A model generated the notes under the pieces. It did no database searches and was not told the origin of the DNA. It saw only the letters and a program-made list of their open reading frames with translations. A stretch of DNA of 64,000 nucleotides, taken from positions 62,001 to 126,000 of the forward strand of contig NZ_NRRD01000006.1 of the NCBI RefSeq assembly GCF_020023995.1, written 5' to 3'. Positions 1 through 64,000 of this stretch are shown piece after piece. The DNA is from Rhodobacter sp. TJ_12 (GTDB taxonomy: Bacteria; Pseudomonadota; Alphaproteobacteria; Rhodobacterales; Rhodobacteraceae). A program made the position numbers and the translations under genes. Numbering within the stretch: the first letter of the stretch is position 1; each line of letters begins with the position of its first letter.

Positions 1-2
1 AA

Positions 3-806
3 GGCAATAGTCTGGTGACCTATACCCATTACGGCACCGGCAACTATCACCCGATCACGGCGCGGATTTACACCGATCTGAGCTTTTTCACCTGTGATGC
101 GAACCTTGGCCGCGATGCCACCAAGGTCTTCAATTTCCTGTCCGGCTATGTGCACCCCGAAGGACTTGAAAACCTTGCCATCTCGCCCTCGTCGCTCAAG
201 CCGCGGCTTTTGGAACTGATCGCCGCCGAGGCCGATCATGCCCGCGCCGGGCGTCCGGCGGAAATCTGGATCAAGGTCAATGCACTGATCGATTCCGATG
301 TGATCGATGCGCTTTATGCCGCCAGCCAAGCCGGGGTAAAAATCTCGCTGGTGGTGCGCGGCATTTGCGGCGTGCGCCCCGGTATCAAGGGGCTTAGCGA
401 AAATATCCGCGTCAAATCCATCGTCGGACGGTTCTTGGAACATTCGCGCATCATGTGCTTTGGCAATGGCGGGGGGCTGCCCTCGGACGAGGCACGGGTG
501 TTCTTTTCCTCGGCCGATTTGATGGGGCGCAACCTCACCCGACGCGTGGAAACGCTGGTCGAGGCCAAGAACGACACCGTCAAGGCGCAGATCGTCGGCC
601 AGATCATGGCGGCGAACATGGCCGATACCGCACAAAGTTGGGTGTTGGGCCCGGATGGGCGTTTCATCCGCGCCCTGCCCGAAGGCAAAGACCTATTTTC
701 GTGCCACAAGTTCTTCATGGACAACCCTTCGCTCTCGGGGCGTGGCACGGCGGGCGCAAAGGACGTGCCGGTGCTTGCCCATGGGCCCGAAGACAGGATA
801 GCGTGA
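3..806 (+). CDS. ppk1: Polyphosphate kinase 1, C-terminal part (5' truncated by window edge)
   Basis: Transfers the terminal phosphate of ATP to polyphosphate reversibly. The frame is open to the left edge, so the start and the N-terminal and head domains lie outside; about 268 residues of a family that is usually near 700 remain. Visible landmarks are [10 protein letters not shown] near the edge and GRFLEHSRI, which holds the histidine matching the second catalytic histidine of E. coli PPK1, followed by [12 protein letters not shown], a phospholipase-D-like fold segment. Exopolyphosphatase follows 36 nt downstream on the same strand, the usual synthesis-degradation pair. Identification is secure; its full length cannot be judged here. 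Confidence 0.95.
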
Positions 807-842
807 GGTCGCTCTTGGACGACTGACTCGGAAGGCTGCCCG

Positions 843-2396
843 ATGACCGCAAAAACCGTTTCCGCCCACGAAGACGGCGACGATTGGGACGCTTTCGGGA
901 AACCGCTTTTCGATGATCCATCCGCCCGCGCTGTATCGCGCGTGGGGGTGGTGGATGTCGGCTCCAACTCTGTGCGGATGGTGGTGTTCGACGGCGCGGC
1001 CCGCAGCCCGGCCTATTTCTTCAACGAAAAGGTCATGGCGGGGCTTGGCAAGGGGCTGACCGAAACCGGGATGCTGCACCCCAAGGGGCGGGTCCGGGCG
1101 CTGACCGCGCTCAAACGCTTTTCGGCACTGGCCAAGGGCATGGATATCGGGCCGCTGACCTGCGTGGCCACGGCGGCGGTGCGCGATGCCAAGGACGGCC
1201 CCGAATTTCAGCGCCAAGTGGAAACCGAAACCGGGCTGCGGCTGCATGTGATCGATGGCACCGAAGAGGCGCGGCTGTCGGCCCAAGGTGTGCTTTTGGG
1301 TTGGCCCGACGCGCAGGGTCTCATTTCGGACATCGGCGGCAATTCGATGGAATTGGCGGTGCTGGGCGGGCGCAAGGTCGGCAAGCGCGACACCTCCCCG
1401 CTCGGGCCGTTCCGGCTGCAACAGATCGAGGGCGGCAAGAAAGAGCAACTGGCCCATATTCGCGCCCATATCGAACGGCTGGCCACCAAGGTCGGCACCG
1501 ATCATGACCGTCTTTACCTTGTGGGTGGCTCGTGGCGCGCCATCGCCCGGCTGGATATGGAGCGCAACAAATACCCGCTTTTGGTGTTGCATGAATACCG
1601 GATGGAGCCCGAAAGCCTGCTGAAAACGCTGGATTGGATCGGCAAGCAGGATGTGGGCGATCTGCGGTCGAAAACCGGCACCTCGCAGGCGCGGATGGAA
1701 TTGGTGCCGCTGGCCTCGCTGGTGTTGCGCGAATTGATCGAGACTTTCCAGCCCAAGGAAATCGACGTTTCCTCTTACGGCATCCGCGAGGGGCTTTTGT
1801 ATGAGCAGATGCCCGACAAGCTGCGCGCGCGCGATCCGCTGATTGAAGCCTGTCGCCATGCCGAACGCAATCAATCTCGCATTCCGGGCTTTGGCAAGAA
1901 GCTGCATGCCTTCATCGAGCCGCTTTTTGGCGAGATCAGCCCGGCGCGCTACCGGCTGATGCGCGCCGCCTGTTTGTTGCATGACACGACATGGCGCACC
2001 CATCCCGACTACCGCGCCGAAGCCTGTTTCGACAATGTCACCCGCGCCAATATGGCCGCGCTCAGCCATCCGGAGCGGGTTTTTTTGGGCGTCGCCCTTT
2101 TGCACCGCTACAAGAATTCCCGTTCCGGCAGCCGGTTCGCCCCGCTCTTTGATCTGCTTGGCCCCGAACAATTGCGCGAGGCGGAAATTCTGGGCAAGGC
2201 AATGCGCTTTGGTGCGATGTTTGCGATCCACGATCCGGGCGATGCGGGGATACTTAGCTATAATGACAAGACCAACAGCATCGAATTGCGCCTGACCAAG
2301 CGCGGTGCCAGCCTGTTTGGCGAGGTGGCCGAGGCGCGCTTTGCCTCGCTCGCCGCGGCGATGAAGGCCACGCCGATGGCGATCTTGCCCAAATAG
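843..2396 (+). CDS. ppx: Exopolyphosphatase, Ppx/GppA family
   Basis: Removes orthophosphate from polyphosphate ends, or hydrolyses pppGpp in the GppA subgroup. The 517-residue protein begins with an actin-like ATPase phosphate-1 loop (VVDVGSNSVRMVVFDG, about residues 34-50), has a second phosphate loop SDIGGNSMEL near residue 160, and an alpha-helical C-terminal HD-like half, the length expected for the family. The ATG follows the ppk stop closely, so the two are probably cotranscribed. Ppx versus GppA substrate preference cannot be settled from sequence; the ppk neighbour favours polyphosphate. Confidence 0.93.
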   Translation: MTAKTVSAHEDGDDWDAFGKPLFDDPSARAVSRVGVVDVGSNSVRMVVFDGAARSPAYFFNEKVMAGLGKGLTETGMLHPKGRVRALTALKRFSALAKGMDIGPLTCVATAAVRDAKDGPEFQRQVETETGLRLHVIDGTEEARLSAQGVLLGWPDAQGLISDIGGNSMELAVLGGRKVGKRDTSPLGPFRLQQIEGGKKEQLAHIRAHIERLATKVGTDHDRLYLVGGSWRAIARLDMERNKYPLLVLHEYRMEPESLLKTLDWIGKQDVGDLRSKTGTSQARMELVPLASLVLRELIETFQPKEIDVSSYGIREGLLYEQMPDKLRARDPLIEACRHAERNQSRIPGFGKKLHAFIEPLFGEISPARYRLMRAACLLHDTTWRTHPDYRAEACFDNVTRANMAALSHPERVFLGVALLHRYKNSRSGSRFAPLFDLLGPEQLREAEILGKAMRFGAMFAIHDPGDAGILSYNDKTNSIELRLTKRGASLFGEVAEARFASLAAAMKATPMAILPK

Positions 2397-2595
2397 ACCA
2401 CGCGGCATCTTTCGTCTGCGCGGCGCTGTCGCGGCGACTTCGGGGCACATCGTTTGCCCAGAAACCCCGCAAACCGCCCCGTCAGCGCCGCGCAGTTGGC
2501 ACGCTATGGGCATTCCCCGCCCTTGCGGCCTTTGACGGGCTTTACCTTCGCCCCTGATACCTTATATAAATTCTTGGATTTTGCAGGGATGACCG

Positions 2596-2961
2596 ATGAC
2601 GACCGATGCGCAACCGCTCCCAGAGGGCACGCCGCTGATTGCCCCTTCTGACCTCGACCACCCGCTTTACGATGCGGTGGTGGATGCCTGCCGTTCTGTT
2701 TATGACCCGGAAATTCCGGTCAATATCTACGATCTGGGTCTGATCTACACGATCAAGATCGGCGATGACGGGGTGGTGAATATCATCATGACGCTGACCG
2801 CGCCGGGCTGCCCCGTGGCAGGCGAGATGCCGCAATGGGTTTCGGATGCGGTCGAGGCCATCGAGGGCGTGCAACGCTGTGAGATCGAGATGACCTTCGA
2901 TCCGGCATGGGGCATGGATATGATGTCCGAAGAGGCACGGCTCGAACTGGGCTTCATGTAA
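2596..2961 (+). CDS. DUF59/MIP18-family Fe-S assembly protein, SufT-like
   Basis: A 121-residue single-domain member of the DUF59 (MIP18) family. It contains SVYDPEIPVNIYDLGLIY and the conserved LTAPGCPVAGEMP segment with the family cysteine, and ends in the FDPAWGMDMMSEEARLELG tail typical of SufT. Such proteins help mature Fe-S enzymes, and act with the SUF pathway. It is not beside a suf operon here, but an A-type carrier (SufA-like) lies 1.2 kb downstream. The preceding 199 nt presumably hold its promoter. SufT is the best match; PaaD of phenylacetate degradation is related but not supported by neighbours. Confidence 0.85.
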   Translation: MTTDAQPLPEGTPLIAPSDLDHPLYDAVVDACRSVYDPEIPVNIYDLGLIYTIKIGDDGVVNIIMTLTAPGCPVAGEMPQWVSDAVEAIEGVQRCEIEMTFDPAWGMDMMSEEARLELGFM

Positions 2962-3033
2962 GCTTTGCCCTTGTCGCAGCGGCGCGCGCCCCTACCCTAA
3001 AGGCCGAAGAAACCGCTGTATGACGAGGGTTTT

Positions 3034-4107
3034 ATGACCGACACGCTGTTTTCGCCCGGACATCTGGGCGAGATTTCCATTGCCAACCGCCTTGTGATGG
3101 CCCCGCTGACGCGCAACCGCGCGCCCGATCGTGTGCCAACCGATCTGATGGTGGACTACTACCGCCAGCGCGCCCATGCCGGGTTGATCGTGACCGAGGG
3201 GGCGCAAATCTCGCCGGTGGCGCAAGGCTATGCTTGGACACCGGGCATTCACAGCGAAGAACAGGCCGAGGGCTGGGCCAAGGTCACGCAAGCCGTGCAT
3301 GACGCGGGCGGCAAAATCGTGATCCAGCTTTGGCATGTGGGCCGGGTGTCGCATCCCAGCGTGATCGACGGGGCCACGCCTGTCGCGCCCTCGGCGCTTT
3401 CGGCAGCGGCGAAAACCTTTGACGGCACCGACTTTGTTGAAACCGCGATGCCGCGCGAAATGAGCGCCGACGACATTGAGCGGACCTTTCTCGATTACGC
3501 CCATGCTGCGCAACTGGCCAAGCAAGCGGGCTTTGACGGGGTCGAATTGCATGCCGCCAACGGCTATCTGATCGATCAATTCCTGCGTGACACGTCGAAC
3601 ACCCGCACCGATGACTGGGGGGGCTCCATCGCCAACCGCTGCCGGTTCTTGCTGGGCGCGATTGATGCGCTGATCGGTGTGTGGGGGCCGGGGCGCGTGG
3701 GCGTGCGGCTTTCGCCCTATTCCAACGCCAATAATGTCGGGATCGACAGCCATACGCGTGAGCTGTTCGGCCATGCCATCGGGCAGTTGAATGATCGCCC
3801 GCTGGCTTTTGTGCATATGGTCGAGGGCCAAACCGGCGGGCCGCGCGACTGGCCCGAAGGCGAGCTGGAAATGCTGCGCGCGCTGGTCGCCGCGCCCTAT
3901 ATCGCCAACAACGGCTATAGCCGCGAAATGGCGCTGGATGCGGTGTCCAGCGGTGCCGCGACCGCCGTGGCCTTTGGCAAAGCCTTCATCGCCAACCCCG
4001 ATCTGCCCGCGCGGCTGGAACGCGATGCCCCGCTTAATCCCCCCAAGGCAGAGCTTTTCTATGGCGGCGGGGCCGAGGGCTACACCGATTACCCCACCCT
4101 TGGCTAA
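3034..4107 (+). CDS. Alkene reductase / NADH:flavin oxidoreductase, Old Yellow Enzyme family
   Basis: An FMN-dependent ene-reductase of 357 residues forming a TIM barrel. The active-site string VELHAANGYLIDQFL supplies the substrate-binding His173 and Asn176 and the proton donor Tyr178; PLTRNRAPDRVPTDLM near the N-terminus and FGKAFIANPDLPARL near the C-terminus are the usual FMN-binding regions. This is the classical NemA-like subgroup. Natural substrates (alpha,beta-unsaturated carbonyls, nitro esters, maleimides) cannot be predicted. It is a likely monocistronic gene with a good ATG; the previous stop is 72 nt upstream. Confidence 0.92.
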   Translation: MTDTLFSPGHLGEISIANRLVMAPLTRNRAPDRVPTDLMVDYYRQRAHAGLIVTEGAQISPVAQGYAWTPGIHSEEQAEGWAKVTQAVHDAGGKIVIQLWHVGRVSHPSVIDGATPVAPSALSAAAKTFDGTDFVETAMPREMSADDIERTFLDYAHAAQLAKQAGFDGVELHAANGYLIDQFLRDTSNTRTDDWGGSIANRCRFLLGAIDALIGVWGPGRVGVRLSPYSNANNVGIDSHTRELFGHAIGQLNDRPLAFVHMVEGQTGGPRDWPEGELEMLRALVAAPYIANNGYSREMALDAVSSGAATAVAFGKAFIANPDLPARLERDAPLNPPKAELFYGGGAEGYTDYPTLG

Positions 4108-4189
4108 GCCGATCTGCGGGGCGCGCCTTGCGGGCGCGCTTCGCAAAACCTATGTTTGAGAAAACCCCTTTTGTGCAGGGAGCCCCCCA

Positions 4190-4549
4190 ATGTTCGCCAG
4201 TCCCGGCCAAGCGCCTGTGAGCCTTACCCCCGCCGCGATCGCCCAAATCGCCGCGCTGATGGAACGCGAGGGCGCGGCAGGCTTTCGCATCGGTGTAAAA
4301 AAGGGCGGCTGCGCGGGTATGGAATATACGATGGAAGTCGCCGCCGAGGCGGACCCGATGGATATCGTGGTCGAAGCGGGCCCCGCCAAGGTGCTGATCG
4401 CGCCGCTGGCGCAGATGTTCTTGCTGGGCACGGAAATCGACTATGAAGAGGGCCTGCTTGAAACAGGCTTCAAATTCCGCAACCCCAATGTGGTCGACAG
4501 TTGCGGCTGCGGTGAATCCGTCAAGTTCCGCGACCCCGCCGAGGGGTAA
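4190..4549 (+). CDS. sufA: A-type Fe-S carrier, HesB/IscA/SufA family
   Basis: A 119-residue A-type carrier that accepts Fe-S clusters from a scaffold and passes them to apoproteins. The three conserved cysteines are present: Cys41 in KKGGCAGMEY and Cys105/Cys107 in the SCGCGES tail. An N-terminal extension of about ten residues (ASPGQAPVSL) precedes the domain. It sits apart from the other suf genes, so SufA versus ErpA/IscA naming is uncertain; the family assignment itself is not. Confidence 0.88.
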   Translation: MFASPGQAPVSLTPAAIAQIAALMEREGAAGFRIGVKKGGCAGMEYTMEVAAEADPMDIVVEAGPAKVLIAPLAQMFLLGTEIDYEEGLLETGFKFRNPNVVDSCGCGESVKFRDPAEG

Positions 4550-4639
4550 GCCCCGCGCAGCCCTCACCCGCGCGTTTTACCGCTTGCGCACGCGCGCCAG
4601 CCGCCTAATCTGCCGTGGATTTGACCAAAGGAGGGGCGC

Positions 4640-5383
4640 ATGCGCAGAAAATTGGCCGCGGGCAACTGGAAGATGAACGGCACCAAGGCGAGCCTTGGCG
4701 AGGTGACGGCGCTGATCGCGGCCCATCCTGACCCGAAATCCGAAGTGTTGCTGTGCCCGCCCGCCACGCTGGTGGCGGCGATGGCCGATGTTGCGGGCGG
4801 CAAGATCGCGGTCGGCGGCCAAGATTGCCATATGAAGCAATCGGGCGCGCATACTGGCGATGTCGCCGCCGAGATGTTGAAAGATTGCGGGGCGTCTTAC
4901 GTGATCTTGGGCCATTCCGAACGCCGCGCGGATCACGATGAAAGCAGCGCGATGGTCTGTGCGAAAGCCGAAGCCGCGAAAGCCGCGGGCCTGACGGCGG
5001 TGATCTGCGTGGGCGAGACCGAGGCGCAACGCGACGCGGGCGACACGCTTGAGGTCGTGGGCAAGCAGCTTCATACGTCGGTGCCCGAAGGCGCGACGGC
5101 GGCCAATACCGTCATCGCTTATGAACCCGTTTGGGCGATTGGCACCGGGCGCACGCCGACGCTGGAGCAGATTGCCGAAGTGCATGATTTCATGCGCGCC
5201 GAACTGGTGGCCCGCTTTGGCGCCGAGGCCGAGGGCATCCGGCTGCTTTACGGCGGCTCGGTCAAACCTTCGAACGCAACCGAAATCTTTGCCACCTCGA
5301 ATGTCGATGGTGCGTTGGTGGGCGGCGCAAGCCTGAAAGCCGCCGATTTCGGCGCGATCCTGGCCGCACTTGACGCGGCCTAA
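4640..5383 (+). CDS. tpiA: Triosephosphate isomerase
   Basis: Interconverts dihydroxyacetone phosphate and glyceraldehyde 3-phosphate. It is full length at 247 residues. The N-terminal GNWKMNG provides the substrate-binding Asn and Lys; the catalytic electrophile His92 is in ILGHSERR; the catalytic base Glu162 is in [11 protein letters not shown]; the phosphate-binding [12 protein letters not shown] and the [11 protein letters not shown] loop follow. A clear AGGAGG-type ribosome site (ggagggg) lies just before the ATG. Confidence 0.98.
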
Positions 5384-5392
5384 GGGGGCGAT

Positions 5393-5425
5393 GGGGGCGC
5401 TGCCCCCAAACCCCCGGGATATTTC
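5393..5425. repeat. GGGGGC-N3-GCCCCC hairpin with CCCCCGGGATATTT tail (Rhodobacteraceae-type intergenic element)
   Basis: Directly after tpiA a 6-bp GC stem (5393-5398 with 5402-5407, 3-nt loop) is followed by aaacccccgggatattt. The same stem and loop size recur at 30897-30911 between betB and betA. From memory this resembles a short palindromic element scattered between genes in Rhodobacteraceae genomes; here it may also act as a transcription terminator for tpiA. Confidence 0.5.
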
Positions 5426-5442
5426 AACAAAGTCTAAGACGG

Positions 5443-5469
5443 GAAGGGCGCTCCGCGCGGGCGCCTTTT
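5443..5469. terminator. Weak hairpin between convergent tpiA and lrp-family gene
   Basis: Arms aaggggcgc-like (aagggcgc, 5444-5451) and gcgcctttt (5461-5469) can pair with one G-U, ending in a short T run on the plus strand. It lies between the convergent tpiA and Lrp-family genes. The stem is short, so this is a tentative call. Confidence 0.35.
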
Positions 5470-5495
5470 GCTATGCCCCAGCGCAGCGCGCGGTT

Positions 5496-5957
5496 TTACA
5501 CCGGCAAGATCGTGGTCGATTTGATCTCTTCCATGCTCAAAAGCGCGGTGACATTGTAGATTTTCACTTCGGAAATCAGCGCCTGATAAAAGATGTCGTA
5601 GGCGCGCGCGTTTTTGACCCGTACTTTCAAGATATAATCGATCTCGCCCGCGAGCCGATGCGCCTCCAGCACTTCGGGGCGCGCGCGCAGCGTGGCAAGG
5701 AATTTGTTTTGCCATTCTGCCTCATGTTCCGAGGTGCGGATCAACACAAAGAAACACGCCTCTAACCCCAAGGCCTCGGCATCCAGCAAGACCGTTTGCC
5801 GCCCGATCACGCCCAGATCCTTCATCTTGCGAATCCGGTTCCAGACCGGCGTCTTCGATGAGCCCACCTTGCGCGCGATTTCATCGAGCGATTGGCTCGC
5901 ATCTTCCTGAAGCTGAAACAAGATCTTCCGATCCATCTCGTCTAGCCGGACCACCAT
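5496..5957 (-). CDS. Lrp/AsnC-family transcriptional regulator
   Basis: A 153-residue regulator with an N-terminal winged helix-turn-helix (LDEMDRKILFQLQEDAS through SSKTPVWNRIRKMKDLG, about residues 4-45) and a C-terminal RAM (AsnC effector-binding) domain. It starts 130 nt from, and is divergent to, the cobA-cysI-cysH operon. By position it is a good candidate for the local regulator of sulfate assimilation/siroheme synthesis, sensing an amino acid such as cysteine or methionine; this is inference from context only. Confidence 0.9.
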   Translation of the reverse strand: MVVRLDEMDRKILFQLQEDASQSLDEIARKVGSSKTPVWNRIRKMKDLGVIGRQTVLLDAEALGLEACFFVLIRTSEHEAEWQNKFLATLRARPEVLEAHRLAGEIDYILKVRVKNARAYDIFYQALISEVKIYNVTALLSMEEIKSTTILPV

Positions 5958-6087
5958 TCGTCAAAACTCCCGCATCCGGGGAAACTGCTTCCCCCTGCGC
6001 AGAGATACGAAACAAAGTTCCTTATTCGCAAGAGCCACTGGCGGCCGACCGGGAAAATTTCCTATATTCCACCCAAAGGAGACCGCC

Positions 6088-6843
6088 ATGACACATCCCC
6101 TTCCCTTCGGACATGTCACCCTTGCCGGCGCCGGGCCGGGCGCGGTGGGCCATCTGACGTTGGCTGTCGCGCGCGCGCTCGAAACCGCCGATGTGGTTTT
6201 GCATGACAAGCTGGTATCCGCCGAGGTGCTGGCGCTGGCCGGGCCGCAAGCGACGGTGATCGAAACCGGCAAGGAAGGCTTTGGCCCGTCGATGCCGCAA
6301 GCGCAGATCGAAGCGATGATGGTCGAATTCGCGCTGTCGGGGCGCAATGTGTTGCGGCTGAAATCTGGCGATCCGGGCCTTTTCGGGCGGCTGGGCGAAG
6401 AACTGGATGCGCTGGATGCTGCGGGCATCGCCTACACGGTTCTGCCCGGCATCACCGCCGCCGCCGCCGCCGCTGCGGGCATGCACCAAAGCCTGACCGA
6501 GCGCGGGCGCAACCGTGACTTTCGCCTGCTGACCGGCCATGGTGCCGAAGGGTTTGCCGAAGCCGATTGGGCCAGCCTCGCGCGCCCGGGCAGCATTGCC
6601 GCGATCTATATGGGCAAGAAGGCCGCGCGCTTCATTCAGGGCCGCTTGATGATGCATGGCGCCGCGGCCACCACCCCGGTCACGCTGGTCGAGAATGCCT
6701 CGCGCAGCACCGAACGGCGCCTGACCGGCACCTTGGCCGATCTGCCCGCGCTTGCCGCGCAACTGGATGGCCCCGCCGTGATCTTGTGGGGGCTTGCCCC
6801 CCGCGCCGCACAAACCGCAAACATTCTGGAGGCCGCACAATGA
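6088..6843 (+). CDS. cobA: Uroporphyrinogen-III C-methyltransferase (SUMT)
   Basis: Transfers two methyl groups from S-adenosylmethionine to uroporphyrinogen III, giving precorrin-2 for siroheme or cobalamin. The 251-residue protein shows the family start VTLAGAGPGAVGHLTLAVARAL, the LKSGDPGLFGRLGEE loop, and VLPGITAAAAAAA. It is a stand-alone SUMT, not fused to the CysG dehydrogenase/ferrochelatase part. aaaggaga lies 6 nt before the ATG. Its stop overlaps the next start (ATGA), and it leads an operon whose sulfite reductase needs siroheme, so that is its probable role. Confidence 0.95.
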   Translation: MTHPLPFGHVTLAGAGPGAVGHLTLAVARALETADVVLHDKLVSAEVLALAGPQATVIETGKEGFGPSMPQAQIEAMMVEFALSGRNVLRLKSGDPGLFGRLGEELDALDAAGIAYTVLPGITAAAAAAAGMHQSLTERGRNRDFRLLTGHGAEGFAEADWASLARPGSIAAIYMGKKAARFIQGRLMMHGAAATTPVTLVENASRSTERRLTGTLADLPALAAQLDGPAVILWGLAPRAAQTANILEAAQ

Positions 6844-7157
6844 GCCACCCCAAGGCCAAAGTCATCTCGGCCAATGATCTGCGGGCCGGACATACCGTCT
6901 ACCGCACTGCGACCGGCGGCTGGAGCCGCTATATCACCCAAGCCGAAGTCATCACCGATGAGGCCGAGGCGCAACTGCATCTGCTGGACGCCATCGGTCA
7001 TGCCACTGTCGTGGTCGGTGCCTATCTCGTTGATGTCACGCAAGGGCCAGAAGGACCGGTGCCTGTGGCGCTGCGCGAGCGGTTCCGCGCGCAAGGCCCC
7101 TCGATCCAGCCCACGAAACAACGCTCCACCCCGGAGGCCCGTCATGTATCAGCATAA
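6840..7157 (+). CDS. DUF2849 family protein in the sulfite reductase operon
   Basis: A 105-residue soluble protein of the DUF2849 family (HTVYRTATGGWSRYITQAEVI at about residues 16-37). The ATG overlaps the cobA stop by 4 nt and the stop overlaps the cysI start by 14 nt, so translation is coupled on both sides. The family is regularly found between cobA and cysI in alphaproteobacteria; a role in sulfite reduction is inferred, with no known reaction. A longer in-frame extension into cobA exists but would be out of phase with a real start. Confidence 0.85.
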   Translation: MSHPKAKVISANDLRAGHTVYRTATGGWSRYITQAEVITDEAEAQLHLLDAIGHATVVVGAYLVDVTQGPEGPVPVALRERFRAQGPSIQPTKQRSTPEARHVSA

Positions 7158-8814
7158 CGCATTCGACCAAGCCTTCTTGCGCAACCGCAACACGCAATTC
7201 CGCGCGCAGGTGGAACGGCGCCTGTCGGGCAGCCTGACCGAAGACGAGTTCAAACCGCTGCGGCTGATGAACGGCGTCTATCTGCAATTGCACGCCTATA
7301 TGCTGCGCGCCGCCATTCCCTATGGCACACTGTCCGCCGATCAGATGCGCGTTCTGGCCGAGGTGGCGGAACGCTGGGACCGGGGCTATGGCCATTTCAC
7401 CACGCGCCAGAACATCCAGTTCAACTGGGTCGCGCTGACCGATATTCCCGACATCCTCGATCATATGGAAACGGTCGGGCTGCATGCGATCCAGACCTCG
7501 GGCAATTGCATCCGCAACACCACCACCGATGCCTTGGCCGGGGCGGCGGCGGATGAAATCGCCGATCCGCGCCCCTATGCAGAACTGATCCGGCAATGGT
7601 CCACCGATCACGCCGAATTCCAGTTTTTGCCGCGCAAATTCAAAATCGCCATCACCGGCAGCCCGGACGACCGTGCCGCGATTGCCGCCCATGACGTGGG
7701 GCTGCAACTGGTCGAACAGGGCGGCGAGATCGGCTTTCGAGTGTTGGTGGGCGGCGGATTGGGCCGCACGCCGATGCTCGCGCAGGAGCTTCGTCCCTTC
7801 CTCCCCTCAGCGGAGCTCCTGCCCTATCTGGAGGCCATTCTGTCGGCCTATAACCTCGCCGGGCGGCGCGACAACAAATATAAGGCGCGCATCAAGATCA
7901 CCGTGTTCGAACACGGGATCGACACCTTCCGCCAAGCGGTCGAGGACCAGTTCGCCCGCATCCGCCCCGCCTATACCGGCGAGGATCAACAGCTTCTGGC
8001 CGAGATCGCAGCGCAATTCACCCTGCCCGATCTGCGCGAGAACATGGCCGAATATGACGCCACCACCCGCAAGGTGGACCCGCTTTACGCGGCTTGGGCG
8101 GCGCAAGCGGTCAGCGCGCACAAACGCGCCGATCATGCCAGCGTGACGGTCGCGCTGAAAGTCGCGGGCGAAGAGCCGGGCGATGCCTCGGCCGATCAGA
8201 TGCGCGCGCTGGCCGATATTGCGGCGCGCTATGGCTATAATGAGCTGCGCATCACCCATAGCCAAAACGTGGTGCTGCCGCATGTGGCGCGCGAAGACCT
8301 GCCTGCCGTTCATGCCGCGCTTTTGCGCGCGGGGCTGGCGGCGGCCAATATGGGCAAGCTAAGCGATATCATCGCCTGCCCCGGCATGGATTACTGCGCG
8401 CTGGCCACGGCCCGCTCGATCCCGCTGGCGCAAGAGATTGCGCAGCATTTCCAAACCATTGGTCTGGAAGATGAAATCGGCGCGCTGAACCTGAAAATCT
8501 CGGGCTGCATCAATGCGTGCGGCCATCACCATCTGGGCCATATCGGCATCCTCGGGCTTGACCGTGCAGGCGCAGAAAACTACCAAATCACCATTGGCGG
8601 CCATGAGGGCGACAGCACCCACCCGGCTGCGATTGGCGAGAAGATGGGGCCGGGCTTTGCCTATGAGGCGGTTGTTCCGGCCCTAGAGCGACTGTTGCGC
8701 GCCTATCTGGAACTGCGCAACGGGGCAGAGGAAACCTTTCTGGAAGCCGTGCGGCGGTTGGGGCTCGCGCCCTTCCGTGCGGCCCTATATGCAGAGGTGA
8801 GCGATGCGGCTTGA
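7144..8814 (+). CDS. cysI: Nitrite/sulfite reductase, siroheme-[4Fe-4S] subunit
   Basis: Reduces sulfite to sulfide with six electrons. 556 residues with the duplicated ferredoxin-like half-domains and the siroheme/4Fe-4S domain. The four cluster ligands are visible: Cys412 and Cys418 in CPGMDYC, Cys455 and Cys459 in CINAC. FTTRQNIQFNW and HSQNVVLPHV are the siroheme-binding arginine/asparagine regions. No CysJ flavoprotein follows, so it probably takes electrons from ferredoxin; a ferredoxin-NADP reductase gene is 1.3 kb downstream. Start chosen at the ATG giving MYQHNAFDQ; an upstream in-frame run belongs to the DUF2849 region. Confidence 0.93.
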   Translation: MYQHNAFDQAFLRNRNTQFRAQVERRLSGSLTEDEFKPLRLMNGVYLQLHAYMLRAAIPYGTLSADQMRVLAEVAERWDRGYGHFTTRQNIQFNWVALTDIPDILDHMETVGLHAIQTSGNCIRNTTTDALAGAAADEIADPRPYAELIRQWSTDHAEFQFLPRKFKIAITGSPDDRAAIAAHDVGLQLVEQGGEIGFRVLVGGGLGRTPMLAQELRPFLPSAELLPYLEAILSAYNLAGRRDNKYKARIKITVFEHGIDTFRQAVEDQFARIRPAYTGEDQQLLAEIAAQFTLPDLRENMAEYDATTRKVDPLYAAWAAQAVSAHKRADHASVTVALKVAGEEPGDASADQMRALADIAARYGYNELRITHSQNVVLPHVAREDLPAVHAALLRAGLAAANMGKLSDIIACPGMDYCALATARSIPLAQEIAQHFQTIGLEDEIGALNLKISGCINACGHHHLGHIGILGLDRAGAENYQITIGGHEGDSTHPAAIGEKMGPGFAYEAVVPALERLLRAYLELRNGAEETFLEAVRRLGLAPFRAALYAEVSDAA

Positions 8815-9541
8815 GCTTTCGCAACGGGTGGCGGGGTTGAACCACCGCTACCGCAGCCATGATCCGGCGGCGCTGGTGGATGCGACCTTGGCCGACCCCG
8901 ATACCGGGCGGGTGGCGCTGGTGTCTTCGTTCGGGGCGGAATCGGTGGTGCTTTTGCACATGGTGGCCACGGTCGCGCCGCAAACGCCGGTGTTGTTCGT
9001 CGATACGCTGATGCTGTTTGAGGAAACGCTGGCCTATCAGCGCGAAGTGGCAGATCAACTGGGCCTGCGCGATGTGCGCGTGATCCGCGCCAGCAAAACG
9101 GATCTGGCGGCCCAAGACCCCGATGGCACATTGCATGAAACCAACCCCGATGCCTGCTGCGCGCTGCGCAAAACCGCGCCGCTTGAGGCCGCCTTGGCAG
9201 AGTTCGATGGCTGGCTGACCGGGCGCAAGCGCTACCAAGGCCAGACCCGCGCCGATCTGGACCATTTCGAGGTGGAAACCGCAACGCGGATGAAGATCAA
9301 CCCGCTGGCCCATTGGGGCCGGACCGAAATCGCCGCCTATATGGACCGCTATGATCTGCCGCGTCACCCGCTGGTGGCGCGCGGCTACCCCTCGATTGGC
9401 TGTGCGCCCTGCACCTCGCCGGTTGCGGCGGGCGAAGATCCGCGCGCGGGCCGCTGGCGGGGTCAGGAAAAGACCGAATGCGGCATCCATTTCGTCAATG
9501 GGCGCATCGTGCGCCCCGGAAATTCGGAGAAAGTGGCATGA
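8804..9541 (+). CDS. cysH: Assimilatory adenylyl-sulfate (APS) reductase
   Basis: Reduces adenylyl sulfate (or PAPS) to sulfite using thioredoxin. At 245 residues it has the ATP-pyrophosphatase-like core (LVSSFGAESVVLLHM) and both cysteine pairs Cys118-Cys119 and Cys200-x2-Cys203 that bind a 4Fe-4S cluster, which marks the APS-using type found in most bacteria outside the enterics. The C-terminal TECGIH supplies the catalytic cysteine. It overlaps cysI by 11 nt and the next gene by 4 nt. Confidence 0.94.
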   Translation: MRLELSQRVAGLNHRYRSHDPAALVDATLADPDTGRVALVSSFGAESVVLLHMVATVAPQTPVLFVDTLMLFEETLAYQREVADQLGLRDVRVIRASKTDLAAQDPDGTLHETNPDACCALRKTAPLEAALAEFDGWLTGRKRYQGQTRADLDHFEVETATRMKINPLAHWGRTEIAAYMDRYDLPRHPLVARGYPSIGCAPCTSPVAAGEDPRAGRWRGQEKTECGIHFVNGRIVRPGNSEKVA

Positions 9542-9933
9542 GCGTTCTGGTGCGTGACGACGGCTTCCATGCCGAGGATTTCGACGGTCTGGCGGTGGAG
9601 CTTGCGCCCACCACCGCCCCCGAAGAGATTGCCGCCTTGGTGGCCAATGCCGGGCTGGTTGCGGTGCGATTTGACAGCTTTGCCGATGGGCGGGGCTTCA
9701 CACTGGGCCGCCTTGTGCGAACCGCAGGCTACACCGGGCGGCTGCGCGCCCGCGGTCCGCTGATTGCCGATCAATATGCGATGGCGCGCCGCGCGGGCTT
9801 TGACGAAGTCGAGATTCCCGCAGAAATCGCGGCGCGGCAAAGCGAAGCAGATTGGCGCGCGCGGGCCGATTGGCAAGCCCATGACTACCGCAAACGCCTT
9901 GGATATAAGGGTTGCGACAGCCTGCTCGCTTGA
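9538..9933 (+). CDS. DUF934 family protein, sulfite-reduction accessory
   Basis: A 131-residue member of DUF934, with FDSFADGRGFTLGRLVRTAGYTGRLRARG and the LIADQYAMARRAGFDEVEI segment. It starts inside the cysH stop (ATGA). The family is nearly always next to cysI/cysH and has been annotated as an uncharacterised oxidoreductase involved in sulfite reduction; no cofactor motif is evident, so a structural or electron-transfer role is only inferred. It is the last gene of the overlapping operon; a strong hairpin follows. Confidence 0.87.
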   Translation: MSVLVRDDGFHAEDFDGLAVELAPTTAPEEIAALVANAGLVAVRFDSFADGRGFTLGRLVRTAGYTGRLRARGPLIADQYAMARRAGFDEVEIPAEIAARQSEADWRARADWQAHDYRKRLGYKGCDSLLA

Positions 9934-9945
9934 CTTTGCCCCCTT

Positions 9946-9980
9946 CGCGGGCCATTGCCGCAAAGATGGCATGGCCCGCG
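9946..9980 (+). terminator. Strong hairpin after the cys operon
   Basis: CGCGGGCCATTGCC (9946-9959) pairs with GGCATGGCCCGCG (9968-9980), 13 bp with one bulged T and an 8-nt loop, starting 13 nt after the DUF934 stop. There is no T run, so it could be a terminator or an mRNA-stabilising structure separating the operon from fpr. Confidence 0.55.
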
Positions 9981-10093
9981 GAATTATGATATCCGCAAGA
10001 CATGTTTCTTTCCGACCCGTGGTCTGCAGCCTTCTGCCTGCCGCCCGTCGGTGACTGTTCACTGGCCCTTGGGCCCCGAAAGACGAGACGACC

Positions 10094-10906
10094 GTGAACG
10101 TGACTTCCCCCATTGCGCCCGCCAAGATTCTTCCCGATGCCCAGACCGTGACCGCGGTCAAGCATTGGACCGATACGCTGTTTTCCTTCCGCGTGACGCG
10201 CCCGCAAAGCCTGCGCTTCCGCTCGGGGGAATTCGTGATGATCGGGCTTCTCGATGACAACGACAAGCCGATCATGCGCGCCTATTCGATCGCCTCGCCC
10301 GCGTGGGATGAAGAACTCGAATTCTACTCGATCAAGGTGCAAGACGGCCCGCTCACCTCGCGGCTGCAACATATCCAGCCCGGCGATCAGATCATTTTGC
10401 GCCCCAAACCCGTGGGCACGCTGGTGATCGATGCGCTGTTGCCCGGCAAGCGTTTGTGGTTCCTTGCCACCGGCACCGGGATCGCGCCTTTCGCCTCGCT
10501 GATGCGCGAGCCCGAAGCCTATGAAAAATTCGACGAAGTCATCATGATGCACACCTGCCGCACCGTGGCCGAACTGGAATACGGCCGCGAATTGGTGGAA
10601 GGGCTGCAAAATGACCCGCTGATTGGCGAAATGGTCGAGGGCAAGCTGAAATACTACCCGACCACAACGCGCGAAGACTTCCATCACATGGGCCGGATCA
10701 CTGACAACCTTGCCTCGGGCAAAGTGTTCGAAGACCTAGGCCTTGCGCCGATGAACCCGGAAACCGACCGCGCGATGGTCTGCGGCTCGCTCGCCTTCAA
10801 CGTCGATGTGATGAAGGTGCTTGAAAGCTACGGCCTGCGCGAAGGCGCCAATTCCGAGCCGCGCGAATTCGTGGTGGAAAAAGCCTTTGTGGGCGAAGGC
10901 ATCTAA
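10094..10906 (+). CDS. fpr: Ferredoxin--NADP+ reductase
   Basis: An FAD enzyme exchanging electrons between NADPH and ferredoxin or flavodoxin. 270 residues, bacterial subclass. FAD-binding RAYSIASPAWDEELEFYSIKV (about 63-83) and the NADP region LFLATGTGIAPF, VMMHTCR and CGSLAFN-type motifs are present, and it ends in VEKAFVGEGI, typical of the class. GTG start; the N-terminal 30 residues may be slightly shorter. In R. capsulatus-type organisms Fpr serves oxidative-stress response; beside cysI it could also feed reduced ferredoxin to sulfite reductase (inference). Confidence 0.94.
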   Translation: MNVTSPIAPAKILPDAQTVTAVKHWTDTLFSFRVTRPQSLRFRSGEFVMIGLLDDNDKPIMRAYSIASPAWDEELEFYSIKVQDGPLTSRLQHIQPGDQIILRPKPVGTLVIDALLPGKRLWFLATGTGIAPFASLMREPEAYEKFDEVIMMHTCRTVAELEYGRELVEGLQNDPLIGEMVEGKLKYYPTTTREDFHHMGRITDNLASGKVFEDLGLAPMNPETDRAMVCGSLAFNVDVMKVLESYGLREGANSEPREFVVEKAFVGEGI

Positions 10907-10926
10907 GCCAAGCCCAACAAACATGC

Positions 10927-10957
10927 AAAAGGCCGCCTTCGGGCGGCCTTTACTTTT
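10927..10957 (+). terminator. Rho-independent terminator of fpr
   Basis: AAGGCCGCC (10929-10937), TTCG tetraloop, GGCGGCCTT (10942-10950), flanked by A-rich and T-rich arms. It can serve both strands, since the next gene converges. Confidence 0.85.
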
Positions 10958-10987
10958 GCCCCAATGCCTGCGGGAGCGCGCCGAGGC

Positions 10988-11455
10988 CTAAAGATCGGTG
11001 ATCGGGGCCATCGGCGCCGGGCCGGGGCCATTGTCGGGGGCGCGGTCACCGGGGTCCAAAAGCGGCGGCGGCTCGGGCGCGTCGGGCATACGGCGCAGGA
11101 TGATGTCGCCATTGGGCAGCCGCTCAGGCGCGCCGTAATAGCGCATATCGTCGATCAGCGCCAAAACCTGCTTGAGCTTGGGGCCCAAAGCCTCTGCCGC
11201 CTCGCCCAGGCCCTTTTGCATCTCGTCAAGCTGGGGGGAAACCTCGTCCAAAAGACCGCGCAGGAAAAGCTCTGCGCCGCGTTCCACCAAGGATTTCCCC
11301 GCCGCCATATCATCGCGGCCCGACGGTTCGGGCAGTTCCAGTTCCGCGCCGGGCGGGTCTGCCACTTGCGGATCGCTGTCCTGTGCAAGGGCAAACCAGC
11401 CCCCCAGCCCAAGGGCCGCCACGGCGACACCGACAAAAAGAATGCGCTGTTTCAT
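10988..11455 (-). CDS. Exported hypothetical protein (often mislabelled AAA+ ATPase)
   Basis: 155 residues with an N-terminal signal segment (MKQRILFVGVAVAALGLGGWFALAQ), then an acidic proline-rich stretch, a helical middle (LVERGAELFLRGLLDEVSPQLDEMQKGLGEAAEALGP) and a proline-rich C-terminus. I see no Walker A or B motif, so any ATPase label for this family is unsupported by the sequence. Likely periplasmic or membrane-anchored. Function unknown. It converges on fpr and is 18 nt from the following phosphatase-family gene's stop. Confidence 0.75.
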   Translation of the reverse strand: MKQRILFVGVAVAALGLGGWFALAQDSDPQVADPPGAELELPEPSGRDDMAAGKSLVERGAELFLRGLLDEVSPQLDEMQKGLGEAAEALGPKLKQVLALIDDMRYYGAPERLPNGDIILRRMPDAPEPPPLLDPGDRAPDNGPGPAPMAPITDL

Positions 11456-11473
11456 GCCCCTTATATAGGCCTG

Positions 11474-12490
11474 CTACAGCGCAATATCTACCGAGACCGG
11501 AAAATGATCCGAGGCTTGCAGCAAGGCCTCGCGCAATTCCGGCGCGTGATAGCAGCCCGGATCGTCGAACGGATGCCAGATCCGCCAGCGCGGCTTGTGG
11601 TGCAACAAATCGCGCGACAGCAAGATGTAATCGAGCATGGCCGAGAAATACTTGCCCGGCGCCGGCTCGGGGATGAAGAACCGCGCCGAGGCGGGCTGCG
11701 CCTCGGTCTGGCCCTTGCCCAGATGCGCGTGCGGGTCATGCAATTGCCGGGCGTGCGGCAACCCATCGCCCAAAACGATTTCGAGCCCGGACCGGCCAAA
11801 AAGCTTTTCATATTCGTCCAGCCCCGGCCCGTCGTTGAAATCGCCCAGCACCATCACGCTGTCGCCCGCCGCCAGCAAATCATCGACCCGGCGGCGCAGC
11901 CACAGGCATTGCGCCAATTGCTTGCGCCGGTTTTCAATCGCGATCCGCACCGTGCTGTCGGGGTCGTTGGCACCATGCGGGGCCTTGGATTTGACATGCA
12001 CCCCGATCAGCCGCAGCCGCGTGCCCGCCCGCGTTTCCAGTGCGACCTCCAGCGGCGGTTTGGAAAAGATCACCGTGTCCAGCGTGTCATCGATATCAAG
12101 ATCGATCTGAAACTTGCCGTCAAAGCGCGGCGCCTCTTCCGTGCCGGGATGGGGGTCATGCACCACCTGCACGGCATCGGGATCATAAAGCAGCGCAATT
12201 TCTTGCTGGGTGTCGTTTTCAAAGCCGATCAAGGCGCGGCGCTGGCGCAGGTTGAACTTGGCCGCGAAGGCTTCCAGCATCGGCACGGTTTTGCGCCGGG
12301 TGTTATTGTCGGGCGCTTCGACGATCAGCACGCAATCGGCATCCAGCGCGGTAAACACAATCCCCAGCGCGCCCAATTGCTCGGCCCGCGTCACGCCATA
12401 GCGCGAGGACCGCTCCCCATCCTCCAAAATCCGCCCGCGCCGGTCGAACAGCCCGGTGAACCATTCCACATTATAAGTGGCAATCCGCAT
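11474..12490 (-). CDS. Endonuclease/exonuclease/phosphatase (EEP) family protein
   Basis: A 338-residue Mg-dependent hydrolase fold. N-terminal MRIATYNVEWFTGLF carries the conserved Asn, VLGDFNDGPG the Asp/Asn pair, and the C-terminal SDHFPVSVDI the catalytic Asp-His. No signal peptide is visible, so it is probably cytoplasmic; substrate (nucleic acid, phosphoinositide-like, or other phosphodiester) cannot be told. It begins one base after the stop of the J-domain gene and is probably translated from the same mRNA. Confidence 0.85.
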   Translation of the reverse strand: MRIATYNVEWFTGLFDRRGRILEDGERSSRYGVTRAEQLGALGIVFTALDADCVLIVEAPDNNTRRKTVPMLEAFAAKFNLRQRRALIGFENDTQQEIALLYDPDAVQVVHDPHPGTEEAPRFDGKFQIDLDIDDTLDTVIFSKPPLEVALETRAGTRLRLIGVHVKSKAPHGANDPDSTVRIAIENRRKQLAQCLWLRRRVDDLLAAGDSVMVLGDFNDGPGLDEYEKLFGRSGLEIVLGDGLPHARQLHDPHAHLGKGQTEAQPASARFFIPEPAPGKYFSAMLDYILLSRDLLHHKPRWRIWHPFDDPGCYHAPELREALLQASDHFPVSVDIAL

Positions 12491-13201
12491 TCACAGCGCC
12501 GATTGCTTGGCCGCGCTTTCGATCTGCGCCCAAGCCTCATTTAGCGCCACGACCCGTTCCTCGGCCAGTTTGATCGCCTCGGGCGGCAGACCGCGCGCCA
12601 TCGCCTTGTCGGGATGCGCCTCGCGCACCAAATCCCGCCAGCGCGCCTTGACGATCTTCAGATCGGTGCCGGGTTCCAGTTCCAGCACCGACCACGGGTC
12701 CAGCGGCGCGCCGGGCACGAATGCCGCGCGGACCGAGCGGAAATGCAAATCCTCAATGCCGAAAATCCGCGCCACCTCGGCCAAAAAGGCATCTTCGTTT
12801 TCATGGTATTCGCCATCGGCCATGGCGATGGAAAAAAGCCCCTCCAACAGGTCTTGCAGCATCGGATCGCCGCGCCCGAACATATCGGCGATCTTGCGGG
12901 CATAGGCATCGAACCCCGCCACATCGGTGCGCGCCATGTCAAAAACGCGCGCGGCATTCGCCTCTTCGCCCGGCGGGATCTGAAAGACCGAGCGAAAGGC
13001 CGAAACCTCATCGCGGGTCACCTGCCCATCGGCTTTCGACAGCTTTGCCCCCAGCGCAATGATCGCAATGGTGAACGCGACCGAGCGTTCGGGCGGCGTG
13101 CGTTCAAATATCCCCGCCAGCCCCTCGGCACGGGTGAGCGAGGACACGGCCTCGCCGATGCGGGCCCACAAGGATGGCTTCGGGGGTGGCTTGCGCTCCA
13201 T
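12491..13201 (-). CDS. TerB-like/J-domain protein, DjlA-type
   Basis: 236 residues. The N-terminal two-thirds (about 40-150) is a TerB-like helical domain with acidic repeats (LSKADGQVTRDEV, MADGEYHENEDAFL); the C-terminal 65 residues form a J domain with the essential HPD in LVREAHPDKAMARGLPPE, the helix III extension being typical. It probably recruits DnaK. No clear transmembrane segment is seen, unlike E. coli DjlA. Divergent from nhaA. Confidence 0.88.
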   Translation of the reverse strand: MERKPPPKPSLWARIGEAVSSLTRAEGLAGIFERTPPERSVAFTIAIIALGAKLSKADGQVTRDEVSAFRSVFQIPPGEEANAARVFDMARTDVAGFDAYARKIADMFGRGDPMLQDLLEGLFSIAMADGEYHENEDAFLAEVARIFGIEDLHFRSVRAAFVPGAPLDPWSVLELEPGTDLKIVKARWRDLVREAHPDKAMARGLPPEAIKLAEERVVALNEAWAQIESAAKQSAL

Positions 13202-13412
13202 CCCGTCACTTTAGCGGCTCACCCCGGCTTTTGCATCCGCGCAAGACGATTGAAATGATGGAAATTTTTGCGTGTTGCCAAAGCGACGCGCGCGGAGCCA
13301 AATCGCTGCGCAACTGCAAGGCGAAAGCGCCTCCACAAGCCGTTTTTGCCTTGAAAATTGGCATTTTTCCCCCATTTTCCAGCCTAACGTTTGCAACAGG
13401 AGGATAAAGCGC

Positions 13413-14618
13413 GTGCTCAGCCGCATTGAAAAACTATTCCAACATGAAGCGGCGGGCGGGATCGTATTGATGATCGCCACAGTCTTGGCGCTGGGGCTGG
13501 CGAATTCCTCTTATGCCGATCTTTACACACAGGTTCTGCACCTGCAATTCACCGTCGAACTGGGCGGAACAGGCCTGTCCAAACCCTTGATCTTGTGGAT
13601 CAACGACGGGTTGATGGCGATGTTCTTCCTGCTGGTCGGGCTGGAGCTGAAACACGAAATCCGCCAAGGCGCGCTGCGCAACCCGTCCAATGTGGCGCTG
13701 CCCGGGGTGGCGGCTTTGGGCGGGATGGTGGTGCCCGCGCTGATTTATCTGGCACTGAACTGGTCCGACCCGACGCATGTCTCGGGCTGGGCGATCCCGA
13801 CCGCGACCGATATTGCCTTTGCCATTGGCGTCGTGGCGCTTTTGGGCAAGCGCGTGCCCGCGGCGCTGAAGCTGTTCTTGCTGACGCTGGCGATCTTGGA
13901 TGACCTTGGGGCGATCATCGTGATCGCGCTTTTTTACACCGCCGAATTGAAGCCGATCTATCTGCTTTTGGCACTGATCCCGATGGCGCTGATGGCGCTG
14001 CGGTTGTGGACCGGGGCGCACCGGATTGCGCCGACGCTGATCTTGGGCGTGGTGCTGTGGGTGTTGGTGTTGAAATCGGGCGTGCATGCGACCCTTGCGG
14101 GCGTGATCACCGCCTTCTTTATCCCGCTTAAGGATCGCTACGGAAAATCGCCGCTGCATGCGCTGGAACATGCGCTCAACCCCTATGTGATGTTCCTGAT
14201 CGTGCCGCTGTTCGCGCTGGCCAATGCGGGCGTCAGCCTTCAGGGCATTGGGCTGGGCGATCTTCTGGCGCCCCTGCCGCTGGGTATTGCGGCGGGTCTG
14301 GTGATCGGCAAGCAACTGGGCGTCTTCGGGGCCAGCTATGCGCTGGTGAAAGCCGGCTATGCACGGCTGCCCACTGCCAGCACTTGGTTGCAACTTTACG
14401 GCATTGCCTCTTTGGCGGGGATCGGTTTCACCATGTCGCTGTTCATCGGGTCGCTGAACTTCGAGGCTGACACGCAGATGAACGCGGTGCGTTTGGGGGT
14501 TCTGGCGGGGTCGCTGATCTCGGCGCTGATTGGCTTCTTTGTGCTGCGGTTTGCGCCGCAAACAAAGGATGCCAAGGAAGAGATAAAAGAAGAGGCGCAG
14601 GCGCAACCCGCGCAATAA
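13413..14618 (+). CDS. nhaA: Na+/H+ antiporter NhaA
   Basis: Exports sodium in exchange for protons; important for salt and alkaline pH tolerance. 401 residues, about 12 membrane helices. The ion-binding pair Asp163-Asp164 in LAILDDLGAIIVIALFY matches E. coli NhaA numbering exactly when translation starts at the GTG at 13413, which is preceded by AGGAGG at 13398-13403. A 47-codon upstream in-frame extension is rejected for that reason. The C-terminal tail is hydrophilic and Glu/Ala rich. Confidence 0.96.
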   Translation: MLSRIEKLFQHEAAGGIVLMIATVLALGLANSSYADLYTQVLHLQFTVELGGTGLSKPLILWINDGLMAMFFLLVGLELKHEIRQGALRNPSNVALPGVAALGGMVVPALIYLALNWSDPTHVSGWAIPTATDIAFAIGVVALLGKRVPAALKLFLLTLAILDDLGAIIVIALFYTAELKPIYLLLALIPMALMALRLWTGAHRIAPTLILGVVLWVLVLKSGVHATLAGVITAFFIPLKDRYGKSPLHALEHALNPYVMFLIVPLFALANAGVSLQGIGLGDLLAPLPLGIAAGLVIGKQLGVFGASYALVKAGYARLPTASTWLQLYGIASLAGIGFTMSLFIGSLNFEADTQMNAVRLGVLAGSLISALIGFFVLRFAPQTKDAKEEIKEEAQAQPAQ

Positions 14619-14677
14619 GCAACCGGGCGCGGGCCCAACCAAGGCCCGCGCCGCGATCCTTTCCCGTTTTCAAAAGC

Positions 14678-14706
14678 AAAAGGGCGCCCGTAAGGGGCGC
14701 CCTTTT
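14678..14706. terminator. Bidirectional terminator between nhaA and mcm
   Basis: AAAAGGGCGCC (14678-14688) pairs with GGCGCCCTTTT (14696-14706), 7-nt loop. It has a T run on both strands and separates two convergent genes. A second GC hairpin (about 14731-14769, GGGGGC with GCCCCC) lies closer to the mcm stop. Confidence 0.85.
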
Positions 14707-14769
14707 CGATTGTCGAGTGCCGCCTGGCTGCGGCGCGGGGGCACAACAGGGGCCAAGCCCCCGCCGCCC

Positions 14770-16899
14770 TCAGCTCCGCGCGGCGGAAATCAGATCAAGG
14801 ATTTCGCGCGCGGCCAGCGGGATATTGGTGCCCGGGCCGAAGATCGCCTTCACCCCGGCTTTCTTGAGGAAATCATAGTCCTGTTGCGGGATCACCCCGC
14901 CACAGATCACCAAAATATCCTCGGCCCCTTTTTCCTTTAGCGCCTCGATCAGTTTCGGGGCCAGCGTCTTATGGCCCGCTGCAAGGCTGGAAATGCCGAC
15001 GACATGCACATCGTTGTCGACCGCATCCTGCGCGGCTTCCTCGGGCGTTTGGAACAAGGTGCCCACATCCACATCGAAGCCGATATCGGCAAAGGCGGTG
15101 GCGATCACCTTGGCGCCCCGGTCATGCCCGTCTTGCCCCATTTTCACCACCAGAAGACGCGGACGACGGCCCTCTGCCTCGGCAAAGGCCTCTACATCGC
15201 GCTGGATCTGGGCAAAGCCCTCATCGCCTTCATAGGCCGCGCCATAGACCCCCGACAGGGTCTTCACCTCGGCGCGGTGACGCCCAAACGTTCCTTCCAT
15301 GGCCAGCGAAATCTCCCCGACAGAAGCCCGGGCGCGGGCACATTCCACCGCCGCCTCAAGCAGGTTGCCCCCTTCGACCGTGCGCCGCCCCAATTCCAAG
15401 AGCGCCGCTTGGCATTTCTCTTCGTCACGGGTCGCGCGGATTTTCTCCAGCCGCGCGATCTGCGCCTCGCGCACCTTGACGTTGTCGATATCCAGAATAT
15501 CAAGCGGGTCTTCCGTCTCGCGACGGTATTTGTTAACCCCGACGATCACCTCTTCGCCACGGTCGATCATCGCCTGACGCCGCGCCGCCGTTTCCTCGAC
15601 CCGCAGCTTCGGCATGCCCGAGGCCACGGCCTTGGTCATACCGCCCATCGCCTCGACTTCCTCGATCAACTCCCACGCCTTTTCGGCCAGCTCATGGGTC
15701 AGGCTTTCGACGTAATAGCTGCCCGCCAGCGGGTCGACGACATTGGTGATGCCGGTTTCTTCTTGCAAGATCAGCTGCGTGTTGCGCGCGATCCGGGCGC
15801 TGAATTCGGTGGGCAGCGCGATCGCTTCATCCAGCGCGTTGGTGTGCAGCGATTGCGTGCCGCCCAAAGCCGCAGCCATCGCCTCATAGGCGGTGCGCAC
15901 GACGTTGTTATAGGGGTCTTGCTCTTGCAAGCTGACGCCCGAGGTTTGGCAGTGGGTGCGCAGCATCAGCGAGCCGGGCTTCTTGGGATTGAATTCCGAC
16001 ATGATGCGGTGCCACAGCAAACGCGCAGCACGCAGTTTTGCAGCTTCCATGAAGAAGTTCATGCCGATGGCAAAGAAGAAGCTCAAACGGCCCGCAAAGG
16101 CATCGACATCCATGCCCCGCGCAAGCGCGGCGCGCACATATTCGCGCCCGTCGGCCAGCGTATAGGCCAACTCCTGCACAAGGTTCGCCCCCGCTTCTTG
16201 CAGGTGATAGCCCGAAATCGAGATGCTGTTGAACTTCGGCATCTCTTTCGAGGTGTATTCGATGATGTCGGCAATGATCCGCATGCTGGGTTCAGGCGGA
16301 TAGATATAGGTGTTGCGCACCATGAATTCTTTGAGAATGTCGTTTTGGATCGTGCCCGACAACAGGCTGCGATCCACGCCCTGTTCCTCGCCAGTGACGA
16401 TGAAATTCGCCAAGATCGGGATCACCGCGCCGTTCATCGTCATTGAGACGGAAATCTTCTCAAGCGGGATACCGTCGAACAGGATTTTCATATCCTCGAC
16501 GCTGTCGATCGCCACGCCCGCCTTGCCGACATCGCCCACCACGCGCGGGTGGTCGCTGTCATAGCCGCGGTGGGTGGCCAGATCGAAGGCGACCGAAACG
16601 CCCTGTTGGCCCGCCGCCAGCGCCTTGCGGTAAAACGCGTTGGACTCTTCCGCCGTGGAGAAGCCCGCATATTGCCGGATCGTCCAAGGACGGCCCGCAT
16701 ACATCGTGGCGCGCGGCCCCCGGGTGAAGGGCGCGATCCCCGGCAGCGTGCCCATATGCGGCAAGCCCTCGGTATCTTCCTCGGTGTAAAGCGGCTTGAC
16801 CGCGATCCCTTCGAGCGTGTTCCAGGTCAGCGACTCGAGCGGTCTGTCACGCAGCTCCTTCTGAGCGAGCTTGGCCCAGTCCTCTTTCTTCATGGTCAT
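14770..16899 (-). CDS. mcm: Methylmalonyl-CoA mutase
   Basis: Adenosylcobalamin enzyme converting (R)-methylmalonyl-CoA to succinyl-CoA, the last step of propionyl-CoA assimilation. 709 residues: N-terminal TIM barrel ([26 protein letters not shown]) and C-terminal B12 domain (from about 580) with the cobalt-ligand His592 in DGHDRGAKV and the downstream GVIPQQDY element. It is the single-chain bacterial type. AAGGAAGG precedes the ATG at 16899; an alternative ATG two codons in is possible. The upstream sulfotransferase-like gene overlaps its start by 53 nt. Confidence 0.97.
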
Positions 16900-17785
16900 G
16901 GAACCTTCCTTCTTCCTCTCTCCACCCGGCCGGATGTGCCCCCGGCGGGCCCCGTTCTATCGTTTGTAACCCGCCCAGACCTTCAGGCGCGGCGATGAAA
17001 TGCACCCCCTCACGCGGGGTCGAAAGCCATTCAAGCGTGGCGCGGTAGCCCGCCGCCATCTGCGCACGTTGCGCAAGGCTAAAGGGCGATACGCGCGCGC
17101 CCATGGGCGCAGGCGCGGCATTCATTGCGCGGCCATGGTCAAAAAGCCCCACGGGCAGGTGATGCGCCCCCAGCAGCGCGCGCATCTGCGCCGTATTCTG
17201 CCCCACCATCGTTTCAAACGGCCAGACCGTGACCGGCCGCCCCATCGCCTCTTCGCGCAGCACCTGCACAACCCGTTTCCAGCCGCGCGGATGATTGGCC
17301 AGCCGGTCCAGCCCGCGCGGCCCCGGCACAGCCCGCCCGCGCGCGCGCTGATCCTCCAGCACCGAGGTCCAGAACGTATCCGGGCGCCGGATCGCGAGGG
17401 CCAGCCCCGTCAGATGCGGGCCAATCGCCGCGATCACCCGGCGCAGCCGCGCGCCCGCATCGGGGTAAAGCGTAAGCTGTTCAAGGCAATGCGGCATGGT
17501 GCCAAGAAAATTCTCGTCCGAGATCACCAGCGCGCGATGCCCCGACGCCGCCAGCTTGTCGATTTCATAGCGGATTTCGGCGGCAGAGCGGCGCGCAAGC
17601 TGTTCATCCGCGCCGGTCAGCCATTCCGGGCGCTTGGTCAACCCGGCAAAGCGGCCCGCCCGCGTCACTTGCGGCCCCCAAACGGCAATCCCCGCAGCAG
17701 TAAGACTGTCTTCGTTTTGCACCATCCACCCTTGAAACGAGGTGGTGGCGGTGCGATGCGCCCCCAGATGCAAGATCACGTCCAT
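16847..17785 (-). CDS. Sulfotransferase-like protein
   Basis: 312 residues from the ATG at 17785. It opens with [21 protein letters not shown], which fits the 5'-phosphosulfate-binding loop of PAPS sulfotransferases (G-x-x-R/K-T-x-T-T-x-x-Q), and has a later [14 protein letters not shown] segment resembling the 3'-phosphate loop region. The class is common in marine Rhodobacterales but substrates are unknown. The last 17 codons overlap mcm in another frame and look like a run-on tail rather than conserved sequence. Position between a membrane glycosyltransferase-like gene and mcm suggests a cell-surface glycan role inserted in a metabolic operon. Function is tentative. Confidence 0.7.
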
Positions 17786-18024
17786 CGTCGGCCCCAAAAC
17801 CGGGCTGCGCCTGCGCGTCCTGCACGGCTCTTTCAGCCCCGGCGTCCAATATGCAGAACGAAATCGGAACATCGGCTTAACGACGGGCATTTTTCGGGGG
17901 GCCAAGCGCATATTCAGGGCGGACAACCGCCCGAACCGCGGCAGATGGCTGCGGCCGCGCCCCGCCAGCCTTGCGCCGCGCAAGGGCGCACTCCTCCCGG
18001 CGGGTTCACAACGCAACCGGCCCA

Positions 18025-19602
18025 TCACAGCCCCCCCTGCGCGTTGGTCGCGAAGGTGAAGACGGCGCCGGGCGGCAAGCTTGGTGCGAAGGCTTCGAGT
18101 TTTTTGCGCAGATCCACAGCCGCTTCGGCAGAGCTGGCATAAAAGGCAACCTCGTTGCCCCCCAATCGTCCCCGTGGCGCAAGGATCGACAGTGTCCCAA
18201 GCCGCACCCAATCGGGCCCGACGATGTCTTGGAACCAACTGTCATAGATCATCGCCAGTTGTGCGTTATGGCGTGCCATTACTGCCGTCGCCCAAGACGG
18301 GTCTTGCTGCTCCAGCCGGGCTTTCAGCGCCTCCAAAGAGCCAAGCCCCACCAGATCGACAACATAATGGTCGTTTTGCCACGCAACCCATCCCAGATCA
18401 TTCACCGCGACGGGCGCATCCAGATATTCATCCACAAAACGCGCCATTTGCGCCTGTTGCAGATGCACCGATTGCGGGTTCCAAAGATAGCTGCGCCACA
18501 AATCTGGGCCATAAACCGCCCCGGCGCAAAGGCAGACAAGCCCCACACCAGCCGCGCCCCATGCCCCCGCGCGCCGCGAGAGCCCCGCACTCGCCAAAAC
18601 CAAAGCCATTGTCAGCGCGGCGACAATGTAGATTTCATAGCGGCTCATCCCGCCCACCTGCCCCGCCAGCAGATGCGCAGCCCCGGCCAGCCCAACCACG
18701 CCCAAAAGCCAGCCCCGTGGCGTTTTGCGCATCTCAGCCAGACCAGCGGGCAGCCCGAGGCAAAGCACCGTCAGCCCAGCCAGCAAGACGCCGCGCGGAT
18801 CTGCGAGATTTTGCAAAGGCGTCGCAATGGCACGTATAACCGGCCCCGCCTCAGGGATCGCCAGCGCGGTCTTGGCCTGCACCGAGGCGGGCAAGCTGCC
18901 CAGCCCCTTCGCCTGCAAAAAAGCGACGAATGCCGCGACCGGCAGCGCCGCCCCCAGCCCCAAAAGCACGGCGGTCCCAGACCGGCGATGCGCCGCCAGC
19001 ACCAGACAAGCGAGCCCCGACAGCGCCAGCCCCTCGAACCGCAAAAGCGGCCCGACCAACACCCCCACGACCAAAAGCGCGCCAATGCGCCCCTCGGACA
19101 AGAAGTGCCAAAGCCCCAGCACCAGCGCCAAAGCGGCCGCCCCCTGCAGGCTGTGCTCCATGCCGGTATAGGCGACCCCCACGAAATTGAGCGCCAAAGG
19201 CCCCACCAGCGCCAATGCCCAGCGCCCGCCCGCCGGAAAGGCCGACCGCGCCAGCGCCGCCCCCCAAAGCGCGGCCATGGCAACCGCCCCGGCCATGTTC
19301 CACAAAAACGGCAGATAGCGCTGCCACGCACTGCCCGCGAAGGGCACCAACAGTGCCGGATAAAGGATCGAGCTATCGGCGGCGGCATATTCGCCGGGGT
19401 TCACCCCATAGCCGCCCGCTGCGATCCCCTCGGCCATTGCCAGATGGATATAGACATCATCAAGCGGGTATTCGAAGGCCCCCGCCAAGGAAGACGCCAC
19501 GCCCTGAAGCGCGGCAAACCCCGCAAGCGCCACGAGGCCAGAGGCAAGGACCAAGGTCCCTGCCCCCTCCGCCTGCGGCACCTTGCGGAGCGTGTCGGTC
19601 AT
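18025..19602 (-). CDS. Polytopic GT-C-like membrane glycosyltransferase/mannosyltransferase-type protein
   Basis: 525 residues. About ten hydrophobic helices fill residues 15-375, followed by a soluble C-terminal domain of about 150 residues. The first periplasmic loop contains FEYPLDDVYIHLAMAEG, with an acidic DD pair placed as in GT-C glycosyltransferases that use lipid-linked sugars. The C-terminal part (NDLGWVAWQNDHYVVDLVGLGS) is also typical of such proteins. It starts within the pccA stop (ATGA overlap), so it is coupled to a biotin carboxylase gene with no obvious functional link. Sugar and acceptor unknown. Confidence 0.7.
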   Translation of the reverse strand: MTDTLRKVPQAEGAGTLVLASGLVALAGFAALQGVASSLAGAFEYPLDDVYIHLAMAEGIAAGGYGVNPGEYAAADSSILYPALLVPFAGSAWQRYLPFLWNMAGAVAMAALWGAALARSAFPAGGRWALALVGPLALNFVGVAYTGMEHSLQGAAALALVLGLWHFLSEGRIGALLVVGVLVGPLLRFEGLALSGLACLVLAAHRRSGTAVLLGLGAALPVAAFVAFLQAKGLGSLPASVQAKTALAIPEAGPVIRAIATPLQNLADPRGVLLAGLTVLCLGLPAGLAEMRKTPRGWLLGVVGLAGAAHLLAGQVGGMSRYEIYIVAALTMALVLASAGLSRRAGAWGAAGVGLVCLCAGAVYGPDLWRSYLWNPQSVHLQQAQMARFVDEYLDAPVAVNDLGWVAWQNDHYVVDLVGLGSLEALKARLEQQDPSWATAVMARHNAQLAMIYDSWFQDIVGPDWVRLGTLSILAPRGRLGGNEVAFYASSAEAAVDLRKKLEAFAPSLPPGAVFTFATNAQGGL

Positions 19603-21602
19603 TCGAACTCCATGATGACGTCATCGACCTTGAGCGACGCGCCCGCCTCGCAATTGATCTTGCTCACCACACCTTTGCGCTCGGCGCGCAGGATGTTTTC
19701 CATCTTCATGGCTTCGACCGTGGCCAGCGGCTGCCCCTCTTGCACCTCGTCGCCTTCCTCGACCGAGATTTTCACGATCAGGCCGGGCATCGGGCAGAGC
19801 AGCATTTTCGAGGTATCGGGCGGCATCTTTTCGGGCATCAGCTTGGCCAGCTCGTGCTGGCGCGGCGTTTGCAGCCAGACCTTAAGATCGGCGCCGCGCA
19901 CCCGGATGCGGAAGCCCATCGGGATTTTGCCAACTTTCAGCACCAAGGGCGTGCCATCGACCGTCAGCTTGGCCAGCGTCTTGCCCGGCGTCCAATCGCT
20001 TTCGACCCGCAGGCAGGTGCCATCCTCAAAGGTCACCGACGAGCCCGCCTTATCGGCGGCCACTTTCACCGGGAAGCATTCGCCTTGCAGGCACACCATC
20101 CAGTCATCGCCCACGACCCGCTCGTGGTTGCCCAGCGTACCCGAGATTTTCGTGCGGCGAATTTCGGCCACGCGATACATCGCAGCGGTGGCGGCGGCCA
20201 CGCGCTTGAGCATCTCGGCCCCCAGCGTCACGCCTGCGAACCCCTCGGGGTATTCTTCGGCGATGAAGGCGGTGGTGATATTGCCCGACACGAACCGCTC
20301 ATGGTCCATCACAGCAGCGCAGAACGGCAGGTTGTGGCCAATCCCCTCAACCTCGAACGTGTCAAGCGCCAGGCGCATTTCCTCAATTGCTGCCGCGCGG
20401 GTCTCGCCCCAGGTGCACAGCTTGGCGATCATCGGGTCGTAGAACATCGAAATCTCGCCACCCTCGTACACGCCGGTATCGTTGCGCACGATGCCATCGC
20501 CTGCGGTCGGGCCTTCGACGGGGGGCTGGTATTTCGTCAAACGGCCAATCGAGGGCAGGAAGTTGCGATAAGGGTCTTCGGCGTAAAGACGGCTTTCCAT
20601 CGCCCAGCCGTTGATCTTGATATCTTCTTGCGTGAAGGGCAGCTTTTCGCCCGCCGCGACGCGGATCATCTGTTCGACAAGATCGACACCGGTGATGAGT
20701 TCGGTCACCGGGTGTTCCACCTGCAAACGGGTGTTCATCTCAAGGAAGTAGAAGTTGCGATCGCCATCGACGATGAATTCCACCGTCCCCGCCGAGGTAT
20801 AACCCACCGCCTTGGCCAAGGCGCAGGCCTGTTCGCCCATGGCCTTGCGGGTGGCTTCATCCAGAAACGGCGAGGGCGCTTCTTCGATGACCTTTTGGTT
20901 GCGGCGCTGGATCGAGCATTCGCGCTCATGCAGATAGACGCAATTGCCATGGCTGTCGGCCAGCACCTGAATTTCGATGTGGCGCGGCTGCGTGACGAAT
21001 TTCTCGATGAAAATACGGTCATCGCCAAAGCTGTTTGCGGCCTCGTTTTTCGACGATTGGAAGCCTTCGCGCGCCTCTTCGGCATTCCACGCGATCCGCA
21101 TCCCTTTGCCGCCGCCGCCCGCCGAGGCTTTGATCATCACCGGATAGCCAATCTCATCCGAGATTTTCACCGCCTCTTCGGCATCGGCAATCAGCCCCAT
21201 ATAGCCGGGCACCGTGTTCACGCCCGCTTCTTTGGCCAATTTTTTCGAGGTGATCTTGTCGCCCATCGCCTCGATCGCCGGGGACGGCGGGCCGATGAAG
21301 GCCACGCCTTCCTTTTCCAGCGCAGCGGCAAAATCCATCCGCTCCGACAAGAAGCCATAGCCCGGATGCACCGCCTCGGCACCGGTCTGGCGGATCGCAT
21401 CCATGATCTTGTCGATCACGATATAGGATTGGTTCGCGGGCGGCGGACCGATATGCACCGCCTCATCGGCCATCTTGACGTGCAGCGCCTGCGCATCGGC
21501 ATCGGAATAGACGGCCACCGTCTGGATGCCCATTTTGCGCGCCGATTTGATGACGCGGCAAGCGATCTCGCCGCGGTTGGCGATCAGGATTTTCTTGAAC
21601 AT
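19599..21602 (-). CDS. pccA: Propionyl-CoA carboxylase alpha subunit (biotin carboxylase + BCCP)
   Basis: Carboxylates its biotin with ATP and bicarbonate, for transfer to propionyl-CoA by PccB. 667 residues: biotin carboxylase N-domain (MFKKILIANRGEIACRVIKSA), ATP-grasp with glycine loop (MIKASAGGGGKGMRI) and IEIQVLADSHGN, a BT linker domain (about 490-590), and a C-terminal biotinyl domain with the acceptor Lys633 in VEAMKME. Together with pccB and mcm in the same region this makes a complete propionyl-CoA to methylmalonyl-CoA to succinyl-CoA route apart from the epimerase, which is not in this window. Confidence 0.97.
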   Translation of the reverse strand: MFKKILIANRGEIACRVIKSARKMGIQTVAVYSDADAQALHVKMADEAVHIGPPPANQSYIVIDKIMDAIRQTGAEAVHPGYGFLSERMDFAAALEKEGVAFIGPPSPAIEAMGDKITSKKLAKEAGVNTVPGYMGLIADAEEAVKISDEIGYPVMIKASAGGGGKGMRIAWNAEEAREGFQSSKNEAANSFGDDRIFIEKFVTQPRHIEIQVLADSHGNCVYLHERECSIQRRNQKVIEEAPSPFLDEATRKAMGEQACALAKAVGYTSAGTVEFIVDGDRNFYFLEMNTRLQVEHPVTELITGVDLVEQMIRVAAGEKLPFTQEDIKINGWAMESRLYAEDPYRNFLPSIGRLTKYQPPVEGPTAGDGIVRNDTGVYEGGEISMFYDPMIAKLCTWGETRAAAIEEMRLALDTFEVEGIGHNLPFCAAVMDHERFVSGNITTAFIAEEYPEGFAGVTLGAEMLKRVAAATAAMYRVAEIRRTKISGTLGNHERVVGDDWMVCLQGECFPVKVAADKAGSSVTFEDGTCLRVESDWTPGKTLAKLTVDGTPLVLKVGKIPMGFRIRVRGADLKVWLQTPRQHELAKLMPEKMPPDTSKMLLCPMPGLIVKISVEEGDEVQEGQPLATVEAMKMENILRAERKGVVSKINCEAGASLKVDDVIMEFE

Positions 21603-21746
21603 GGTCAGTCCCTTCCTCCGGGCGCGTCTCTCCCCGCGCCCCCCTTGGTAATGGCGGTGTCATTGGCGAAAACAAAACGGCCACCGGGGCGGAAAGCCCC
21701 GATGGCACGCGTAACAGGCCTGACCGCGCCGGGCGCGGAGGCAAAA

Positions 21747-21956
21747 TCAGTAGCAGGGGTTGCCGATACCCGCGTTGCAGGTCGCGCCGCCGGCCAGCGC
21801 ACCAAGCGCTGCGCCGGTAAGAACATTGTTGTCGGTCGCATCGGCAAGAAGGCCACCGGCCGCCGCGCCCGCGATGGCGCGGTCGCCTTGCGTTTCCATA
21901 CAACCGGCAAGCGCGGTGATGGCCAGAAGAGAAAGAATGAGGGTGCTGCTGCGCAT
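21747..21956 (-). CDS. Small glycine-zipper lipoprotein
   Basis: 69 residues. Signal peptide with lipobox LAGC (Cys19): MRSSTLILSLLAITALAGC. The mature part holds a glycine-zipper-like repeat (AIAGAAAGGLLADATDNNVLTGAALGALAGG), then ends with two cysteines (ATCNAGIGNPCY). This is the outer-membrane-lipoprotein type related to YMGG/OmpA-like glycine zippers; function unknown. An inverted repeat lies just upstream of the start. Confidence 0.8.
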   Translation of the reverse strand: MRSSTLILSLLAITALAGCMETQGDRAIAGAAAGGLLADATDNNVLTGAALGALAGGATCNAGIGNPCY

Positions 21957-22314
21957 GGTGAACTGCCTCCATTGGCGATTGTGATTGCCAATGAATCTAG
22001 CGCGGAACGCGCCGCGCACAAATCTTTTTCGCAACATGTCGTGGTAAGATTTCGGAGATCGGCAAAGCCTTGCGCATGGCCCCAAAGACGGGGACGCGCA
22101 TGTGCGGCGGATGCCTGCTTGGTGCCGGATGTCTGCGGCCCGAACGGGACCCCGGGCCGCAGACCAAGAGCATGGGCTTTCAAAGACGGCGCGGCTTCGA
22201 AACGCGGCGTCCTGTGGATTATTTGGGGACGCGCAGCGCAATTACAAAAGCGCACAGGCGCTTTTTTGCAAGAATCGGCAATTTCTTGCCGAAAATGCGG
22301 CGCATTCCCCGGCA
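21957..22314. other. 358-nt gap with three hairpins, no gene seen
   Basis: Between the small lipoprotein and the upstream minus-strand gene. It holds CATTGGC-N10-GCCAATG (21970-21993), a perfect 12-bp stem with 10-nt loop (22131-22164), the terminator at 22246-22267, and a small CGGCAA-TTTC-TTGCCG hairpin (22276-22291). No reading frame here looks coding. Confidence 0.5.
22246..22267 (-). terminator. Rho-independent terminator after the pccB-side genes
   Basis: AAAAGCGC (22246-22253), loop ACAG, GCGCTTTT (22258-22265) with flanking T/A runs on either strand. It follows the minus-strand gene ending at 22315 and suggests that the pccB transcript ends here, with pccA expressed from a separate promoter or by readthrough. 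Confidence 0.7.
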
Positions 22315-22707
22315 TCAATCCCAATCCTCGTCGTCGAGATCATCCCATTGGAAGGTTTCGGGCTCTGCAAAGACCTCCGGAAAGGCCGCTTCGGCGCGCG
22401 CGCGGTCGACCCGCAAAAGCTGGTCATAGGAACAGGGGTCGGCCGGTTCTTCGGCCCAGACGACCTCGCGCCCGATCAGCCAGCTTAGCCGACCGGCATC
22501 CAGATTGCCGCGTTCGAACGGCTCTTCGCCAAAATGATCCCACAGCGCCGCCAAAAACCCCGCATCGGCGCGCCGGTCGGCGGCATTGCGGTCCTTGTAG
22601 CGTTCGCGGCGAATGATCTTGGTCGCGCCCTGCTTGTTGGCGCGCCGGATCGTGAATTGATAGTCAGTGCCCGGCAGGCGGGACGGAAAACCACGGTGTT
22701 TCAGCAT
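22315..22707 (-). CDS. Conserved hypothetical protein between pccB and pccA
   Basis: 130 residues from the ATG at 22707, chosen because AAAGGAGG lies 7 nt before it; a 10-codon upstream extension is rejected. The protein is soluble, basic at the N-terminus (TKIIRRERYKDRNAADRRADAGFLAALWDHFGEEPF) and strongly acidic at the C-terminus (QWDDLDDEDWD). I do not recognise a named family. A gene of this kind between pccB and pccA is familiar from Rhodobacteraceae, which argues it is real and possibly linked to carboxylase function. Confidence 0.75.
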   Translation of the reverse strand: MLKHRGFPSRLPGTDYQFTIRRANKQGATKIIRRERYKDRNAADRRADAGFLAALWDHFGEEPFERGNLDAGRLSWLIGREVVWAEEPADPCSYDQLLRVDRARAEAAFPEVFAEPETFQWDDLDDEDWD

Positions 22708-22806
22708 GATGTGCCTCCTTTGCAAGCGGCATGGCACATCAGATGCGCCCGGTTCAAGCCGGGCGTGAGCCTGGGGGCAAGGCGCGGGCCCTGCCCCCGA
22801 AGCGCT

Positions 22807-22923
22807 TTAGTATTTGCCGGTTTGCACGGGCTCGATGGTGACCGGCTCAACCGGCTCCGGCTTCGGCGCGCAAGCGGCGACAAAAGCGACGAGGGCAACA
22901 GCGATGAAAACTTTTTTCGACAT
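22807..22923 (-). CDS. 38-residue putative lipoprotein
   Basis: A very small reading frame: MSKKVFIAVALVAFVAAC is a complete lipoprotein signal with lipobox VAAC (Cys18), followed by APKPEPVEPVTIEPVQTGKY. GGAGACACTC sits before the ATG. The mature peptide would be a 21-residue proline/glutamate-rich lipopeptide. Codon use and the signal support a real gene; function unknown. Confidence 0.65.
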   Translation of the reverse strand: MSKKVFIAVALVAFVAACAPKPEPVEPVTIEPVQTGKY

Positions 22924-23191
22924 GAGTGTCTCCTGACCGGGCCGACATGGGGGGGAACGGTCGCCCAAACCACGCCCGCCACAAAGGTGATGCGACGAGA
23001 ACGATTCCCGTCACCGGCCAGCGTATCGCGGCTTTCGTCTTCAAAGAAGGGGGGATTTTTCAACATCTTGGAGAGCGATTTCGCCCCCGCGGCCGCGTCC
23101 AAAGCGCCACGGCAGACCGGGCGCATCGGTGCGACCAGCGCGCCCGCGCGGCCCGCCTCCGTCCTGCCCTGTGGTGCCGCGACTACGCGCA

Positions 23192-23617
23192 TCAGTAAAA
23201 CTCCCAGACACAGGCCCCGTGCTGCACGGAAAAGGCCTCAAAGAACTGCACCGCGTCCTCGTTTGGTTCGCCAAACGGCACTTCGCGGTCTGCCAGATCA
23301 AGCACGATCTCGGCGGGTTGCGGCCCCATCTCGGGCAGCCGCGCCAAAACATAGCCATCACACAAGGCCTGTAGGTCCGCCGTGGCCAGATCCGGGTCAT
23401 AGTCCGGGCCTGCCAGATCGGGCGCAACGAAGCGAAACCGCAAGGTCAGCCCATTGGGGCCTTGGCTATCGCGCAACGTCTCGAACCAGTGCACCGCCAG
23501 ACCCGAAGGCACGGCGATGGGCTCTTGTGCATAAACAGGCCGGGCAGCCATCAAGACCAGGGCGACAAGCGCCACCCCGTGCAAGGCTTTGACCAACTGC
23601 CCGGCCCCACGCCCCAT
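23192..23617 (-). CDS. Exported DUF6497-like hypothetical protein
   Basis: 141 residues from the ATG at 23617, ten bases after the pccB stop, with GAGGGG before it. A signal peptide (ALHGVALVALVLMAARPVYA) is followed by a compact domain: VPSGLAVHWFETLRDSQGPNGLTLRFRFVAPDL and CDGYVLARLP. Two cysteines remain in the mature protein. Placed in the same transcript as pccB. The family resembles a Rhodobacterales-specific DUF; function unknown and unlikely to be enzymatic on CoA esters since it is exported. Confidence 0.72.
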   Translation of the reverse strand: MGRGAGQLVKALHGVALVALVLMAARPVYAQEPIAVPSGLAVHWFETLRDSQGPNGLTLRFRFVAPDLAGPDYDPDLATADLQALCDGYVLARLPEMGPQPAEIVLDLADREVPFGEPNEDAVQFFEAFSVQHGACVWEFY

Positions 23618-23627
23618 TCCGCGCCCC

Positions 23628-25160
23628 TCAGAGCGGAATGTTGTCGTGTTTCTTCCACGGGTTAGCGAGCTTCTTCGAGCGCAGGCTGGCAAAAGCCCGC
23701 GCCACCCGGCGCCGCGTCGAGGAGGGTTTGATCACCTCGTCGATGAAACCGCGCTCGGCCGCCACGAAGGGGTTGGCAAAGCGGCTTTCGTAATCTTTCG
23801 TGCGCGCCGCGATCTTGTCGGGATCGCCCAGTTCCGAACGATACAGGATTTCGGTCGCGCCTTTGGCCCCCATCACCGCGATTTCGGCGGTGGGCCAAGC
23901 GTAGTTGAAATCGCCGCGCAGGTGTTTCGAGGCCATAACGTCATAAGCACCGCCGTAAGCTTTACGGGTAATGACCGTGACTTTCGGCACCGTCGCCTCG
24001 CCATAGGCAAAGAGCAATTTTGCCCCGTGCTTGATGACGCCGCCATATTCCTGGCCCGTCCCCGGCAAAAAGCCCGGCACATCGACCAGCGTCAGGATCG
24101 GAATTTCGAACGCATCGCAGAACCGCACGAACCGCGCGGCCTTGCGCGAGCTGTCAATGTCGAGACAGCCCGCCAGCACCATCGGCTGGTTCGCCACGAT
24201 CCCAACCGTTTGGCCTTCGATGCGGATGAAGCCGGTGATGATATTGCCTGCGAAATCGCGCTGAATTTCGAAGAAATCGCCCTCGTCGGCGATCTTGGTG
24301 ATCAACTCCTTCATGTCATAGGGCATGTTGGGGTTGGCCGGGATCAGCGTATCCAGGCTTTCCTCGACCCGGTCGACCGAATCGAAGAACGGGCGCACCG
24401 GCGCCTTTTCGCGGTTCGACAGCGGCAGGAAATCGATCAAGCGGCGGGTCTCGGCAATCGCCACCACATCGTTTTCATAGGCGCCATCGGCGACCGAGCT
24501 TTTCTTGGTATGGGTGCCCGCACCGCCCAGTTCTTCGGCGGTGACAACCTCGTTGGTCACCGTCTTCACCACATCGGGGCCGGTGACGAACATGTAAGAG
24601 CTGTCTTGCACCATAAAGATGAAATCGGTCATCGCGGGCGAATAGACCGCACCGCCCGCACAGGGGCCCATGATCAGGCTGATTTGCGGCACCACGCCCG
24701 AGGCCATGATATTGCGCTGAAACACCTCGGCATAGCCCGCCAGCGAGGCCACGCCCTCTTGGATCCGCGCCCCGCCCGAATCGTTCATGCCAATCACCGG
24801 CGCGCCGTTTTGCATCGCCATATCCATGATTTTGCAAATCTTCTCGGCATGGGTTTCGGAGAGCGAGCCGCCAAAGACGGTGAAATCCTGGCTAAACACA
24901 TAGACCATGCGGCCGTTGACCGTGCCCCAGCCGGTGACGACGCCATCGCCCGGAATATGCTCTTTTTCCATCCCGAATTCGGTGCAGCGATGCGCCTTGA
25001 ACATGTCGAATTCTTCGAACGAACCCTCGTCGAGCAGAAGTTCGATGCGCTCGCGCGCGGTCAGCTTGCCCTTTTTGTGCTGCGCTTCGATGCGGCGCTC
25101 CCCGCCCCCAAGGCGCGCGTTGGCGCGGCGGGCTTCAAGCTCGCTCAGAATGTCTTTCAT
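23628..25160 (-). CDS. pccB: Propionyl-CoA carboxylase beta subunit
   Basis: Carboxyltransferase half of propionyl-CoA carboxylase: moves the carboxyl group from biotin to propionyl-CoA. 510 residues from [12 protein letters not shown]; an 8-codon upstream extension is less likely. Two crotonase-like halves are visible, with [11 protein letters not shown]-type motif ([19 protein letters not shown]) and [25 protein letters not shown] plus [11 protein letters not shown] forming the oxyanion holes and CoA sites. First gene of the minus-strand cluster; its promoter region carries TTGCAA palindromes. Confidence 0.97.
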
Positions 25161-25231
25161 TGCGGTCCCCTCCGAGAATTTCAATGCAACCTAATGGAAC
25201 GCAACATTGTTACCAAGAGGATTTCCGAAAA

Positions 25232-25279
25232 TTTGCAAATTATTCTCAGCGCTCGCGCTGCGAATTGCAACATTGCAAA
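25232..25279. promoter_or_regulatory. Candidate PccR operator cluster upstream of pccB
   Basis: TTTGCAAA at 25232-25239 and two TTGCAA copies at 25265-25270 and 25273-25278, in the 278-nt gap between divergent pccB and the MFS gene. The same 8-mer pair stands before pccR. From memory, R. sphaeroides PccR (ScfR family) recognises paired TTTGCAAA palindromes. Position 72-119 nt before the pccB ATG fits an operator. Confidence 0.65.
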
Positions 25280-25438
25280 TACCCCTCAGGCCCGTTGAAA
25301 CAGGGGTCAGGCCCCCCAATCCCCCTTTCCCGGGCCAAATCATGCTTTTGCGCCGGCGCCGCCACAGGCGACGCGCATTCTTGTGACGCATACATTTCTG
25401 CCGTGGACAATATGACGCGCGCCGCCTAGCGGCTGTGC

Positions 25439-26635
25439 ATGACGCCGTTTGACCGTAAGACCCCCCCGCATATCGTGACCTTGGTGCTGGCCACCGGGCT
25501 TGCCGCGCTAAGCCTCAATATCTTTTTGCCCTCGCTGCCCGGCATGGCACGCCATTTCGGTGTCGATTACGGGGTGATGCAACTGACGATCTCGGCCTAT
25601 CTGGCGATGTCGGCGGTGGCGCAATTCCTGATCGGCCCGATTTCGGATCGCTATGGCCGCCGTCCGGTCACGCTTGCGGTGGTGGCGATCTTTACCCTTG
25701 CCTCGGTCGCGGCGCTGTTCGCGCCCACGGCAGAAAGCTTTTTGCTCGCGCGGTTCGTGCAATCGGTGGTCGCGACCACCTTTGTTTTATCCCGCGCCGC
25801 CGTGCGCGACATGGTCCCCGGGCCCGAAGCGGCCTCGCAAATCGGCTATGTCACCATGGGCATGTCTTTGGTGCCAATGATCGGCCCGGCGGTGGGGGGC
25901 GTGCTGGATACCGCCTTTGGGTGGCAGGCGAACCTGATCGTTCTGGCCGTTGCTGGCGCCGCGCTATACGCGCTGGTCTGGGCCGATATGGGGGAAACCG
26001 TGGCGGGTGGCGGCTTGGGCTTTCGGGCACAGGCGCGCGCCTATCCGGTGCTGATCCGCTCGCAACGGTTTTGGGGCTATGCACTTTCGGCCTCGGCCTC
26101 GGCGGGGCTGTTCTATGCTTATCTGGGCGGGGCGCCCTTGGTGGGGGAAAAGGCCTTTGGGCTCAGCCCGGTCGAGGTGGGCTATTACTTCGCCCTGCCC
26201 TCTTTAGGTTATCTGGTGGGCAATTGGCTGTCGGGGCGGTTCGCCACCCGGCTCGGCATGGATGCGATGGTACTGGCGGGCACAACGCTGGCCACGGCGG
26301 CGCTGGCGCTGGCGCTGGTGGCGGCCCTGGCCGAGGCGCTGCCGCCGATCTTGTTCTTTTCCATCGTCGCGATCACCGGCGTGGGCAACGGGCTGGCGCT
26401 GCCCTCGGCCAATGCGGGCATGATGTCGGTGCGCCCCGATCTGGCGGGCACCGCTTCGGGGCTGGGCGCGACGCTGACGATTGGCTGCGGCGCGGCCCTA
26501 TCCAGCCTGACCGCCGCGCTGGTGGGCGATCATGTTTCGGTGCTGCGGCTGGTGGCGGTGATGTTCGGCTCCTCGGCGGTTTCGGTTGTGATGATGCTGT
26601 GGGTGCGCCGACGCCGCCGCGCGCTCGGCATTTGA
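25439..26635 (+). CDS. MFS transporter, Bcr/CflA drug-resistance family
   Basis: 398 residues, about 12 membrane helices. Motif A of the major facilitator superfamily is present between helices 2 and 3 (GPISDRYGRRPVTL), and NIFLPSLPGMARHFGVDYGVMQLTISAYLAMSAVAQ is the Bcr/CflA start. It probably effluxes small hydrophobic drugs or amino-acid derivatives. It shares its upstream region with pccB, and is followed 55 nt later by pccR. A role in propionate metabolism is not implied by sequence. Confidence 0.9.
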   Translation: MTPFDRKTPPHIVTLVLATGLAALSLNIFLPSLPGMARHFGVDYGVMQLTISAYLAMSAVAQFLIGPISDRYGRRPVTLAVVAIFTLASVAALFAPTAESFLLARFVQSVVATTFVLSRAAVRDMVPGPEAASQIGYVTMGMSLVPMIGPAVGGVLDTAFGWQANLIVLAVAGAALYALVWADMGETVAGGGLGFRAQARAYPVLIRSQRFWGYALSASASAGLFYAYLGGAPLVGEKAFGLSPVEVGYYFALPSLGYLVGNWLSGRFATRLGMDAMVLAGTTLATAALALALVAALAEALPPILFFSIVAITGVGNGLALPSANAGMMSVRPDLAGTASGLGATLTIGCGAALSSLTAALVGDHVSVLRLVAVMFGSSAVSVVMMLWVRRRRRALGI

Positions 26636-26644
26636 CGCCCCGGC

Positions 26645-26672
26645 TTTGCAAAGCATACACTGGCTTTGCAAA
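26645..26672. promoter_or_regulatory. Paired TTTGCAAA operator in front of pccR (autoregulation)
   Basis: Two perfect TTTGCAAA palindromes at 26645-26652 and 26665-26672, centres exactly 20 bp apart (two helical turns), ending 18 nt before the pccR ATG. GGGGGAGG, the ribosome site, follows. The placement would let PccR repress its own translation-proximal promoter. Confidence 0.7.
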
Positions 26673-26690
26673 AGCGCGGGGGAGGCGCCG

Positions 26691-28088
26691 ATGGCAACGC
26701 AAAAACTTTACGCGGGCGTCAAGCTACGCGAAACCCGCGCACGGCTTGGGTTGACGCAAAAAGCCTTTGCCGACCGGCTGGGCGTGTCGCTGCCCTATCT
26801 CAACCAGATGGAAAACAATCACCGCCCGGTTTCGGCGGCGGTGGTGCTGGGCCTTGCGGGGGAATTCGGCCTTGATGTAACCGAACTGTCCGCAGGCGAT
26901 GCCGAGCGTCTGGTCAGCGATATGCGCGAGGCTTTGGCCGATCCGGTTTTTGCCGATGGCGGCACCCCGCCCTTGGCCGATTTGCGGCTTGCGGCCTCCA
27001 ACGCGCCCGCGCTGGCCCGTGCGTTTTTGGAACTCCATCGTTCCTATCGTCAGGCGCATGAACGGCTGGCCTCGCTGGATGAAGCCTTGGGGCGCGAGGG
27101 CGCGCAGACGGTGGTCAGCCCGTGGGAAGAGGTGCGGGACTTCTTTCATTATTGCGACAACTATATCGATGCGGTGGATCGCGCGGCAGAACGTTTTTCT
27201 TGCCCCGATGGCAAACGGTTAGACCCGATCCCGCGGGCCATCGACGCCCTGGCCGCCCGCGGGGTCGCGGTGCAGTTTTCCAACATTTCCGAATTGCGCA
27301 CCCGCACCGGCGACCAGATCCAGCTTTCCGCCAATGCCAGCCGCTCGACCCAAGCTTTCCAGCTTTTGCATCAGGTGGCGCTGCTGACCCAAAATGAATT
27401 GCTGGAGGCCACGCTCGATCTGGCGCGGTTTCAATCGGACACCTCGCGCCAGATCGCCAAGATCGGGTTGGCGAACTATTTTGCCGGTGCCGCGCTGCTG
27501 CCCTATCGCGCCTTTTTGGAAGCGGCGCAGGAGACCCGGCACGATCTGGAACGGCTGGCCGATATTTTTGGCGCCAGTATCGAACAGGTGGCACACCGGC
27601 TTTCAACCCTGCAACGCCCCGGCGCAAAGGGCATTCCCTTCTTTTTCGTGCGCGTCGATCAGGCGGGCACGATCACCAAGCGCCACTCTGCCACGCGGCT
27701 GCAATTTGCCCGTTTCGGCGGCGCCTGCCCCTTGTGGAACGTTCATCAAGCCTTTGAAACACCGACGAAATTCCTGCGCCAACTGGCAGAGACCCCCGAC
27801 GGGGTGCGCTATCTTTGTCTGGCACGGGACGTGTCGAAAACCGGGGGCAGTTTCACCGCCCCGGTGCGCCGCTACGCGATCTGCTTGGGCTGCGAGGTCA
27901 GCCATGCGCGCGGCATGGTCTATGCCGATGATATGGAACTGGGCAACCCGCGCGCCTATCAGCCGATTGGCATTTCGTGCCGCATCTGCGAACGCAAGGA
28001 ATGCCACCAGCGCTCGGTGCCGCCGCTGGAACGCCGCCTGACGGTGGACCCCGATCGCCGTGGCCTGCTGCCCTATGATATCGCATGA
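26691..28088 (+). CDS. pccR: Short-chain fatty acyl-CoA regulator PccR (ScfR/RamB family)
   Basis: 465 residues. N-terminal XRE helix-turn-helix (LRETRARLGLTQKAFADRLGVSLPYLNQMENNHR, about 12-47), a central DUF955/ImmA-like region in which the peptidase HExxH is degenerate (FQLLHQVALL), and a C-terminal DUF2083 domain with Cys clusters (CLGCEVSHA and CRICERKECHQR). In R. sphaeroides this family senses propionyl-CoA and controls pcc genes. Start set at the ATG at 26691 behind GGGGGAGG; operator-like repeats lie immediately upstream and in the pccB promoter. Confidence 0.92.
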   Translation: MATQKLYAGVKLRETRARLGLTQKAFADRLGVSLPYLNQMENNHRPVSAAVVLGLAGEFGLDVTELSAGDAERLVSDMREALADPVFADGGTPPLADLRLAASNAPALARAFLELHRSYRQAHERLASLDEALGREGAQTVVSPWEEVRDFFHYCDNYIDAVDRAAERFSCPDGKRLDPIPRAIDALAARGVAVQFSNISELRTRTGDQIQLSANASRSTQAFQLLHQVALLTQNELLEATLDLARFQSDTSRQIAKIGLANYFAGAALLPYRAFLEAAQETRHDLERLADIFGASIEQVAHRLSTLQRPGAKGIPFFFVRVDQAGTITKRHSATRLQFARFGGACPLWNVHQAFETPTKFLRQLAETPDGVRYLCLARDVSKTGGSFTAPVRRYAICLGCEVSHARGMVYADDMELGNPRAYQPIGISCRICERKECHQRSVPPLERRLTVDPDRRGLLPYDIA

Positions 28089-28091
28089 AAA

Positions 28092-28114
28092 AAGCCCCGG
28101 AATATCCGGGGCTT
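28092..28114. terminator. Terminator between pccR and the DUF465 gene
   Basis: AAGCCCCGG, loop AATAT, CCGGGGCTT. The minus strand continues into six T residues, so it is the better terminator for the minus-strand DUF465 gene, while also stopping pccR. Confidence 0.85.
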
Positions 28115-28132
28115 AAGCGCAGTTTCACAGGC

Positions 28133-28372
28133 TCAGGAATGGTGCAGCATATAGGCGATTTCATCCTTGATATGCGCGCGCTGCTTGCGCAGATGCACTT
28201 CGGCAAAATGTTCGAGCGGTTCGACATTGGTCTCGGCCCGATGCACCTTGTCATTCACTTCATCATAGTCTTCCAGCAATTTTGCAAAGTGCAGATTGAC
28301 CACTTTCAAACTATGCACTTTTTCAATTTCATACGGAAAATCTTCGCCAAGCGTATGCGGTGTGTTGGACAT
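28133..28372 (-). CDS. DUF465/YdcH family small protein
   Basis: 79 residues, entirely helical and charged: DFPYEIEKVHSLKVVNLHFAKLLEDYDEVNDKVHRAETN then LRKQRAHIKDEIAYMLHHS, the two-helix YdcH/DUF465 pattern with the conserved L-K-x-x-R-A-x-x-K-D-E-I segment. Probably a coiled-coil dimer in the cytoplasm. Function unknown; bordered by a good terminator. Confidence 0.88.
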   Translation of the reverse strand: MSNTPHTLGEDFPYEIEKVHSLKVVNLHFAKLLEDYDEVNDKVHRAETNVEPLEHFAEVHLRKQRAHIKDEIAYMLHHS

Positions 28373-28475
28373 TGGGGCTCCCCTTCCCTTGTGTTTATAA
28401 GGAAAGCCTAGGGGCGCGAGTCGGCGCGGGCTTTGACCCGTGTCAAATCGCGCTTCAGGTTAGCGCAATCATTCG

Positions 28476-29126
28476 TCAGCGCTTCACCGGTCGCCAGCCT
28501 GCCGCACGCGCCTCGGCTTCGGTGCAAAACCACCGCTCGCCCTTGCGCGTATCGATCTTTGTCACGGCGTAATCGCGCGAGGCGGTGGTGTGAAAAATCC
28601 GGCCCGCGCGCGAGATATTTCCCTTGATCACACAGGCACCCGGCGGCGGGTCCCCTCCGGCCAGGCGCGCGCCACGGCGCACGGCGGCAGGCGAAAGATG
28701 CGCCCCCGCCCAAATGCCCCGCATGGCCGCCCGGGCCGCCGCTTCTGCGGCCACATAATCTTGCGAATATTTGCGATAGGCTTCGGCAAAGCCTTCTTGC
28801 ACCAGCGCCCGATTCAGATCGCGCCCACCGGCTTGGCAGGTGGCAATCAAACGGTCATAGCGGTCATAGTCTTCGCCCACACAGCGGGTTTCGCCGCGCG
28901 CGGTCATGCGCTGCAACGCCGCCGTTGCCGCCGCCCCGCAGCGCCAATCGCGTCCCGCCGCATCCTTGCACAGTTGCGCCTTTTCGGGAGCGTCGATCCC
29001 ATGCAACCGCACCCGGACCGCGCCAATCGCCAGCGTGTCGCCATCAATCACCCGCGCAGGGCCCTGCACCATCTCGGCCGAGGCCGGGAGTGCCATCACC
29101 ATGATCAGAAAAACCCACTTCACCAT
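28476..29126 (-). CDS. Secreted thermonuclease (SNase) family protein
   Basis: 216 residues. Signal peptide MVKWVFLIMVMALPASA, then an SNase-like OB fold: ARVIDGDTLAIGAVRVRLHGIDAPEKAQLC gives the Ca-binding Asp, catalytic Arg and Glu; the usual YGR motif is altered to DRYDRLIATC. A C-terminal domain (GACVIKGNISRAGRIFHTT ... GERWFCTEAEARAAGWRP) with two cysteines is a known add-on in Rhodobacterales nucleases. Likely periplasmic or extracellular. Start chosen for the signal peptide. Confidence 0.88.
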   Translation of the reverse strand: MVKWVFLIMVMALPASAEMVQGPARVIDGDTLAIGAVRVRLHGIDAPEKAQLCKDAAGRDWRCGAAATAALQRMTARGETRCVGEDYDRYDRLIATCQAGGRDLNRALVQEGFAEAYRKYSQDYVAAEAAARAAMRGIWAGAHLSPAAVRRGARLAGGDPPPGACVIKGNISRAGRIFHTTASRDYAVTKIDTRKGERWFCTEAEARAAGWRPVKR

Positions 29127-29203
29127 GGCGCGACGCTACCGCGCGCCGCGCCACGTGCAAGCAAATTCGGTAGATCCCCTTAACGAAACCGCAAGATGTA
29201 GCG

Positions 29204-30859
29204 TTAACGCTGCGCGGTTTGCCAGTTCGGATTAATCCAAGGTTCGACATTTTCTGCGGCCAAACGGCGGCCCAGAATATGATCCGCGACCTTTTCCCCC
29301 ACCATAATCGAGGGGCCGTTGAGGTTGCCATTGGTGATGCGCGGGAAGATCGAGCTATCGGCAACGCGCAGCCCCTCGACCCCGATCACGCGGGCCTCGG
29401 GGTCGACCACCGCCATCGGGTCATCGGCCCGGCCCATGCGCGCCGTGCCGCAGGGGTGATAGGCGCTTTCGGCATGTTCGCGGATGAAAGCGTCGATCTG
29501 CGCATCGCTTTGCACATCGGCGCCGGGCTGGATTTCGTGCTTCACATGCGGTTGCATCGGCGCTTGGGCAAAAATCTCGCGCGTGAGCCGCACCACTTTG
29601 CGGAACTCGGCCCAATCATCGGGATGCGACATGTAGTTGAAGCGGATCACCGGATTGTCGGCCGGGTTGGCGCTGCGCAGGGTAACATTGCCGCGCGATT
29701 TTGACCGCATCGGCCCAGTATGGACTTGGAAGCCATGCCCCTCGGCGGCAACCTTGCCATCATAGCGCACGGCAAGCGGCAGGAAGTGGTATTGAATATC
29801 GGGATATTCAACGCCCTTGTCGGAACGAATGAAGCCGCAAGCCTCGAACTGGTTCGATGCGCCCAGCCCGTTTTTCATAAAGAGCCATTGGGCGCCGACC
29901 GTCATCTTGCCCCAAAGGTTCCAGTATTTGAACAAGGTCACCGGCTCTTGCGCGGCAAATTGCATATAGATTTCAAGATGGTCTTGCAGGTTTGCGCCCA
30001 CGCCGGGGCGATGGGCCAAAACCTCGATCCCATGCGCTTTCAGATGCTCGGCATCGCCGATGCCCGACAGCATCAAAAGCTTCGGCGTATTAAGCGACGA
30101 GGCCGCGAGCACCACCTCGGCCCGGGCGCGCAGCACCTGCACTTTGCCCTTGCGTTCAAACTCCACGCCCACGGCGCGACCGTTTTCGATCACCACCTTG
30201 CGTGCCAAGCCGCGCACGATCTGCAAGTTGCCGTTCTTGCGCGCGGGCCGCAGATAGGCATTGGCTGTGGACCAGCGGCGCCCTTGCCAGATCGTGGCCT
30301 CCATCGGACCAAAACCTTCTTGCTGCTGGCCATTGTAGTCCATCGTCACCGGGTAGCCCGCCGCCGCACCGGCTTGGATGAAATGCTCAAAAAGCACGTT
30401 TTCACGAGGCCCGCGTGTCACATGCAGCGGGCCTTGATGGCCGCGCCAGGCGGCATCGGCGCCATCATCCTCGCCATGCCAGTTCTCTTGCCGCTTGAAA
30501 TAGGGCAGCACATCGGCATAGGACCAGCCGTTTGCGCCCTGCTCCGCCCAATGGTCAAAGTCGCGCGCATGGCCACGCACATAGACCATCCCGTTGATGG
30601 AAGAAGACCCCCCGATCACCTTGCCGCGCGGCGTAACCAAACGGCGGTTGCCCAGATGCGGCTCGGGCTCGGTGGACATGCCCCAATCGTAAAGCCCCAT
30701 ATTCATCGGGTAGGACAATGCCGCGGGCATCTGGATGAACGGCCCCCAGTCAGAGCCGCCATGTTCGATAATGACGACTTTTTTCCCGGCCTCCGAGAGC
30801 CGATAAGCCAGCGCCGAGCCCCCTGAGCCCGCCCCAACGATCACGTAATCCGCTTCCAT
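29204..30859 (-). CDS. betA: Choline dehydrogenase
   Basis: Oxidises choline to betaine aldehyde with FAD, passing electrons to the respiratory chain. 551 residues, GMC oxidoreductase: Rossmann motif [17 protein letters not shown] at the N-terminus, [19 protein letters not shown] signature near 85, and HPCGTARMG plus [13 protein letters not shown] at the C-terminus with the catalytic His region. MEADYV is taken as start; an ATG five codons upstream is possible. It is the last gene of betIBA, 62 nt after betB. Confidence 0.94.
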
Positions 30860-30896
30860 GCCGTGCTCTTTCATCTTGCAACACACCATCGGGTCC

Positions 30897-30911
30897 GGGG
30901 GCGGTGCCCCC
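30897..30911. repeat. GGGGGC-N3-GCCCCC hairpin between betB and betA
   Basis: Same stem and 3-nt loop as the element after tpiA, with a ggaccc-type tail on the minus strand. It occupies the betB-betA spacer and could cause partial termination or mRNA processing within the operon. Confidence 0.45.
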
Positions 30912-30921
30912 GGCGAGTTTC

Positions 30922-32373
30922 TTAATAGGGGCTATCCACCGGCCCCATGCCGACATAGACGGACTTCACCTGCGTGTAGTGCTCCACCGCCGCTTTCGAG
31001 TTTTCACGCCCGAAGCCAGAGGCCTTGACCGCACCAAAGGGCATTTCGACCGGCGTCAGGTTATAGGCGTTGATCCAGCAAGTGCCCGCTTCCAACGCCC
31101 CAATCATGCGATGCCCGCGCGCCAGATCGGCGGTGAACACCCCGGCAGCGAGGCCGAATTGCGTGCCATTGGCGCGCGCAATCACCTCTTCCTCAGTCTC
31201 AAAATCCAAAACTGCCATAACCGGGCCGAAAATCTCTTCGCGCGCGATGGTCATGCTGTCGGTGACATCGGCAAAGACCGTCGGCTGCACGAAAAGCGGG
31301 CCTTCATTGCCCGCCGCGCCGCCACAAACCAGCCGCGCGCCCTCTTCCTTACCCTTGGCGATGTAAGACATGACTTTTACATGCTGATCGGCGCTGATGA
31401 GTGGGCCAAACTGCGTGGCCGGGTCCAGCGGGTCGCCCGCGACGATGGTGCCTGTGCGCTCGGCCAACCGCTGCAAGAACCGCTCTTTGATGCCCTTTTG
31501 CACAAAGACGCGGGTGCCGTTCGAACAGATCTGGCCCGAAGAATAGAAATTGGCCAGCATCGCCGCGCCGATCGCGCTTTCCAGATCGGCATCGTCGAAA
31601 ATGATCAGCGGCGACTTGCCGCCCAGTTCCATCGTCACATGCTTCATACCCGCAGCGGCGGCGGTATAGACCTTTTCGCCCGTCGGCACAGATCCGGTAA
31701 GCGAGACTTTGGCGACGCGCGGATCGGTCGAGAGCGCCGCGCCCACGGGCCCGCGCCCTTGCACCACGTTGAACACACCCGCAGGCATGCCCGCCTCGAT
31801 GAAAATTTCGGCCAATTTCAGCGCGCCCAAAGGCGTGACTTCGGACGGTTTGAACACCATCGCATTGCCGGTTGAAAGCGCGGGCGCCGCCTTCCAGCAG
31901 GCGATTTGGCTGGGGTAGTTCCACGCGCCAATCCCCACGCAAACCCCCAAAGGCTCGCGGATCGTATAGGCGAAATCGCCGCCCAAGGGGATGGTTTCGC
32001 CAGTCAGCGTCGGCGCAAGCCCCGCGAAATATTCCAACGCATCGGCACCCGAGGGCCAATCGGCCACTTCGGTTTCCTGAATCGGCTTGCCGGTGTCGAG
32101 CGTTTCCAGATGCGCCAGTTCCGCCCCCCGGTCGCGGATGATGTCTACCGCGCGGCGCAAGATGCGCCCGCGTTCCACCGGCTGTAGCCGCGCCCAATCC
32201 TTTTGTGCGCGCGCCGCCGAAGCGATGGCCGCGTCGATGACGGCGGGCGTGGCGGCATGAAGCCGCGCGATCACCTCGCCGGTGCCGGGATAGGTGACCT
32301 CGATCACCTCGCCTGCACTGTCTTCGTGCCAAGTGCCATCAATGAAATGGCTGGCTTGCGGTTGTGCCTTCAT
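30922..32373 (-). CDS. betB: Betaine-aldehyde dehydrogenase
   Basis: Oxidises betaine aldehyde to glycine betaine with NAD(P)+. 483 residues, full-length ALDH: NAD region ([29 protein letters not shown]), glutamate motif [18 protein letters not shown], and catalytic cysteine in [17 protein letters not shown]-terminal [14 protein letters not shown] as in BetB. Overlaps the betI stop by 4 nt, so it is translationally coupled to its regulator. Confidence 0.95.
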
Positions 32374-32951
32374 GGCGTCACCTCCAGTTCGCGGTCGATA
32401 TATTCCATAACGATATCAAGGGCGTATTGCGGATCCGGGGCATCTTCGGCCAAAGCGGCGCGGATATAGACCCCATCGATCATCGCCCCGAGGCCGCGCG
32501 CCACCGCCCCCGCGCGGTCGCCAACCAGCTGGCGCAATTCATGGCGCAGATTGGACCGCAGGCGGCGCTGATAGACACGCAGCAGCCGATGCGCCTGCGC
32601 ATTGGTCTGCGCCAGCACATAGAAGTTGAGCCATGCCGAAATCGTTTCGCGCCGAAAACTGCCGGGCGCGAAGGAGCCCGCCACAATCGCGCGCAGCCGC
32701 GATTCCGGATCGCTTGCCGTCGCCAGCGCGCCGCGCACCTCGGCCCCGTAAAGCGTCAAGATCGCGCGCATCGCGGCCAGAAAGATTTGTTCTTTCGAGC
32801 CAAAATAATGATGCGCCAAGCCCGAGGACATGCCCGCACGCCGCGCGATTTGCGCGACCGTCACCTCCAGCGACCCGGCCTCCCCCACTGTTTCTATGGT
32901 GGCTTTCACCAAGGCTGCCCGTCGAATAGGCTCTGCGCCAAGCTTCGGCAT
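32370..32951 (-). CDS. betI: TetR-family repressor BetI
   Basis: 193 residues. N-terminal TetR helix-turn-helix ([46 protein letters not shown]), with the [13 protein letters not shown] recognition segment characteristic of BetI, and the matching C-terminal choline-binding domain ([17 protein letters not shown]). First gene of betIBA and divergent from choXWV; the intergenic palindrome at 33008-33021 is its likely operator. Choline relieves repression in characterised homologues. Confidence 0.93.
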
Positions 32952-33007
32952 GTGTTTTGCGACTCCGTCAAAGAAATCCCTTGCATTCCGGAGCTACATG
33001 AAAGTTT

Positions 33008-33021
33008 ATTGACGCGTCAAT
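33008..33021. promoter_or_regulatory. Perfect palindrome ATTGACGCGTCAAT, candidate BetI operator
   Basis: A 14-bp perfect inverted repeat in the 120-nt gap between divergent betI and choX, 50 nt before the choX ATG and 57 nt before betI. TetR-family repressors bind such sites, and BetI sites in other bacteria share the ATTGA...TCAAT ends. One site could govern both operons. Confidence 0.65.
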
Positions 33022-33071
33022 CAACAAAAAACGACTGACCCCCGAACCGGGCAACAAACAGGAGACCCTGA

Positions 33072-33998
33072 ATGACCCTTCGTTCCATCCTTCTCGCCGG
33101 TGCGGCGAGCCTTTCGCTCGCCCTGCCCGCCTACGCCGATTGCGACACGGTCGTATTTTCGGATGTGGGCTGGACCGATATCACCGCAACCACTGCCGCC
33201 ACCGTGACCGTGCTGGATGCGCTTGGCTATGAGACCGATGTGAAACTGCTGTCGGTGCCGGTCACCTATACCGCGCTGTCGGGTGGCGATGTGGATGTGT
33301 TCCTTGGCAACTGGATGCCGACGATGGAGGCCGATATCGCGCCCTATCGCGAAGATGGCAGCGTTGAAACCGTGCGCACCAACCTGACCGGCGCGAAATA
33401 TACGCTGGCCACCAATGCCGCCGGTGCCGCGCTGGGGATCAAGGATTTTGCCGATATCGCCGCGCATAAAGACGCTCTGGATGGCCAGATTTACGGCATC
33501 GAGCCGGGCAATGACGGCAACCGGCTGATCATGGATATGATCACCGCCAATGCTTTTGACCTTGAAGGTTTTGAGGTCGTCGAAAGCTCTGAGCAAGGGA
33601 TGCTGGCGCAGGTTGAGCGCGCCGATAAGGCGGGCAAGCCGGTGATCTTTTTGGGTTGGGAACCGCATCCGATGAACGCCAATTTCGACATGACCTATCT
33701 GGCGGGCGGAGATGATTTCTTTGGCCCCAACTTCGGCGGGGCCGAGGTGGCGACCAACGTGCGCGCGGGCTATGTGGCCGAATGCCCGAATGTCGGCAAA
33801 CTGCTGGAAAACCTTGAATTCTCGCTCGCGATGGAGAACGAGATCATGGGCGCGATCCTCAATGACGGCGAAGACCCGAACGAGGCCGCGAAAACGTGGC
33901 TGGCGGCCAACCCGGAGGTGCTTGGCCCCTGGCTGGACGGTGTGACGACGAAAGACGGCGGTGATGCGATGGCCGCCGTGACCGAAGCGCTGAACTAA
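33072..33998 (+). CDS. choX: Choline/betaine ABC transporter periplasmic binding protein
   Basis: 308 residues with a signal peptide (MTLRSILLAGAASLSLALPAYA) and an OpuAC-type substrate-binding fold: SDVGWTDITATTAATVTVLDALGY, VDVFLGNWMPTMEADI and FLGWEPHPMNANFDM contain the aromatic residues that cage the quaternary ammonium group, as in choline-specific ChoX. It precedes the permease and ATPase genes. Choline rather than betaine is inferred from the adjacent betIBA. ggagaccctg supplies the ribosome site. Confidence 0.92.
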   Translation: MTLRSILLAGAASLSLALPAYADCDTVVFSDVGWTDITATTAATVTVLDALGYETDVKLLSVPVTYTALSGGDVDVFLGNWMPTMEADIAPYREDGSVETVRTNLTGAKYTLATNAAGAALGIKDFADIAAHKDALDGQIYGIEPGNDGNRLIMDMITANAFDLEGFEVVESSEQGMLAQVERADKAGKPVIFLGWEPHPMNANFDMTYLAGGDDFFGPNFGGAEVATNVRAGYVAECPNVGKLLENLEFSLAMENEIMGAILNDGEDPNEAAKTWLAANPEVLGPWLDGVTTKDGGDAMAAVTEALN

Positions 33999-34065
33999 GG
34001 CGCGATTTGAAAAGCCGCTCCCCGGTGCCCCGGGGCGCGGCACAAGACAAGGAGCTCCCCCCACA

Positions 34066-34902
34066 ATGGAGTGGCTGACGGACCACAAAATCCCGGTCGG
34101 CAAGACGGCGAAAGTCGTGTTTGACTGGTTCAAGGAGAATGCCGCAGGCTTCTTCGATATGCTTTCCACCCTGATGCAGGCCCTGATCGACGGGATCTTG
34201 TGGCTGCTCGAAACCCCGCATCCGCTGGTGATCGTGGCGCTGTTTTGTGCGCTGACATGGTTCACCCAGCGCAGATGGCAGATGGTTCTGCTGGTGCTGG
34301 CGGGCTTTCTTTACATTCTCAATCAGGGCTATTGGAAGCCCACCATGGAAAGCCTGACGCTGGTGCTGTCGGCCTGTGTGGTGTGCATGGCGGTTGGCGT
34401 GCCGATTGGCATTGCAGCGGCGCATCGCCCCCGGCTTTACACCGTGATGCAGCCGGTTCTGGATTTGATGCAGACCCTGCCTACCTTCGTTTATCTTATT
34501 CCGGCGATTGTGTTTTTTGGCATTGGCATGGTGCCCGGCCTGATCTCGACGGTGATCTTTGTATTGCCCGCGCCGATCCGGCTGACGCATCTGGGCGTTT
34601 CCACCACGCCGCAAGCGCTTTTGGAAGCCGCGCGCGCCTTTGGCGCGACGCCGCGCCAAGTGTTGTGGAAGGTCGAACTGCCCTATGCGCTGCCGCAGAT
34701 CATGGCGGGGCTGAACCAAACGATCATGCTGTCGCTGTCGATGGTGGTGATTGCCGCACTTGTGGGCGCGAACGGGCTTGGGGTGCCAGTGGTGCGCGCG
34801 CTCAACTCGGTCAACACATCGCTTGGTTTTGAAGCAGGGATGATCATCGTCGTCGTGGCGATCATTCTGGATCGGATGCTGCGGATGGGGAGCCGGAAAT
34901 GA
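34066..34902 (+). CDS. choW: Choline ABC transporter permease
   Basis: 278 residues, about six or seven membrane helices, binding-protein-dependent permease (BPD_transp_1). The EAA loop is at EAARAFGATPRQVLWKVELPYALPQIMAGLNQ. The N-terminal 45 residues are soluble (LTDHKIPVGKTAKVVFDWFKENA), as in ProW/ChoW proteins. It overlaps choV by 4 nt (ATGA). Confidence 0.93.
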   Translation: MEWLTDHKIPVGKTAKVVFDWFKENAAGFFDMLSTLMQALIDGILWLLETPHPLVIVALFCALTWFTQRRWQMVLLVLAGFLYILNQGYWKPTMESLTLVLSACVVCMAVGVPIGIAAAHRPRLYTVMQPVLDLMQTLPTFVYLIPAIVFFGIGMVPGLISTVIFVLPAPIRLTHLGVSTTPQALLEAARAFGATPRQVLWKVELPYALPQIMAGLNQTIMLSLSMVVIAALVGANGLGVPVVRALNSVNTSLGFEAGMIIVVVAIILDRMLRMGSRK

Positions 34903-35945
34903 ACAGGGAAATGGACCCCAAGAAAACCGCGGGCGTCGCGGTGCGGTTCGACAATGTATCGATCGTCTTTGGCGATCATCCGAACCGCGCCCTGCCCTTG
35001 ATGGATGAGGGGATGTCGCGCGGCGATATTCAGGAACGCACCGGGCAGGTTCTGGGCGTGCATGATTGCGCGCTTGAGGTGACCGAGGGCGAGATTTTGG
35101 TGCTGATGGGCCTGTCTGGCTCTGGCAAATCCACGCTGTTGCGTGCGGTCAACGGGCTCAACCCAGTGTGCCGCGGCAAGGTCGAGGTCTGCGACGGCAA
35201 TGGGCTTGTCGATGTGACCCATGCCGATGCCCAGACCCTGCGGCGCATCCGGCTCAACCGCGTGGCCATGGTGTTTCAGCAATTTGGCCTGCTGCCTTGG
35301 CGCACGGTGCGCGAAAATGTGGGGCTTGGGCTGGAGCTTGGCGGCATGACCAAAGCCGAGCGGCGCGCGCGGGTGGATGCGCAATTGGAACTGGTCCACC
35401 TTGAAGCTTGGGCCGACCGCAAAGTGGGCGAGCTTTCGGGCGGCATGCAGCAGCGCGTTGGTCTGGCCCGCGCCTTTGCCACCGAAGCGCCGATCTTGCT
35501 GATGGACGAGCCGTTTTCCGCGCTTGATCCGCTGATCCGCGCCAAGCTGCAAGATGAATTGCTGGAACTGCAATCCACGCTGAAGCGCACCATCGTCTTC
35601 GTGTCCCACGACCTTGATGAAGCCTTCAAGATCGGCAATCGCATTGCCTTGATGGAAGGCGGGCGGATCGTGCAGGTGGGCACCGCGCGCGAGATCATCG
35701 CCAATCCGATCAATGATTATGTCGCGGATTTCGTGGCGCATATGAACCCGCTCGGCGTGCTGACGGCCGCCGATGTGGCCGAACCGGGGCGCGCCCCCGG
35801 GGCGCTTTTGCCGCCCGAAACGCCGGTGATCGAGGTGATGGAAAAGCTGCGCACCGCCCCCGCCGTGGCGCTGAGCGATGGCCGCCGTGTCACCCGCGAA
35901 GGCGTGATCGGGCGGCTGATCGACCCGCAAAGCATGGAACTTTAA
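34899..35945 (+). CDS. choV: Choline ABC transporter ATP-binding protein
   Basis: 348 residues. Walker A GLSGSGKST (about 73-81), Q-loop VFQQFGLLPWRTV, signature LSGGMQQRVGLARAF, Walker B ILLMDEPFSALD, and switch FVSHDLDEAF. The N-terminal 55 residues before the core and a C-terminal regulatory stretch (about 300-348) are typical of the glycine-betaine/choline importer ATPases; only a vestige of the CBS domain remains. Completes choXWV. Confidence 0.94.
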   Translation: MNREMDPKKTAGVAVRFDNVSIVFGDHPNRALPLMDEGMSRGDIQERTGQVLGVHDCALEVTEGEILVLMGLSGSGKSTLLRAVNGLNPVCRGKVEVCDGNGLVDVTHADAQTLRRIRLNRVAMVFQQFGLLPWRTVRENVGLGLELGGMTKAERRARVDAQLELVHLEAWADRKVGELSGGMQQRVGLARAFATEAPILLMDEPFSALDPLIRAKLQDELLELQSTLKRTIVFVSHDLDEAFKIGNRIALMEGGRIVQVGTAREIIANPINDYVADFVAHMNPLGVLTAADVAEPGRAPGALLPPETPVIEVMEKLRTAPAVALSDGRRVTREGVIGRLIDPQSMEL

Positions 35946-35953
35946 GCTTGGGC

Positions 35954-35974
35954 CGGGCGGCGCTTAGCCGCCCG
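35954..35974. terminator. GC hairpin between convergent choV and DMT exporter gene
   Basis: CGGGCGGC (35954-35961), loop GCTTA, GCCGCCCG (35967-35974). It lies right at the end of both convergent genes. No T run, so the terminator call is moderate. Confidence 0.5.
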
Positions 35975-36890
35975 CCTGTGCGGCGCGCCGTTTGATCACC
36001 GATTCCCGCCACGCCATATAGCTGACAGACCCCACGATCATCGCCGCGCCCAAGAAGACAAACGGGTCCAGCGCCTCGCCAAACAGCACATAGCCCGCGC
36101 TCGACGCCCAAACGAGTTGCAAGAACACCACCGGCTGCGTGACTGTAACAGGGGCGCAGGCAAAGGCACGGGTCATGCAATAATGGCCCAAGGTTGCAAA
36201 GAGCGCGGTCGCCCCCAGCCACAGGCTTTCCGACCATGTCATCGGCTGCCAGTTCAAAATCGCGAGCGGCGCAAGGCACAGCGTGACCACCACCGTCATC
36301 AACGCCACCACCACCGTGGCAGGCGCAAGGCCCGAAAGCCGCTTCATCATCAGATAGGATAAACCAAAGAAAAAGGCCGCGCCAAGCTGCGCGACATGGC
36401 CCGGCTCGATCGCGCGCATGCCCGGGCGCAAAATCACCAGCGCCCCGATCAGCGCCACCACCACGGCCACCCCGCGCCGCCACGCAAAGCCCTCGCCCAA
36501 CAATAGCGCGCCGCCAAGGCTCACCACGATCGGGTTGAGGTAGCCAATCGCCGTCACGTCGGCGATCGGAATGCGCGCCATCGCGTAAAACCACATCAAA
36601 ACCGCAATCGCCTGCAAAAGCCCGCGCAGACCGAACAGCCCCCAAACCTTGGGCGACAGCTTCATGTGCAAAATATGCCAAAGCGCGGGCGCCACGAACA
36701 CCCAGCCCCAAGCGAACCGCACAAAAGAGGTTTGCGTCGCGGGCAGGTTGGAGCCGAGGTAATGCACGATCACATTTACCGCCGTGAAGCTGAGCGTGGT
36801 ACCCAGCATCCACAAAAGCCCGGCCAGCGGGCGATCTTGGGCGGGTTTGGCGGCGGGTGTCACGGGGCGGGCGGCAGGGGCAGAAGTCAT
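35964..36890 (-). CDS. EamA/DMT-family transporter
   Basis: 308 residues with about ten membrane helices arranged as two EamA repeats (WMLGTTLSFTAVNVIVHYLG; LGAAFFFGLSYLMMKRLSGLAPATVVVAL). This family exports amino acids or other small metabolites. Start set at the ATG at 36890 behind AAAAGAGAT; a 13-codon upstream extension is unlikely. A lysE-family exporter follows upstream on the same strand, so both may export amino-acid-like compounds. Confidence 0.88.
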   Translation of the reverse strand: MTSAPAARPVTPAAKPAQDRPLAGLLWMLGTTLSFTAVNVIVHYLGSNLPATQTSFVRFAWGWVFVAPALWHILHMKLSPKVWGLFGLRGLLQAIAVLMWFYAMARIPIADVTAIGYLNPIVVSLGGALLLGEGFAWRRGVAVVVALIGALVILRPGMRAIEPGHVAQLGAAFFFGLSYLMMKRLSGLAPATVVVALMTVVVTLCLAPLAILNWQPMTWSESLWLGATALFATLGHYCMTRAFACAPVTVTQPVVFLQLVWASSAGYVLFGEALDPFVFLGAAMIVGSVSYMAWRESVIKRRAAQAGG

Positions 36891-36942
36891 ATCTCTTTTC
36901 TGCGGCGCGGCCCGGCGCTTGGCAAGCACCCGATTGTGCCGG

Positions 36943-37560
36943 TTACAGCGGCGACAGCGCCAGTTTGAGCGCGACCGAAAACATAATCAGCGCCACAAGC
37001 CCATCCAGCACGCGCCATGCAATGGGTTTGGCAAACAGCGGGGCCAACAACCGCGCCCCGTAAGCCAATGAAAAGAAAAACAGAAACGAGGCGCAAACCG
37101 CCCCGGCGCCAAACGCCAGCCCCTGCCCCGGAAACTGCGCCGAGACCGCCCCCAACAGCACCACGGTATCCAGCCATACATGCGGGTTCGCCCAAGTCAG
37201 CGCCGCCACCGTCACCATCACGCTGCGCAGGGTGGGCGCGGCACCCGTGCCCGCCTCTAGCCGTTCGCCGCCCCGCCAGGCCGCCAGTGCCGCGCGCATC
37301 CCATACCAACTCAGAAAGGCCACGCCGCCCCAGCGCAAAGCCTCGGCCACCCAAGGCGCAAGGTTGGACAGCGTCCCCATGCCAGACACGCCAAGCGCGA
37401 TCAAAAGCGCGTCGGAGGCGGCACAAAACAGCGCCACCGCAAAGACATGTTCGCGCCGCAGCCCTTGGCGCAGCACAAAGGCGTTTTGCGCCCCGATGGC
37501 CAAGATCAGCCCAAGACCAAGGCGAAATCCGGCAAAAGCAGCGGCGAAACTGGGGGACAT
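36943..37560 (-). CDS. LysE/ArgO-family amino acid exporter
   Basis: 205 residues, six membrane helices. GFRLGLGLILAIGAQNAFVLRQGLRREHVFAVALFCAASDALLIALGVSG is the conserved LysE/ArgO N-terminus, including the IGAQNAFVLRQG signature. It exports basic amino acids such as lysine or arginine. No LysG/ArgP-type regulator is next to it. Substrate is inferred from family. Confidence 0.92.
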   Translation of the reverse strand: MSPSFAAAFAGFRLGLGLILAIGAQNAFVLRQGLRREHVFAVALFCAASDALLIALGVSGMGTLSNLAPWVAEALRWGGVAFLSWYGMRAALAAWRGGERLEAGTGAAPTLRSVMVTVAALTWANPHVWLDTVVLLGAVSAQFPGQGLAFGAGAVCASFLFFFSLAYGARLLAPLFAKPIAWRVLDGLVALIMFSVALKLALSPL

Positions 37561-37769
37561 GAGCGCTCTCCTTCGGGCCCGCTCTAGCCTGTGCCGGGGC
37601 GCCGCGCCAGATCATCGCCGTGATTTCGCGCAAAAGGCCCGCGCCGCAGCTTGCAAGGCGGCGCGCAAATGTCGCAGCTTCGCACCGCAAGCCATGCAAA
37701 GGTTATTGCTTTTTTAACCAACTGCGGTGAACCTGCCGCGAGACTGAGCCGCCCGGAAAGACAACCCCC

Positions 37770-38210
37770 TTGAGATCTGCCCGCCCCGCCCCCTCGCGCC
37801 CGTTTCGCAGCCCCGTGCTGCGCGCGCTCGCGGTTTTGGCGATGCTGGTGCAGGTGGTGTTCTTTGCCGAACATCTGGGGGCCTCTGCGGTTCATGCGGC
37901 TGGGCCACTGAGCCCCGGCGAGCGGCTGGGCTTTTTGCAAATCTGCACCGGCGAGGGGATCGCGCTTTACGACCCGGCCACAGGCGAAATGGTCACCGCA
38001 CCGGGCGAGACCGCGCCCAACGATCACGGCGGCTGCGCGGTTTGTGCCAGCGCCGGGGTGTGCAGCTTTGATGCCCCCGGCCATGTGGCCGGACCGCTTC
38101 CCAACTTCACCCTGCAAGCCATTGCAGAGCCTGTTCTTTTTGAACCTTTTGCCTTTGTCGCGGCCCCGCTGCGCGCCGGGCATATCCGCGCCCCGCCGCA
38201 GTTTGGCTGA
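37770..38210 (+). CDS. DUF2946-like exported/anchored protein heading a NosL-ABC cassette
   Basis: 146 residues starting at a TTG (no better start in frame; GGAAAG lies about 10 nt before it). A hydrophobic anchor (LRALAVLAMLVQVVFFAEHLG) is followed by a periplasmic part with Cys/His groups (NDHGGCAVCASAGVCSF) and the C-terminal HIRAPPQFG that resembles the RAPP end of DUF2946 proteins, which accompany copper genes. It is the first of seven genes on the same strand ending at 42704. Metal handling is inferred, not shown. Confidence 0.6.
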   Translation: MRSARPAPSRPFRSPVLRALAVLAMLVQVVFFAEHLGASAVHAAGPLSPGERLGFLQICTGEGIALYDPATGEMVTAPGETAPNDHGGCAVCASAGVCSFDAPGHVAGPLPNFTLQAIAEPVLFEPFAFVAAPLRAGHIRAPPQFG

Positions 38211-38319
38211 CCCGGTCGGGCGCGCAAACAGGCTCAACCTGTGGCGCCCGACACCTTGTCAATTTTCCAAGCCAAAGCGGCACCCGCGGGTGCCTTCTAG
38301 CCACATTCCGGAGATTTCC

Positions 38320-38970
38320 ATGAACCGTCGCGATTTTCTTTTGAGCACCACCACCAGCGCGGCACTGGCCGGGCTTGCCAGCACCGCCGCACGCGCCGAA
38401 ATGGCGATGAGCCCCGGCGAAAAGCCCGTCAGCCCGATGCAATGGACCGATGAAAACGGGCTGACCCGGTTTTTGAAACACGACACCGATCCGCTGACCG
38501 ACGAATTCGCCAAATACCCGCGCTGCCCCTATTGCGGGATGATGCGGCAGATGTATTCGCATACCCGCCACCTGATCGTTTATGGCAATGACACGGTGGA
38601 TGGCACCTGCTCGCTGCATTGCGCGGCGATCTCGCTTTCGCTCAATATGGATGCGGGGCCCAAGGCAATTTATGCGGGCGATGCCGGGGCCGAGGGCGCG
38701 GTGAAACCGCTCGCCGAGACATCCGCCCTGACCTATGTGATCGACCCCGCCAAACCCGGCACGATGACCGCCGTGTCCAAATGGGCCTATGCAGATGCGG
38801 CCAAGGCCGAAGCGGCAGCGGCAGCGGCAGGCGAGGCCGCGAAGACCGCAACCTTTGAAGAGGCGCTGACGCTCGCCTATCTCGACATGGCGAAAGATAC
38901 GCTCGCCATCCGCAAGCGGCGCGGCGAAAAACGCAAGCAGATGGGCATGGATATGCCCGCGGGCAACTAA
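38320..38970 (+). CDS. NosL-family protein, larger copy
   Basis: 216 residues. Tat-like signal (MNRRDFLLSTTTSAALAGLASTAARA). The core has the NosL motif CPYCGMM (Cys69, Cys72, Met74) and later HC in GTCSLHCAAIS. NosL of denitrifiers is a Cu(I)-binding lipoprotein; this one lacks a lipobox and has an alanine/lysine-rich C-terminal helix with a methionine-rich end (KQMGMDMPAGN). It is followed by a second NosL-type gene. It probably binds copper in the periplasm. Confidence 0.82.
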   Translation: MNRRDFLLSTTTSAALAGLASTAARAEMAMSPGEKPVSPMQWTDENGLTRFLKHDTDPLTDEFAKYPRCPYCGMMRQMYSHTRHLIVYGNDTVDGTCSLHCAAISLSLNMDAGPKAIYAGDAGAEGAVKPLAETSALTYVIDPAKPGTMTAVSKWAYADAAKAEAAAAAAGEAAKTATFEEALTLAYLDMAKDTLAIRKRRGEKRKQMGMDMPAGN

Positions 38971-39027
38971 CACCGTAAAAGGGCCGGCCACGCCTGAAAG
39001 GGCGTGGCTGGTTCAGGAGCAATACAC

Positions 39028-39555
39028 ATGTGCACCCTTCCCCGCCCGACCCGCCGCGCAACCTTGGCGCTGCTTTTGGGGGCCACCGCGCTTCCGCTGG
39101 CGCCGCAGACGGCGCGCGCCAAAGCCACACCCATCGCCCTGCCCGCGCCCGGACCGCGCGCCACCTGCCCGGTGTGCGGCATGTTCGTGGCGCGCTACCC
39201 CGATTGGGTGGCGACGATCCAATTTGCCGATGGCGAGGCGGTCCATTTTGATGGCGCAAAGGATTTCTTCAAATTCCTGCACGACCCGGGCAAATATGCA
39301 CAGGGCCGCACCCGCGAGCAAATCACCGGCATGGGCGTGACGGAGTATTACGCGGTCAGCCTCGTCGATGCGCGCGAAGCGGTTTATGCGGTAGGGTCAG
39401 ATGTGCTCGGCCCAATGGGGCATGAATTTGTGCCGCTCGCCTCTGATGCCGATGCCACCGACTTCATGGCCGACCACAAGGGCCAGCGGCTTTTGCGCTT
39501 TGACGAAATCACGCCCGATCTGCCCTTCAAACTGGATGAAGGCGCCTTCGAGTGA
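39028..39555 (+). CDS. NosL-family protein, smaller copy
   Basis: 175 residues. A twin-arginine-like signal (RRATLALLLGATALPLAPQTARA), then CPVCGMFVARYPDW (Cys47, Cys50, Met52) and AVHFDGAKDFFKFLHDPGKY, the canonical NosL domain. CAGGAGC precedes the ATG at 39028, preferred over an in-frame GTG 24 nt earlier. Ends in a GTGA overlap with the next gene. It is a closer match to NosL than the preceding copy; nosZ is not seen nearby. Confidence 0.87.
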   Translation: MCTLPRPTRRATLALLLGATALPLAPQTARAKATPIALPAPGPRATCPVCGMFVARYPDWVATIQFADGEAVHFDGAKDFFKFLHDPGKYAQGRTREQITGMGVTEYYAVSLVDAREAVYAVGSDVLGPMGHEFVPLASDADATDFMADHKGQRLLRFDEITPDLPFKLDEGAFE

Positions 39556-39899
39556 CCCAACCGCGCCCTTACCGCCGCCCCTCGACCCCGGTTTTCACCG
39601 CGCTTGGTCTTTTGCTCGCTTTGGCAGTGGCGCAGGGCGGGCATGCGCTGGCCACCGCGCCGCAACAGGCTGCCCGACTCGCGGCCAACCGGCAGATCGT
39701 GCACGACCTTGGGCTCAGCGATCTCGCCCTTTTCACCGAGGCGCGCTACACCCGCCACCCGGCCTTGGCCGATCATGCCGCACCCTTCCAAGATGCGCCG
39801 GGCAGTTTCGAACATTTCCCCTCGGGCAGCTTTGTGCCGCCCGCCGGGCCTTGGGGCACCGCGCGGCTCGGCTTTGACGCGCAAGAGGTCACACAATGA
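39552..39899 (+). CDS. Small anchored protein in the NosL-ABC cassette
   Basis: 115 residues from the GTG inside the preceding stop codon. One N-terminal membrane segment (VFTALGLLLALAVAQGGHALA), then a soluble helical/loop domain (LAANRQIVHDLGLSDLALFTEARYTRHPALADHAAPFQDAPGSFEHFPSG). I recognise no family. Overlaps on both sides (GTGA and ATGA) show it is part of one translational unit. Confidence 0.7.
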   Translation: MTQPRPYRRPSTPVFTALGLLLALAVAQGGHALATAPQQAARLAANRQIVHDLGLSDLALFTEARYTRHPALADHAAPFQDAPGSFEHFPSGSFVPPAGPWGTARLGFDAQEVTQ

Positions 39900-41032
39900 A
39901 AACCCTACGCCGCCAACGCGCGCTGGCCGATTACACGCTGGCCGCCCTCGCCCGCCGAAAGGTGAAGAATAGCGCGCTTGTGGGCGTGTTCTCGCTTGTG
40001 GTGTTTTTGCTTGCGTCGGCAATGTTCTTTGCCTCGGCGCTGCGGCACGAAGCCGATACCGCCCTGCAAGGCGTGCCCGATCTGATTGTGCAGCATCTGA
40101 GCCTTGGCCGTCAGGGCATGATTTCCGAAGACCGGATTGCCGAGCTGGAAAGCATTCGCGGCGTGTCCAAGGTGCGCGGGCGGCTGTGGGGGTATTATTA
40201 CGACCGCGTGGTGGGGGCGAATTACACGGTGATGGTGCCCGATGGCGGGGCGATGCCCCCGCCCGGTCAGGTCATCGTGGGCGAAGGCGTTTTGCGGGCG
40301 CGGGGCCTTGATTGGGAGGGCGCGCCGCTGTTTCTAAGCCGCAAGCAAGGCGATCTGAGCCGGTTTGACATTGCCAAGACCTTTGACAGTGACTCTGCCC
40401 TGCTGACGGCCGATCTGTTGTTGATGAACGAGGCCGATTTCCGCGCCTTCTTTTCGGTCCCGGCGGGGGTTTATACCGATATTGCCGCGCGGGTGCGCAA
40501 TGCCAATGAGCTGGCCACCATCGTCGACAAAGCCACGCGGATCATGCCCGATGAACGCTTTGTCACCCGCGATGACATTGCCCGCACCTATATGAAGCTT
40601 TTCGATTGGCGCGAGGGGCTGATGGTGGCCCTTGGGGCGATGGCGATGCTGGCTTTCGCGATTTTTGCCGCCGACAAAGCCTCGGGCCTGTCGGCCGAGG
40701 AATCGCGCGAGATTGGCATTTTAAAAGCCATCGGCTGGGACACGCGCGATGTGATTGCGATGAAGCTGTGGGAAGGCGGGCTCGTCTCTATCGGCGCGTT
40801 TTTGCTGGGCTGCGTGGCCGCCTATGCGCATGTGTTTTGGTTCGGCGCCACGCTTTTTGCCCCGGTGCTGAAAGGCTGGGCGGTGATCTACCCCGATTTT
40901 CCGCTAGCCCCGGTGATTGATGCGGCGCAACTGGTCACGCTGTTTTTGCTGACCGTGCTGCCCTATGCCGCCGCAACCGTGGTGCCCGTGTGGCGCGTGG
41001 CAAGTGCCGATCCCGATGCGGTGATGCGATGA
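39896..41032 (+). CDS. ABC transporter permease, FtsX/MacB type
   Basis: 378 residues. One N-terminal helix (VGVFSLVVFLLASAMFFASAL), a periplasmic domain of about 200 residues, and three C-terminal helices beginning at LMVALGAMAMLAFAIFAADKASGLSAEESREIGILKAIGW, the FtsX coupling region. This mechanotransmission-type topology is shared with MacB and LolCE rather than with NosY. It pairs with the ATPase that follows with ATGA overlap. Possible role: moving periplasmic or lipid-linked cargo, or driving the NosL proteins. Confidence 0.85.
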   Translation: MKTLRRQRALADYTLAALARRKVKNSALVGVFSLVVFLLASAMFFASALRHEADTALQGVPDLIVQHLSLGRQGMISEDRIAELESIRGVSKVRGRLWGYYYDRVVGANYTVMVPDGGAMPPPGQVIVGEGVLRARGLDWEGAPLFLSRKQGDLSRFDIAKTFDSDSALLTADLLLMNEADFRAFFSVPAGVYTDIAARVRNANELATIVDKATRIMPDERFVTRDDIARTYMKLFDWREGLMVALGAMAMLAFAIFAADKASGLSAEESREIGILKAIGWDTRDVIAMKLWEGGLVSIGAFLLGCVAAYAHVFWFGATLFAPVLKGWAVIYPDFPLAPVIDAAQLVTLFLLTVLPYAAATVVPVWRVASADPDAVMR

Positions 41033-41709
41033 TCTCTCTTTCCGATGTCTCCAAAACCTATAACGAGGGGCGCCCGAATGCGGTGACCGCCCTGCACGGC
41101 GTCACGCTTGATATCGCGCGCACGGGGGTGACGGTGTTCATGGGCCCCTCTGGCTCGGGCAAGACCACGCTTTTAAGCCTTGTGGGCTGCATGGCGCGCC
41201 CCACCACGGGGCGGATCACGCTGGATGGCGAACCGGTTTCCGGCCTGCCCGAACGGTTCTTGACCGAGTTGCGGCGCGTGAAATTTGGATTTGTGTTCCA
41301 GCGTTTCAACCTTATTCGCGGTCTCAGCGTCTTGGATAATGTGATGCTGCCCGCCGCCCCCTCGGGCGAAGACCCCAAAGCCGTGCAAGCCCGCGCGATG
41401 ATGCGGCTAGAGGCGCTGGGTCTGGCAGAGAAAGCCTTGATGCCGGTCGAAGTGCTATCGGGCGGCGAAACGCAACGCGCCGCGATTGCGCGCGCCTTGG
41501 TCAATGACGCGCCCGTGCTGATCGCCGATGAGCCGACCGCGAACCTTGATACCGCGCTGACGCATCGGTTTTTGGACATTGTCGCCGGTCTGCGCGACGC
41601 GGGCAAAACCGTGATTCTGACCAGCCACGACCCGCGCATCATTTCCGCCAGCGCCGTAACCGCCGTGGTCGAAATGCGCGACGGCCAAATGGTCAGGGGG
41701 CGGGGATGA
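41029..41709 (+). CDS. ABC transporter ATPase, LolD/MacB-like
   Basis: 226 residues: Walker A GPSGSGKTT (about 39-47), Q-loop VFQRFNLIRGLSVLDN, signature LSGGETQRAAIARAL, Walker B VLIADEPTANLD, H-loop TSHDPRI. This is the MacB/LolD subfamily that pairs with FtsX-type permeases. The start overlaps the permease stop and its stop overlaps the next ATG, so the three proteins are a coupled unit. Confidence 0.92.
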   Translation: MISLSDVSKTYNEGRPNAVTALHGVTLDIARTGVTVFMGPSGSGKTTLLSLVGCMARPTTGRITLDGEPVSGLPERFLTELRRVKFGFVFQRFNLIRGLSVLDNVMLPAAPSGEDPKAVQARAMMRLEALGLAEKALMPVEVLSGGETQRAAIARALVNDAPVLIADEPTANLDTALTHRFLDIVAGLRDAGKTVILTSHDPRIISASAVTAVVEMRDGQMVRGRG

Positions 41710-42704
41710 TCTTTCGCACGCCCATTCTAACGCTGCTTCTGGTCTCGGCGCTTGCCATTTTGGTGGCTTTGGGTGCGGCATGGTTTGGGCAACGCGTGCT
41801 GCGACAGTGGGATCTGACCTCGGGTAGCCGCGCGCAATTGCTGATGGAGCGGCGTACCGAACTGATCTCAACCCTGTTTGCGATGGTGATGCTGGCCGAA
41901 GCGGTGGCGCTGTTTCTGTTTGTCTTCAACGCCGACCGGATGGCCGCGCTGTTCGTCGGCGCGATGTGCGCGGTGGGCACGCTGAATGTGAACCCCTATG
42001 GCTTCCCCGCGCTTTACGCCAAGATCGGGGTGTTCTTCGCCGCGGCGGTTTGGCTGGTGATGGACCATGTGGACCGTCTGGGCCGCGACTATCCGCTGAC
42101 ACGGGCGAAATATGCGCTGGTTTTGGCGATTGCACCGCTTGTCATAGTGGCGGGCGGGTTGGAACTGGCTTGGTATCTGGGGCTAAAAACAGATGTGATT
42201 ACATCGTGTTGCTCCAAGCTGTTCACACCGGCCAATGCAGGCATTTCCGATGAAATGGCCGCAGTCGATCCCGCGCTTGCGCTTTGGGCGCTGGCGGGGG
42301 CACAGGTGTTGGTGCTGGCCCTAGGTACTTTTGCCGCCAAGACCGGGCGCGGGCATGGCCTTTTTGCGCTGGCGGGGGCGGTGTTCTTTGCCGTGGCGCT
42401 GACCGCGATGGTTTCAGTGATCGCGCTTTACGTCTATGAAAACCCGAACCACCATTGCCCGTTTTGCATCCTAAAGCCTGAATACGGCTATATCGGTTAT
42501 GCGTTTTACATCCCGCTTTTTGGCGCCACGGCGCTGGCTTTGGGGCTTGGCGCGGTGGCCCCGTTCAAGCGGCGTGGCAGTTTGCGCGCCCCCCTGCCCC
42601 CGGTGCTGCGGCGGCTCACGCTGTGGGCAATGGCGGGCTTTGCGGCCTATGGCGCGGTGACGCTTTATGCCATCGCGCGCTCGCATCTGATCTTGTTTGG
42701 CTGA
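41706..42704 (+). CDS. Polytopic membrane protein with paired cysteines, last gene of the NosL-ABC cassette
   Basis: 332 residues with about eight or nine membrane helices. Two loops carry cysteine pairs: Cys168-Cys169 in TSCCSKLF, and Cys251-x2-Cys254 in NHHCPFCILK, with two histidines just before. That arrangement resembles a membrane thiol-redox or metal-transfer protein (compare DsbB/VKOR), but I do not recognise the family. Coupled to the ABC ATPase by ATGA. Function unknown; a role in copper or thiol handling is inferred from NosL neighbours. Confidence 0.75.
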   Translation: MIFRTPILTLLLVSALAILVALGAAWFGQRVLRQWDLTSGSRAQLLMERRTELISTLFAMVMLAEAVALFLFVFNADRMAALFVGAMCAVGTLNVNPYGFPALYAKIGVFFAAAVWLVMDHVDRLGRDYPLTRAKYALVLAIAPLVIVAGGLELAWYLGLKTDVITSCCSKLFTPANAGISDEMAAVDPALALWALAGAQVLVLALGTFAAKTGRGHGLFALAGAVFFAVALTAMVSVIALYVYENPNHHCPFCILKPEYGYIGYAFYIPLFGATALALGLGAVAPFKRRGSLRAPLPPVLRRLTLWAMAGFAAYGAVTLYAIARSHLILFG

Positions 42705-42713
42705 GCCGTGCCG

Positions 42714-43511
42714 CTAAAGCGCGTGGAACCGTTTGTCGAGCCGAGCCGCCTCTTCGGCCAAGCCCCAAGGCGGGTTCAGCACGAACATGCCCGACCCGAC
42801 CATCCCATGCCCCGCCCGCGCAGGCGGAAAGCGCACCTCGGACAAAAGCCCCTCGGGATGCGTGGCCTTGAGCGTGCGCACCATGCGCGCCTGCGCTTCG
42901 GCCACCGGCACATGGGCAGCCAGCACCGGATACCACAGCGCAATCACCCCCACATTCCATTTGCGCGCCATCTGCCCCATCAGCTTCGGCACTGTCTCGT
43001 AATCGGCCTTCACCTCCCATGACGGGTCAATCAGCAACAGCCCCCGGCGCGGCGTCGGCGGGCACATGGCATGCGCCATTTGCAGCCCGTCCTTTTGGTG
43101 AAAGATGCCGCCATGATCGGCCATCGCCGCTTTCAGCGCGGCAAATTCCTGCGGATGCAATTCGCACAACTGGAGACTATCGATCGGGCGCAACAGCGTG
43201 GCCGCCAAAAGCGGCGAGCCGGGATAGGCGGTCTTGCCATGGCTGGCGCGCACGGTTTTAAGCGCACGGGCATAGGGATGATCGTCGGCAAACCAGCGCT
43301 CGGCCAGCGCGCGGGTGATACCTGCCGCCGCCTCGCCGGTTTTCGCGGCTTCGGCCCCATCGAGCGCGTAAAGCCCGCGGCCCGAATGGGTTTCAAGGTA
43401 GCTCAGCGGTTTCTCTTTGCGGGTCATGTAATCGATCATCGTGGCCAAGAGCGCATGCTTATGCACATCGGCCAGATTTCCCGCGTGATAGGCGTGTTGA
43501 TAAGACAGCAT
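42714..43511 (-). CDS. rlmJ: 23S rRNA (adenine-2030-N6)-methyltransferase RlmJ
   Basis: Methylates A2030 of 23S rRNA. 265 residues; MLSYQHAYHAGNLADVHKHALLATMI is the family N-terminus, and the N6-adenine methyltransferase catalytic motif appears as LNPPWGL near the C-terminus. LLLIDPSWEVKADY is the SAM-fold DP segment. The ATG at 43511 is preferred over an upstream in-frame ATG. It converges on the NosL cassette. Confidence 0.92.
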   Translation of the reverse strand: MLSYQHAYHAGNLADVHKHALLATMIDYMTRKEKPLSYLETHSGRGLYALDGAEAAKTGEAAAGITRALAERWFADDHPYARALKTVRASHGKTAYPGSPLLAATLLRPIDSLQLCELHPQEFAALKAAMADHGGIFHQKDGLQMAHAMCPPTPRRGLLLIDPSWEVKADYETVPKLMGQMARKWNVGVIALWYPVLAAHVPVAEAQARMVRTLKATHPEGLLSEVRFPPARAGHGMVGSGMFVLNPPWGLAEEAARLDKRFHAL

Positions 43512-43600
43512 GGGTGTCCCCCTTTTCGCCTTCCTGCCTGCAACGGCCCGCCCCTGCAAGCAAGACGGCCCCTTGATCCGCGAAACACGCCAAAAATGAA

Positions 43601-43672
43601 AACGGCGGCGCCCAGGGAGGAGGAGGGGCGCCGCCGTTCAAAACCGCGGCCTCAGGGAGGAGGAGAGAGGCC
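43601..43672 (-). ncRNA. ccsR4: Cuckoo-type sRNA 4 (double hairpin, terminator)
   Basis: Hairpin A: GGCCTC/GAGGCC (43648-43653, 43667-43672). Hairpin B: a perfect 13-bp stem AACGGCGGCGCCC/GGGCGCCGCCGTT (43601-43613, 43626-43638), followed on the minus strand by TTCATTTTTGG, so this final hairpin is also the Rho-independent terminator of the whole transcript. Confidence 0.75.
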
Positions 43673-43687
43673 TTGGTATGTCCGGCA

Positions 43688-43748
43688 CCGCTCAAATGGG
43701 AGGAGAGCGGCACCATATCCCGCGCCCAGGGAGGAGGAGAGGACGCGG
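43688..43748 (-). ncRNA. ccsR3: Cuckoo-type sRNA 3 (double hairpin, one diverged loop)
   Basis: Hairpin A: CCGCGCCC/GGACGCGG (43720-43727, 43741-43748) with one mismatch. Hairpin B: CCGCTC/GAGCGG (43688-43693, 43705-43710) with an 11-nt loop aaatgggagga; the paired minus strand still reads CUCCUCCC across the loop edge. Confidence 0.68.
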
Positions 43749-43763
43749 TATCAGGTCGAAGGA

Positions 43764-43831
43764 GCGGCGGCCTCAGGGAGGAGGAGAGAGGCCGCCGCCT
43801 TCTTTACAAGCCCCAGGGAGGAGGAGGGGGC
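43764..43831 (-). ncRNA. ccsR2: Cuckoo-type sRNA 2 (double hairpin)
   Basis: Hairpin A: GCCCC/GGGGC (43810-43814, 43827-43831), the weakest stem in the array. Hairpin B: perfect 11-bp GCGGCGGCCTC/GAGGCCGCCGC (43764-43774, 43788-43798). Both loops keep CUCCUCCC. Confidence 0.72.
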
Positions 43832-43869
43832 CTGATACGATTCCGGCAGATGGGGCCGGTATAAGGTTT

Positions 43870-43938
43870 GGCGACACCCTCAGGGAGGAGGAGAGAGGGT
43901 GTCGCCGATCTCCGAGGCCAGGGAGGAGGAGAGGCCTC
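43870..43938 (-). ncRNA. ccsR1: Cuckoo-type sRNA 1 (double hairpin)
   Basis: First pair after the DUF1127 gene. Hairpin A: GAGGCC/GGCCTC (43914-43919, 43933-43938). Hairpin B: a perfect 12-bp stem GGCGACACCCTC/GAGGGTGTCGCC (43870-43881, 43895-43906). Both loops carry the CUCCUCCUCCCU sequence on the transcribed strand. Ends after processing are not visible. Confidence 0.75.
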
Positions 43939-43945
43939 AGGATGC

Positions 43946-44149
43946 TTATTTGCCGTAGGCTGCTTCCAGCGCGATGCGGGTCAGCATCGAGCGGTGCATG
44001 CCCAGATCACTCAATTCGCGTTCCGAAAGCGAGCGCAGTTCCGCCAGCGTTTGGCGGTAGACCTTGCGGCGCGCCAGCGCCTCACGCACGGTGGCAACGA
44101 TCTGGGCCATGCCCATATCGGAAGTGCGGATGTCGCTCACCAATGCCAT
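43946..44149 (-). CDS. ccaF1: DUF1127 protein, CcaF1-like, cotranscribed with the hairpin array
   Basis: 67 residues, basic, DUF1127: REALARRKVYRQTLAELRSLSERELSDLGMHRSMLTRIALEAAYGK, the family's arginine-rich helix pair. The start is the ATG giving MALVSDIRTSD; a 38-codon upstream run is rejected. In R. sphaeroides the equivalent CcaF1 is an RNA-binding protein that affects maturation of the downstream CcsR RNAs and general RNA turnover, and is stress induced. Same order here, with the array 7 nt downstream. Confidence 0.88.
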   Translation of the reverse strand: MALVSDIRTSDMGMAQIVATVREALARRKVYRQTLAELRSLSERELSDLGMHRSMLTRIALEAAYGK

Positions 44150-44450
44150 CGGTCGTCTCTTTCGTCTTTCAGCTTTGATACCATTGCGCGGTGGGCTCAG
44201 AATGTCTCTGTGGTTCACCGTCGCTGTTGGGGCTAACATGGGGGAATTGCTGCATCTGCACAATGGCGCTTAGAAGCAACGCCGCCTTGCGAAAAATGCA
44301 TAACGGATTCTGACCTGTTTCCGCCTTCAAACTGCGTTAATTCCAAAATTTGGCGCTCAAATTTTGCGCGAATCTTGCTTGGGGTGGCAAAGCCCCTTGC
44401 AGCGCGCGGCAAAAACGCCACAGTCGCGCGCAAATCGACAGGAGATTTTC
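44150..44450. promoter_or_regulatory. 301-nt divergent promoter region between ccaF1 and mrp
   Basis: No gene is seen. It is less GC-rich than its surroundings and must hold the ccaF1-ccsR promoter (RpoH-type in R. sphaeroides) and the mrp promoter. I could not identify -35/-10 boxes with confidence. CAGGAGA before the mrp ATG is a ribosome site. Confidence 0.4.
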
Positions 44451-45524
44451 ATGGCCCTTACGAAGGAATCGGTGCTCGAAAAACTGCGCAACACGCCCCT
44501 GCCGGGCGGTGGTGATGCCGTCAGCCGCGATCTGGTGCATGCGCTGGCCGTCGAATCGGGGGTGGTGCGCTTTGTGCTTGAGGGCGCGCCCGAAGCCGAG
44601 CTGGTCGCGATACGCCCGATCCTCGAAGAAGCCGTGCGCGGGCTTGAGGGGCTTAATGCCCTGTCCGTGGTGATCCCGGCGGGGCCGCCCAAAGGCATGG
44701 GCAAACCCAAGCAGGGCGTGAAGATCGGAGGCCATCCCACGCCGCAGGCGGGGCCAACCCCGGTGCCGGGCGTGCGCCACATCATCGCCGTGGGCTCGGG
44801 CAAAGGCGGCGTCGGCAAATCCACCGTTGCGGCGAACCTTGCCGTAGCCTTGGCCAAGGCCGGGCGCAAGGTCGGGCTTCTGGATGCCGATCTTTACGGT
44901 CCAAGCCAGCCGCGCATGATGGGCGCGACCGAGCGCCCCGGGTCGGACGACGGTGAAAACATCACCCCCGTGATGGCGCATGGTGTGGTGCTGATGTCGC
45001 TGGGCTTGATGCTGCGCGAGGATGAGGCGGTGATCTGGCGCGGCCCGATGCTGATGGGGGCGATGCAGCAGCTTTTGGGGCAGGTGCGCTGGAATGCCTA
45101 TGGCGATCTGGATGTGCTGGTGATCGACCTGCCGCCGGGCACCGGCGATGTGCAATTGAGCCTGTGCCAGAAAACCACGCTTGATGGCGCGGTGATCGTG
45201 TCCACGCCGCAAGATGTGGCGCTTTTGGATGCCAAGAAAGCGCTGGATATGTTTGCCAAGCTCAAGGTGCCGGTCGTTGGGCTGATTGAAAACATGTCCA
45301 CCTATGTCTGCCCCAATTGCGGGCATGAGGCGCATCTCTTTGGCCATGGCGGCGTCGCGGAAGAGGCCAAGCGGCTGAACCTGCCGTTCCTCGGTGCGCT
45401 GCCGCTCGCGCTAGAGGTGCGGATGGCGGGCGATGCGGGCACGCCCATCGCAGCCGGTGATGGCGCCGCGGCCGAGGCTTATGCGGCACTGGCGCGCCAT
45501 GTGATCGACGCGGGCCTCGCCTGA
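44451..45524 (+). CDS. mrp: Mrp/NBP35-family Fe-S cluster carrier ATPase
   Basis: 357 residues. N-terminal DUF59/MIP18 domain (about 1-90), then a P-loop deviant Walker A SGKGGVGKSTVAANLAVA (about 117-134), LIENMSTYVCPNCGHEAHLFG with the cluster-binding Cys287 and Cys290, and switch motifs DADLYGPSQPRMMG and DLPPGTGDVQL. ApbC-type bacterial Mrp that binds and transfers 4Fe-4S clusters. Fits with SufT- and SufA-like genes elsewhere in the window. Strong ATG behind caggag. Confidence 0.95.
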   Translation: MALTKESVLEKLRNTPLPGGGDAVSRDLVHALAVESGVVRFVLEGAPEAELVAIRPILEEAVRGLEGLNALSVVIPAGPPKGMGKPKQGVKIGGHPTPQAGPTPVPGVRHIIAVGSGKGGVGKSTVAANLAVALAKAGRKVGLLDADLYGPSQPRMMGATERPGSDDGENITPVMAHGVVLMSLGLMLREDEAVIWRGPMLMGAMQQLLGQVRWNAYGDLDVLVIDLPPGTGDVQLSLCQKTTLDGAVIVSTPQDVALLDAKKALDMFAKLKVPVVGLIENMSTYVCPNCGHEAHLFGHGGVAEEAKRLNLPFLGALPLALEVRMAGDAGTPIAAGDGAAAEAYAALARHVIDAGLA

Positions 45525-45580
45525 CCGGGCGCACCGGGCGCGGGCCGGGATCGAACGGCCCCGCTATCCCCCAAAAACAA

Positions 45581-45605
45581 AAGGCGCCCCGCAGGGCGCC
45601 TTTTT
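45581..45605. terminator. Terminator between convergent mrp and yebC
   Basis: AAGGCGCCC, loop CGCA, GGGCGCCTT followed by TTT on the plus strand; A-rich upstream gives it activity on the minus strand as well. Confidence 0.88.
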
Positions 45606-45626
45606 CATGGCTGGATGCGCGCAAGC

Positions 45627-46367
45627 TTAAAGCTGCGCGGCCACATCCTCGGGCACGTCGAAGTTATGGGTGACGGTTTGCACGTCATCATCTTCTTCCA
45701 GCACATCGATCAGCTTCATCAGCTTTTGCGCGGTTTCCAGATCGACCTCGGTGGTGACCTGCGGCTTCCAGATCAGTTTGGATTCCGTGGATTCCCCCAA
45801 GATCTTTTCCAGCGCCTCGGACACTTCCGAAAGGTTTTCCACCGCGCAATAGATCCAGTGGCCTTCCTCGTCGCTTTCGACATCATCGGCCCCCGCTTCC
45901 AGCGCGGCCATCATCACCGTATCGGCATCGCCCGCCTCTGCCGGGTAGCTGATTTCGCCCACCCGGTCGAAACCGTGGCTGACCGAGCCGGTCTGACCAA
46001 GGTTGCCGCCCGCCTTCGCAAAGGCCGAGCGCACGTTCGACGCGGTGCGGTTGAGGTTGTCGGTCATCGCCTCGACGATGATCGCGATGCCATTGGGGCC
46101 GTAGCCTTCATACCGCATCTCGGTGTAATCGGCGGCATCGCCCATTTGCGATTTCTTGATCGCACGGTCGATCACATCCTTGGGCATCGACTGCGCTTTC
46201 GCAGCCTTCACCGCCAGCCGCAGACGCGGGTTCTTGTCGGGATCGGGGTCACCCATTTTCGCGGCGACGGTGATTTCCTTCGCCAGTTTCGAAAACATCT
46301 TCGAGCGGATCGCATCCTGCTTGCCCTTGCGGTGCTGGATGTTCGCCCATTTGGAATGGCCTGCCAT
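45627..46367 (-). CDS. yebC: YebC/PmpR-family DNA-binding / translation regulator
   Basis: 246 residues, full length. [25 protein letters not shown] is the diagnostic N-terminus, with [36 protein letters not shown] and the acidic C-terminus. YebC proteins have been described as transcription regulators and, more recently, as helping ribosomes through proline stretches; which applies here is open. A 21-codon upstream extension is rejected. Confidence 0.95.
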
Positions 46368-46439
46368 GCCCGTCTCCGTCTCATTGCGCGTGTTGGCGGC
46401 TTCTATAGCCACAGCCCGCGCGCGCCGCAAGCCGCGCTG

Positions 46440-46847
46440 TCAGCGCAGGGCATCGCCGCCGGGCTGGCCGTAATTGGGATCGGGGTCCGGATCGCCGCCC
46501 TTGGGCGTGCGGAAAGTAAAGCGCCGCCCATCGCTGTGGCGCACCAGCGTGATCGTGGCATAGGGCTCCAGCACGGCTTCCGCGCCTGGCACCCAGATCG
46601 CGCGGTGCTGAACCACCTGATACGCGGTCTCTGTTGGACAACCGACCAAATCCCCCTGCATCGCCACCGCCAGATCGGCCCCGCAGCGCGCGCCATCGGT
46701 GAAATGCACGCTCAACGCCGTGCCATGCAAGCTGACCTGATCGGGCCGCGCAGGCCATGCCCCCTGCCCCGCGCAACCGGCCAGCACAGCGCCCCCCAAA
46801 AGCGTGGCGCCAAGGATACGGGCAATGCGTGGCGGGATCATGGACAC
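46440..46847 (-). CDS. Putative lipoprotein
   Basis: 135 residues. Signal peptide with lipobox LAGC (about Cys25) and a mature domain containing DQVSLHGTALSVHFTDGARCGADLAVAMQGDLVGCPTE, with two further cysteines. Ends in a Gly/Pro/Asp-rich tail (KGGDPDPDPNYGQPGG). No family recognised. Between yebC and an SLC13 permease gene on the same strand. Confidence 0.72.
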   Translation of the reverse strand: MSMIPPRIARILGATLLGGAVLAGCAGQGAWPARPDQVSLHGTALSVHFTDGARCGADLAVAMQGDLVGCPTETAYQVVQHRAIWVPGAEAVLEPYATITLVRHSDGRRFTFRTPKGGDPDPDPNYGQPGGDALR

Positions 46848-46862
46848 ACCTCTTTCAATCGG

Positions 46863-48662
46863 TCAGGGGGCAACGGGGGCCGGGATCAGCGGCCAGATCA
46901 GCGGAATGACAAAGGTCGCCACCCCCGCCAGCAACAGGTTCAGCGGCACTCCAACCTTCAGATAGTCCGAGAAATGATAGCCGCCCGGCCCATAGACAAG
47001 CGTGTTCGTCTGATAGCCAATCGGCGTGGCGAAAGAGGCCGAGGCCGAAAACATCACCGCCACGACCAGCGGGCGCGGATCGATGCCAAGCGTATGCCCC
47101 AACTGGATCGCCACCGGGGTCAAGATGACGGCAACGGCATTGTTCGACACCGTCTCGGTCAACACCGATCCCAGCAGATAAACGGCCAGTAGCGCAATTT
47201 GCGGCGGCACGCCTTGCAAGACGGGCGCGACCGCATCGACCAGCAGTTGCACCGCGCCAGACCGATCCAGCGCCACGCCGACAACCAGCATGGCGAAAAT
47301 AAGCGCCATCAAACGCCCTTCGATGAAGGAAAACGCCTCGTCCGGGTCAATCGCGCGCGACAAAAGCATCACTGCGACCGCCAAAGTGGCCAGCAGCAGG
47401 ATCGGCGCCACGTCAAAGGCCGCAAGCCCCACCACCGCCGCCATCGCGCCCACCGCAATCGGCGCCTTGGAGCGGCGGAACGGGCGGATCGTCGGCTTTG
47501 TCACATCGACAAGGTCCATATCGGCGGCCAGCCGCGCAATATCGCCCGGCGCGCCTTCCAAAAGCAGCGTATCGCCCACCACGACCACCAGATCGTCCAG
47601 CTTGCGACCGATGTTCTGGTTGCGCCGATGCGCGGCCAGAACATAAACGCCATAGCGCCGCCGCAGCCGCAAATCGCCCAAGCTGCGCCCGATCATCCGG
47701 CAGCCGGGCGAGATCAGCACTTCAACGGTTTCGGTCTGCACCGAGGACAGCTTGTCCACCATGCGCAGATCGGCATTGTGTTGCAGGCTCATCAATTCAG
47801 CCATCTCGGTGCGCAACACGACCCGATCGCCCGCCGCCAGCACCGCTGCGCCCAAATCGCGCCGCAACGAGGCATCGCCGCGCAACACGTCGATCACCCG
47901 CATGCCTTCGCGCTTGAACAACTCCACCTCCAAGACCGGCTGGCCGATCAGGCCAGAGCCTTCGGGCAAGGCCACCTCGGTGAAGAATTTCATCTTGCGC
48001 TTATCGCCCAAAAGCGCCCCCATCGAGGTGCGGTCGGGCAGAAGGTGGCGGCCAATCAACAACATGTAAAGCCCGCCCACCAACACATGAACAAGCCCCA
48101 TCGGCGCGATTTCGAACATGGTGAAAGGCACCATTTCTTTTTGGCGCGCCACACCATCGACCAAAAGGTTGGTCGAGGTGCCAATCAGCGTGATCGTGCC
48201 GCCCAAGATCGCGGCATAAGACAGCGGGATCAGGAATTTCGATGGCGCCACCCCCAAGCGGCGCGCCAAAGCCATCATCACCGGCATCATCAGCACAACG
48301 ACCGGCGTATTGTTCAAAAAGGCCGAAGCCGCCGCAATCGCCGCAAAAATCGCGATCACCGCAATCACGGGGCGATCATCGACATGCTTTTCCGCCAGCC
48401 GCGTCAGCCAATCCAGCGCGCCGGTGCGCACCAGCCCGCCCATCAGCAGGAACATCATCACAATGGTCCATGGGGCCGAGTTGGACAAAACCCCCGTGGC
48501 ATCTTCGTAAGAGACAATGCCCAAAAGCAAAACAAACGCCGCGCCACCAATGGCAATCACCTCGGTGGCAAAAGTCTCGCGCGTGAACAGCACAAGCATC
48601 CCGGCCACCAGCGCCAGCGTCAGCCAAGCTTCCGTGGCTTGGCTCAGTCCAAGGTCGATCAT
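46863..48662 (-). CDS. SLC13/DASS-family permease with two RCK-C (TrkA-C) domains
   Basis: 599 residues. Membrane helices at about 5-200 and 400-595 surround a soluble insert (about 205-380) that reads as two TrkA-C/RCK-C domains (EVALPEGSGLIGQPVLEVELFKREGMRVIDVLRGD; VEVLISPGCRMIGRSLGDLRLRRRYGVYVLAAHR). NTPVVVLMMPVMMALARR and TVSNNAVAVILTPVAIQLG are the paired substrate/cation motifs. The family carries sulfate, dicarboxylates or other anions; ligand here unknown. Confidence 0.88.
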   Translation of the reverse strand: MIDLGLSQATEAWLTLALVAGMLVLFTRETFATEVIAIGGAAFVLLLGIVSYEDATGVLSNSAPWTIVMMFLLMGGLVRTGALDWLTRLAEKHVDDRPVIAVIAIFAAIAAASAFLNNTPVVVLMMPVMMALARRLGVAPSKFLIPLSYAAILGGTITLIGTSTNLLVDGVARQKEMVPFTMFEIAPMGLVHVLVGGLYMLLIGRHLLPDRTSMGALLGDKRKMKFFTEVALPEGSGLIGQPVLEVELFKREGMRVIDVLRGDASLRRDLGAAVLAAGDRVVLRTEMAELMSLQHNADLRMVDKLSSVQTETVEVLISPGCRMIGRSLGDLRLRRRYGVYVLAAHRRNQNIGRKLDDLVVVVGDTLLLEGAPGDIARLAADMDLVDVTKPTIRPFRRSKAPIAVGAMAAVVGLAAFDVAPILLLATLAVAVMLLSRAIDPDEAFSFIEGRLMALIFAMLVVGVALDRSGAVQLLVDAVAPVLQGVPPQIALLAVYLLGSVLTETVSNNAVAVILTPVAIQLGHTLGIDPRPLVVAVMFSASASFATPIGYQTNTLVYGPGGYHFSDYLKVGVPLNLLLAGVATFVIPLIWPLIPAPVAP

Positions 48663-48789
48663 CGCGCACCTCTTTCCTTCGCCGCGATACTACCCGCGCC
48701 GGGCAATCCGGCAAGGGGCCATCTGCGCGCGCCAGCCGGCCACGCCCGGACTTGCACAAAGCGTGATCGCATGGCGCGGCCTGCGCGGC

Positions 48790-49605
48790 TCAAACAGGCG
48801 CAGAGGGCGGCAAATGCCCGCCCACACGCACCGGCACGATCCGCGTCGCATGGCCCGAACGATCATCGGTTTCGAGATAAACCCCCGACAGCGTCACCGC
48901 GCCCCGCGCGGGCGAGAATTTCTCGCGCGTCATGCCGGTGACGAAGCGGCGCATCGGTTCGGCCTTTTCCATGCCGATCACGGAATCATAATCGCCGCAC
49001 ATACCCGCATCGCTTAGATAGCCGGTGCCGCCCGACAAGATCATCGCATCCGCCGTCGGCACATGGGTATGGGTGCCCACCACAAGGCTGGCCCGGCCAT
49101 TGCAAAAATGCCCCATCGCCATCTTTTCCGAGGTCGCCTCGCAATGCACATCGACGATGATCGCCTGCGCCTGCCCACCCAATGGATGGGCGCGCAAGAC
49201 CGTATCCATCGCCGAAAACGGGTCATCAAAGGCGCGTTTCATGAAGACCTGTCCCAAAACCTGGGTCACCAGCACCTTGCGCCCGCGCCGGTCTTCAAAA
49301 AGCCGCGCGCCCTTGCCCGGCGCCTCTTTCGCGTAATTGACCGGGCGGATCACCCGCTGTTCGGTTTCGATGAAGCGCAGCATATCCTTTTGGTCAAAGG
49401 CATGATCGCCCAGCGTCACCACATCGGCGCCCGCCGCCAGCAGCACGCGCGCATGATCGCCCGTCAGCCCCATGCCGCCCGAGGCATTCTCGCCATTGAC
49501 CACCACGAAATCGAGCCGCCACTCTTCGCGCAAGCGCGGCAACTGCTCCACCACGGCGGCGCGGCCCGCCCGCCCCATTACATCGCCAAGGAAAAGTATT
49601 TTCAT
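48790..49605 (-). CDS. TIGR00282 / YmdB-like metallophosphoesterase
   Basis: 271 residues from MKILFLGDVMGRAGRAAV. Di-iron calcineurin-like motifs: GDVMGR, VVNGENASGGMGL, GDHAFDQKDM and THTHVPTADAMIL. Bacillus YmdB homologues hydrolyse 2',3'-cyclic nucleotides and cAMP-type substrates. It starts 58 nt downstream of the 5-formyl-THF cyclo-ligase stop, likely one transcript. Confidence 0.92.
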   Translation of the reverse strand: MKILFLGDVMGRAGRAAVVEQLPRLREEWRLDFVVVNGENASGGMGLTGDHARVLLAAGADVVTLGDHAFDQKDMLRFIETEQRVIRPVNYAKEAPGKGARLFEDRRGRKVLVTQVLGQVFMKRAFDDPFSAMDTVLRAHPLGGQAQAIIVDVHCEATSEKMAMGHFCNGRASLVVGTHTHVPTADAMILSGGTGYLSDAGMCGDYDSVIGMEKAEPMRRFVTGMTREKFSPARGAVTLSGVYLETDDRSGHATRIVPVRVGGHLPPSAPV

Positions 49606-49663
49606 GGTGTTGCATAGGCCCAAGGGTGACGAAAAAGCAAGGGCATTGGCGCAGATGGGCCAG

Positions 49664-50224
49664 CTAGCCGCCACGCGGCCAGATCGGGCCGTTTTCGGTC
49701 ACGATCAAATCCAGCGGTTGGTCGGTCGGCTCAATCGGCACTTCGTCCAGTTCCTGCGCCGCAAAGGCAAAACCGATCGCCGTGGTTGGCCCTTTGGCGC
49801 GCAACGCCTCCAACGTGCGGTCATAAAAGCCCCCGCCATAGCCCAGCCGGTAGCCACGCCGATCAAAGGCGACAAGCGGCACGATCAGCACACGTGGGAT
49901 CACCTGTGGCCCCTCTTGCGGAATGGCCGCACCATATTCGCCCTCGATAAGCGGGGTCGTCGCGGTCCATTTGCGGAAAATCAGCCCGCGCCCCGGCCCC
50001 AAAATCACCGGCACGCCAACCGGGCCGGAATGGCCTTCCATCACCCGACGCGGATCAATCTCTGTGCGGATCGGCATATATCCCGCCAGCGGCGCCGGGC
50101 CAAAACGCATCAGCGCCGACAGCAGGTGGTCACAGGCCGCGCCCTGCCCCGCGGCAAAGGCCGCCTTGCGCCGCGCAAAGGCCGTTTGGCGCGCCTGGGC
50201 CTTCCGTTCGATCAAATCCGTCAC
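49664..50224 (-). CDS. 5-formyltetrahydrofolate cyclo-ligase
   Basis: Converts 5-formyl-THF to 5,10-methenyl-THF with ATP. 186 residues from a GTG that overlaps the mgtE stop (GTGA). The family signature is at the C-terminal side: PLVAFDRRGYRLGYGGGFYDRTLEAL (about 120-145), preceded by YMPIRTEIDPRRVM. The reading frame extends 71 codons into mgtE, but that part is a shadow. Confidence 0.9.
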   Translation of the reverse strand: MTDLIERKAQARQTAFARRKAAFAAGQGAACDHLLSALMRFGPAPLAGYMPIRTEIDPRRVMEGHSGPVGVPVILGPGRGLIFRKWTATTPLIEGEYGAAIPQEGPQVIPRVLIVPLVAFDRRGYRLGYGGGFYDRTLEALRAKGPTTAIGFAFAAQELDEVPIEPTDQPLDLIVTENGPIWPRGG

Positions 50225-51600
50225 AACAACACCATTCCTGCCAGCGCCAAAAAGGCGAAAAAGCCCACCACATCGGTCACCGTAGTAACAAATGTGCCCG
50301 AGGCAAGCGCCGGGTCCGCGCCCAGCCGTTCCAGCGCCAAAGGCACGGCGATCCCGGCCAAGGCCGCAACAAAGAGGTTGATCACCATCGCCACGCCGAT
50401 CACCAGACCCAGTTCTGGCGTGCCAAACCACACCCAAGCCACCGCGCCCATCACCACGGCGAACACCGCCCCATTGGCAAAGCCCACCAAAGCCTCGCGT
50501 CGGACCACGCGCCAGACGTTGCTTTCGGTCAGGCTTTTGGTGGCCAGCGCGCGCACCGCAACGGTCAGCGTTTGCGTGCCCGCATTGCCCCCCATCGACG
50601 CGACAATGGGCATCAGCACCGCCAAAGCCACCAGCCGTTCAATCGTGCCCTCAAACAGCGCAATCACCGCCGAAGCCAAGATCGCGGTCAAAAGGTTCAC
50701 CATAAGCCACGGCAGCCGCTGGCGCACCGTTTCGGGCACGCTGTCGGAGATCGAGCTTTCATCGCCCACACCGGCCAGACGCAGAATGTCTTCTTCGTGT
50801 TCTTCATCCAGCACGTTCATCGCGTCATCGATGGTGATCACGCCCACCAGACGGTCATCATCATCCACGACGGGCGCGGAAATCAGGTGGTATTGGTTGA
50901 AGGCATAGGCGACATCCGCCTCTTCCTGGCGTGCCCAAATCGTGCGGAAACTGTCTTCGACCAGCGTATTGAGCGCCACATCGCGCTTTGAGGCCAAGAT
51001 CTTGCCCAAGGTGACATAGCCGACCGGGTGGTGAAACGGATCGACCAGCACCACATGGTAAAACTGATCGGGCAGCCAGTCTTCGGCGCGCAGGAAATCG
51101 ATCGCCTCGCCCACCGTCCAATGCTCGGGCGCGGTCACCACCTCGCGCTGCATCAAACGGCCTGCCGAATATTCGGGCCAATTCAGCGATTGCTCGACCG
51201 CCGCGCGGTCACTTTCATCCAGGGCGTCAAGAATCGCTTCTTGCTGCGGCTCTTCCAGATCCTCGATCAGATCGACCACGTCATCCGAATCGAGTTCGCG
51301 CACCGCATCTGCCAGAACCTCTGCCGGCAGATGTTCCAGCACGTCTTCGCGAATCGATTCGTCGATTTCCGACAGGATTTCCCCGTCGAATTCGGCCCCG
51401 TAAAGCTTGAGGATATCGCGCCGCTCGCCCGAGCCCACCTGTTCCAGAAGGTCGGCGATATCGGCAGCATGTAACGGTTCAAGAAGCGAGGTCAGCAGCG
51501 GCGCATCCGCACGCTCGGTCGCGTCAAGCACCTGTTCGACCAGATCGCCCGACAGCGCGTAATCCTCTTCGAATTCCTCCTCGGCCCGTTCTTGTGCCAT
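50221..51600 (-). CDS. mgtE: Magnesium transporter MgtE
   Basis: 459 residues: acidic N-terminal MgtE-N superhelix (about 30-140, LEHLPAEVLADAVRELDSDDVVDLIEDL), CBS pair (about 145-265, GYVTLGKILASKRDV; GVITIDDAMNVLDEEHEEDILRLAG), plug helix and five C-terminal membrane helices with GGNAGTQTLTVAVRAL, the conserved pore-lining region. Mg2+ channel gated by cytosolic Mg2+. ATG at 51600 chosen; upstream 35 codons rejected. Confidence 0.95.
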   Translation of the reverse strand: MAQERAEEEFEEDYALSGDLVEQVLDATERADAPLLTSLLEPLHAADIADLLEQVGSGERRDILKLYGAEFDGEILSEIDESIREDVLEHLPAEVLADAVRELDSDDVVDLIEDLEEPQQEAILDALDESDRAAVEQSLNWPEYSAGRLMQREVVTAPEHWTVGEAIDFLRAEDWLPDQFYHVVLVDPFHHPVGYVTLGKILASKRDVALNTLVEDSFRTIWARQEEADVAYAFNQYHLISAPVVDDDDRLVGVITIDDAMNVLDEEHEEDILRLAGVGDESSISDSVPETVRQRLPWLMVNLLTAILASAVIALFEGTIERLVALAVLMPIVASMGGNAGTQTLTVAVRALATKSLTESNVWRVVRREALVGFANGAVFAVVMGAVAWVWFGTPELGLVIGVAMVINLFVAALAGIAVPLALERLGADPALASGTFVTTVTDVVGFFAFLALAGMVLL

Positions 51601-51728
51601 TGCGCCCCCTGCTTTGCGTCGACCGAAGCCGGTTTGGGGCACCTTAGCCCAGCCCCTTGCGACACAAAAGCCGAGATTGGCAAAGCGAAAGGGGCGGCCT
51701 AGCATGGGGAAAAAGGAAAGGGCGGGCG

Positions 51729-53015
51729 ATGGTCGAGCTGATCTTGGGGCAGGTTTTGTGGTTCGCCGGGGATGCCATGGCCGAGGGCCAAAGCGCCGCG
51801 CGCCATGAACCGCACGGCGCGGTCGCGCTTGAGGGCGGGCGGATCGCGGCCGTAGGCCCGGCGGCAGACTTGCGCGCGCGCTATCCAGCCGCCCCGGTGA
51901 CCGATATGGGCGACAGGCTTTTATCGGCGGGCTTCATTGATGCCCATGTGCATTACCCGCAAACCGCCATCATCGCGAGCTGGGGCAAACGGCTGATTGA
52001 TTGGCTCAACAGCTACACTTTCCCAGAGGAAATGCGCTTTGCCGATCCGGCCTATGCAGCGGTAGTGGCGGGGACCTATTTCGATCTGGCGCTGGCGCAT
52101 GGCACCACCTCCATGTGCAGCTATGCCACGATCCACCCCGCCTCGGTCGAGGCGTTCTTTGCCGAGGCGCAAGCGCGGGGGCTGCGCGCGCTCACAGGCC
52201 GCACCTGCATGGACCGTGACACCGCGCCCGAGGGGCTACGCGATACCGCGCAAGCGGCCTATGATGAAAGCAAAGCGCTTTTGGAGCATTGGCACGGGCG
52301 GGATCGGCTGTCTTATGTCATCACGCCCCGGTTTTCGCCCACCTCCACCCCCGATCAGCTTTTGGCCTTGGGCAGCCTGTGGGCCGAGCACCCCGATTGC
52401 CTGATGCAAACGCATCTGAGCGAACAGGTCGATGAAATTGCTTGGGTGAAAAGCCTGTATCCGCAGGCGCGCGACTACCTAGACACCTATGAAACCTTTG
52501 GCCTTTTGGGCGAAAATGGCGTTTACGGCCATGCCATCCACCTTGAGCCGCGCGAAGTGGCCCGGCTGCGCGAAGTAGGCGCGGGGCTCGCCCATTGCCC
52601 CACCTCGAATACCTTTATCGGCTCGGGCCTTTTTGATACGGCGGGGCTTGCGGGCGCGGGGCTGCGCGTCGGGCTTGCCACCGATACCGGCGGCGGCTCG
52701 AACTTTTCCATGCTGCGCACGATGGCGGCGGCTTATGAGGTCGCGCAACTGCGTGGCGTGGCGCTGCACCCGGCGCAGCTTTGGTATTTGGCCACCACCG
52801 GCGCGGCGCGGCTTTTGCGGATCGAGGACAGGGTTGGCAACCTTGCCCCCGGCATGGAAGCCGATCTGATTGCGCTTGATCTGGCCTCGACGCCCGTCAT
52901 CGCGCAACGCGTGGCGCGGGCCGAGGATTTCTGGGAAAACCTCTTCCCCACCATCATGATGGGTGATGACCGGGCGATTGCGGCGGTTTGGGTGGCCGGG
53001 GAACGGCGGGTCTGA
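51729..53015 (+). CDS. guaD: Guanine deaminase
   Basis: Hydrolyses guanine to xanthine and ammonia. 428 residues, amidohydrolase superfamily. Zn ligands are in FIDAHVHYPQ, QTHLSEQVDEIAW, HAIHLEPRE, and LATDTGGGSNFSMLR. The C-terminal EDFWENLFPTIMMGDDRAIAAVWVAG is typical of bacterial GuaD. An AAGGAAAGG site precedes the ATG. Convergent with another purine deaminase gene, which makes a purine-catabolic pair. Confidence 0.93.
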   Translation: MVELILGQVLWFAGDAMAEGQSAARHEPHGAVALEGGRIAAVGPAADLRARYPAAPVTDMGDRLLSAGFIDAHVHYPQTAIIASWGKRLIDWLNSYTFPEEMRFADPAYAAVVAGTYFDLALAHGTTSMCSYATIHPASVEAFFAEAQARGLRALTGRTCMDRDTAPEGLRDTAQAAYDESKALLEHWHGRDRLSYVITPRFSPTSTPDQLLALGSLWAEHPDCLMQTHLSEQVDEIAWVKSLYPQARDYLDTYETFGLLGENGVYGHAIHLEPREVARLREVGAGLAHCPTSNTFIGSGLFDTAGLAGAGLRVGLATDTGGGSNFSMLRTMAAAYEVAQLRGVALHPAQLWYLATTGAARLLRIEDRVGNLAPGMEADLIALDLASTPVIAQRVARAEDFWENLFPTIMMGDDRAIAAVWVAGERRV

Positions 53016-53031
53016 TCCGAAAGCGCGGCGA

Positions 53032-54369
53032 TCAATGCGCCAGTTGCCGCGCCAAGGCATTGTGACGTTCGATCACACGCGGCAGATTGATCGTGGTGAT
53101 CTGGCCCTCTGCCACGACCTGACGCCCTTCGACAAAGAGATGCTTCACCCGCGTGGGACCAGACAGCAGTAGCGCCGCGACCGGGTCCCACGCCCCTGCG
53201 GCCTCTAACCCCGACACATCCCAAATCGCGATATCGGCGCGTTTGCCGCGCTCTAGGCTGCCCAAATCGGGCCGCCCCAACACCTGCGCCCCGCCCAAAG
53301 TGGCGATTTCCAACGCTTCACGCACCGACATGGCATCGGCGCCGTTTTGCACGCGCTGCAACAGCATGGCCATGCGCGCCTCGGCGATCAGATTGCCCGC
53401 ATCGTTGCTGGCCGAGCCATCGACGCCCAGCGCCACCTTTACCCCCGCGTCACGCATCGCGCGCACCGGCGCGATGCCCGAACCAAGGCGGCAGTTTGAA
53501 CAGGGGCAATGCGCCACCCCGGTGAGCGAACGGGCAAAAAGTGCGATCTCCTCGTGCGAAAGTTTCACGCAATGCGCGTGCCAGACATCGGCCCCCGTCC
53601 ACCCCAAATCCTCGGCATATTGGCCGGGGCGACACCCGAAGTGATGCAGGCTATAGGCGATGTCTTCGTCATTTTCGGCCAGATGGGTGTGCAGCATCAC
53701 CCCCTTGTCGCGCGCCAGCAGCGCCGCATCGCGCATCAATTCGCGGCTGACCGAAAACGGCGAGCACGGCGCCACGCCCACCCGCACCATCGCGCCATCG
53801 CGCGGGTCGTGATGCGCGTCAATGACGCGAAGACAGTCTTCCAAAATGGCGTCTTCACGTTCCACCAAGCTGTCAGGCGGCAGCCCGCCCGCGCTTTCGC
53901 CAATGCTCATCGCGCCGCGCGTCGGGTGAAAACGCAGACCAATATCCGCAGCGGCAGCGATCGTATCATCGAGCCGCGCCCCGTTGGGATACAGATAGAG
54001 GTGATCGGAGCTGAGCGTGCAGCCCGACAGCGCAAGCTCTGCCAGCCCTGTCAGCGCCGAGATATGCATCTCTTCCGGCCCCATCCGCGCCCAGATCGGG
54101 TAAAGCGTTTTGAGCCAGCCGAACAAAAGCGCATCCTGCCCGCCCGGCACCGCGCGGGTCAGCGTTTGATAAAGATGGTGATGGGTGTTGATGAAACCGG
54201 GCGTGACCACGCAGCCCTTGGCCAAAACCACTTGGCCCGCGCTGGTAAGCCCCTGCCCTACGGCGGCAATCACCCCGCCCCGGATCAGCACATCGGCGCC
54301 CCTCAACTCGCGCCGGGTGCCATCCATCGTCACCACGACCTCGGCGCCTTGGATCAAAACCTCACGCAT
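53032..54369 (-). CDS. 8-oxoguanine deaminase-like amidohydrolase
   Basis: 445 residues of the amidohydrolase superfamily in the ATZ/TRZ/8-oxoguanine deaminase group. Metal ligands: FINTHHHLYQTLTRAVPGGQDALLFGW, HTHLAENDEDIAYS, WHAHCVKLSHEEI and LGVDGSASNDAGNL. AAGGAGACC precedes the ATG. 8-oxoguanine deaminase is the best fit for this arrangement; hydroxyatrazine-type hydrolases are close relatives and cannot be excluded. Convergent with guaD. Confidence 0.82.
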   Translation of the reverse strand: MREVLIQGAEVVVTMDGTRRELRGADVLIRGGVIAAVGQGLTSAGQVVLAKGCVVTPGFINTHHHLYQTLTRAVPGGQDALLFGWLKTLYPIWARMGPEEMHISALTGLAELALSGCTLSSDHLYLYPNGARLDDTIAAAADIGLRFHPTRGAMSIGESAGGLPPDSLVEREDAILEDCLRVIDAHHDPRDGAMVRVGVAPCSPFSVSRELMRDAALLARDKGVMLHTHLAENDEDIAYSLHHFGCRPGQYAEDLGWTGADVWHAHCVKLSHEEIALFARSLTGVAHCPCSNCRLGSGIAPVRAMRDAGVKVALGVDGSASNDAGNLIAEARMAMLLQRVQNGADAMSVREALEIATLGGAQVLGRPDLGSLERGKRADIAIWDVSGLEAAGAWDPVAALLLSGPTRVKHLFVEGRQVVAEGQITTINLPRVIERHNALARQLAH

Positions 54370-54397
54370 CGTGGTCTCCTTGATCTCGGCGCACGGG

Positions 54398-55231
54398 TCA
54401 GCCCTGCAAAACCGCCATGGCCGCGGCATGAATTTCGGCATTGGCGGCAGCCAAGACCCGACCGCCTTCATAAGCGGGCCCGCCCGCCCAATCGGTCACG
54501 ATCCCGCCGGCTGCCTCGATCACCGCAATCGGCGCGGCGACGTCATAAGGTTGCAATCCCGCCTCGACGACCAGATCGATCTGCCCCGCGGCCAAAAGCG
54601 CATAGGCATAACAATCCATCCCGTAGCGGGTCAGCTTCACCTGTTTGGCAAGCTGCGCGAAGGCCGCGCCCTCTTCTTCTGTGCCCACTTCCGGAAAGGT
54701 CGAAAACAGAACCGCTTGCGAAAGAGCCCCCGCTGCCGCGCCGCCCGCCCGCGCGCGCAGAGCGGCTTGCCCCATCGGTCCGGTAACCCGCGCGGTGCCA
54801 AAGCCGCCCACGAAGCGTTCTCCGATATAGGGTTGATCGATCACCCCCATCAGCGGCACGCCGGGTTTGCTGTCGCCTTCCTCGGACAGCGCGATCAACA
54901 CGCCCCAAGTGGGGGTGCCCGACAAATAGCCCCGTGTGCCGTCAATCGGGTCAAGCACCCATGTCAGCCCGGACTGGCCCCGCTGCACGCCATGTTCCTC
55001 GCCCCAGATCCCGTCTTGCGGGCGCCGTTGCGCCAAAATCGCACGCATCGCTTCTTCGGCGGCGCGATCGGCCACAGTGACCGGGTCGAACCCCGCCGCC
55101 AGCTTGTTTTCCGCCGCGATCCCGCCCACCGGGCGGAAATGCGCGAGCGTGGTGCGGCGCGCCGCATCGGCCAAAGCCTCTGCCGTGGTCAACAGCTCTG
55201 CCTGCTCGGCGTCGTTCAAGGTCGGGGGCAT
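54398..55231 (-). CDS. Inositol-monophosphatase-family / histidinol-phosphatase (HisN-like)
   Basis: 277 residues. Metal-binding IMPase motifs: WGEEHG, VLDPIDGTRGYLSGTPTWGVLIAL, and LQPYDVAAPIAVIEAAGG near the C-terminus. The TRGYLSG form of the DGT motif is found in HisN-type histidinol phosphatases and in related sugar-phosphatases. The first ATG after in-frame upstream sequence is used. 28 nt upstream of the purine deaminase start on the same strand, possibly cotranscribed. Confidence 0.85.
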   Translation of the reverse strand: MPPTLNDAEQAELLTTAEALADAARRTTLAHFRPVGGIAAENKLAAGFDPVTVADRAAEEAMRAILAQRRPQDGIWGEEHGVQRGQSGLTWVLDPIDGTRGYLSGTPTWGVLIALSEEGDSKPGVPLMGVIDQPYIGERFVGGFGTARVTGPMGQAALRARAGGAAAGALSQAVLFSTFPEVGTEEEGAAFAQLAKQVKLTRYGMDCYAYALLAAGQIDLVVEAGLQPYDVAAPIAVIEAAGGIVTDWAGGPAYEGGRVLAAANAEIHAAAMAVLQG

Positions 55232-55250
55232 CGCAGGCTCCGCATAAAAC

Positions 55251-55282
55251 AAGAAAGGGGAGCGATGACGCTCCCCGTTCTT
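55251..55282 (-). terminator. Terminator of the XRE regulator gene
   Basis: GGGGAGCG, loop ATGA, CGCTCCCC, extended by AAGAA/TTCTT. On the minus strand it ends in a TTTCTTGTTTT tract and lies 23 nt after the regulator stop. Confidence 0.88.
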
Positions 55283-55304
55283 AAAACCTCTCGACCGCAG
55301 CGGA

Positions 55305-55667
55305 TCAAGCCACGTTCGAAAGCACTTTCGCCAGTTCGAACAGACGGCGACGCTGTTCTTCGGGAATCGCGTAATACGAGCGCACCAGTGCGAGCGCTTC
55401 TTTGTCAGAAAAAAGATCGCCCTCACGCCGCTGGCCTTCTGGCTCGTCCCCCGACAGACCCTCGAAGAAGAACGACACCGGCACGTCAAGCGCGTCAGCA
55501 ATATCCCACAGACGCGAAGCGGAAACACGGTTCATCCCAGTTTCATACTTCTGGATCTGCTGGAACTTAATGCCGACCTTGTCGGCGAGTTGTTGTTGAG
55601 TAACACCGACCATCCAACGACGATGACGGATACGTTTGCCAACATGGACATCAACCGGATGTTTCAT
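55305..55667 (-). CDS. XRE-family helix-turn-helix regulator
   Basis: 120 residues from MKHPVDVHVGKRIRHRRWM. HTH_3 domain (about 10-65): GKRIRHRRWMVGVTQQQLADKVGIKFQQIQKYETGMNRVSASRLWDIADALDVPVSFFFEG, then a helical C-terminus (DKEALALVRSYYAIPEEQRRRLFELAKVL) typical of single-domain alphaproteobacterial regulators of this type. A 72-codon in-frame upstream run is non-coding. Followed by a strong terminator; targets unknown. Confidence 0.9.
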   Translation of the reverse strand: MKHPVDVHVGKRIRHRRWMVGVTQQQLADKVGIKFQQIQKYETGMNRVSASRLWDIADALDVPVSFFFEGLSGDEPEGQRREGDLFSDKEALALVRSYYAIPEEQRRRLFELAKVLSNVA

Positions 55668-56059
55668 TCCATACTTCCCCGGAACTAACTGCACGGACCA
55701 CCGTAGCACGCTGCAAAAAGGGACTTCGGCAACAAAGAGGCGAAACTGCCCAAAAAGATAGGTCGAGACACCCCAAAGATGCTTCGCGATGTCACATTTC
55801 TTTCCAAAGCGTTTTCTAACAGCCGCGACGGGAGCCCGCGAAAGCGCTTTCTCCCGCAAGATGTGTCGCATTTTGCATTTCATTCTGCAACTAACCCAGC
55901 GTCAATGCCCCGATGCTCGCCCTGGTTGATTCGGCGCGCCACGACCCGCCTGAGCTATTGGAACGCTGCGCGGACGCGACGCAAAGACCATGCCGCACAG
56001 AGACTGGCCCGCCCGCGCCCAAGCCGCTATCGTGCCCCAAAGGAAATCAACGGATCACG
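55668..56059. promoter_or_regulatory. 392-nt divergent intergenic region, no gene
   Basis: Between the XRE regulator (minus) and the quinone oxidoreductase (plus). Contains the promoters for both. Short reading frames in it look non-coding. I see no tRNA or structured element beyond chance. Confidence 0.4.
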
Positions 56060-57019
56060 ATGCGCGCTTACGAAGTCACCGACCACACCGCCGCCCCGCA
56101 CTTTGTCGACCGCCCCCTGCCCGCGCCCGGACCGGGGCAACTGGCCGTCGAGATTGCCGCCTGCGGGCTCAACTTCGCCGACCTGTTGATGATCGAAGGT
56201 AAGTATCAAGACACGCCGCCCACGCCTTTCGTTTTGGGGCTGGAGGCCGCCGGCACCGTCACCGCGGCGGGGCCGGGCACCCGGCTGGCCCCGGGCACTC
56301 GGGTCGCGATCTATGCAGGGCAAGGCGGTCTGGCCGAGGCGGGGCTTTTTGAAGAAGCGCGCTGCACCGTGCTGCCAGAGACAATAGATTTCGAAACCGC
56401 CGCCGCGTTTCAAATCGCCTACGGCACCTCTCATCTGGCGCTGACCCAGCGCGGGCGGCTTGCCGCAGGTGAAACGCTTGTGGTCTTGGGCGCGGCGGGC
56501 GGCGTTGGGCTGACGGCGGTCGAAATCGGCGCGCGCATGGGCGCGCGGGTCATTGCCGTGGCGCGCGGGCCCGAAAAATGCGCTGTGGCGAAAGACGCCG
56601 GCGCGGCCGAAGTGGTGGATGCCGAAACCCCCGATTTGAAAGCCGCGCTCAAAAAACTGGGCGGGGCCGATGTCGTTTATGATGCGGTGGGCGGCGATCT
56701 GGGCACAGCGGGATTTGGTGCGCTTAAACCCGGCGGGCGTTTTTTGGTGATCGGCTTTGCAGGCGGCGCGCAGCCCCATCTCAAGCTGAACCACGCCCTT
56801 GTGAAGAACCTCGAAATCCACGGGCTTTATTGGGGCGGCTATCTCAACCTTGACCCTGCAGCCTTGCATCGTTCGATGCGCGCGCTTTTTGCGTTGGCCG
56901 CCGATGGCAGCCTAAAGCCCCATATTTCCGCCACTTTCCCGCTCGATCAGGTGGCGGACGCGCTGGAGATGCTGCGCACGCGCCGCTCTACCGGAAAGAT
57001 TGTCGTCACGATGCGGTGA
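56060..57019 (+). CDS. NADPH:quinone oxidoreductase family protein (zinc-free MDR)
   Basis: 319 residues, quinone oxidoreductase branch of the medium-chain dehydrogenase/reductases. GroES-like N-half (CGLNFADLLMIEGKYQDTPPTPFVLGLEAAGTV) without zinc-binding cysteines, and Rossmann motif ETLVVLGAAGGVGLTAVEIGARMGA (about 140-165). It reduces quinones or activated alkenes with NADPH. Start at ATG 56060, behind aggaaat; upstream in-frame codons are not supported. Confidence 0.92.
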   Translation: MRAYEVTDHTAAPHFVDRPLPAPGPGQLAVEIAACGLNFADLLMIEGKYQDTPPTPFVLGLEAAGTVTAAGPGTRLAPGTRVAIYAGQGGLAEAGLFEEARCTVLPETIDFETAAAFQIAYGTSHLALTQRGRLAAGETLVVLGAAGGVGLTAVEIGARMGARVIAVARGPEKCAVAKDAGAAEVVDAETPDLKAALKKLGGADVVYDAVGGDLGTAGFGALKPGGRFLVIGFAGGAQPHLKLNHALVKNLEIHGLYWGGYLNLDPAALHRSMRALFALAADGSLKPHISATFPLDQVADALEMLRTRRSTGKIVVTMR

Positions 57020-57152
57020 CGGCTTCACCAAGGTTGGGAAAATCCGCACCAAAAACTGGGGCAAACTTCTTGAAACCTTTCCCTGCCTTTCCCAAATGAT
57101 ACCCTGAAGCGGTGCCGGACAAGCACCGCCACGCTCTTCAAGGAGGCACTCG

Positions 57153-57872
57153 ATGGCTGATTACAACACCATGCGCGCCCAGTCGGTCGCGGGCTCTGCT
57201 GCCCGCATCGACGAAGGTCTGCGCACCCATATGAATAAGGTCTACGGGCTGATGTCCGTGGCGATGCTGATCACCGGCGCGGTCGCTTTTGGCGTCGGCA
57301 CCAATGACCAACTCGTTGCGGCGATCTTCGGCACGCCGATCAAATGGGTGGTGATGCTGGCGCCGCTGGCGATTGTCTTTGGCTTCGGCGCGATGATCCA
57401 CAAGATGTCGACGCAAACCGCGCAGATGGTCTTTTTGGGCTATTCGGCGCTGATGGGGCTGTCGATCAGCTTCATCTTCAAAGCCTATACCGGCGTTTCC
57501 ATCGCCCAGACCTTCTTGGTCACCGCGATCGCCTTCGCCTCGCTGTCGCTTTACGGCTATACGACGAAGCGCAACCTGTCGGCGATGGGCTCGTTCCTGA
57601 TGATGGGTGTGGTCGGGCTGATCATCGCCTCGATCCTGAACATCTTCATCGCCTCGAGCGCGCTGCAATTCGCGATCTCGGTGCTGGGTGTGCTGATCTT
57701 TGCCGGTCTGACCGCTTATGACACGCAAAACATCAAAAACACCTATCTGCAACTTGCCCAGTCGGATGCCGACTTCCTTGGCAAAGCCGCGATCATCGGC
57801 GCGCTGCAGCTCTACCTCGACTTCCTGAACTTGTTCATGTTCTTGCTGCAGTTCCTGGGCAATCGCGAATAA
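57153..57872 (+). CDS. Bax inhibitor-1/YccA family membrane protein
   Basis: 239 residues, seven membrane helices. MADYNTMRAQSVAGSAARIDEGLRTHMNKVYGLMSVAML is the standard BI-1 N-terminus of alphaproteobacteria; TAYDTQNIKNTYLQ contains the conserved Asp region. Bacterial members modulate calcium or protease (YccA, FtsH) activity. GGAGG at -9 and a terminator after the stop mark a single-gene transcript. Confidence 0.93.
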   Translation: MADYNTMRAQSVAGSAARIDEGLRTHMNKVYGLMSVAMLITGAVAFGVGTNDQLVAAIFGTPIKWVVMLAPLAIVFGFGAMIHKMSTQTAQMVFLGYSALMGLSISFIFKAYTGVSIAQTFLVTAIAFASLSLYGYTTKRNLSAMGSFLMMGVVGLIIASILNIFIASSALQFAISVLGVLIFAGLTAYDTQNIKNTYLQLAQSDADFLGKAAIIGALQLYLDFLNLFMFLLQFLGNRE

Positions 57873-57897
57873 CAGCGGTTCTCGCAGCATCCTCCGG

Positions 57898-57924
57898 AAA
57901 GCCCCGTGCCCGTCGCGGGGCTTT
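57898..57924 (+). terminator. Terminator of the BI-1 gene
   Basis: AAAGCCCCG (57898-57906) pairs with CGGGGCTTT (57916-57924), 9-nt loop, followed by TTCTTT. Typical Rho-independent site 26 nt after the stop. Confidence 0.9.
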
Positions 57925-58100
57925 TTCTTTACCCGCTTTTCGTTTGCCCAAAGGTGCGCGCCACAACGCACGGCGCCACCGCGCAGCCCCCGCTTCGAAC
58001 AAATGCGGCATTTTCCCCCCTGCCGGTGTCCATACTTTAGCGACTCTTTCGTGTTAGCCCTCACAAAGATAACAGAAACTGGCGTGGGGACGCGAAGGGA

Positions 58101-60203
58101 ATGGGTGTGATGGCTGGCAAGCCAAAGGCTGCGGCGTCCGTGCCGTTGAAGACATGGCTTTGGCGCGCCTATGTCCGCGCCGCGCTCGTGCCGCTTTTGC
58201 TGATCGAGCTTGGCTTCTTGTCAATCTACTGGGCCACCAGTCAGGTCGTTTACGAACGGTCTTCCGCCGCAGTGACCCAGATTTCAACCGACAGCCTGCG
58301 CGATGCCGCCGCCCGCGAAGCCAATATCATCGCACATCGCCTTGAAACGATTTCCGCCCTGACCAAGGTCTATGGCGACGAAACCGGGCGCGCCCTTGCC
58401 ACCCCGGCCACGGTCTCTGCCGCCGAGAAGGCACGCCATGCGATGACCGACGAGGGGGCCTTTGTCACCACCACCGACAATGGCGGATCGGCGGTCTTTT
58501 ATTCCGGCGTCGTGCCCGTGGGCACCGCCGAAAAGGAAAAGGTCTGGCGCACCGTGCGGCTTGACCCGCTGATGCGCTCAATCCAGCAGGCCGATCCGCT
58601 GATCGCGCAGATCTACCTCAACACATGGGACAGCTATAACCGCATCTATCCATGGTTCGACGTGCGCGAGGTCTATGCGCCGAAGATGGATATCCCGAGC
58701 TACAATTTTTATTACGAGGCCGATGCCGCCCATAACCCCGGACGCGGTCCGGTCTGGACCGATGCCTATGTCGATCCGGCGGGTGGCGGCTGGATGGTGT
58801 CCTCCATCGCGCCGGTCTATGGCCCCGAAAAGCTAGAGGCCGTGGTCGGCATTGACGTGACGATTGGCACGATCGTGGATCGGGTGCTTGATATTGCGCT
58901 GCCCGGCGAAGGCTATGCGATGCTTGTGGGGCGCGACGGCACCATTTTGGCGCTGCCGCCCGAGGGCGAGGCCGATCTGGAACTGACCGAACTGGTCGGC
59001 CACAGCTATGAAGACGCGATCTTGGAAGACACGTTCAAGCCCGCCGAATTTAATATTTTCGCGCGGGCCATGCTGTCGGATCTGGCGCAAGACATGCAAG
59101 GCAGCGCGCAAGGGGTCGGGCGGATCATGCTGGATCAGCCGATGATCGCGGCTTGGTCCACCGTGGCCGGGCCGGATTGGCAATTGCTGGTCTTGGCACA
59201 TGAAGAGAGCATCTTGGCCGAGGCGACGTCACTGCGCAGCCAACTCGCCTTTGTCAGCGAGACCATGGTCGGCATTCTGGTCGTGTTCTACGCGGTCTTC
59301 TTTGCAATCTTGTGGCGCCGGGCCAACAGCATGAGCGCGCGGGTCGCGCGCCCGCTGGACGAGATTGAAACCCGCATGGCCGTGATTGCCGAGGGCGGCA
59401 CGCTTGAGGGGGCCGGGCGATCCGAAATTGCCGAATTGCAGCGTGTGGCGGATCATCTGGTGCGGCTGGGCGACCAGTTGGATACCGCGAACCGGGCGAA
59501 ATCGCATTTCCTTTCTGCCATGAGCCATGAATTGCGCACCCCGCTGACCGCGATCATCGGCTATGCCGATCTGCTTGAAGGGTCTGAGGGGCAAAAGCTG
59601 GATGGCGAGCGGCTCGCGCAGGTGCATGCGATTGCACGCGCGGGTTGGACGCTGGTGCGGCTGGTTGACATGGTGCTCGATCTGAGCCGCTTGGAGCGGC
59701 AAGATATGCGCCTGTCGAGCACGCCGCGCGATGTGCTGCCGATCGTCGAAACCGCGCTGCAAACGATTGCCCCAGAGGCCGCGCGGATGGGGCTGGATCT
59801 GCGGATCGAGGCGCCCGAACCGGCCACCGTGCTGCCCAAGGTGGCCTGCGACGGCGAAACGCTGGCGCGCATCCTCGACCAAATCCTGTCCAATGCGGTG
59901 AAATACAATGTGCTGGGCGGCTCGGTGGTGATCCGGCTGGACCGTGACGAAGAGGATCATCTGACCATTGCGGTCACCGATAGCGGCGTGGGCATTGCGC
60001 CCGAACATCGCGAAAGGGTGTTCGAGGCATTCCAACGGCTTGGCCATGAAAACAGCGCCATCGACGGGGCTGGGATCGGGCTTGCACTTGCGCGCCGCTT
60101 TGCCGAGATGACCGGCTGCGAATTGACCTTTGAAAGCACCCCCGGCGCGGGCACGACCTTCACCTTGCGGATGCCCGTGGCACCGGCCTCTGCCCCGGGC
60201 TGA
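58101..60203 (+). CDS. Orphan sensor histidine kinase with dCACHE-type periplasmic domain
   Basis: 700 residues. Two membrane helices (about 27-50 and 388-408) enclose a 340-residue periplasmic domain whose segments (YLNTWDSYNRIYPWFDVREVYAPKMDIPSYNFY; VWTDAYVDPAGGGWMVSSIAPVYG; VVGIDVTIGTIVDRVL) fit a double CACHE sensor. A HAMP-like linker is followed by HisKA with His476 in FLSAMSHELRTPLTAIIGY and a HATPase domain (N box ILDQILSNAVKYN, G1 DSGVGIAP, G2 GAGIGLALA). No receiver domain and no response regulator gene nearby. Small-molecule ligand unknown. Confidence 0.92.
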   Translation: MGVMAGKPKAAASVPLKTWLWRAYVRAALVPLLLIELGFLSIYWATSQVVYERSSAAVTQISTDSLRDAAAREANIIAHRLETISALTKVYGDETGRALATPATVSAAEKARHAMTDEGAFVTTTDNGGSAVFYSGVVPVGTAEKEKVWRTVRLDPLMRSIQQADPLIAQIYLNTWDSYNRIYPWFDVREVYAPKMDIPSYNFYYEADAAHNPGRGPVWTDAYVDPAGGGWMVSSIAPVYGPEKLEAVVGIDVTIGTIVDRVLDIALPGEGYAMLVGRDGTILALPPEGEADLELTELVGHSYEDAILEDTFKPAEFNIFARAMLSDLAQDMQGSAQGVGRIMLDQPMIAAWSTVAGPDWQLLVLAHEESILAEATSLRSQLAFVSETMVGILVVFYAVFFAILWRRANSMSARVARPLDEIETRMAVIAEGGTLEGAGRSEIAELQRVADHLVRLGDQLDTANRAKSHFLSAMSHELRTPLTAIIGYADLLEGSEGQKLDGERLAQVHAIARAGWTLVRLVDMVLDLSRLERQDMRLSSTPRDVLPIVETALQTIAPEAARMGLDLRIEAPEPATVLPKVACDGETLARILDQILSNAVKYNVLGGSVVIRLDRDEEDHLTIAVTDSGVGIAPEHRERVFEAFQRLGHENSAIDGAGIGLALARRFAEMTGCELTFESTPGAGTTFTLRMPVAPASAPG

Positions 60204-60205
60204 GC

Positions 60206-61387
60206 CTAATAAAGCTGGGCCCAGAGCGCTTCGGTGAAAAGCCGCACCCCCGGTGCGATCAGCGCGTCGGGGAAGTCGTAATCGGGCGCATGCAGCGGCG
60301 GGCAGGCCTCGCCCGCGCCCAACAGCAGCATGGCGGCGGGGCAAAGCGCCGAAAACCGCCCGAAATCTTCCGAGGCGCGCATCGGCAGATCCAGATCGGT
60401 GGGCGGCACCTTGGCCGCCTGCATCGCCCGGGTGAAAACCGCCACCGCCTCGGGCGCGTTTTCGACATGGGCAAAGACATCGTGCCAGTCCTGCGTGACG
60501 GCAAGCCCCTGTGCGGCAGCGGCCTGCATCACCAAAGCCTCGACCCGCGCCACAAGCCGCGCCATGCCCGCATCGGTGCGGGTGCGCAAAGTGGCCCAAA
60601 GTTCGGCCTGTCCCGGTGCGATGCCAAAACTTGGCGCGCCAAGGCTGGCATGGGTCACCGTGACACGCGCGAATTCCGCGTCTTCCGGCCCCTGCCCTGC
60701 GCCCAGCGCGGGCAGCTCGGCGATCAGCCGCGCCAGAACCGGGCCGGGCGACAGGCCAAGTTCGGGCTGCGCCGCATGGGCGGTGCGCCCCGACAGCACC
60801 AGTTTGATCCCGCGCGAGGCGCAATGGGCCACGCCCGGGCGCACCACCGCCGCGCCCAGCGGCAGGCCCGGGTAATTGTGCAACGCCAGCGCCAGATCGG
60901 GGCGCAGCGGCGCAAAGCGTGGATCGGCGATCACCGCCGCCGCGCCCGCGCCGGTTTCCTCGGCCGGTTGGAACAACAACACCGCCCGCCCGCGCTGGGG
61001 CCGATGCGCCCCCAGCCAGCGTGCCACGCCCAGCACAATCGCCATATGTCCGTCATGGCCGCAAAGATGCCCCCGCCCCGGATGGCGCGAACGATGCGCA
61101 ACCGCGCCGGTTTCATGGATCGGCAGCCCATCCAGTTCGCAGCGGATCAGCACCGTGGGCCCCGTTGCCGCGCCAGTGTAAACGGCCGCCAGCCCCTGCC
61201 CGCCCAGCCCGGTCACAATCTCATCGGGATCGGTCGGCGCCAGTGCCGCCGCGACGCGCTGCGCCGTCTTCCCCTCTTGGCCAGAGAGTTCGGGCTGCGC
61301 ATGCATGTCCTGACGCCAAGCGGTCAGCTCACGCAGGTCTTGCGCATCTGGAAAGTTGGCGGATATCGGGGCGGCATCGGTCTTCAT
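60206..61387 (-). CDS. M20-family amidohydrolase (peptidase M20D-like)
   Basis: 393 residues. Zn-dependent M20D/IAA-amino-acid-hydrolase type. Metal-site segments: LIRCELDGLPI, GHLCGHDGHMAIVLGV, LLFQPAEETGAGAAAV, LALHNYPGLPLGAAVV and PMRASEDFGRFS. Members cleave N-acyl amino acids or aminobenzoyl-type amides; the substrate is not evident. Its stop and the sensor kinase stop converge within 3 nt. Confidence 0.92.
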   Translation of the reverse strand: MKTDAAPISANFPDAQDLRELTAWRQDMHAQPELSGQEGKTAQRVAAALAPTDPDEIVTGLGGQGLAAVYTGAATGPTVLIRCELDGLPIHETGAVAHRSRHPGRGHLCGHDGHMAIVLGVARWLGAHRPQRGRAVLLFQPAEETGAGAAAVIADPRFAPLRPDLALALHNYPGLPLGAAVVRPGVAHCASRGIKLVLSGRTAHAAQPELGLSPGPVLARLIAELPALGAGQGPEDAEFARVTVTHASLGAPSFGIAPGQAELWATLRTRTDAGMARLVARVEALVMQAAAAQGLAVTQDWHDVFAHVENAPEAVAVFTRAMQAAKVPPTDLDLPMRASEDFGRFSALCPAAMLLLGAGEACPPLHAPDYDFPDALIAPGVRLFTEALWAQLY

Positions 61388-61471
61388 TGGGGCGTCTCCT
61401 AAAGCGCCGCAAATCTAACAGCCCCGCGCCCCCGCCAACAGGCCCCGCAACAGGCCCCAGCGCATCGGCAT

Positions 61472-61500
61472 AAAAAAAGGGGCCGGAAAACCGGCCCCCA
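61472..61500 (-). terminator. Terminator of the hemP unit
   Basis: GGGGCCGG (61479-61486), AAAA loop, CCGGCCCC (61491-61498); on the minus strand the stem is followed by seven T residues. Ends the hemP transcript. Confidence 0.92.
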
Positions 61501-61532
61501 AGTCAGCGATGAGACGCGATCCTGGCGGGGGA

Positions 61533-61715
61533 TTACTTCGTCAGGATCAGCTTTCCCTGCCGTGTGATACGCAAGGTATAGATTTGTCCGTCGAGACCGA
61601 TCTGCGCCAAGTTGCCGCCCCCGGTCAGATCGCGCGCATCATGGGCGGGCAGATCGGGCGCCGCAGCCGGGCGGACGGGATGGGCCGAAGCCCCAAGGGG
61701 AAGCTGCACCGTCAT
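61533..61715 (-). CDS. hemP: Hemin uptake protein HemP
   Basis: 60 residues. The C-terminus GLDGQIYTLRITRQGKLILTK is the HemP signature (G-x-x-Y-x-L-R-x-T-R-x-G-K-L-I-L-T-K); the N-terminus is Pro/Ala-rich and unrelated. HemP proteins are small and usually sit with hmu heme-uptake genes, which are not in this window; in some bacteria HemP regulates the heme receptor. ATG overlaps the stop of the upstream tiny gene (ATGA). Strong terminator follows. Confidence 0.9.
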   Translation of the reverse strand: MTVQLPLGASAHPVRPAAAPDLPAHDARDLTGGGNLAQIGLDGQIYTLRITRQGKLILTK

Positions 61716-61891
61716 CTTTGCCCCTCCACCCGGTCCAGCAAGGCCTCAAGCCCGGCCCCGGCCATCGGCGCGGGCAGGATGTCCTTGCACAAAGCGGAAA
61801 TCAGATCGGTCAAGCCGAACGGTTCGAAAGCGGCCAATTCCGGCGCCATCTGCGGTGCCGTATCCGGAAAGGGGGAAACAGGGGTCATCAT
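61712..61891 (-). CDS. 59-residue unknown protein coupled to hemP
   Basis: Starts at the ATG at 61891, with GAGGAG 7 nt upstream (a GTG five codons earlier is less likely). Sequence TPVSPFPDTAPQMAPELAAFEPFGLTDLISALCKDILPAPMAGAGLEALLDRVEGQR: no signal, one cysteine, helical C-terminal half. No family known to me. The 4-nt overlap with hemP shows translational coupling, and a heme/iron role is inferred from that alone. The 106 nt upstream are AT-rich for this genome and likely hold an iron-responsive promoter. Confidence 0.65.
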   Translation of the reverse strand: MMTPVSPFPDTAPQMAPELAAFEPFGLTDLISALCKDILPAPMAGAGLEALLDRVEGQR

Positions 61892-61997
61892 AGGCTCCTC
61901 GTTCACTGCCCCTATAACCTGATTGATTCACTCGGGTATGTAAAGCCTATTTTTACACTCAACTATATTTTGCCCGCGCAAGCCTATTCTGCGCCCC

Positions 61998-63050
61998 CTA
62001 GCCGACGACGGGGGCCTCGGTCGGTCGGGGCACAACGGTCGCCCCGTTTTGCACCACCACGCCCCACAAGATCAGCGGGATCGCCACGATCCCCCCGATC
62101 GCCCCCCAAAGCCACAGGCCGAACAACAGCGCCACAAAGACCACCAAGGGATTGAGCGCCATCCGACGCCCCACCAGCGCGGGGGTCACGAATTGGCCCT
62201 CAAGCGTGATCAGCCCCGCATAGGCCAGCATCGGAAACAGCGCCGCCGCCCCATCGAAAGCCGCGATCCCCGCCAGCAAAAGCGCCACCGCCGTGACCGC
62301 AGGCCCCAGATAGACCACGTAATTGAGCAAGAAGGCCACGATCCCCCAAGACAGCGCGCCGGGCAGGCCCAAAAGATGCAGCGCCCCCGCCGTCGCGAGG
62401 CCCAGCCCGAAATTGATCAGCGTGATGGTCAGGAAATAGCGCGACACCATCTGTTCGGCATGGCGCAGCCGCAAGGCCAGTTCGCCGCGCCCGGCGGGGC
62501 TGGCGAGGCGGCGCGCGGCCCAGTCATAGATATCGTTGCGGCTGAGCAGGAAAAAGAACAGCGTGCCGACGAAGGTCAGCACCTGCGCGGCAATCGCAGG
62601 CGCAATCATCAGCGCGCCCCCCACGGTGGGCATGGCGACCACATCGGGCGCAACCGGCGCCGCACCGGGCTGGGCCTCGGTGCCCTCGACCGCGTTTGAC
62701 ACTTCGCGGGTGGCTTCGACCACGCCATTGATCAGATCATGGAACGCCGCCAGCATCGCTTGGCTGTCGGCCCAGACCTTCGGCGCCTGATCCACCAGAT
62801 CGCTGGCCAAGGGCTGCACCAAAAGCCCCAGCGTCCCCAGAAAGGACAGGGTCAAAATCACGCTGAGCGCCGCGCCAACGGCCGCGCTGAGGCGCAGCCT
62901 TTCCCACAGCCGCGACACGGGCGACAGCACAACCCCCAAAACCAGCGCAAGCGCCATCGGCGCGGCCAGATCGCGCACGGCGGACAGCGCCGCGACGGTT
63001 GCGATGATCCCCAAAACGATCAACGAAAGCTGCGCGGCGCGCTCCATCAC
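61998..63050 (-). CDS. AI-2E family transporter (TqsA/PerM-like)
   Basis: 350 residues with about eight membrane helices, PF01594. VVLSPVSRLWERLRLSAAVGAALSVILTLSFLGTLGLLVQPLASDLVDQAPKVWADSQAM is the conserved first half; FINFGLGLATAGALHLLGLPGALSWGIVAFLLNYVVYLGPAVTAVALLL and GRRMALNPLVVFVALLFGLWLWGAIGGIVAIPLIL follow. Members export autoinducer-2 or act as H+ antiporters; substrate is not predicted. 6 nt from the upstream gene, same strand. Confidence 0.9.
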   Translation of the reverse strand: MMERAAQLSLIVLGIIATVAALSAVRDLAAPMALALVLGVVLSPVSRLWERLRLSAAVGAALSVILTLSFLGTLGLLVQPLASDLVDQAPKVWADSQAMLAAFHDLINGVVEATREVSNAVEGTEAQPGAAPVAPDVVAMPTVGGALMIAPAIAAQVLTFVGTLFFFLLSRNDIYDWAARRLASPAGRGELALRLRHAEQMVSRYFLTITLINFGLGLATAGALHLLGLPGALSWGIVAFLLNYVVYLGPAVTAVALLLAGIAAFDGAAALFPMLAYAGLITLEGQFVTPALVGRRMALNPLVVFVALLFGLWLWGAIGGIVAIPLILWGVVVQNGATVVPRPTEAPVVG

Positions 63051-63056
63051 GGTGCC

Positions 63057-63863
63057 TTAGGCCCCGGTCGTGTCTTTGGGCGCAGCCGCTTCCGGCGCGC
63101 TCTTGTCGGGGGCCGGGGCCGACGGATCGGGCGTGGCGATCGGCGCGCCCTCTTGCACCGAGGGGGCATCGGCCGCGGTGCTCTCAGACGCTTTGCGCGC
63201 AGCACGGCGCAGCGCGCCTTCGGCGGCCTCTAGCGCTTCGTCCAGACTGTCAGCAAAGCTTGCGCTGCCCTCTTGTGCGGCCTCGCCTGCCTTGCGGGCA
63301 AGGCTTTGCGCGCCCTTCCGGGCCCGTGCCGCCTCTCGCGCCACGGCACTTGATACCATCTCGACGGTTTCTTCGGCCGCGTCGGCAAAGTCATTGGCCC
63401 GCGCGCGGGCAGCGGCGCGTTTTTCCTCTAACTCTTCCCAGTTGCGCTGGCGCGCCCGGGCGATCCGGTCGGCCGTTTCATTGCCCAGATCGGCCAGACC
63501 TTCGCGGAAAGCCTCCGCCAGACCGCGCGCCATTGTGGCGGCAACCTCGGCCTTGGCCTCGGCGGTGGCGCGGCCTTCTTCGTAAAGGTGCAGCAGGCGT
63601 TCGCGCGCGGCGGTGCGCGCCGCCTCGGCCCGCTCCACCCAATCTTCTGGCGCCGGATCGCCAGCCAGATCGTCGGGCTCGACCACACGGCCGCCATCAT
63701 CTTCCCAGCGCGCCATGGTTTCGGGGCGCGGCGGTTCGGTCGCGGCAGCGGGTTTGCCGCGCAAAAGCGCCACCGCCCCAAGGGCAAGCCCGGCGGTCAT
63801 CCACGCAAGCGGGATCAACACGTCACGGGCGCGGGTCTGGCGATCGAAAGGGGCTTGGCTCAT
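63057..63863 (-). CDS. Membrane-anchored Ala/Glu-rich coiled-coil protein
   Basis: 268 residues from MSQAPFDRQTRARDVL. One membrane segment (LIPLAWMTAGLALGAVALL, about 15-35), then a long alanine/glutamate/arginine coiled-coil-like region (about 75-230) and a proline/alanine-rich tail. No domain recognised. It lies 6 nt before the AI-2E transporter gene and probably shares its mRNA. Amino-acid composition resembles apolipoprotein-like or histone-like tail proteins, so similarity searches will give low-complexity hits. Confidence 0.68.
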   Translation of the reverse strand: MSQAPFDRQTRARDVLIPLAWMTAGLALGAVALLRGKPAAATEPPRPETMARWEDDGGRVVEPDDLAGDPAPEDWVERAEAARTAARERLLHLYEEGRATAEAKAEVAATMARGLAEAFREGLADLGNETADRIARARQRNWEELEEKRAAARARANDFADAAEETVEMVSSAVAREAARARKGAQSLARKAGEAAQEGSASFADSLDEALEAAEGALRRAARKASESTAADAPSVQEGAPIATPDPSAPAPDKSAPEAAAPKDTTGA

Positions 63864-63944
63864 CGCGGGCTCCTGTGGCTGGGGATCAGGTAAATCTGGG
63901 CCGCCGGGATCGCCCGGCAAGCCCCATGGGCGCAAAGCGCGACA

Positions 63945-63998
63945 TCAAGCGGTGCTGGTCGAAGACCGCGGCCCCGCAAACAGCCAGATCAAGAAGCC
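63945..63998 (-). CDS. Possible C-terminal end of a gene cut by the window edge
   Basis: One minus-strand frame is open to the right edge and ends GFLIWLFAGPRSSTSTA then stop, which looks like a membrane-helix end. Only 17 residues are visible, so this is a hint rather than a gene call. Another minus frame is also open in this stretch. Confidence 0.25.
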   Translation of the reverse strand, partial: GFLIWLFAGPRSSTSTA

Positions 63999-64000
63999 GA

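Follow-up and report, generated by a model that had tools for sequence, protein, structure and literature searches.

The ccaF1-ccsR hairpin cluster of Rhodobacter sp. TJ_12, and a solitary hairpin between phaP and phaR that may be of the cuckoo type

The cluster of eight hairpins in Rhodobacter sp. TJ_12 is an already described system in a further genome and an ordinary member of the published CcaF1-CcsR1-4 family, a verdict drawn from its match to the Rfam family CcsR1 (RF02791), the DUF1127 gene upstream of it, the hairpins behind that gene in 75 of 77 relatives and the CcsR1 matches in 163 of 198 genomes. It is almost certainly a ccaF1-ccsR operon of a Rhodobacter species, belonging to the cuckoo RNA family and to the CIN1 arrangement. 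What the cluster adds is a view of the features that are kept (loop, pairing, promoter-like element) against those that drift (arms, loop of the sixth hairpin). At a separate locus, the hairpin behind the phasin gene phaP may be a previously unreported single hairpin of the cuckoo type next to the gene of a carbon-storage regulator. Unless another locus is named, coordinates are those of the window, the whole 64,000-nucleotide stretch of DNA that was analysed.

Architecture of the cluster

On the minus strand, the interval 43600-43940 was read as a row of eight hairpins that form four pairs. Pair 1 consists of HP1 (43912-43940) and HP2 (43870-43906), pair 2 of HP3 (43807-43834) and HP4 (43763-43799), pair 3 of HP5 (43720-43748) and HP6 (43683-43715) and pair 4 of HP7 (43648-43672) and HP8 (43600-43639), all on the minus strand. 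Calculated from these coordinates, the gaps within pairs are 5, 7, 4 and 8 nt and those between pairs 35, 14 and 10 nt; the alternation of short and long spacing (5/35/7/14/4/10/8 nt) described in the first-pass annotation is therefore real. That annotation had also proposed four double-hairpin RNAs of 61-72 nt. The four pairs are present, with spans of 66-73 nt, and their transcription is presumptive. A U-rich run comes after HP8, which likely doubles as the transcript terminator; the terminator scan, which allows loops of 3-8 nt only, returned none, and the loop of HP8 has 12.

Downstream of the cluster lies an RlmJ-type gene, with a divergent Mrp/ApbC-type ATPase gene on the other side. Between pairs 1 and 2 there is a small linker hairpin, CCGGC-CCCAUCU-GCCGG (43843-43859, minus strand), which has no anti-Shine-Dalgarno loop and whose five pairs are all invariant in six genomes and so show no covariation. 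A possible outer stem round pair 2 was noticed in GUAUCAGG before HP3 and CCUGAUAC after HP4 (43740-43845, minus strand); by eye, it carries one compensatory change in R. capsulatus and is broken in R. maris.

All eight hairpins have CUCCUCCC in common, and the full CCUCCUCCC is found in seven, the exception being HP6 with the altered loop UCCUCCCAUUU; the common loop claimed from the first inspection of the sequence thus holds for the shorter motif throughout and for the longer one outside HP6. Likewise, CTCCTCCC is present in eight of eight hairpins and CCTCCTCCC in seven. Within the 64 kb window CCTCCTCCC was found seven times, always in the cluster, compared with 0.44 occurrences expected, and none of 100 shuffles reached seven, which rules out chance repeats as the origin of the cluster. 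When the whole genome was searched for the paired pattern, 11 overlapping matches were obtained, all in the cluster, whereas the six matches of the backwards control were elsewhere or overlapping.

Folding and covariation

The predicted folding energy of the 351-nt stretch is -173.9 kcal/mol, against -122.4 kcal/mol (sd 4.9) for 100 shuffles, corresponding to a z-score of -10.5. Together with the sequence itself and the Pfam match of the preceding gene (PF06568, 46.3 bits), this bears out the initial description of eight minus-strand hairpins behind a DUF1127 gene.

The cluster was aligned with its counterparts in five other Rhodobacter genomes, those of R. aestuarii, R. maris, R. viridis and two R. 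capsulatus strains. In this alignment of six genomes 93.2% of the cells are paired, and two-sided changes occur at 6 of 84 pairs (12 cells), one compensatory pair each in HP1, HP6 and HP7 and three in HP2, with none in HP3, HP4, HP5 or HP8. The covariation score of 0.135 compares with a shuffled mean of 0.102 and was reached by none of 500 shuffles, and slid versions of the structure gave 0.043-0.071; on the other hand, six or more two-sided pairs arise in 9 of 500 shuffles, and at least as many pair types as observed in 489 of 500. The stems vary and the fold is kept, which is what marks a cuckoo RNA or CcsR. It had been stated earlier that the arms covary, on the basis of differences among the hairpins of one cluster. 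Such differences are no test of covariation; the comparison between genomes agrees with the statement for HP1, HP2, HP6 and HP7 and lends it nothing for the other four hairpins.

Family assignment and distribution

A check against covariance models had been proposed in the first-pass annotation. Rfam CcsR1 (RF02791) exceeds its gathering score at pair 2 only, with 66.4 bits against 65.3 for a match (43759-43843) that contains both HP3 and HP4. Pairs 1 and 4 stay below the cut-off at 43.0 and 38.0 bits, and pair 3 gives a partial match of 17 bits. The family ar14 (RF02344) matches the cluster at 58.6 and 50.5 bits; both scores lie below the gathering threshold of 58.8, and membership of ar14/NfeR1 was rejected. 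CcsR1 and ar14 were the families that matched, with none named cuckoo among the Rfam matches; the cuckoo family was built with thermodynamic matchers (PMC4504443, partial text).

Matches to RF02791 were obtained in 31 of 61 relatives. Across the family 163 of 198 genomes gave one at E ≤0.001, 10 of 198 over the cut-off, compared with a single below-threshold match (Thermus composti) among 14 control genomes. When named loci were located through the DUF1127 protein, at least two chained hairpins stood behind the DUF1127 gene in 75 of 77, the two without hairpins there being L060 and L106. None of the 77 loci had two or more hairpins on the opposite strand there or within the upstream 1200 nt, and an opposite-strand RNA was rejected on that count. 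In one relative (L108, genome G091) 14 chained hairpins were seen, the last five pairs nearly identical; this cluster has apparently grown recently, in the manner of tandem duplication.

The closest known system is the CcaF1-CcsR1-4 locus of R. sphaeroides, described by Billenkamp (2015) and Gruetzner (2021), both as cited in PMC10253847 (partial text). Shared with it are a DUF1127 gene followed by four homologous RNAs, a presumed RpoH-type promoter region and a likely 3' terminator, and the CcsR1 model fits pair 2 with its two hairpins and CCUCCUCCC loops. The gene order, given in the first-pass annotation as matching this locus, is supported (PMC10253847, partial text). The TJ_12 cluster differs in its arm sequences, in reaching the cut-off at pair 2 only, in the altered loop of HP6 and in a DUF1127 protein of 67 residues versus a reported 71 in R. 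sphaeroides. Compared with the cuckoo CIN1 locus of Reinkensmeier and Giegerich (2015; via PMC4504443 and PMC10253847, partial texts), in whose available description the cuckoo motif has 2-4 hairpins, eight hairpins follow one another here in one run. The rhizobial alpha-r14/NfeR1 RNAs (RF02344) resemble the cluster in their hypervariable stems and anti-Shine-Dalgarno loops, consistent with the subthreshold matches, but have three hairpins and their own sigma-70 promoter, and the part of PMC7143759 available mentions no DUF1127 gene.

The DUF1127 gene and its upstream region

The counterpart of ccaF1 (43946..44149, minus strand) encodes a DUF1127 protein of 67 residues that is 87% identical to the proteins of Rhodobacter aestuarii, R. 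maris and R. viridis, and its stop codon lies 5 nt ahead of HP1 on the same strand. Four more DUF1127 matches exist in the genome (G000, at C9:93595, C1:154384, C13:44496 and C7:76348), with paired hairpins only at the window cluster.

Ahead of the gene is a conserved promoter-like element (44235..44263, minus strand) made up of TTGTGC (44258-44263), a 17-nt spacer and CATGTT (44235-44240). The pattern TTGTGC-16..18-CATNTT precedes 38 of 78 DUF1127 genes, against a mean of 0.05 in 20 shuffles; in this and the following counts of 78 upstream regions the start was set at the nearest in-frame ATG, which may be wrong in places. The CATNTT portion may correspond to an RpoH -10 box. For the R. sphaeroides CcaF1-CcsR operon, an RpoHI/RpoHII promoter has been reported (PMC10253847, partial text).

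Just behind the -35-like hexamer there is a TGC-rich dyad, TGCAGATGCA, with spacing N4 (44251..44260, minus strand); TTGTGCANNNGCAGCA occurs in 70 of the 78 upstream regions and in none of 20 shuffles. A distal TGC box, TCGCAAGGCGG (44282..44292, minus strand), is degenerate, and many relatives have CTGCNNNGCAG in its place. The exact CTGCNNNGCAG was found in 52 of 78 ccaF1 upstream regions (mean of 0.65 in 20 shuffles) and not at ccaF1 in the window's genome; it is the sequence bound by PhaR of R. sphaeroides (PMC12542648, partial text). Tandem TGC-rich dyads ahead of ccaF1 were observed both in the window (44251-44292) and in the upstream regions of loci L031-L107.

Avoidance of its own RNAs by the ccaF1 ribosome-binding site was considered and rejected: the longest match to GGGAGGAGGAG is at most 5 nt in 77 of 77 regions, one of the 78 having no ATG, but the same holds for 47 of 50 window genes, which were roughly called.

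Proposed function of the operon

By analogy with R. sphaeroides, an RpoH-type stress promoter would drive a single transcript comprising the DUF1127 gene, with the four double-hairpin RNAs behind it, and ending at HP8. Cuts by RNase E in the linkers would release the mRNA of ccaF1 and four RNAs that depend on Hfq; the CCUCCUCCC loops exposed on these RNAs would pair with the purine-rich ribosome-binding sites, or strong Shine-Dalgarno sequences, of selected mRNAs and lower translation, and the DUF1127 protein would bind RNA and tune maturation. For TJ_12 we infer transcription, processing, Hfq dependence and targets from the known CcsR biology of R. sphaeroides, including RNase E processing (PMC10253847, PMC8625941, PMC7866481 and PMC8307010, partial texts). 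There, CcsRs are reported to be Hfq-dependent, to be destabilised by PNPase and to have flhR as a target (PMC7866481 and PMC8307010, partial texts), and CcaF1 binds RNA and affects both CcsR maturation and other RNAs (PMC10253847, partial text).

The hairpins might instead be a general mimic of the anti-Shine-Dalgarno end of 16S rRNA that damps genes with a strong Shine-Dalgarno sequence at large under stress. Their loop is complementary to any strong Shine-Dalgarno sequence, GGGAGGA-N3..12-ATG has 64 matches in the genome against 3 in the backwards control, and one relative (L108) has as many as 14 chained hairpins. We nevertheless think such a mimic unlikely: in R. sphaeroides the CcsRs reportedly depend on Hfq and have flhR as a target (PMC8307010 and PMC7866481, partial texts), and long matches are rare, since 3 of the 50 window genes, which were roughly called, have one of at least 6 nt. 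Somewhat less probable again is that the DUF1127 protein is the main product, with the hairpins as a processing or stability module or as a sponge for that protein. Conservation of the loop while the arms vary fits pairing with RNA targets, and NfeR1, an ar14 RNA with a similar loop, silences mRNAs of S. meliloti from its own promoter (PMC7143759, partial text); both speak against a module or sponge, in spite of the RNA binding of CcaF1 with its effect on CcsR maturation (PMC10253847, partial text) and the occurrence of gene and hairpins together in 75 of 77 relatives. A REP-like DNA repeat element with no RNA function, suggested by repeated hairpins with a common loop, can practically be dismissed, given that in 75 of 77 relatives the hairpins stand behind one gene in a constant orientation (at least two hairpins on the other strand in 0 of 77), and given the compensatory changes and the paired pattern at one place in the genome. 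The assignment to the ccaF1-ccsR operon, with RNAs predicted to act on selected mRNAs, is the reading we retain.

A solitary hairpin between phaP and phaR

The genome contains CTCCTCCTCCC ten times, compared with two in the backwards control: seven copies in the cluster, one between phaP and phaR and two elsewhere. The copy between phaP and phaR belongs to a solitary hairpin, GUGUCCGGC-CUCCUCCUCCCU-GCCGGGCAC (locus L142, 1371-1400; G000:C20 near 40782), which stands behind the phasin gene phaP (L142, 901-1347; PF09361, 28.2 bits with a cut-off of 24.9) and is followed by an intrinsic terminator and then by phaR (L142, 1515-2069). The 91-nt piece behind phaP has a folding energy of -42 kcal/mol (z -5.8). 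No Rfam family matched the hairpin over its cut-off, ar14 scoring 30.3 of the 58.8 bits needed.

The Shine-Dalgarno sequence of phaR, GGGAGGAG, is the exact complement of the loop of the phaP hairpin. A search for this loop complement in the form GGGAGGAG-N3..12-ATG gave 17 matches in the genome and 0 in the backwards control. Ten of the 17 sites were read, in plus orientation only, and eight of those taken to Pfam; one is phaR, the regulator of polyhydroxybutyrate (PHB) (PF07879 and PF05233). Any anti-Shine-Dalgarno loop fits any strong Shine-Dalgarno sequence, and for this reason the match between loop and phaR is complementarity and no proof of targeting. Within the genus, the ribosome-binding site of phaR matches the loop complement over 7-8 nt in 15 of 16 loci, GGGAGGA-N3..12-ATG itself being found 64 times genome-wide.

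The phaR gene was found in 144 of 149 family genomes and in 18 of 18 genomes of the genus. In 16 of 17 readable genus loci a hairpin lies between phaP and phaR, 13 with CUCCUCC (CTCCTCC) wholly in the loop and three (L187-L189) holding only UCCUCC(C); locus L191 has no such hairpin and L192 is partial. The main PhaR clade has the hairpin in 50 of 71 loci read, in 32 of which the loop contains all of CTCCTCC, compared with 1 of 14 in a divergent clade, and outside the genus many loops between phaP and phaR are of the short form. These rates refer to 86 phaR loci sampled non-randomly (30 best-listed, 16 more from the genus, 20 next listed and 20 chosen, the last because strong CcsR1 matches were frequent among their genomes), and by batch the main-clade rates are 11/16, 14/15, 12/20 and 13/20. 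A hairpin with CUCCUCC or UCCUCCC occurs in 51 of 85 loci, counted from the start of the domain; ten rounds of shuffling gave 0-3 out of 85 each, and the antisense strand gave 8 out of 85. With ATG starts only, the figures become 37 of 61 versus 0 of 61 on the antisense strand, 25 of 86 loci being left out (24 where no ATG was found and one partial).

For covariation, 16 of 18 genus loci were aligned, leaving out L191 (no hairpin) and L192 (partial). The score of hairpin plus terminator, 0.271, exceeds those of all 500 shuffles and of the slid versions. The 22 two-sided changed cells fall mostly in the terminator (19, with three in the hairpin). The number of two-sided pairs is also reached by 118 of 500 shuffles, and in the hairpin the two outer pairs often fail.

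The 14 genomes with divergent PhaR (L147-L160; score <200), which have the phaR hairpin in one case, are all absent from the listed genomes with CcsR1 matches. The CcsR1 match and the phaR hairpin may come and go together.

A possible connection with PHB storage

It is conceivable, if somewhat doubtful, that hairpins of the cuckoo type take part in the control of bioplastic (PHB) storage, through an RNA from the phaP 3'-UTR that represses phaR and through further links between CcsR and PhaR. The solitary hairpin and its terminator would form a 3'-UTR RNA that represses translation of phaR via the GGGAGGA(G) Shine-Dalgarno sequence. As PHB titrates PhaR off the DNA, phaP mRNA would bring with it an RNA that keeps PhaR low, and because PhaR represses phaP, the two would make up a double-negative switch. 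The CcsR RNAs, having the same loop, could trip the phaR switch under stress. If this is true, a phasin mRNA regulates its own repressor and stress RNAs are linked with carbon storage. An RNA from the phaP-phaR hairpin is not reported in the mainly non-subscription literature searched, which included two reviews of PHA regulation and the available part of PMC8625941; a report may exist.

The reverse arm would run from PhaR to the CcsR operon, as hinted at by PhaR-like boxes ahead of ccaF1 in many relatives, and PhaR of S. meliloti represses the sRNA mmgR (PMC12542648, partial text). At the phaP promoters of the genus, exact CTGCNNNGCAG boxes were found in 15 of 15 readable cases (phaP was not found in one of 16 loci), 13 with a pair of boxes 28-29 nt apart; the N3 form is present in 15 of 15 and the N4 form in one. 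Of the two boxes upstream of ccaF1 in TJ_12, the proximal one is spaced N4, unlike the N3 of the phaP promoters, and the distal one is a degenerate version. Since the window has no exact CTGCNNNGCAG and its second element is spaced differently, we regard this arm as weak, and a site for another regulator would explain the boxes equally well.

As for the two copies of CTCCTCCTCCC elsewhere in the genome, the site at L193 has no hairpin on either strand read. A second solitary hairpin, CGCAGC-CUCCUCCUCCC-GCUGCG, was observed at L194 (minus strand, 1495-1517; G000:C1:418831), where it lies between two convergent genes, one of them pyruvate-kinase-like by sequence, and is followed by a U-run.
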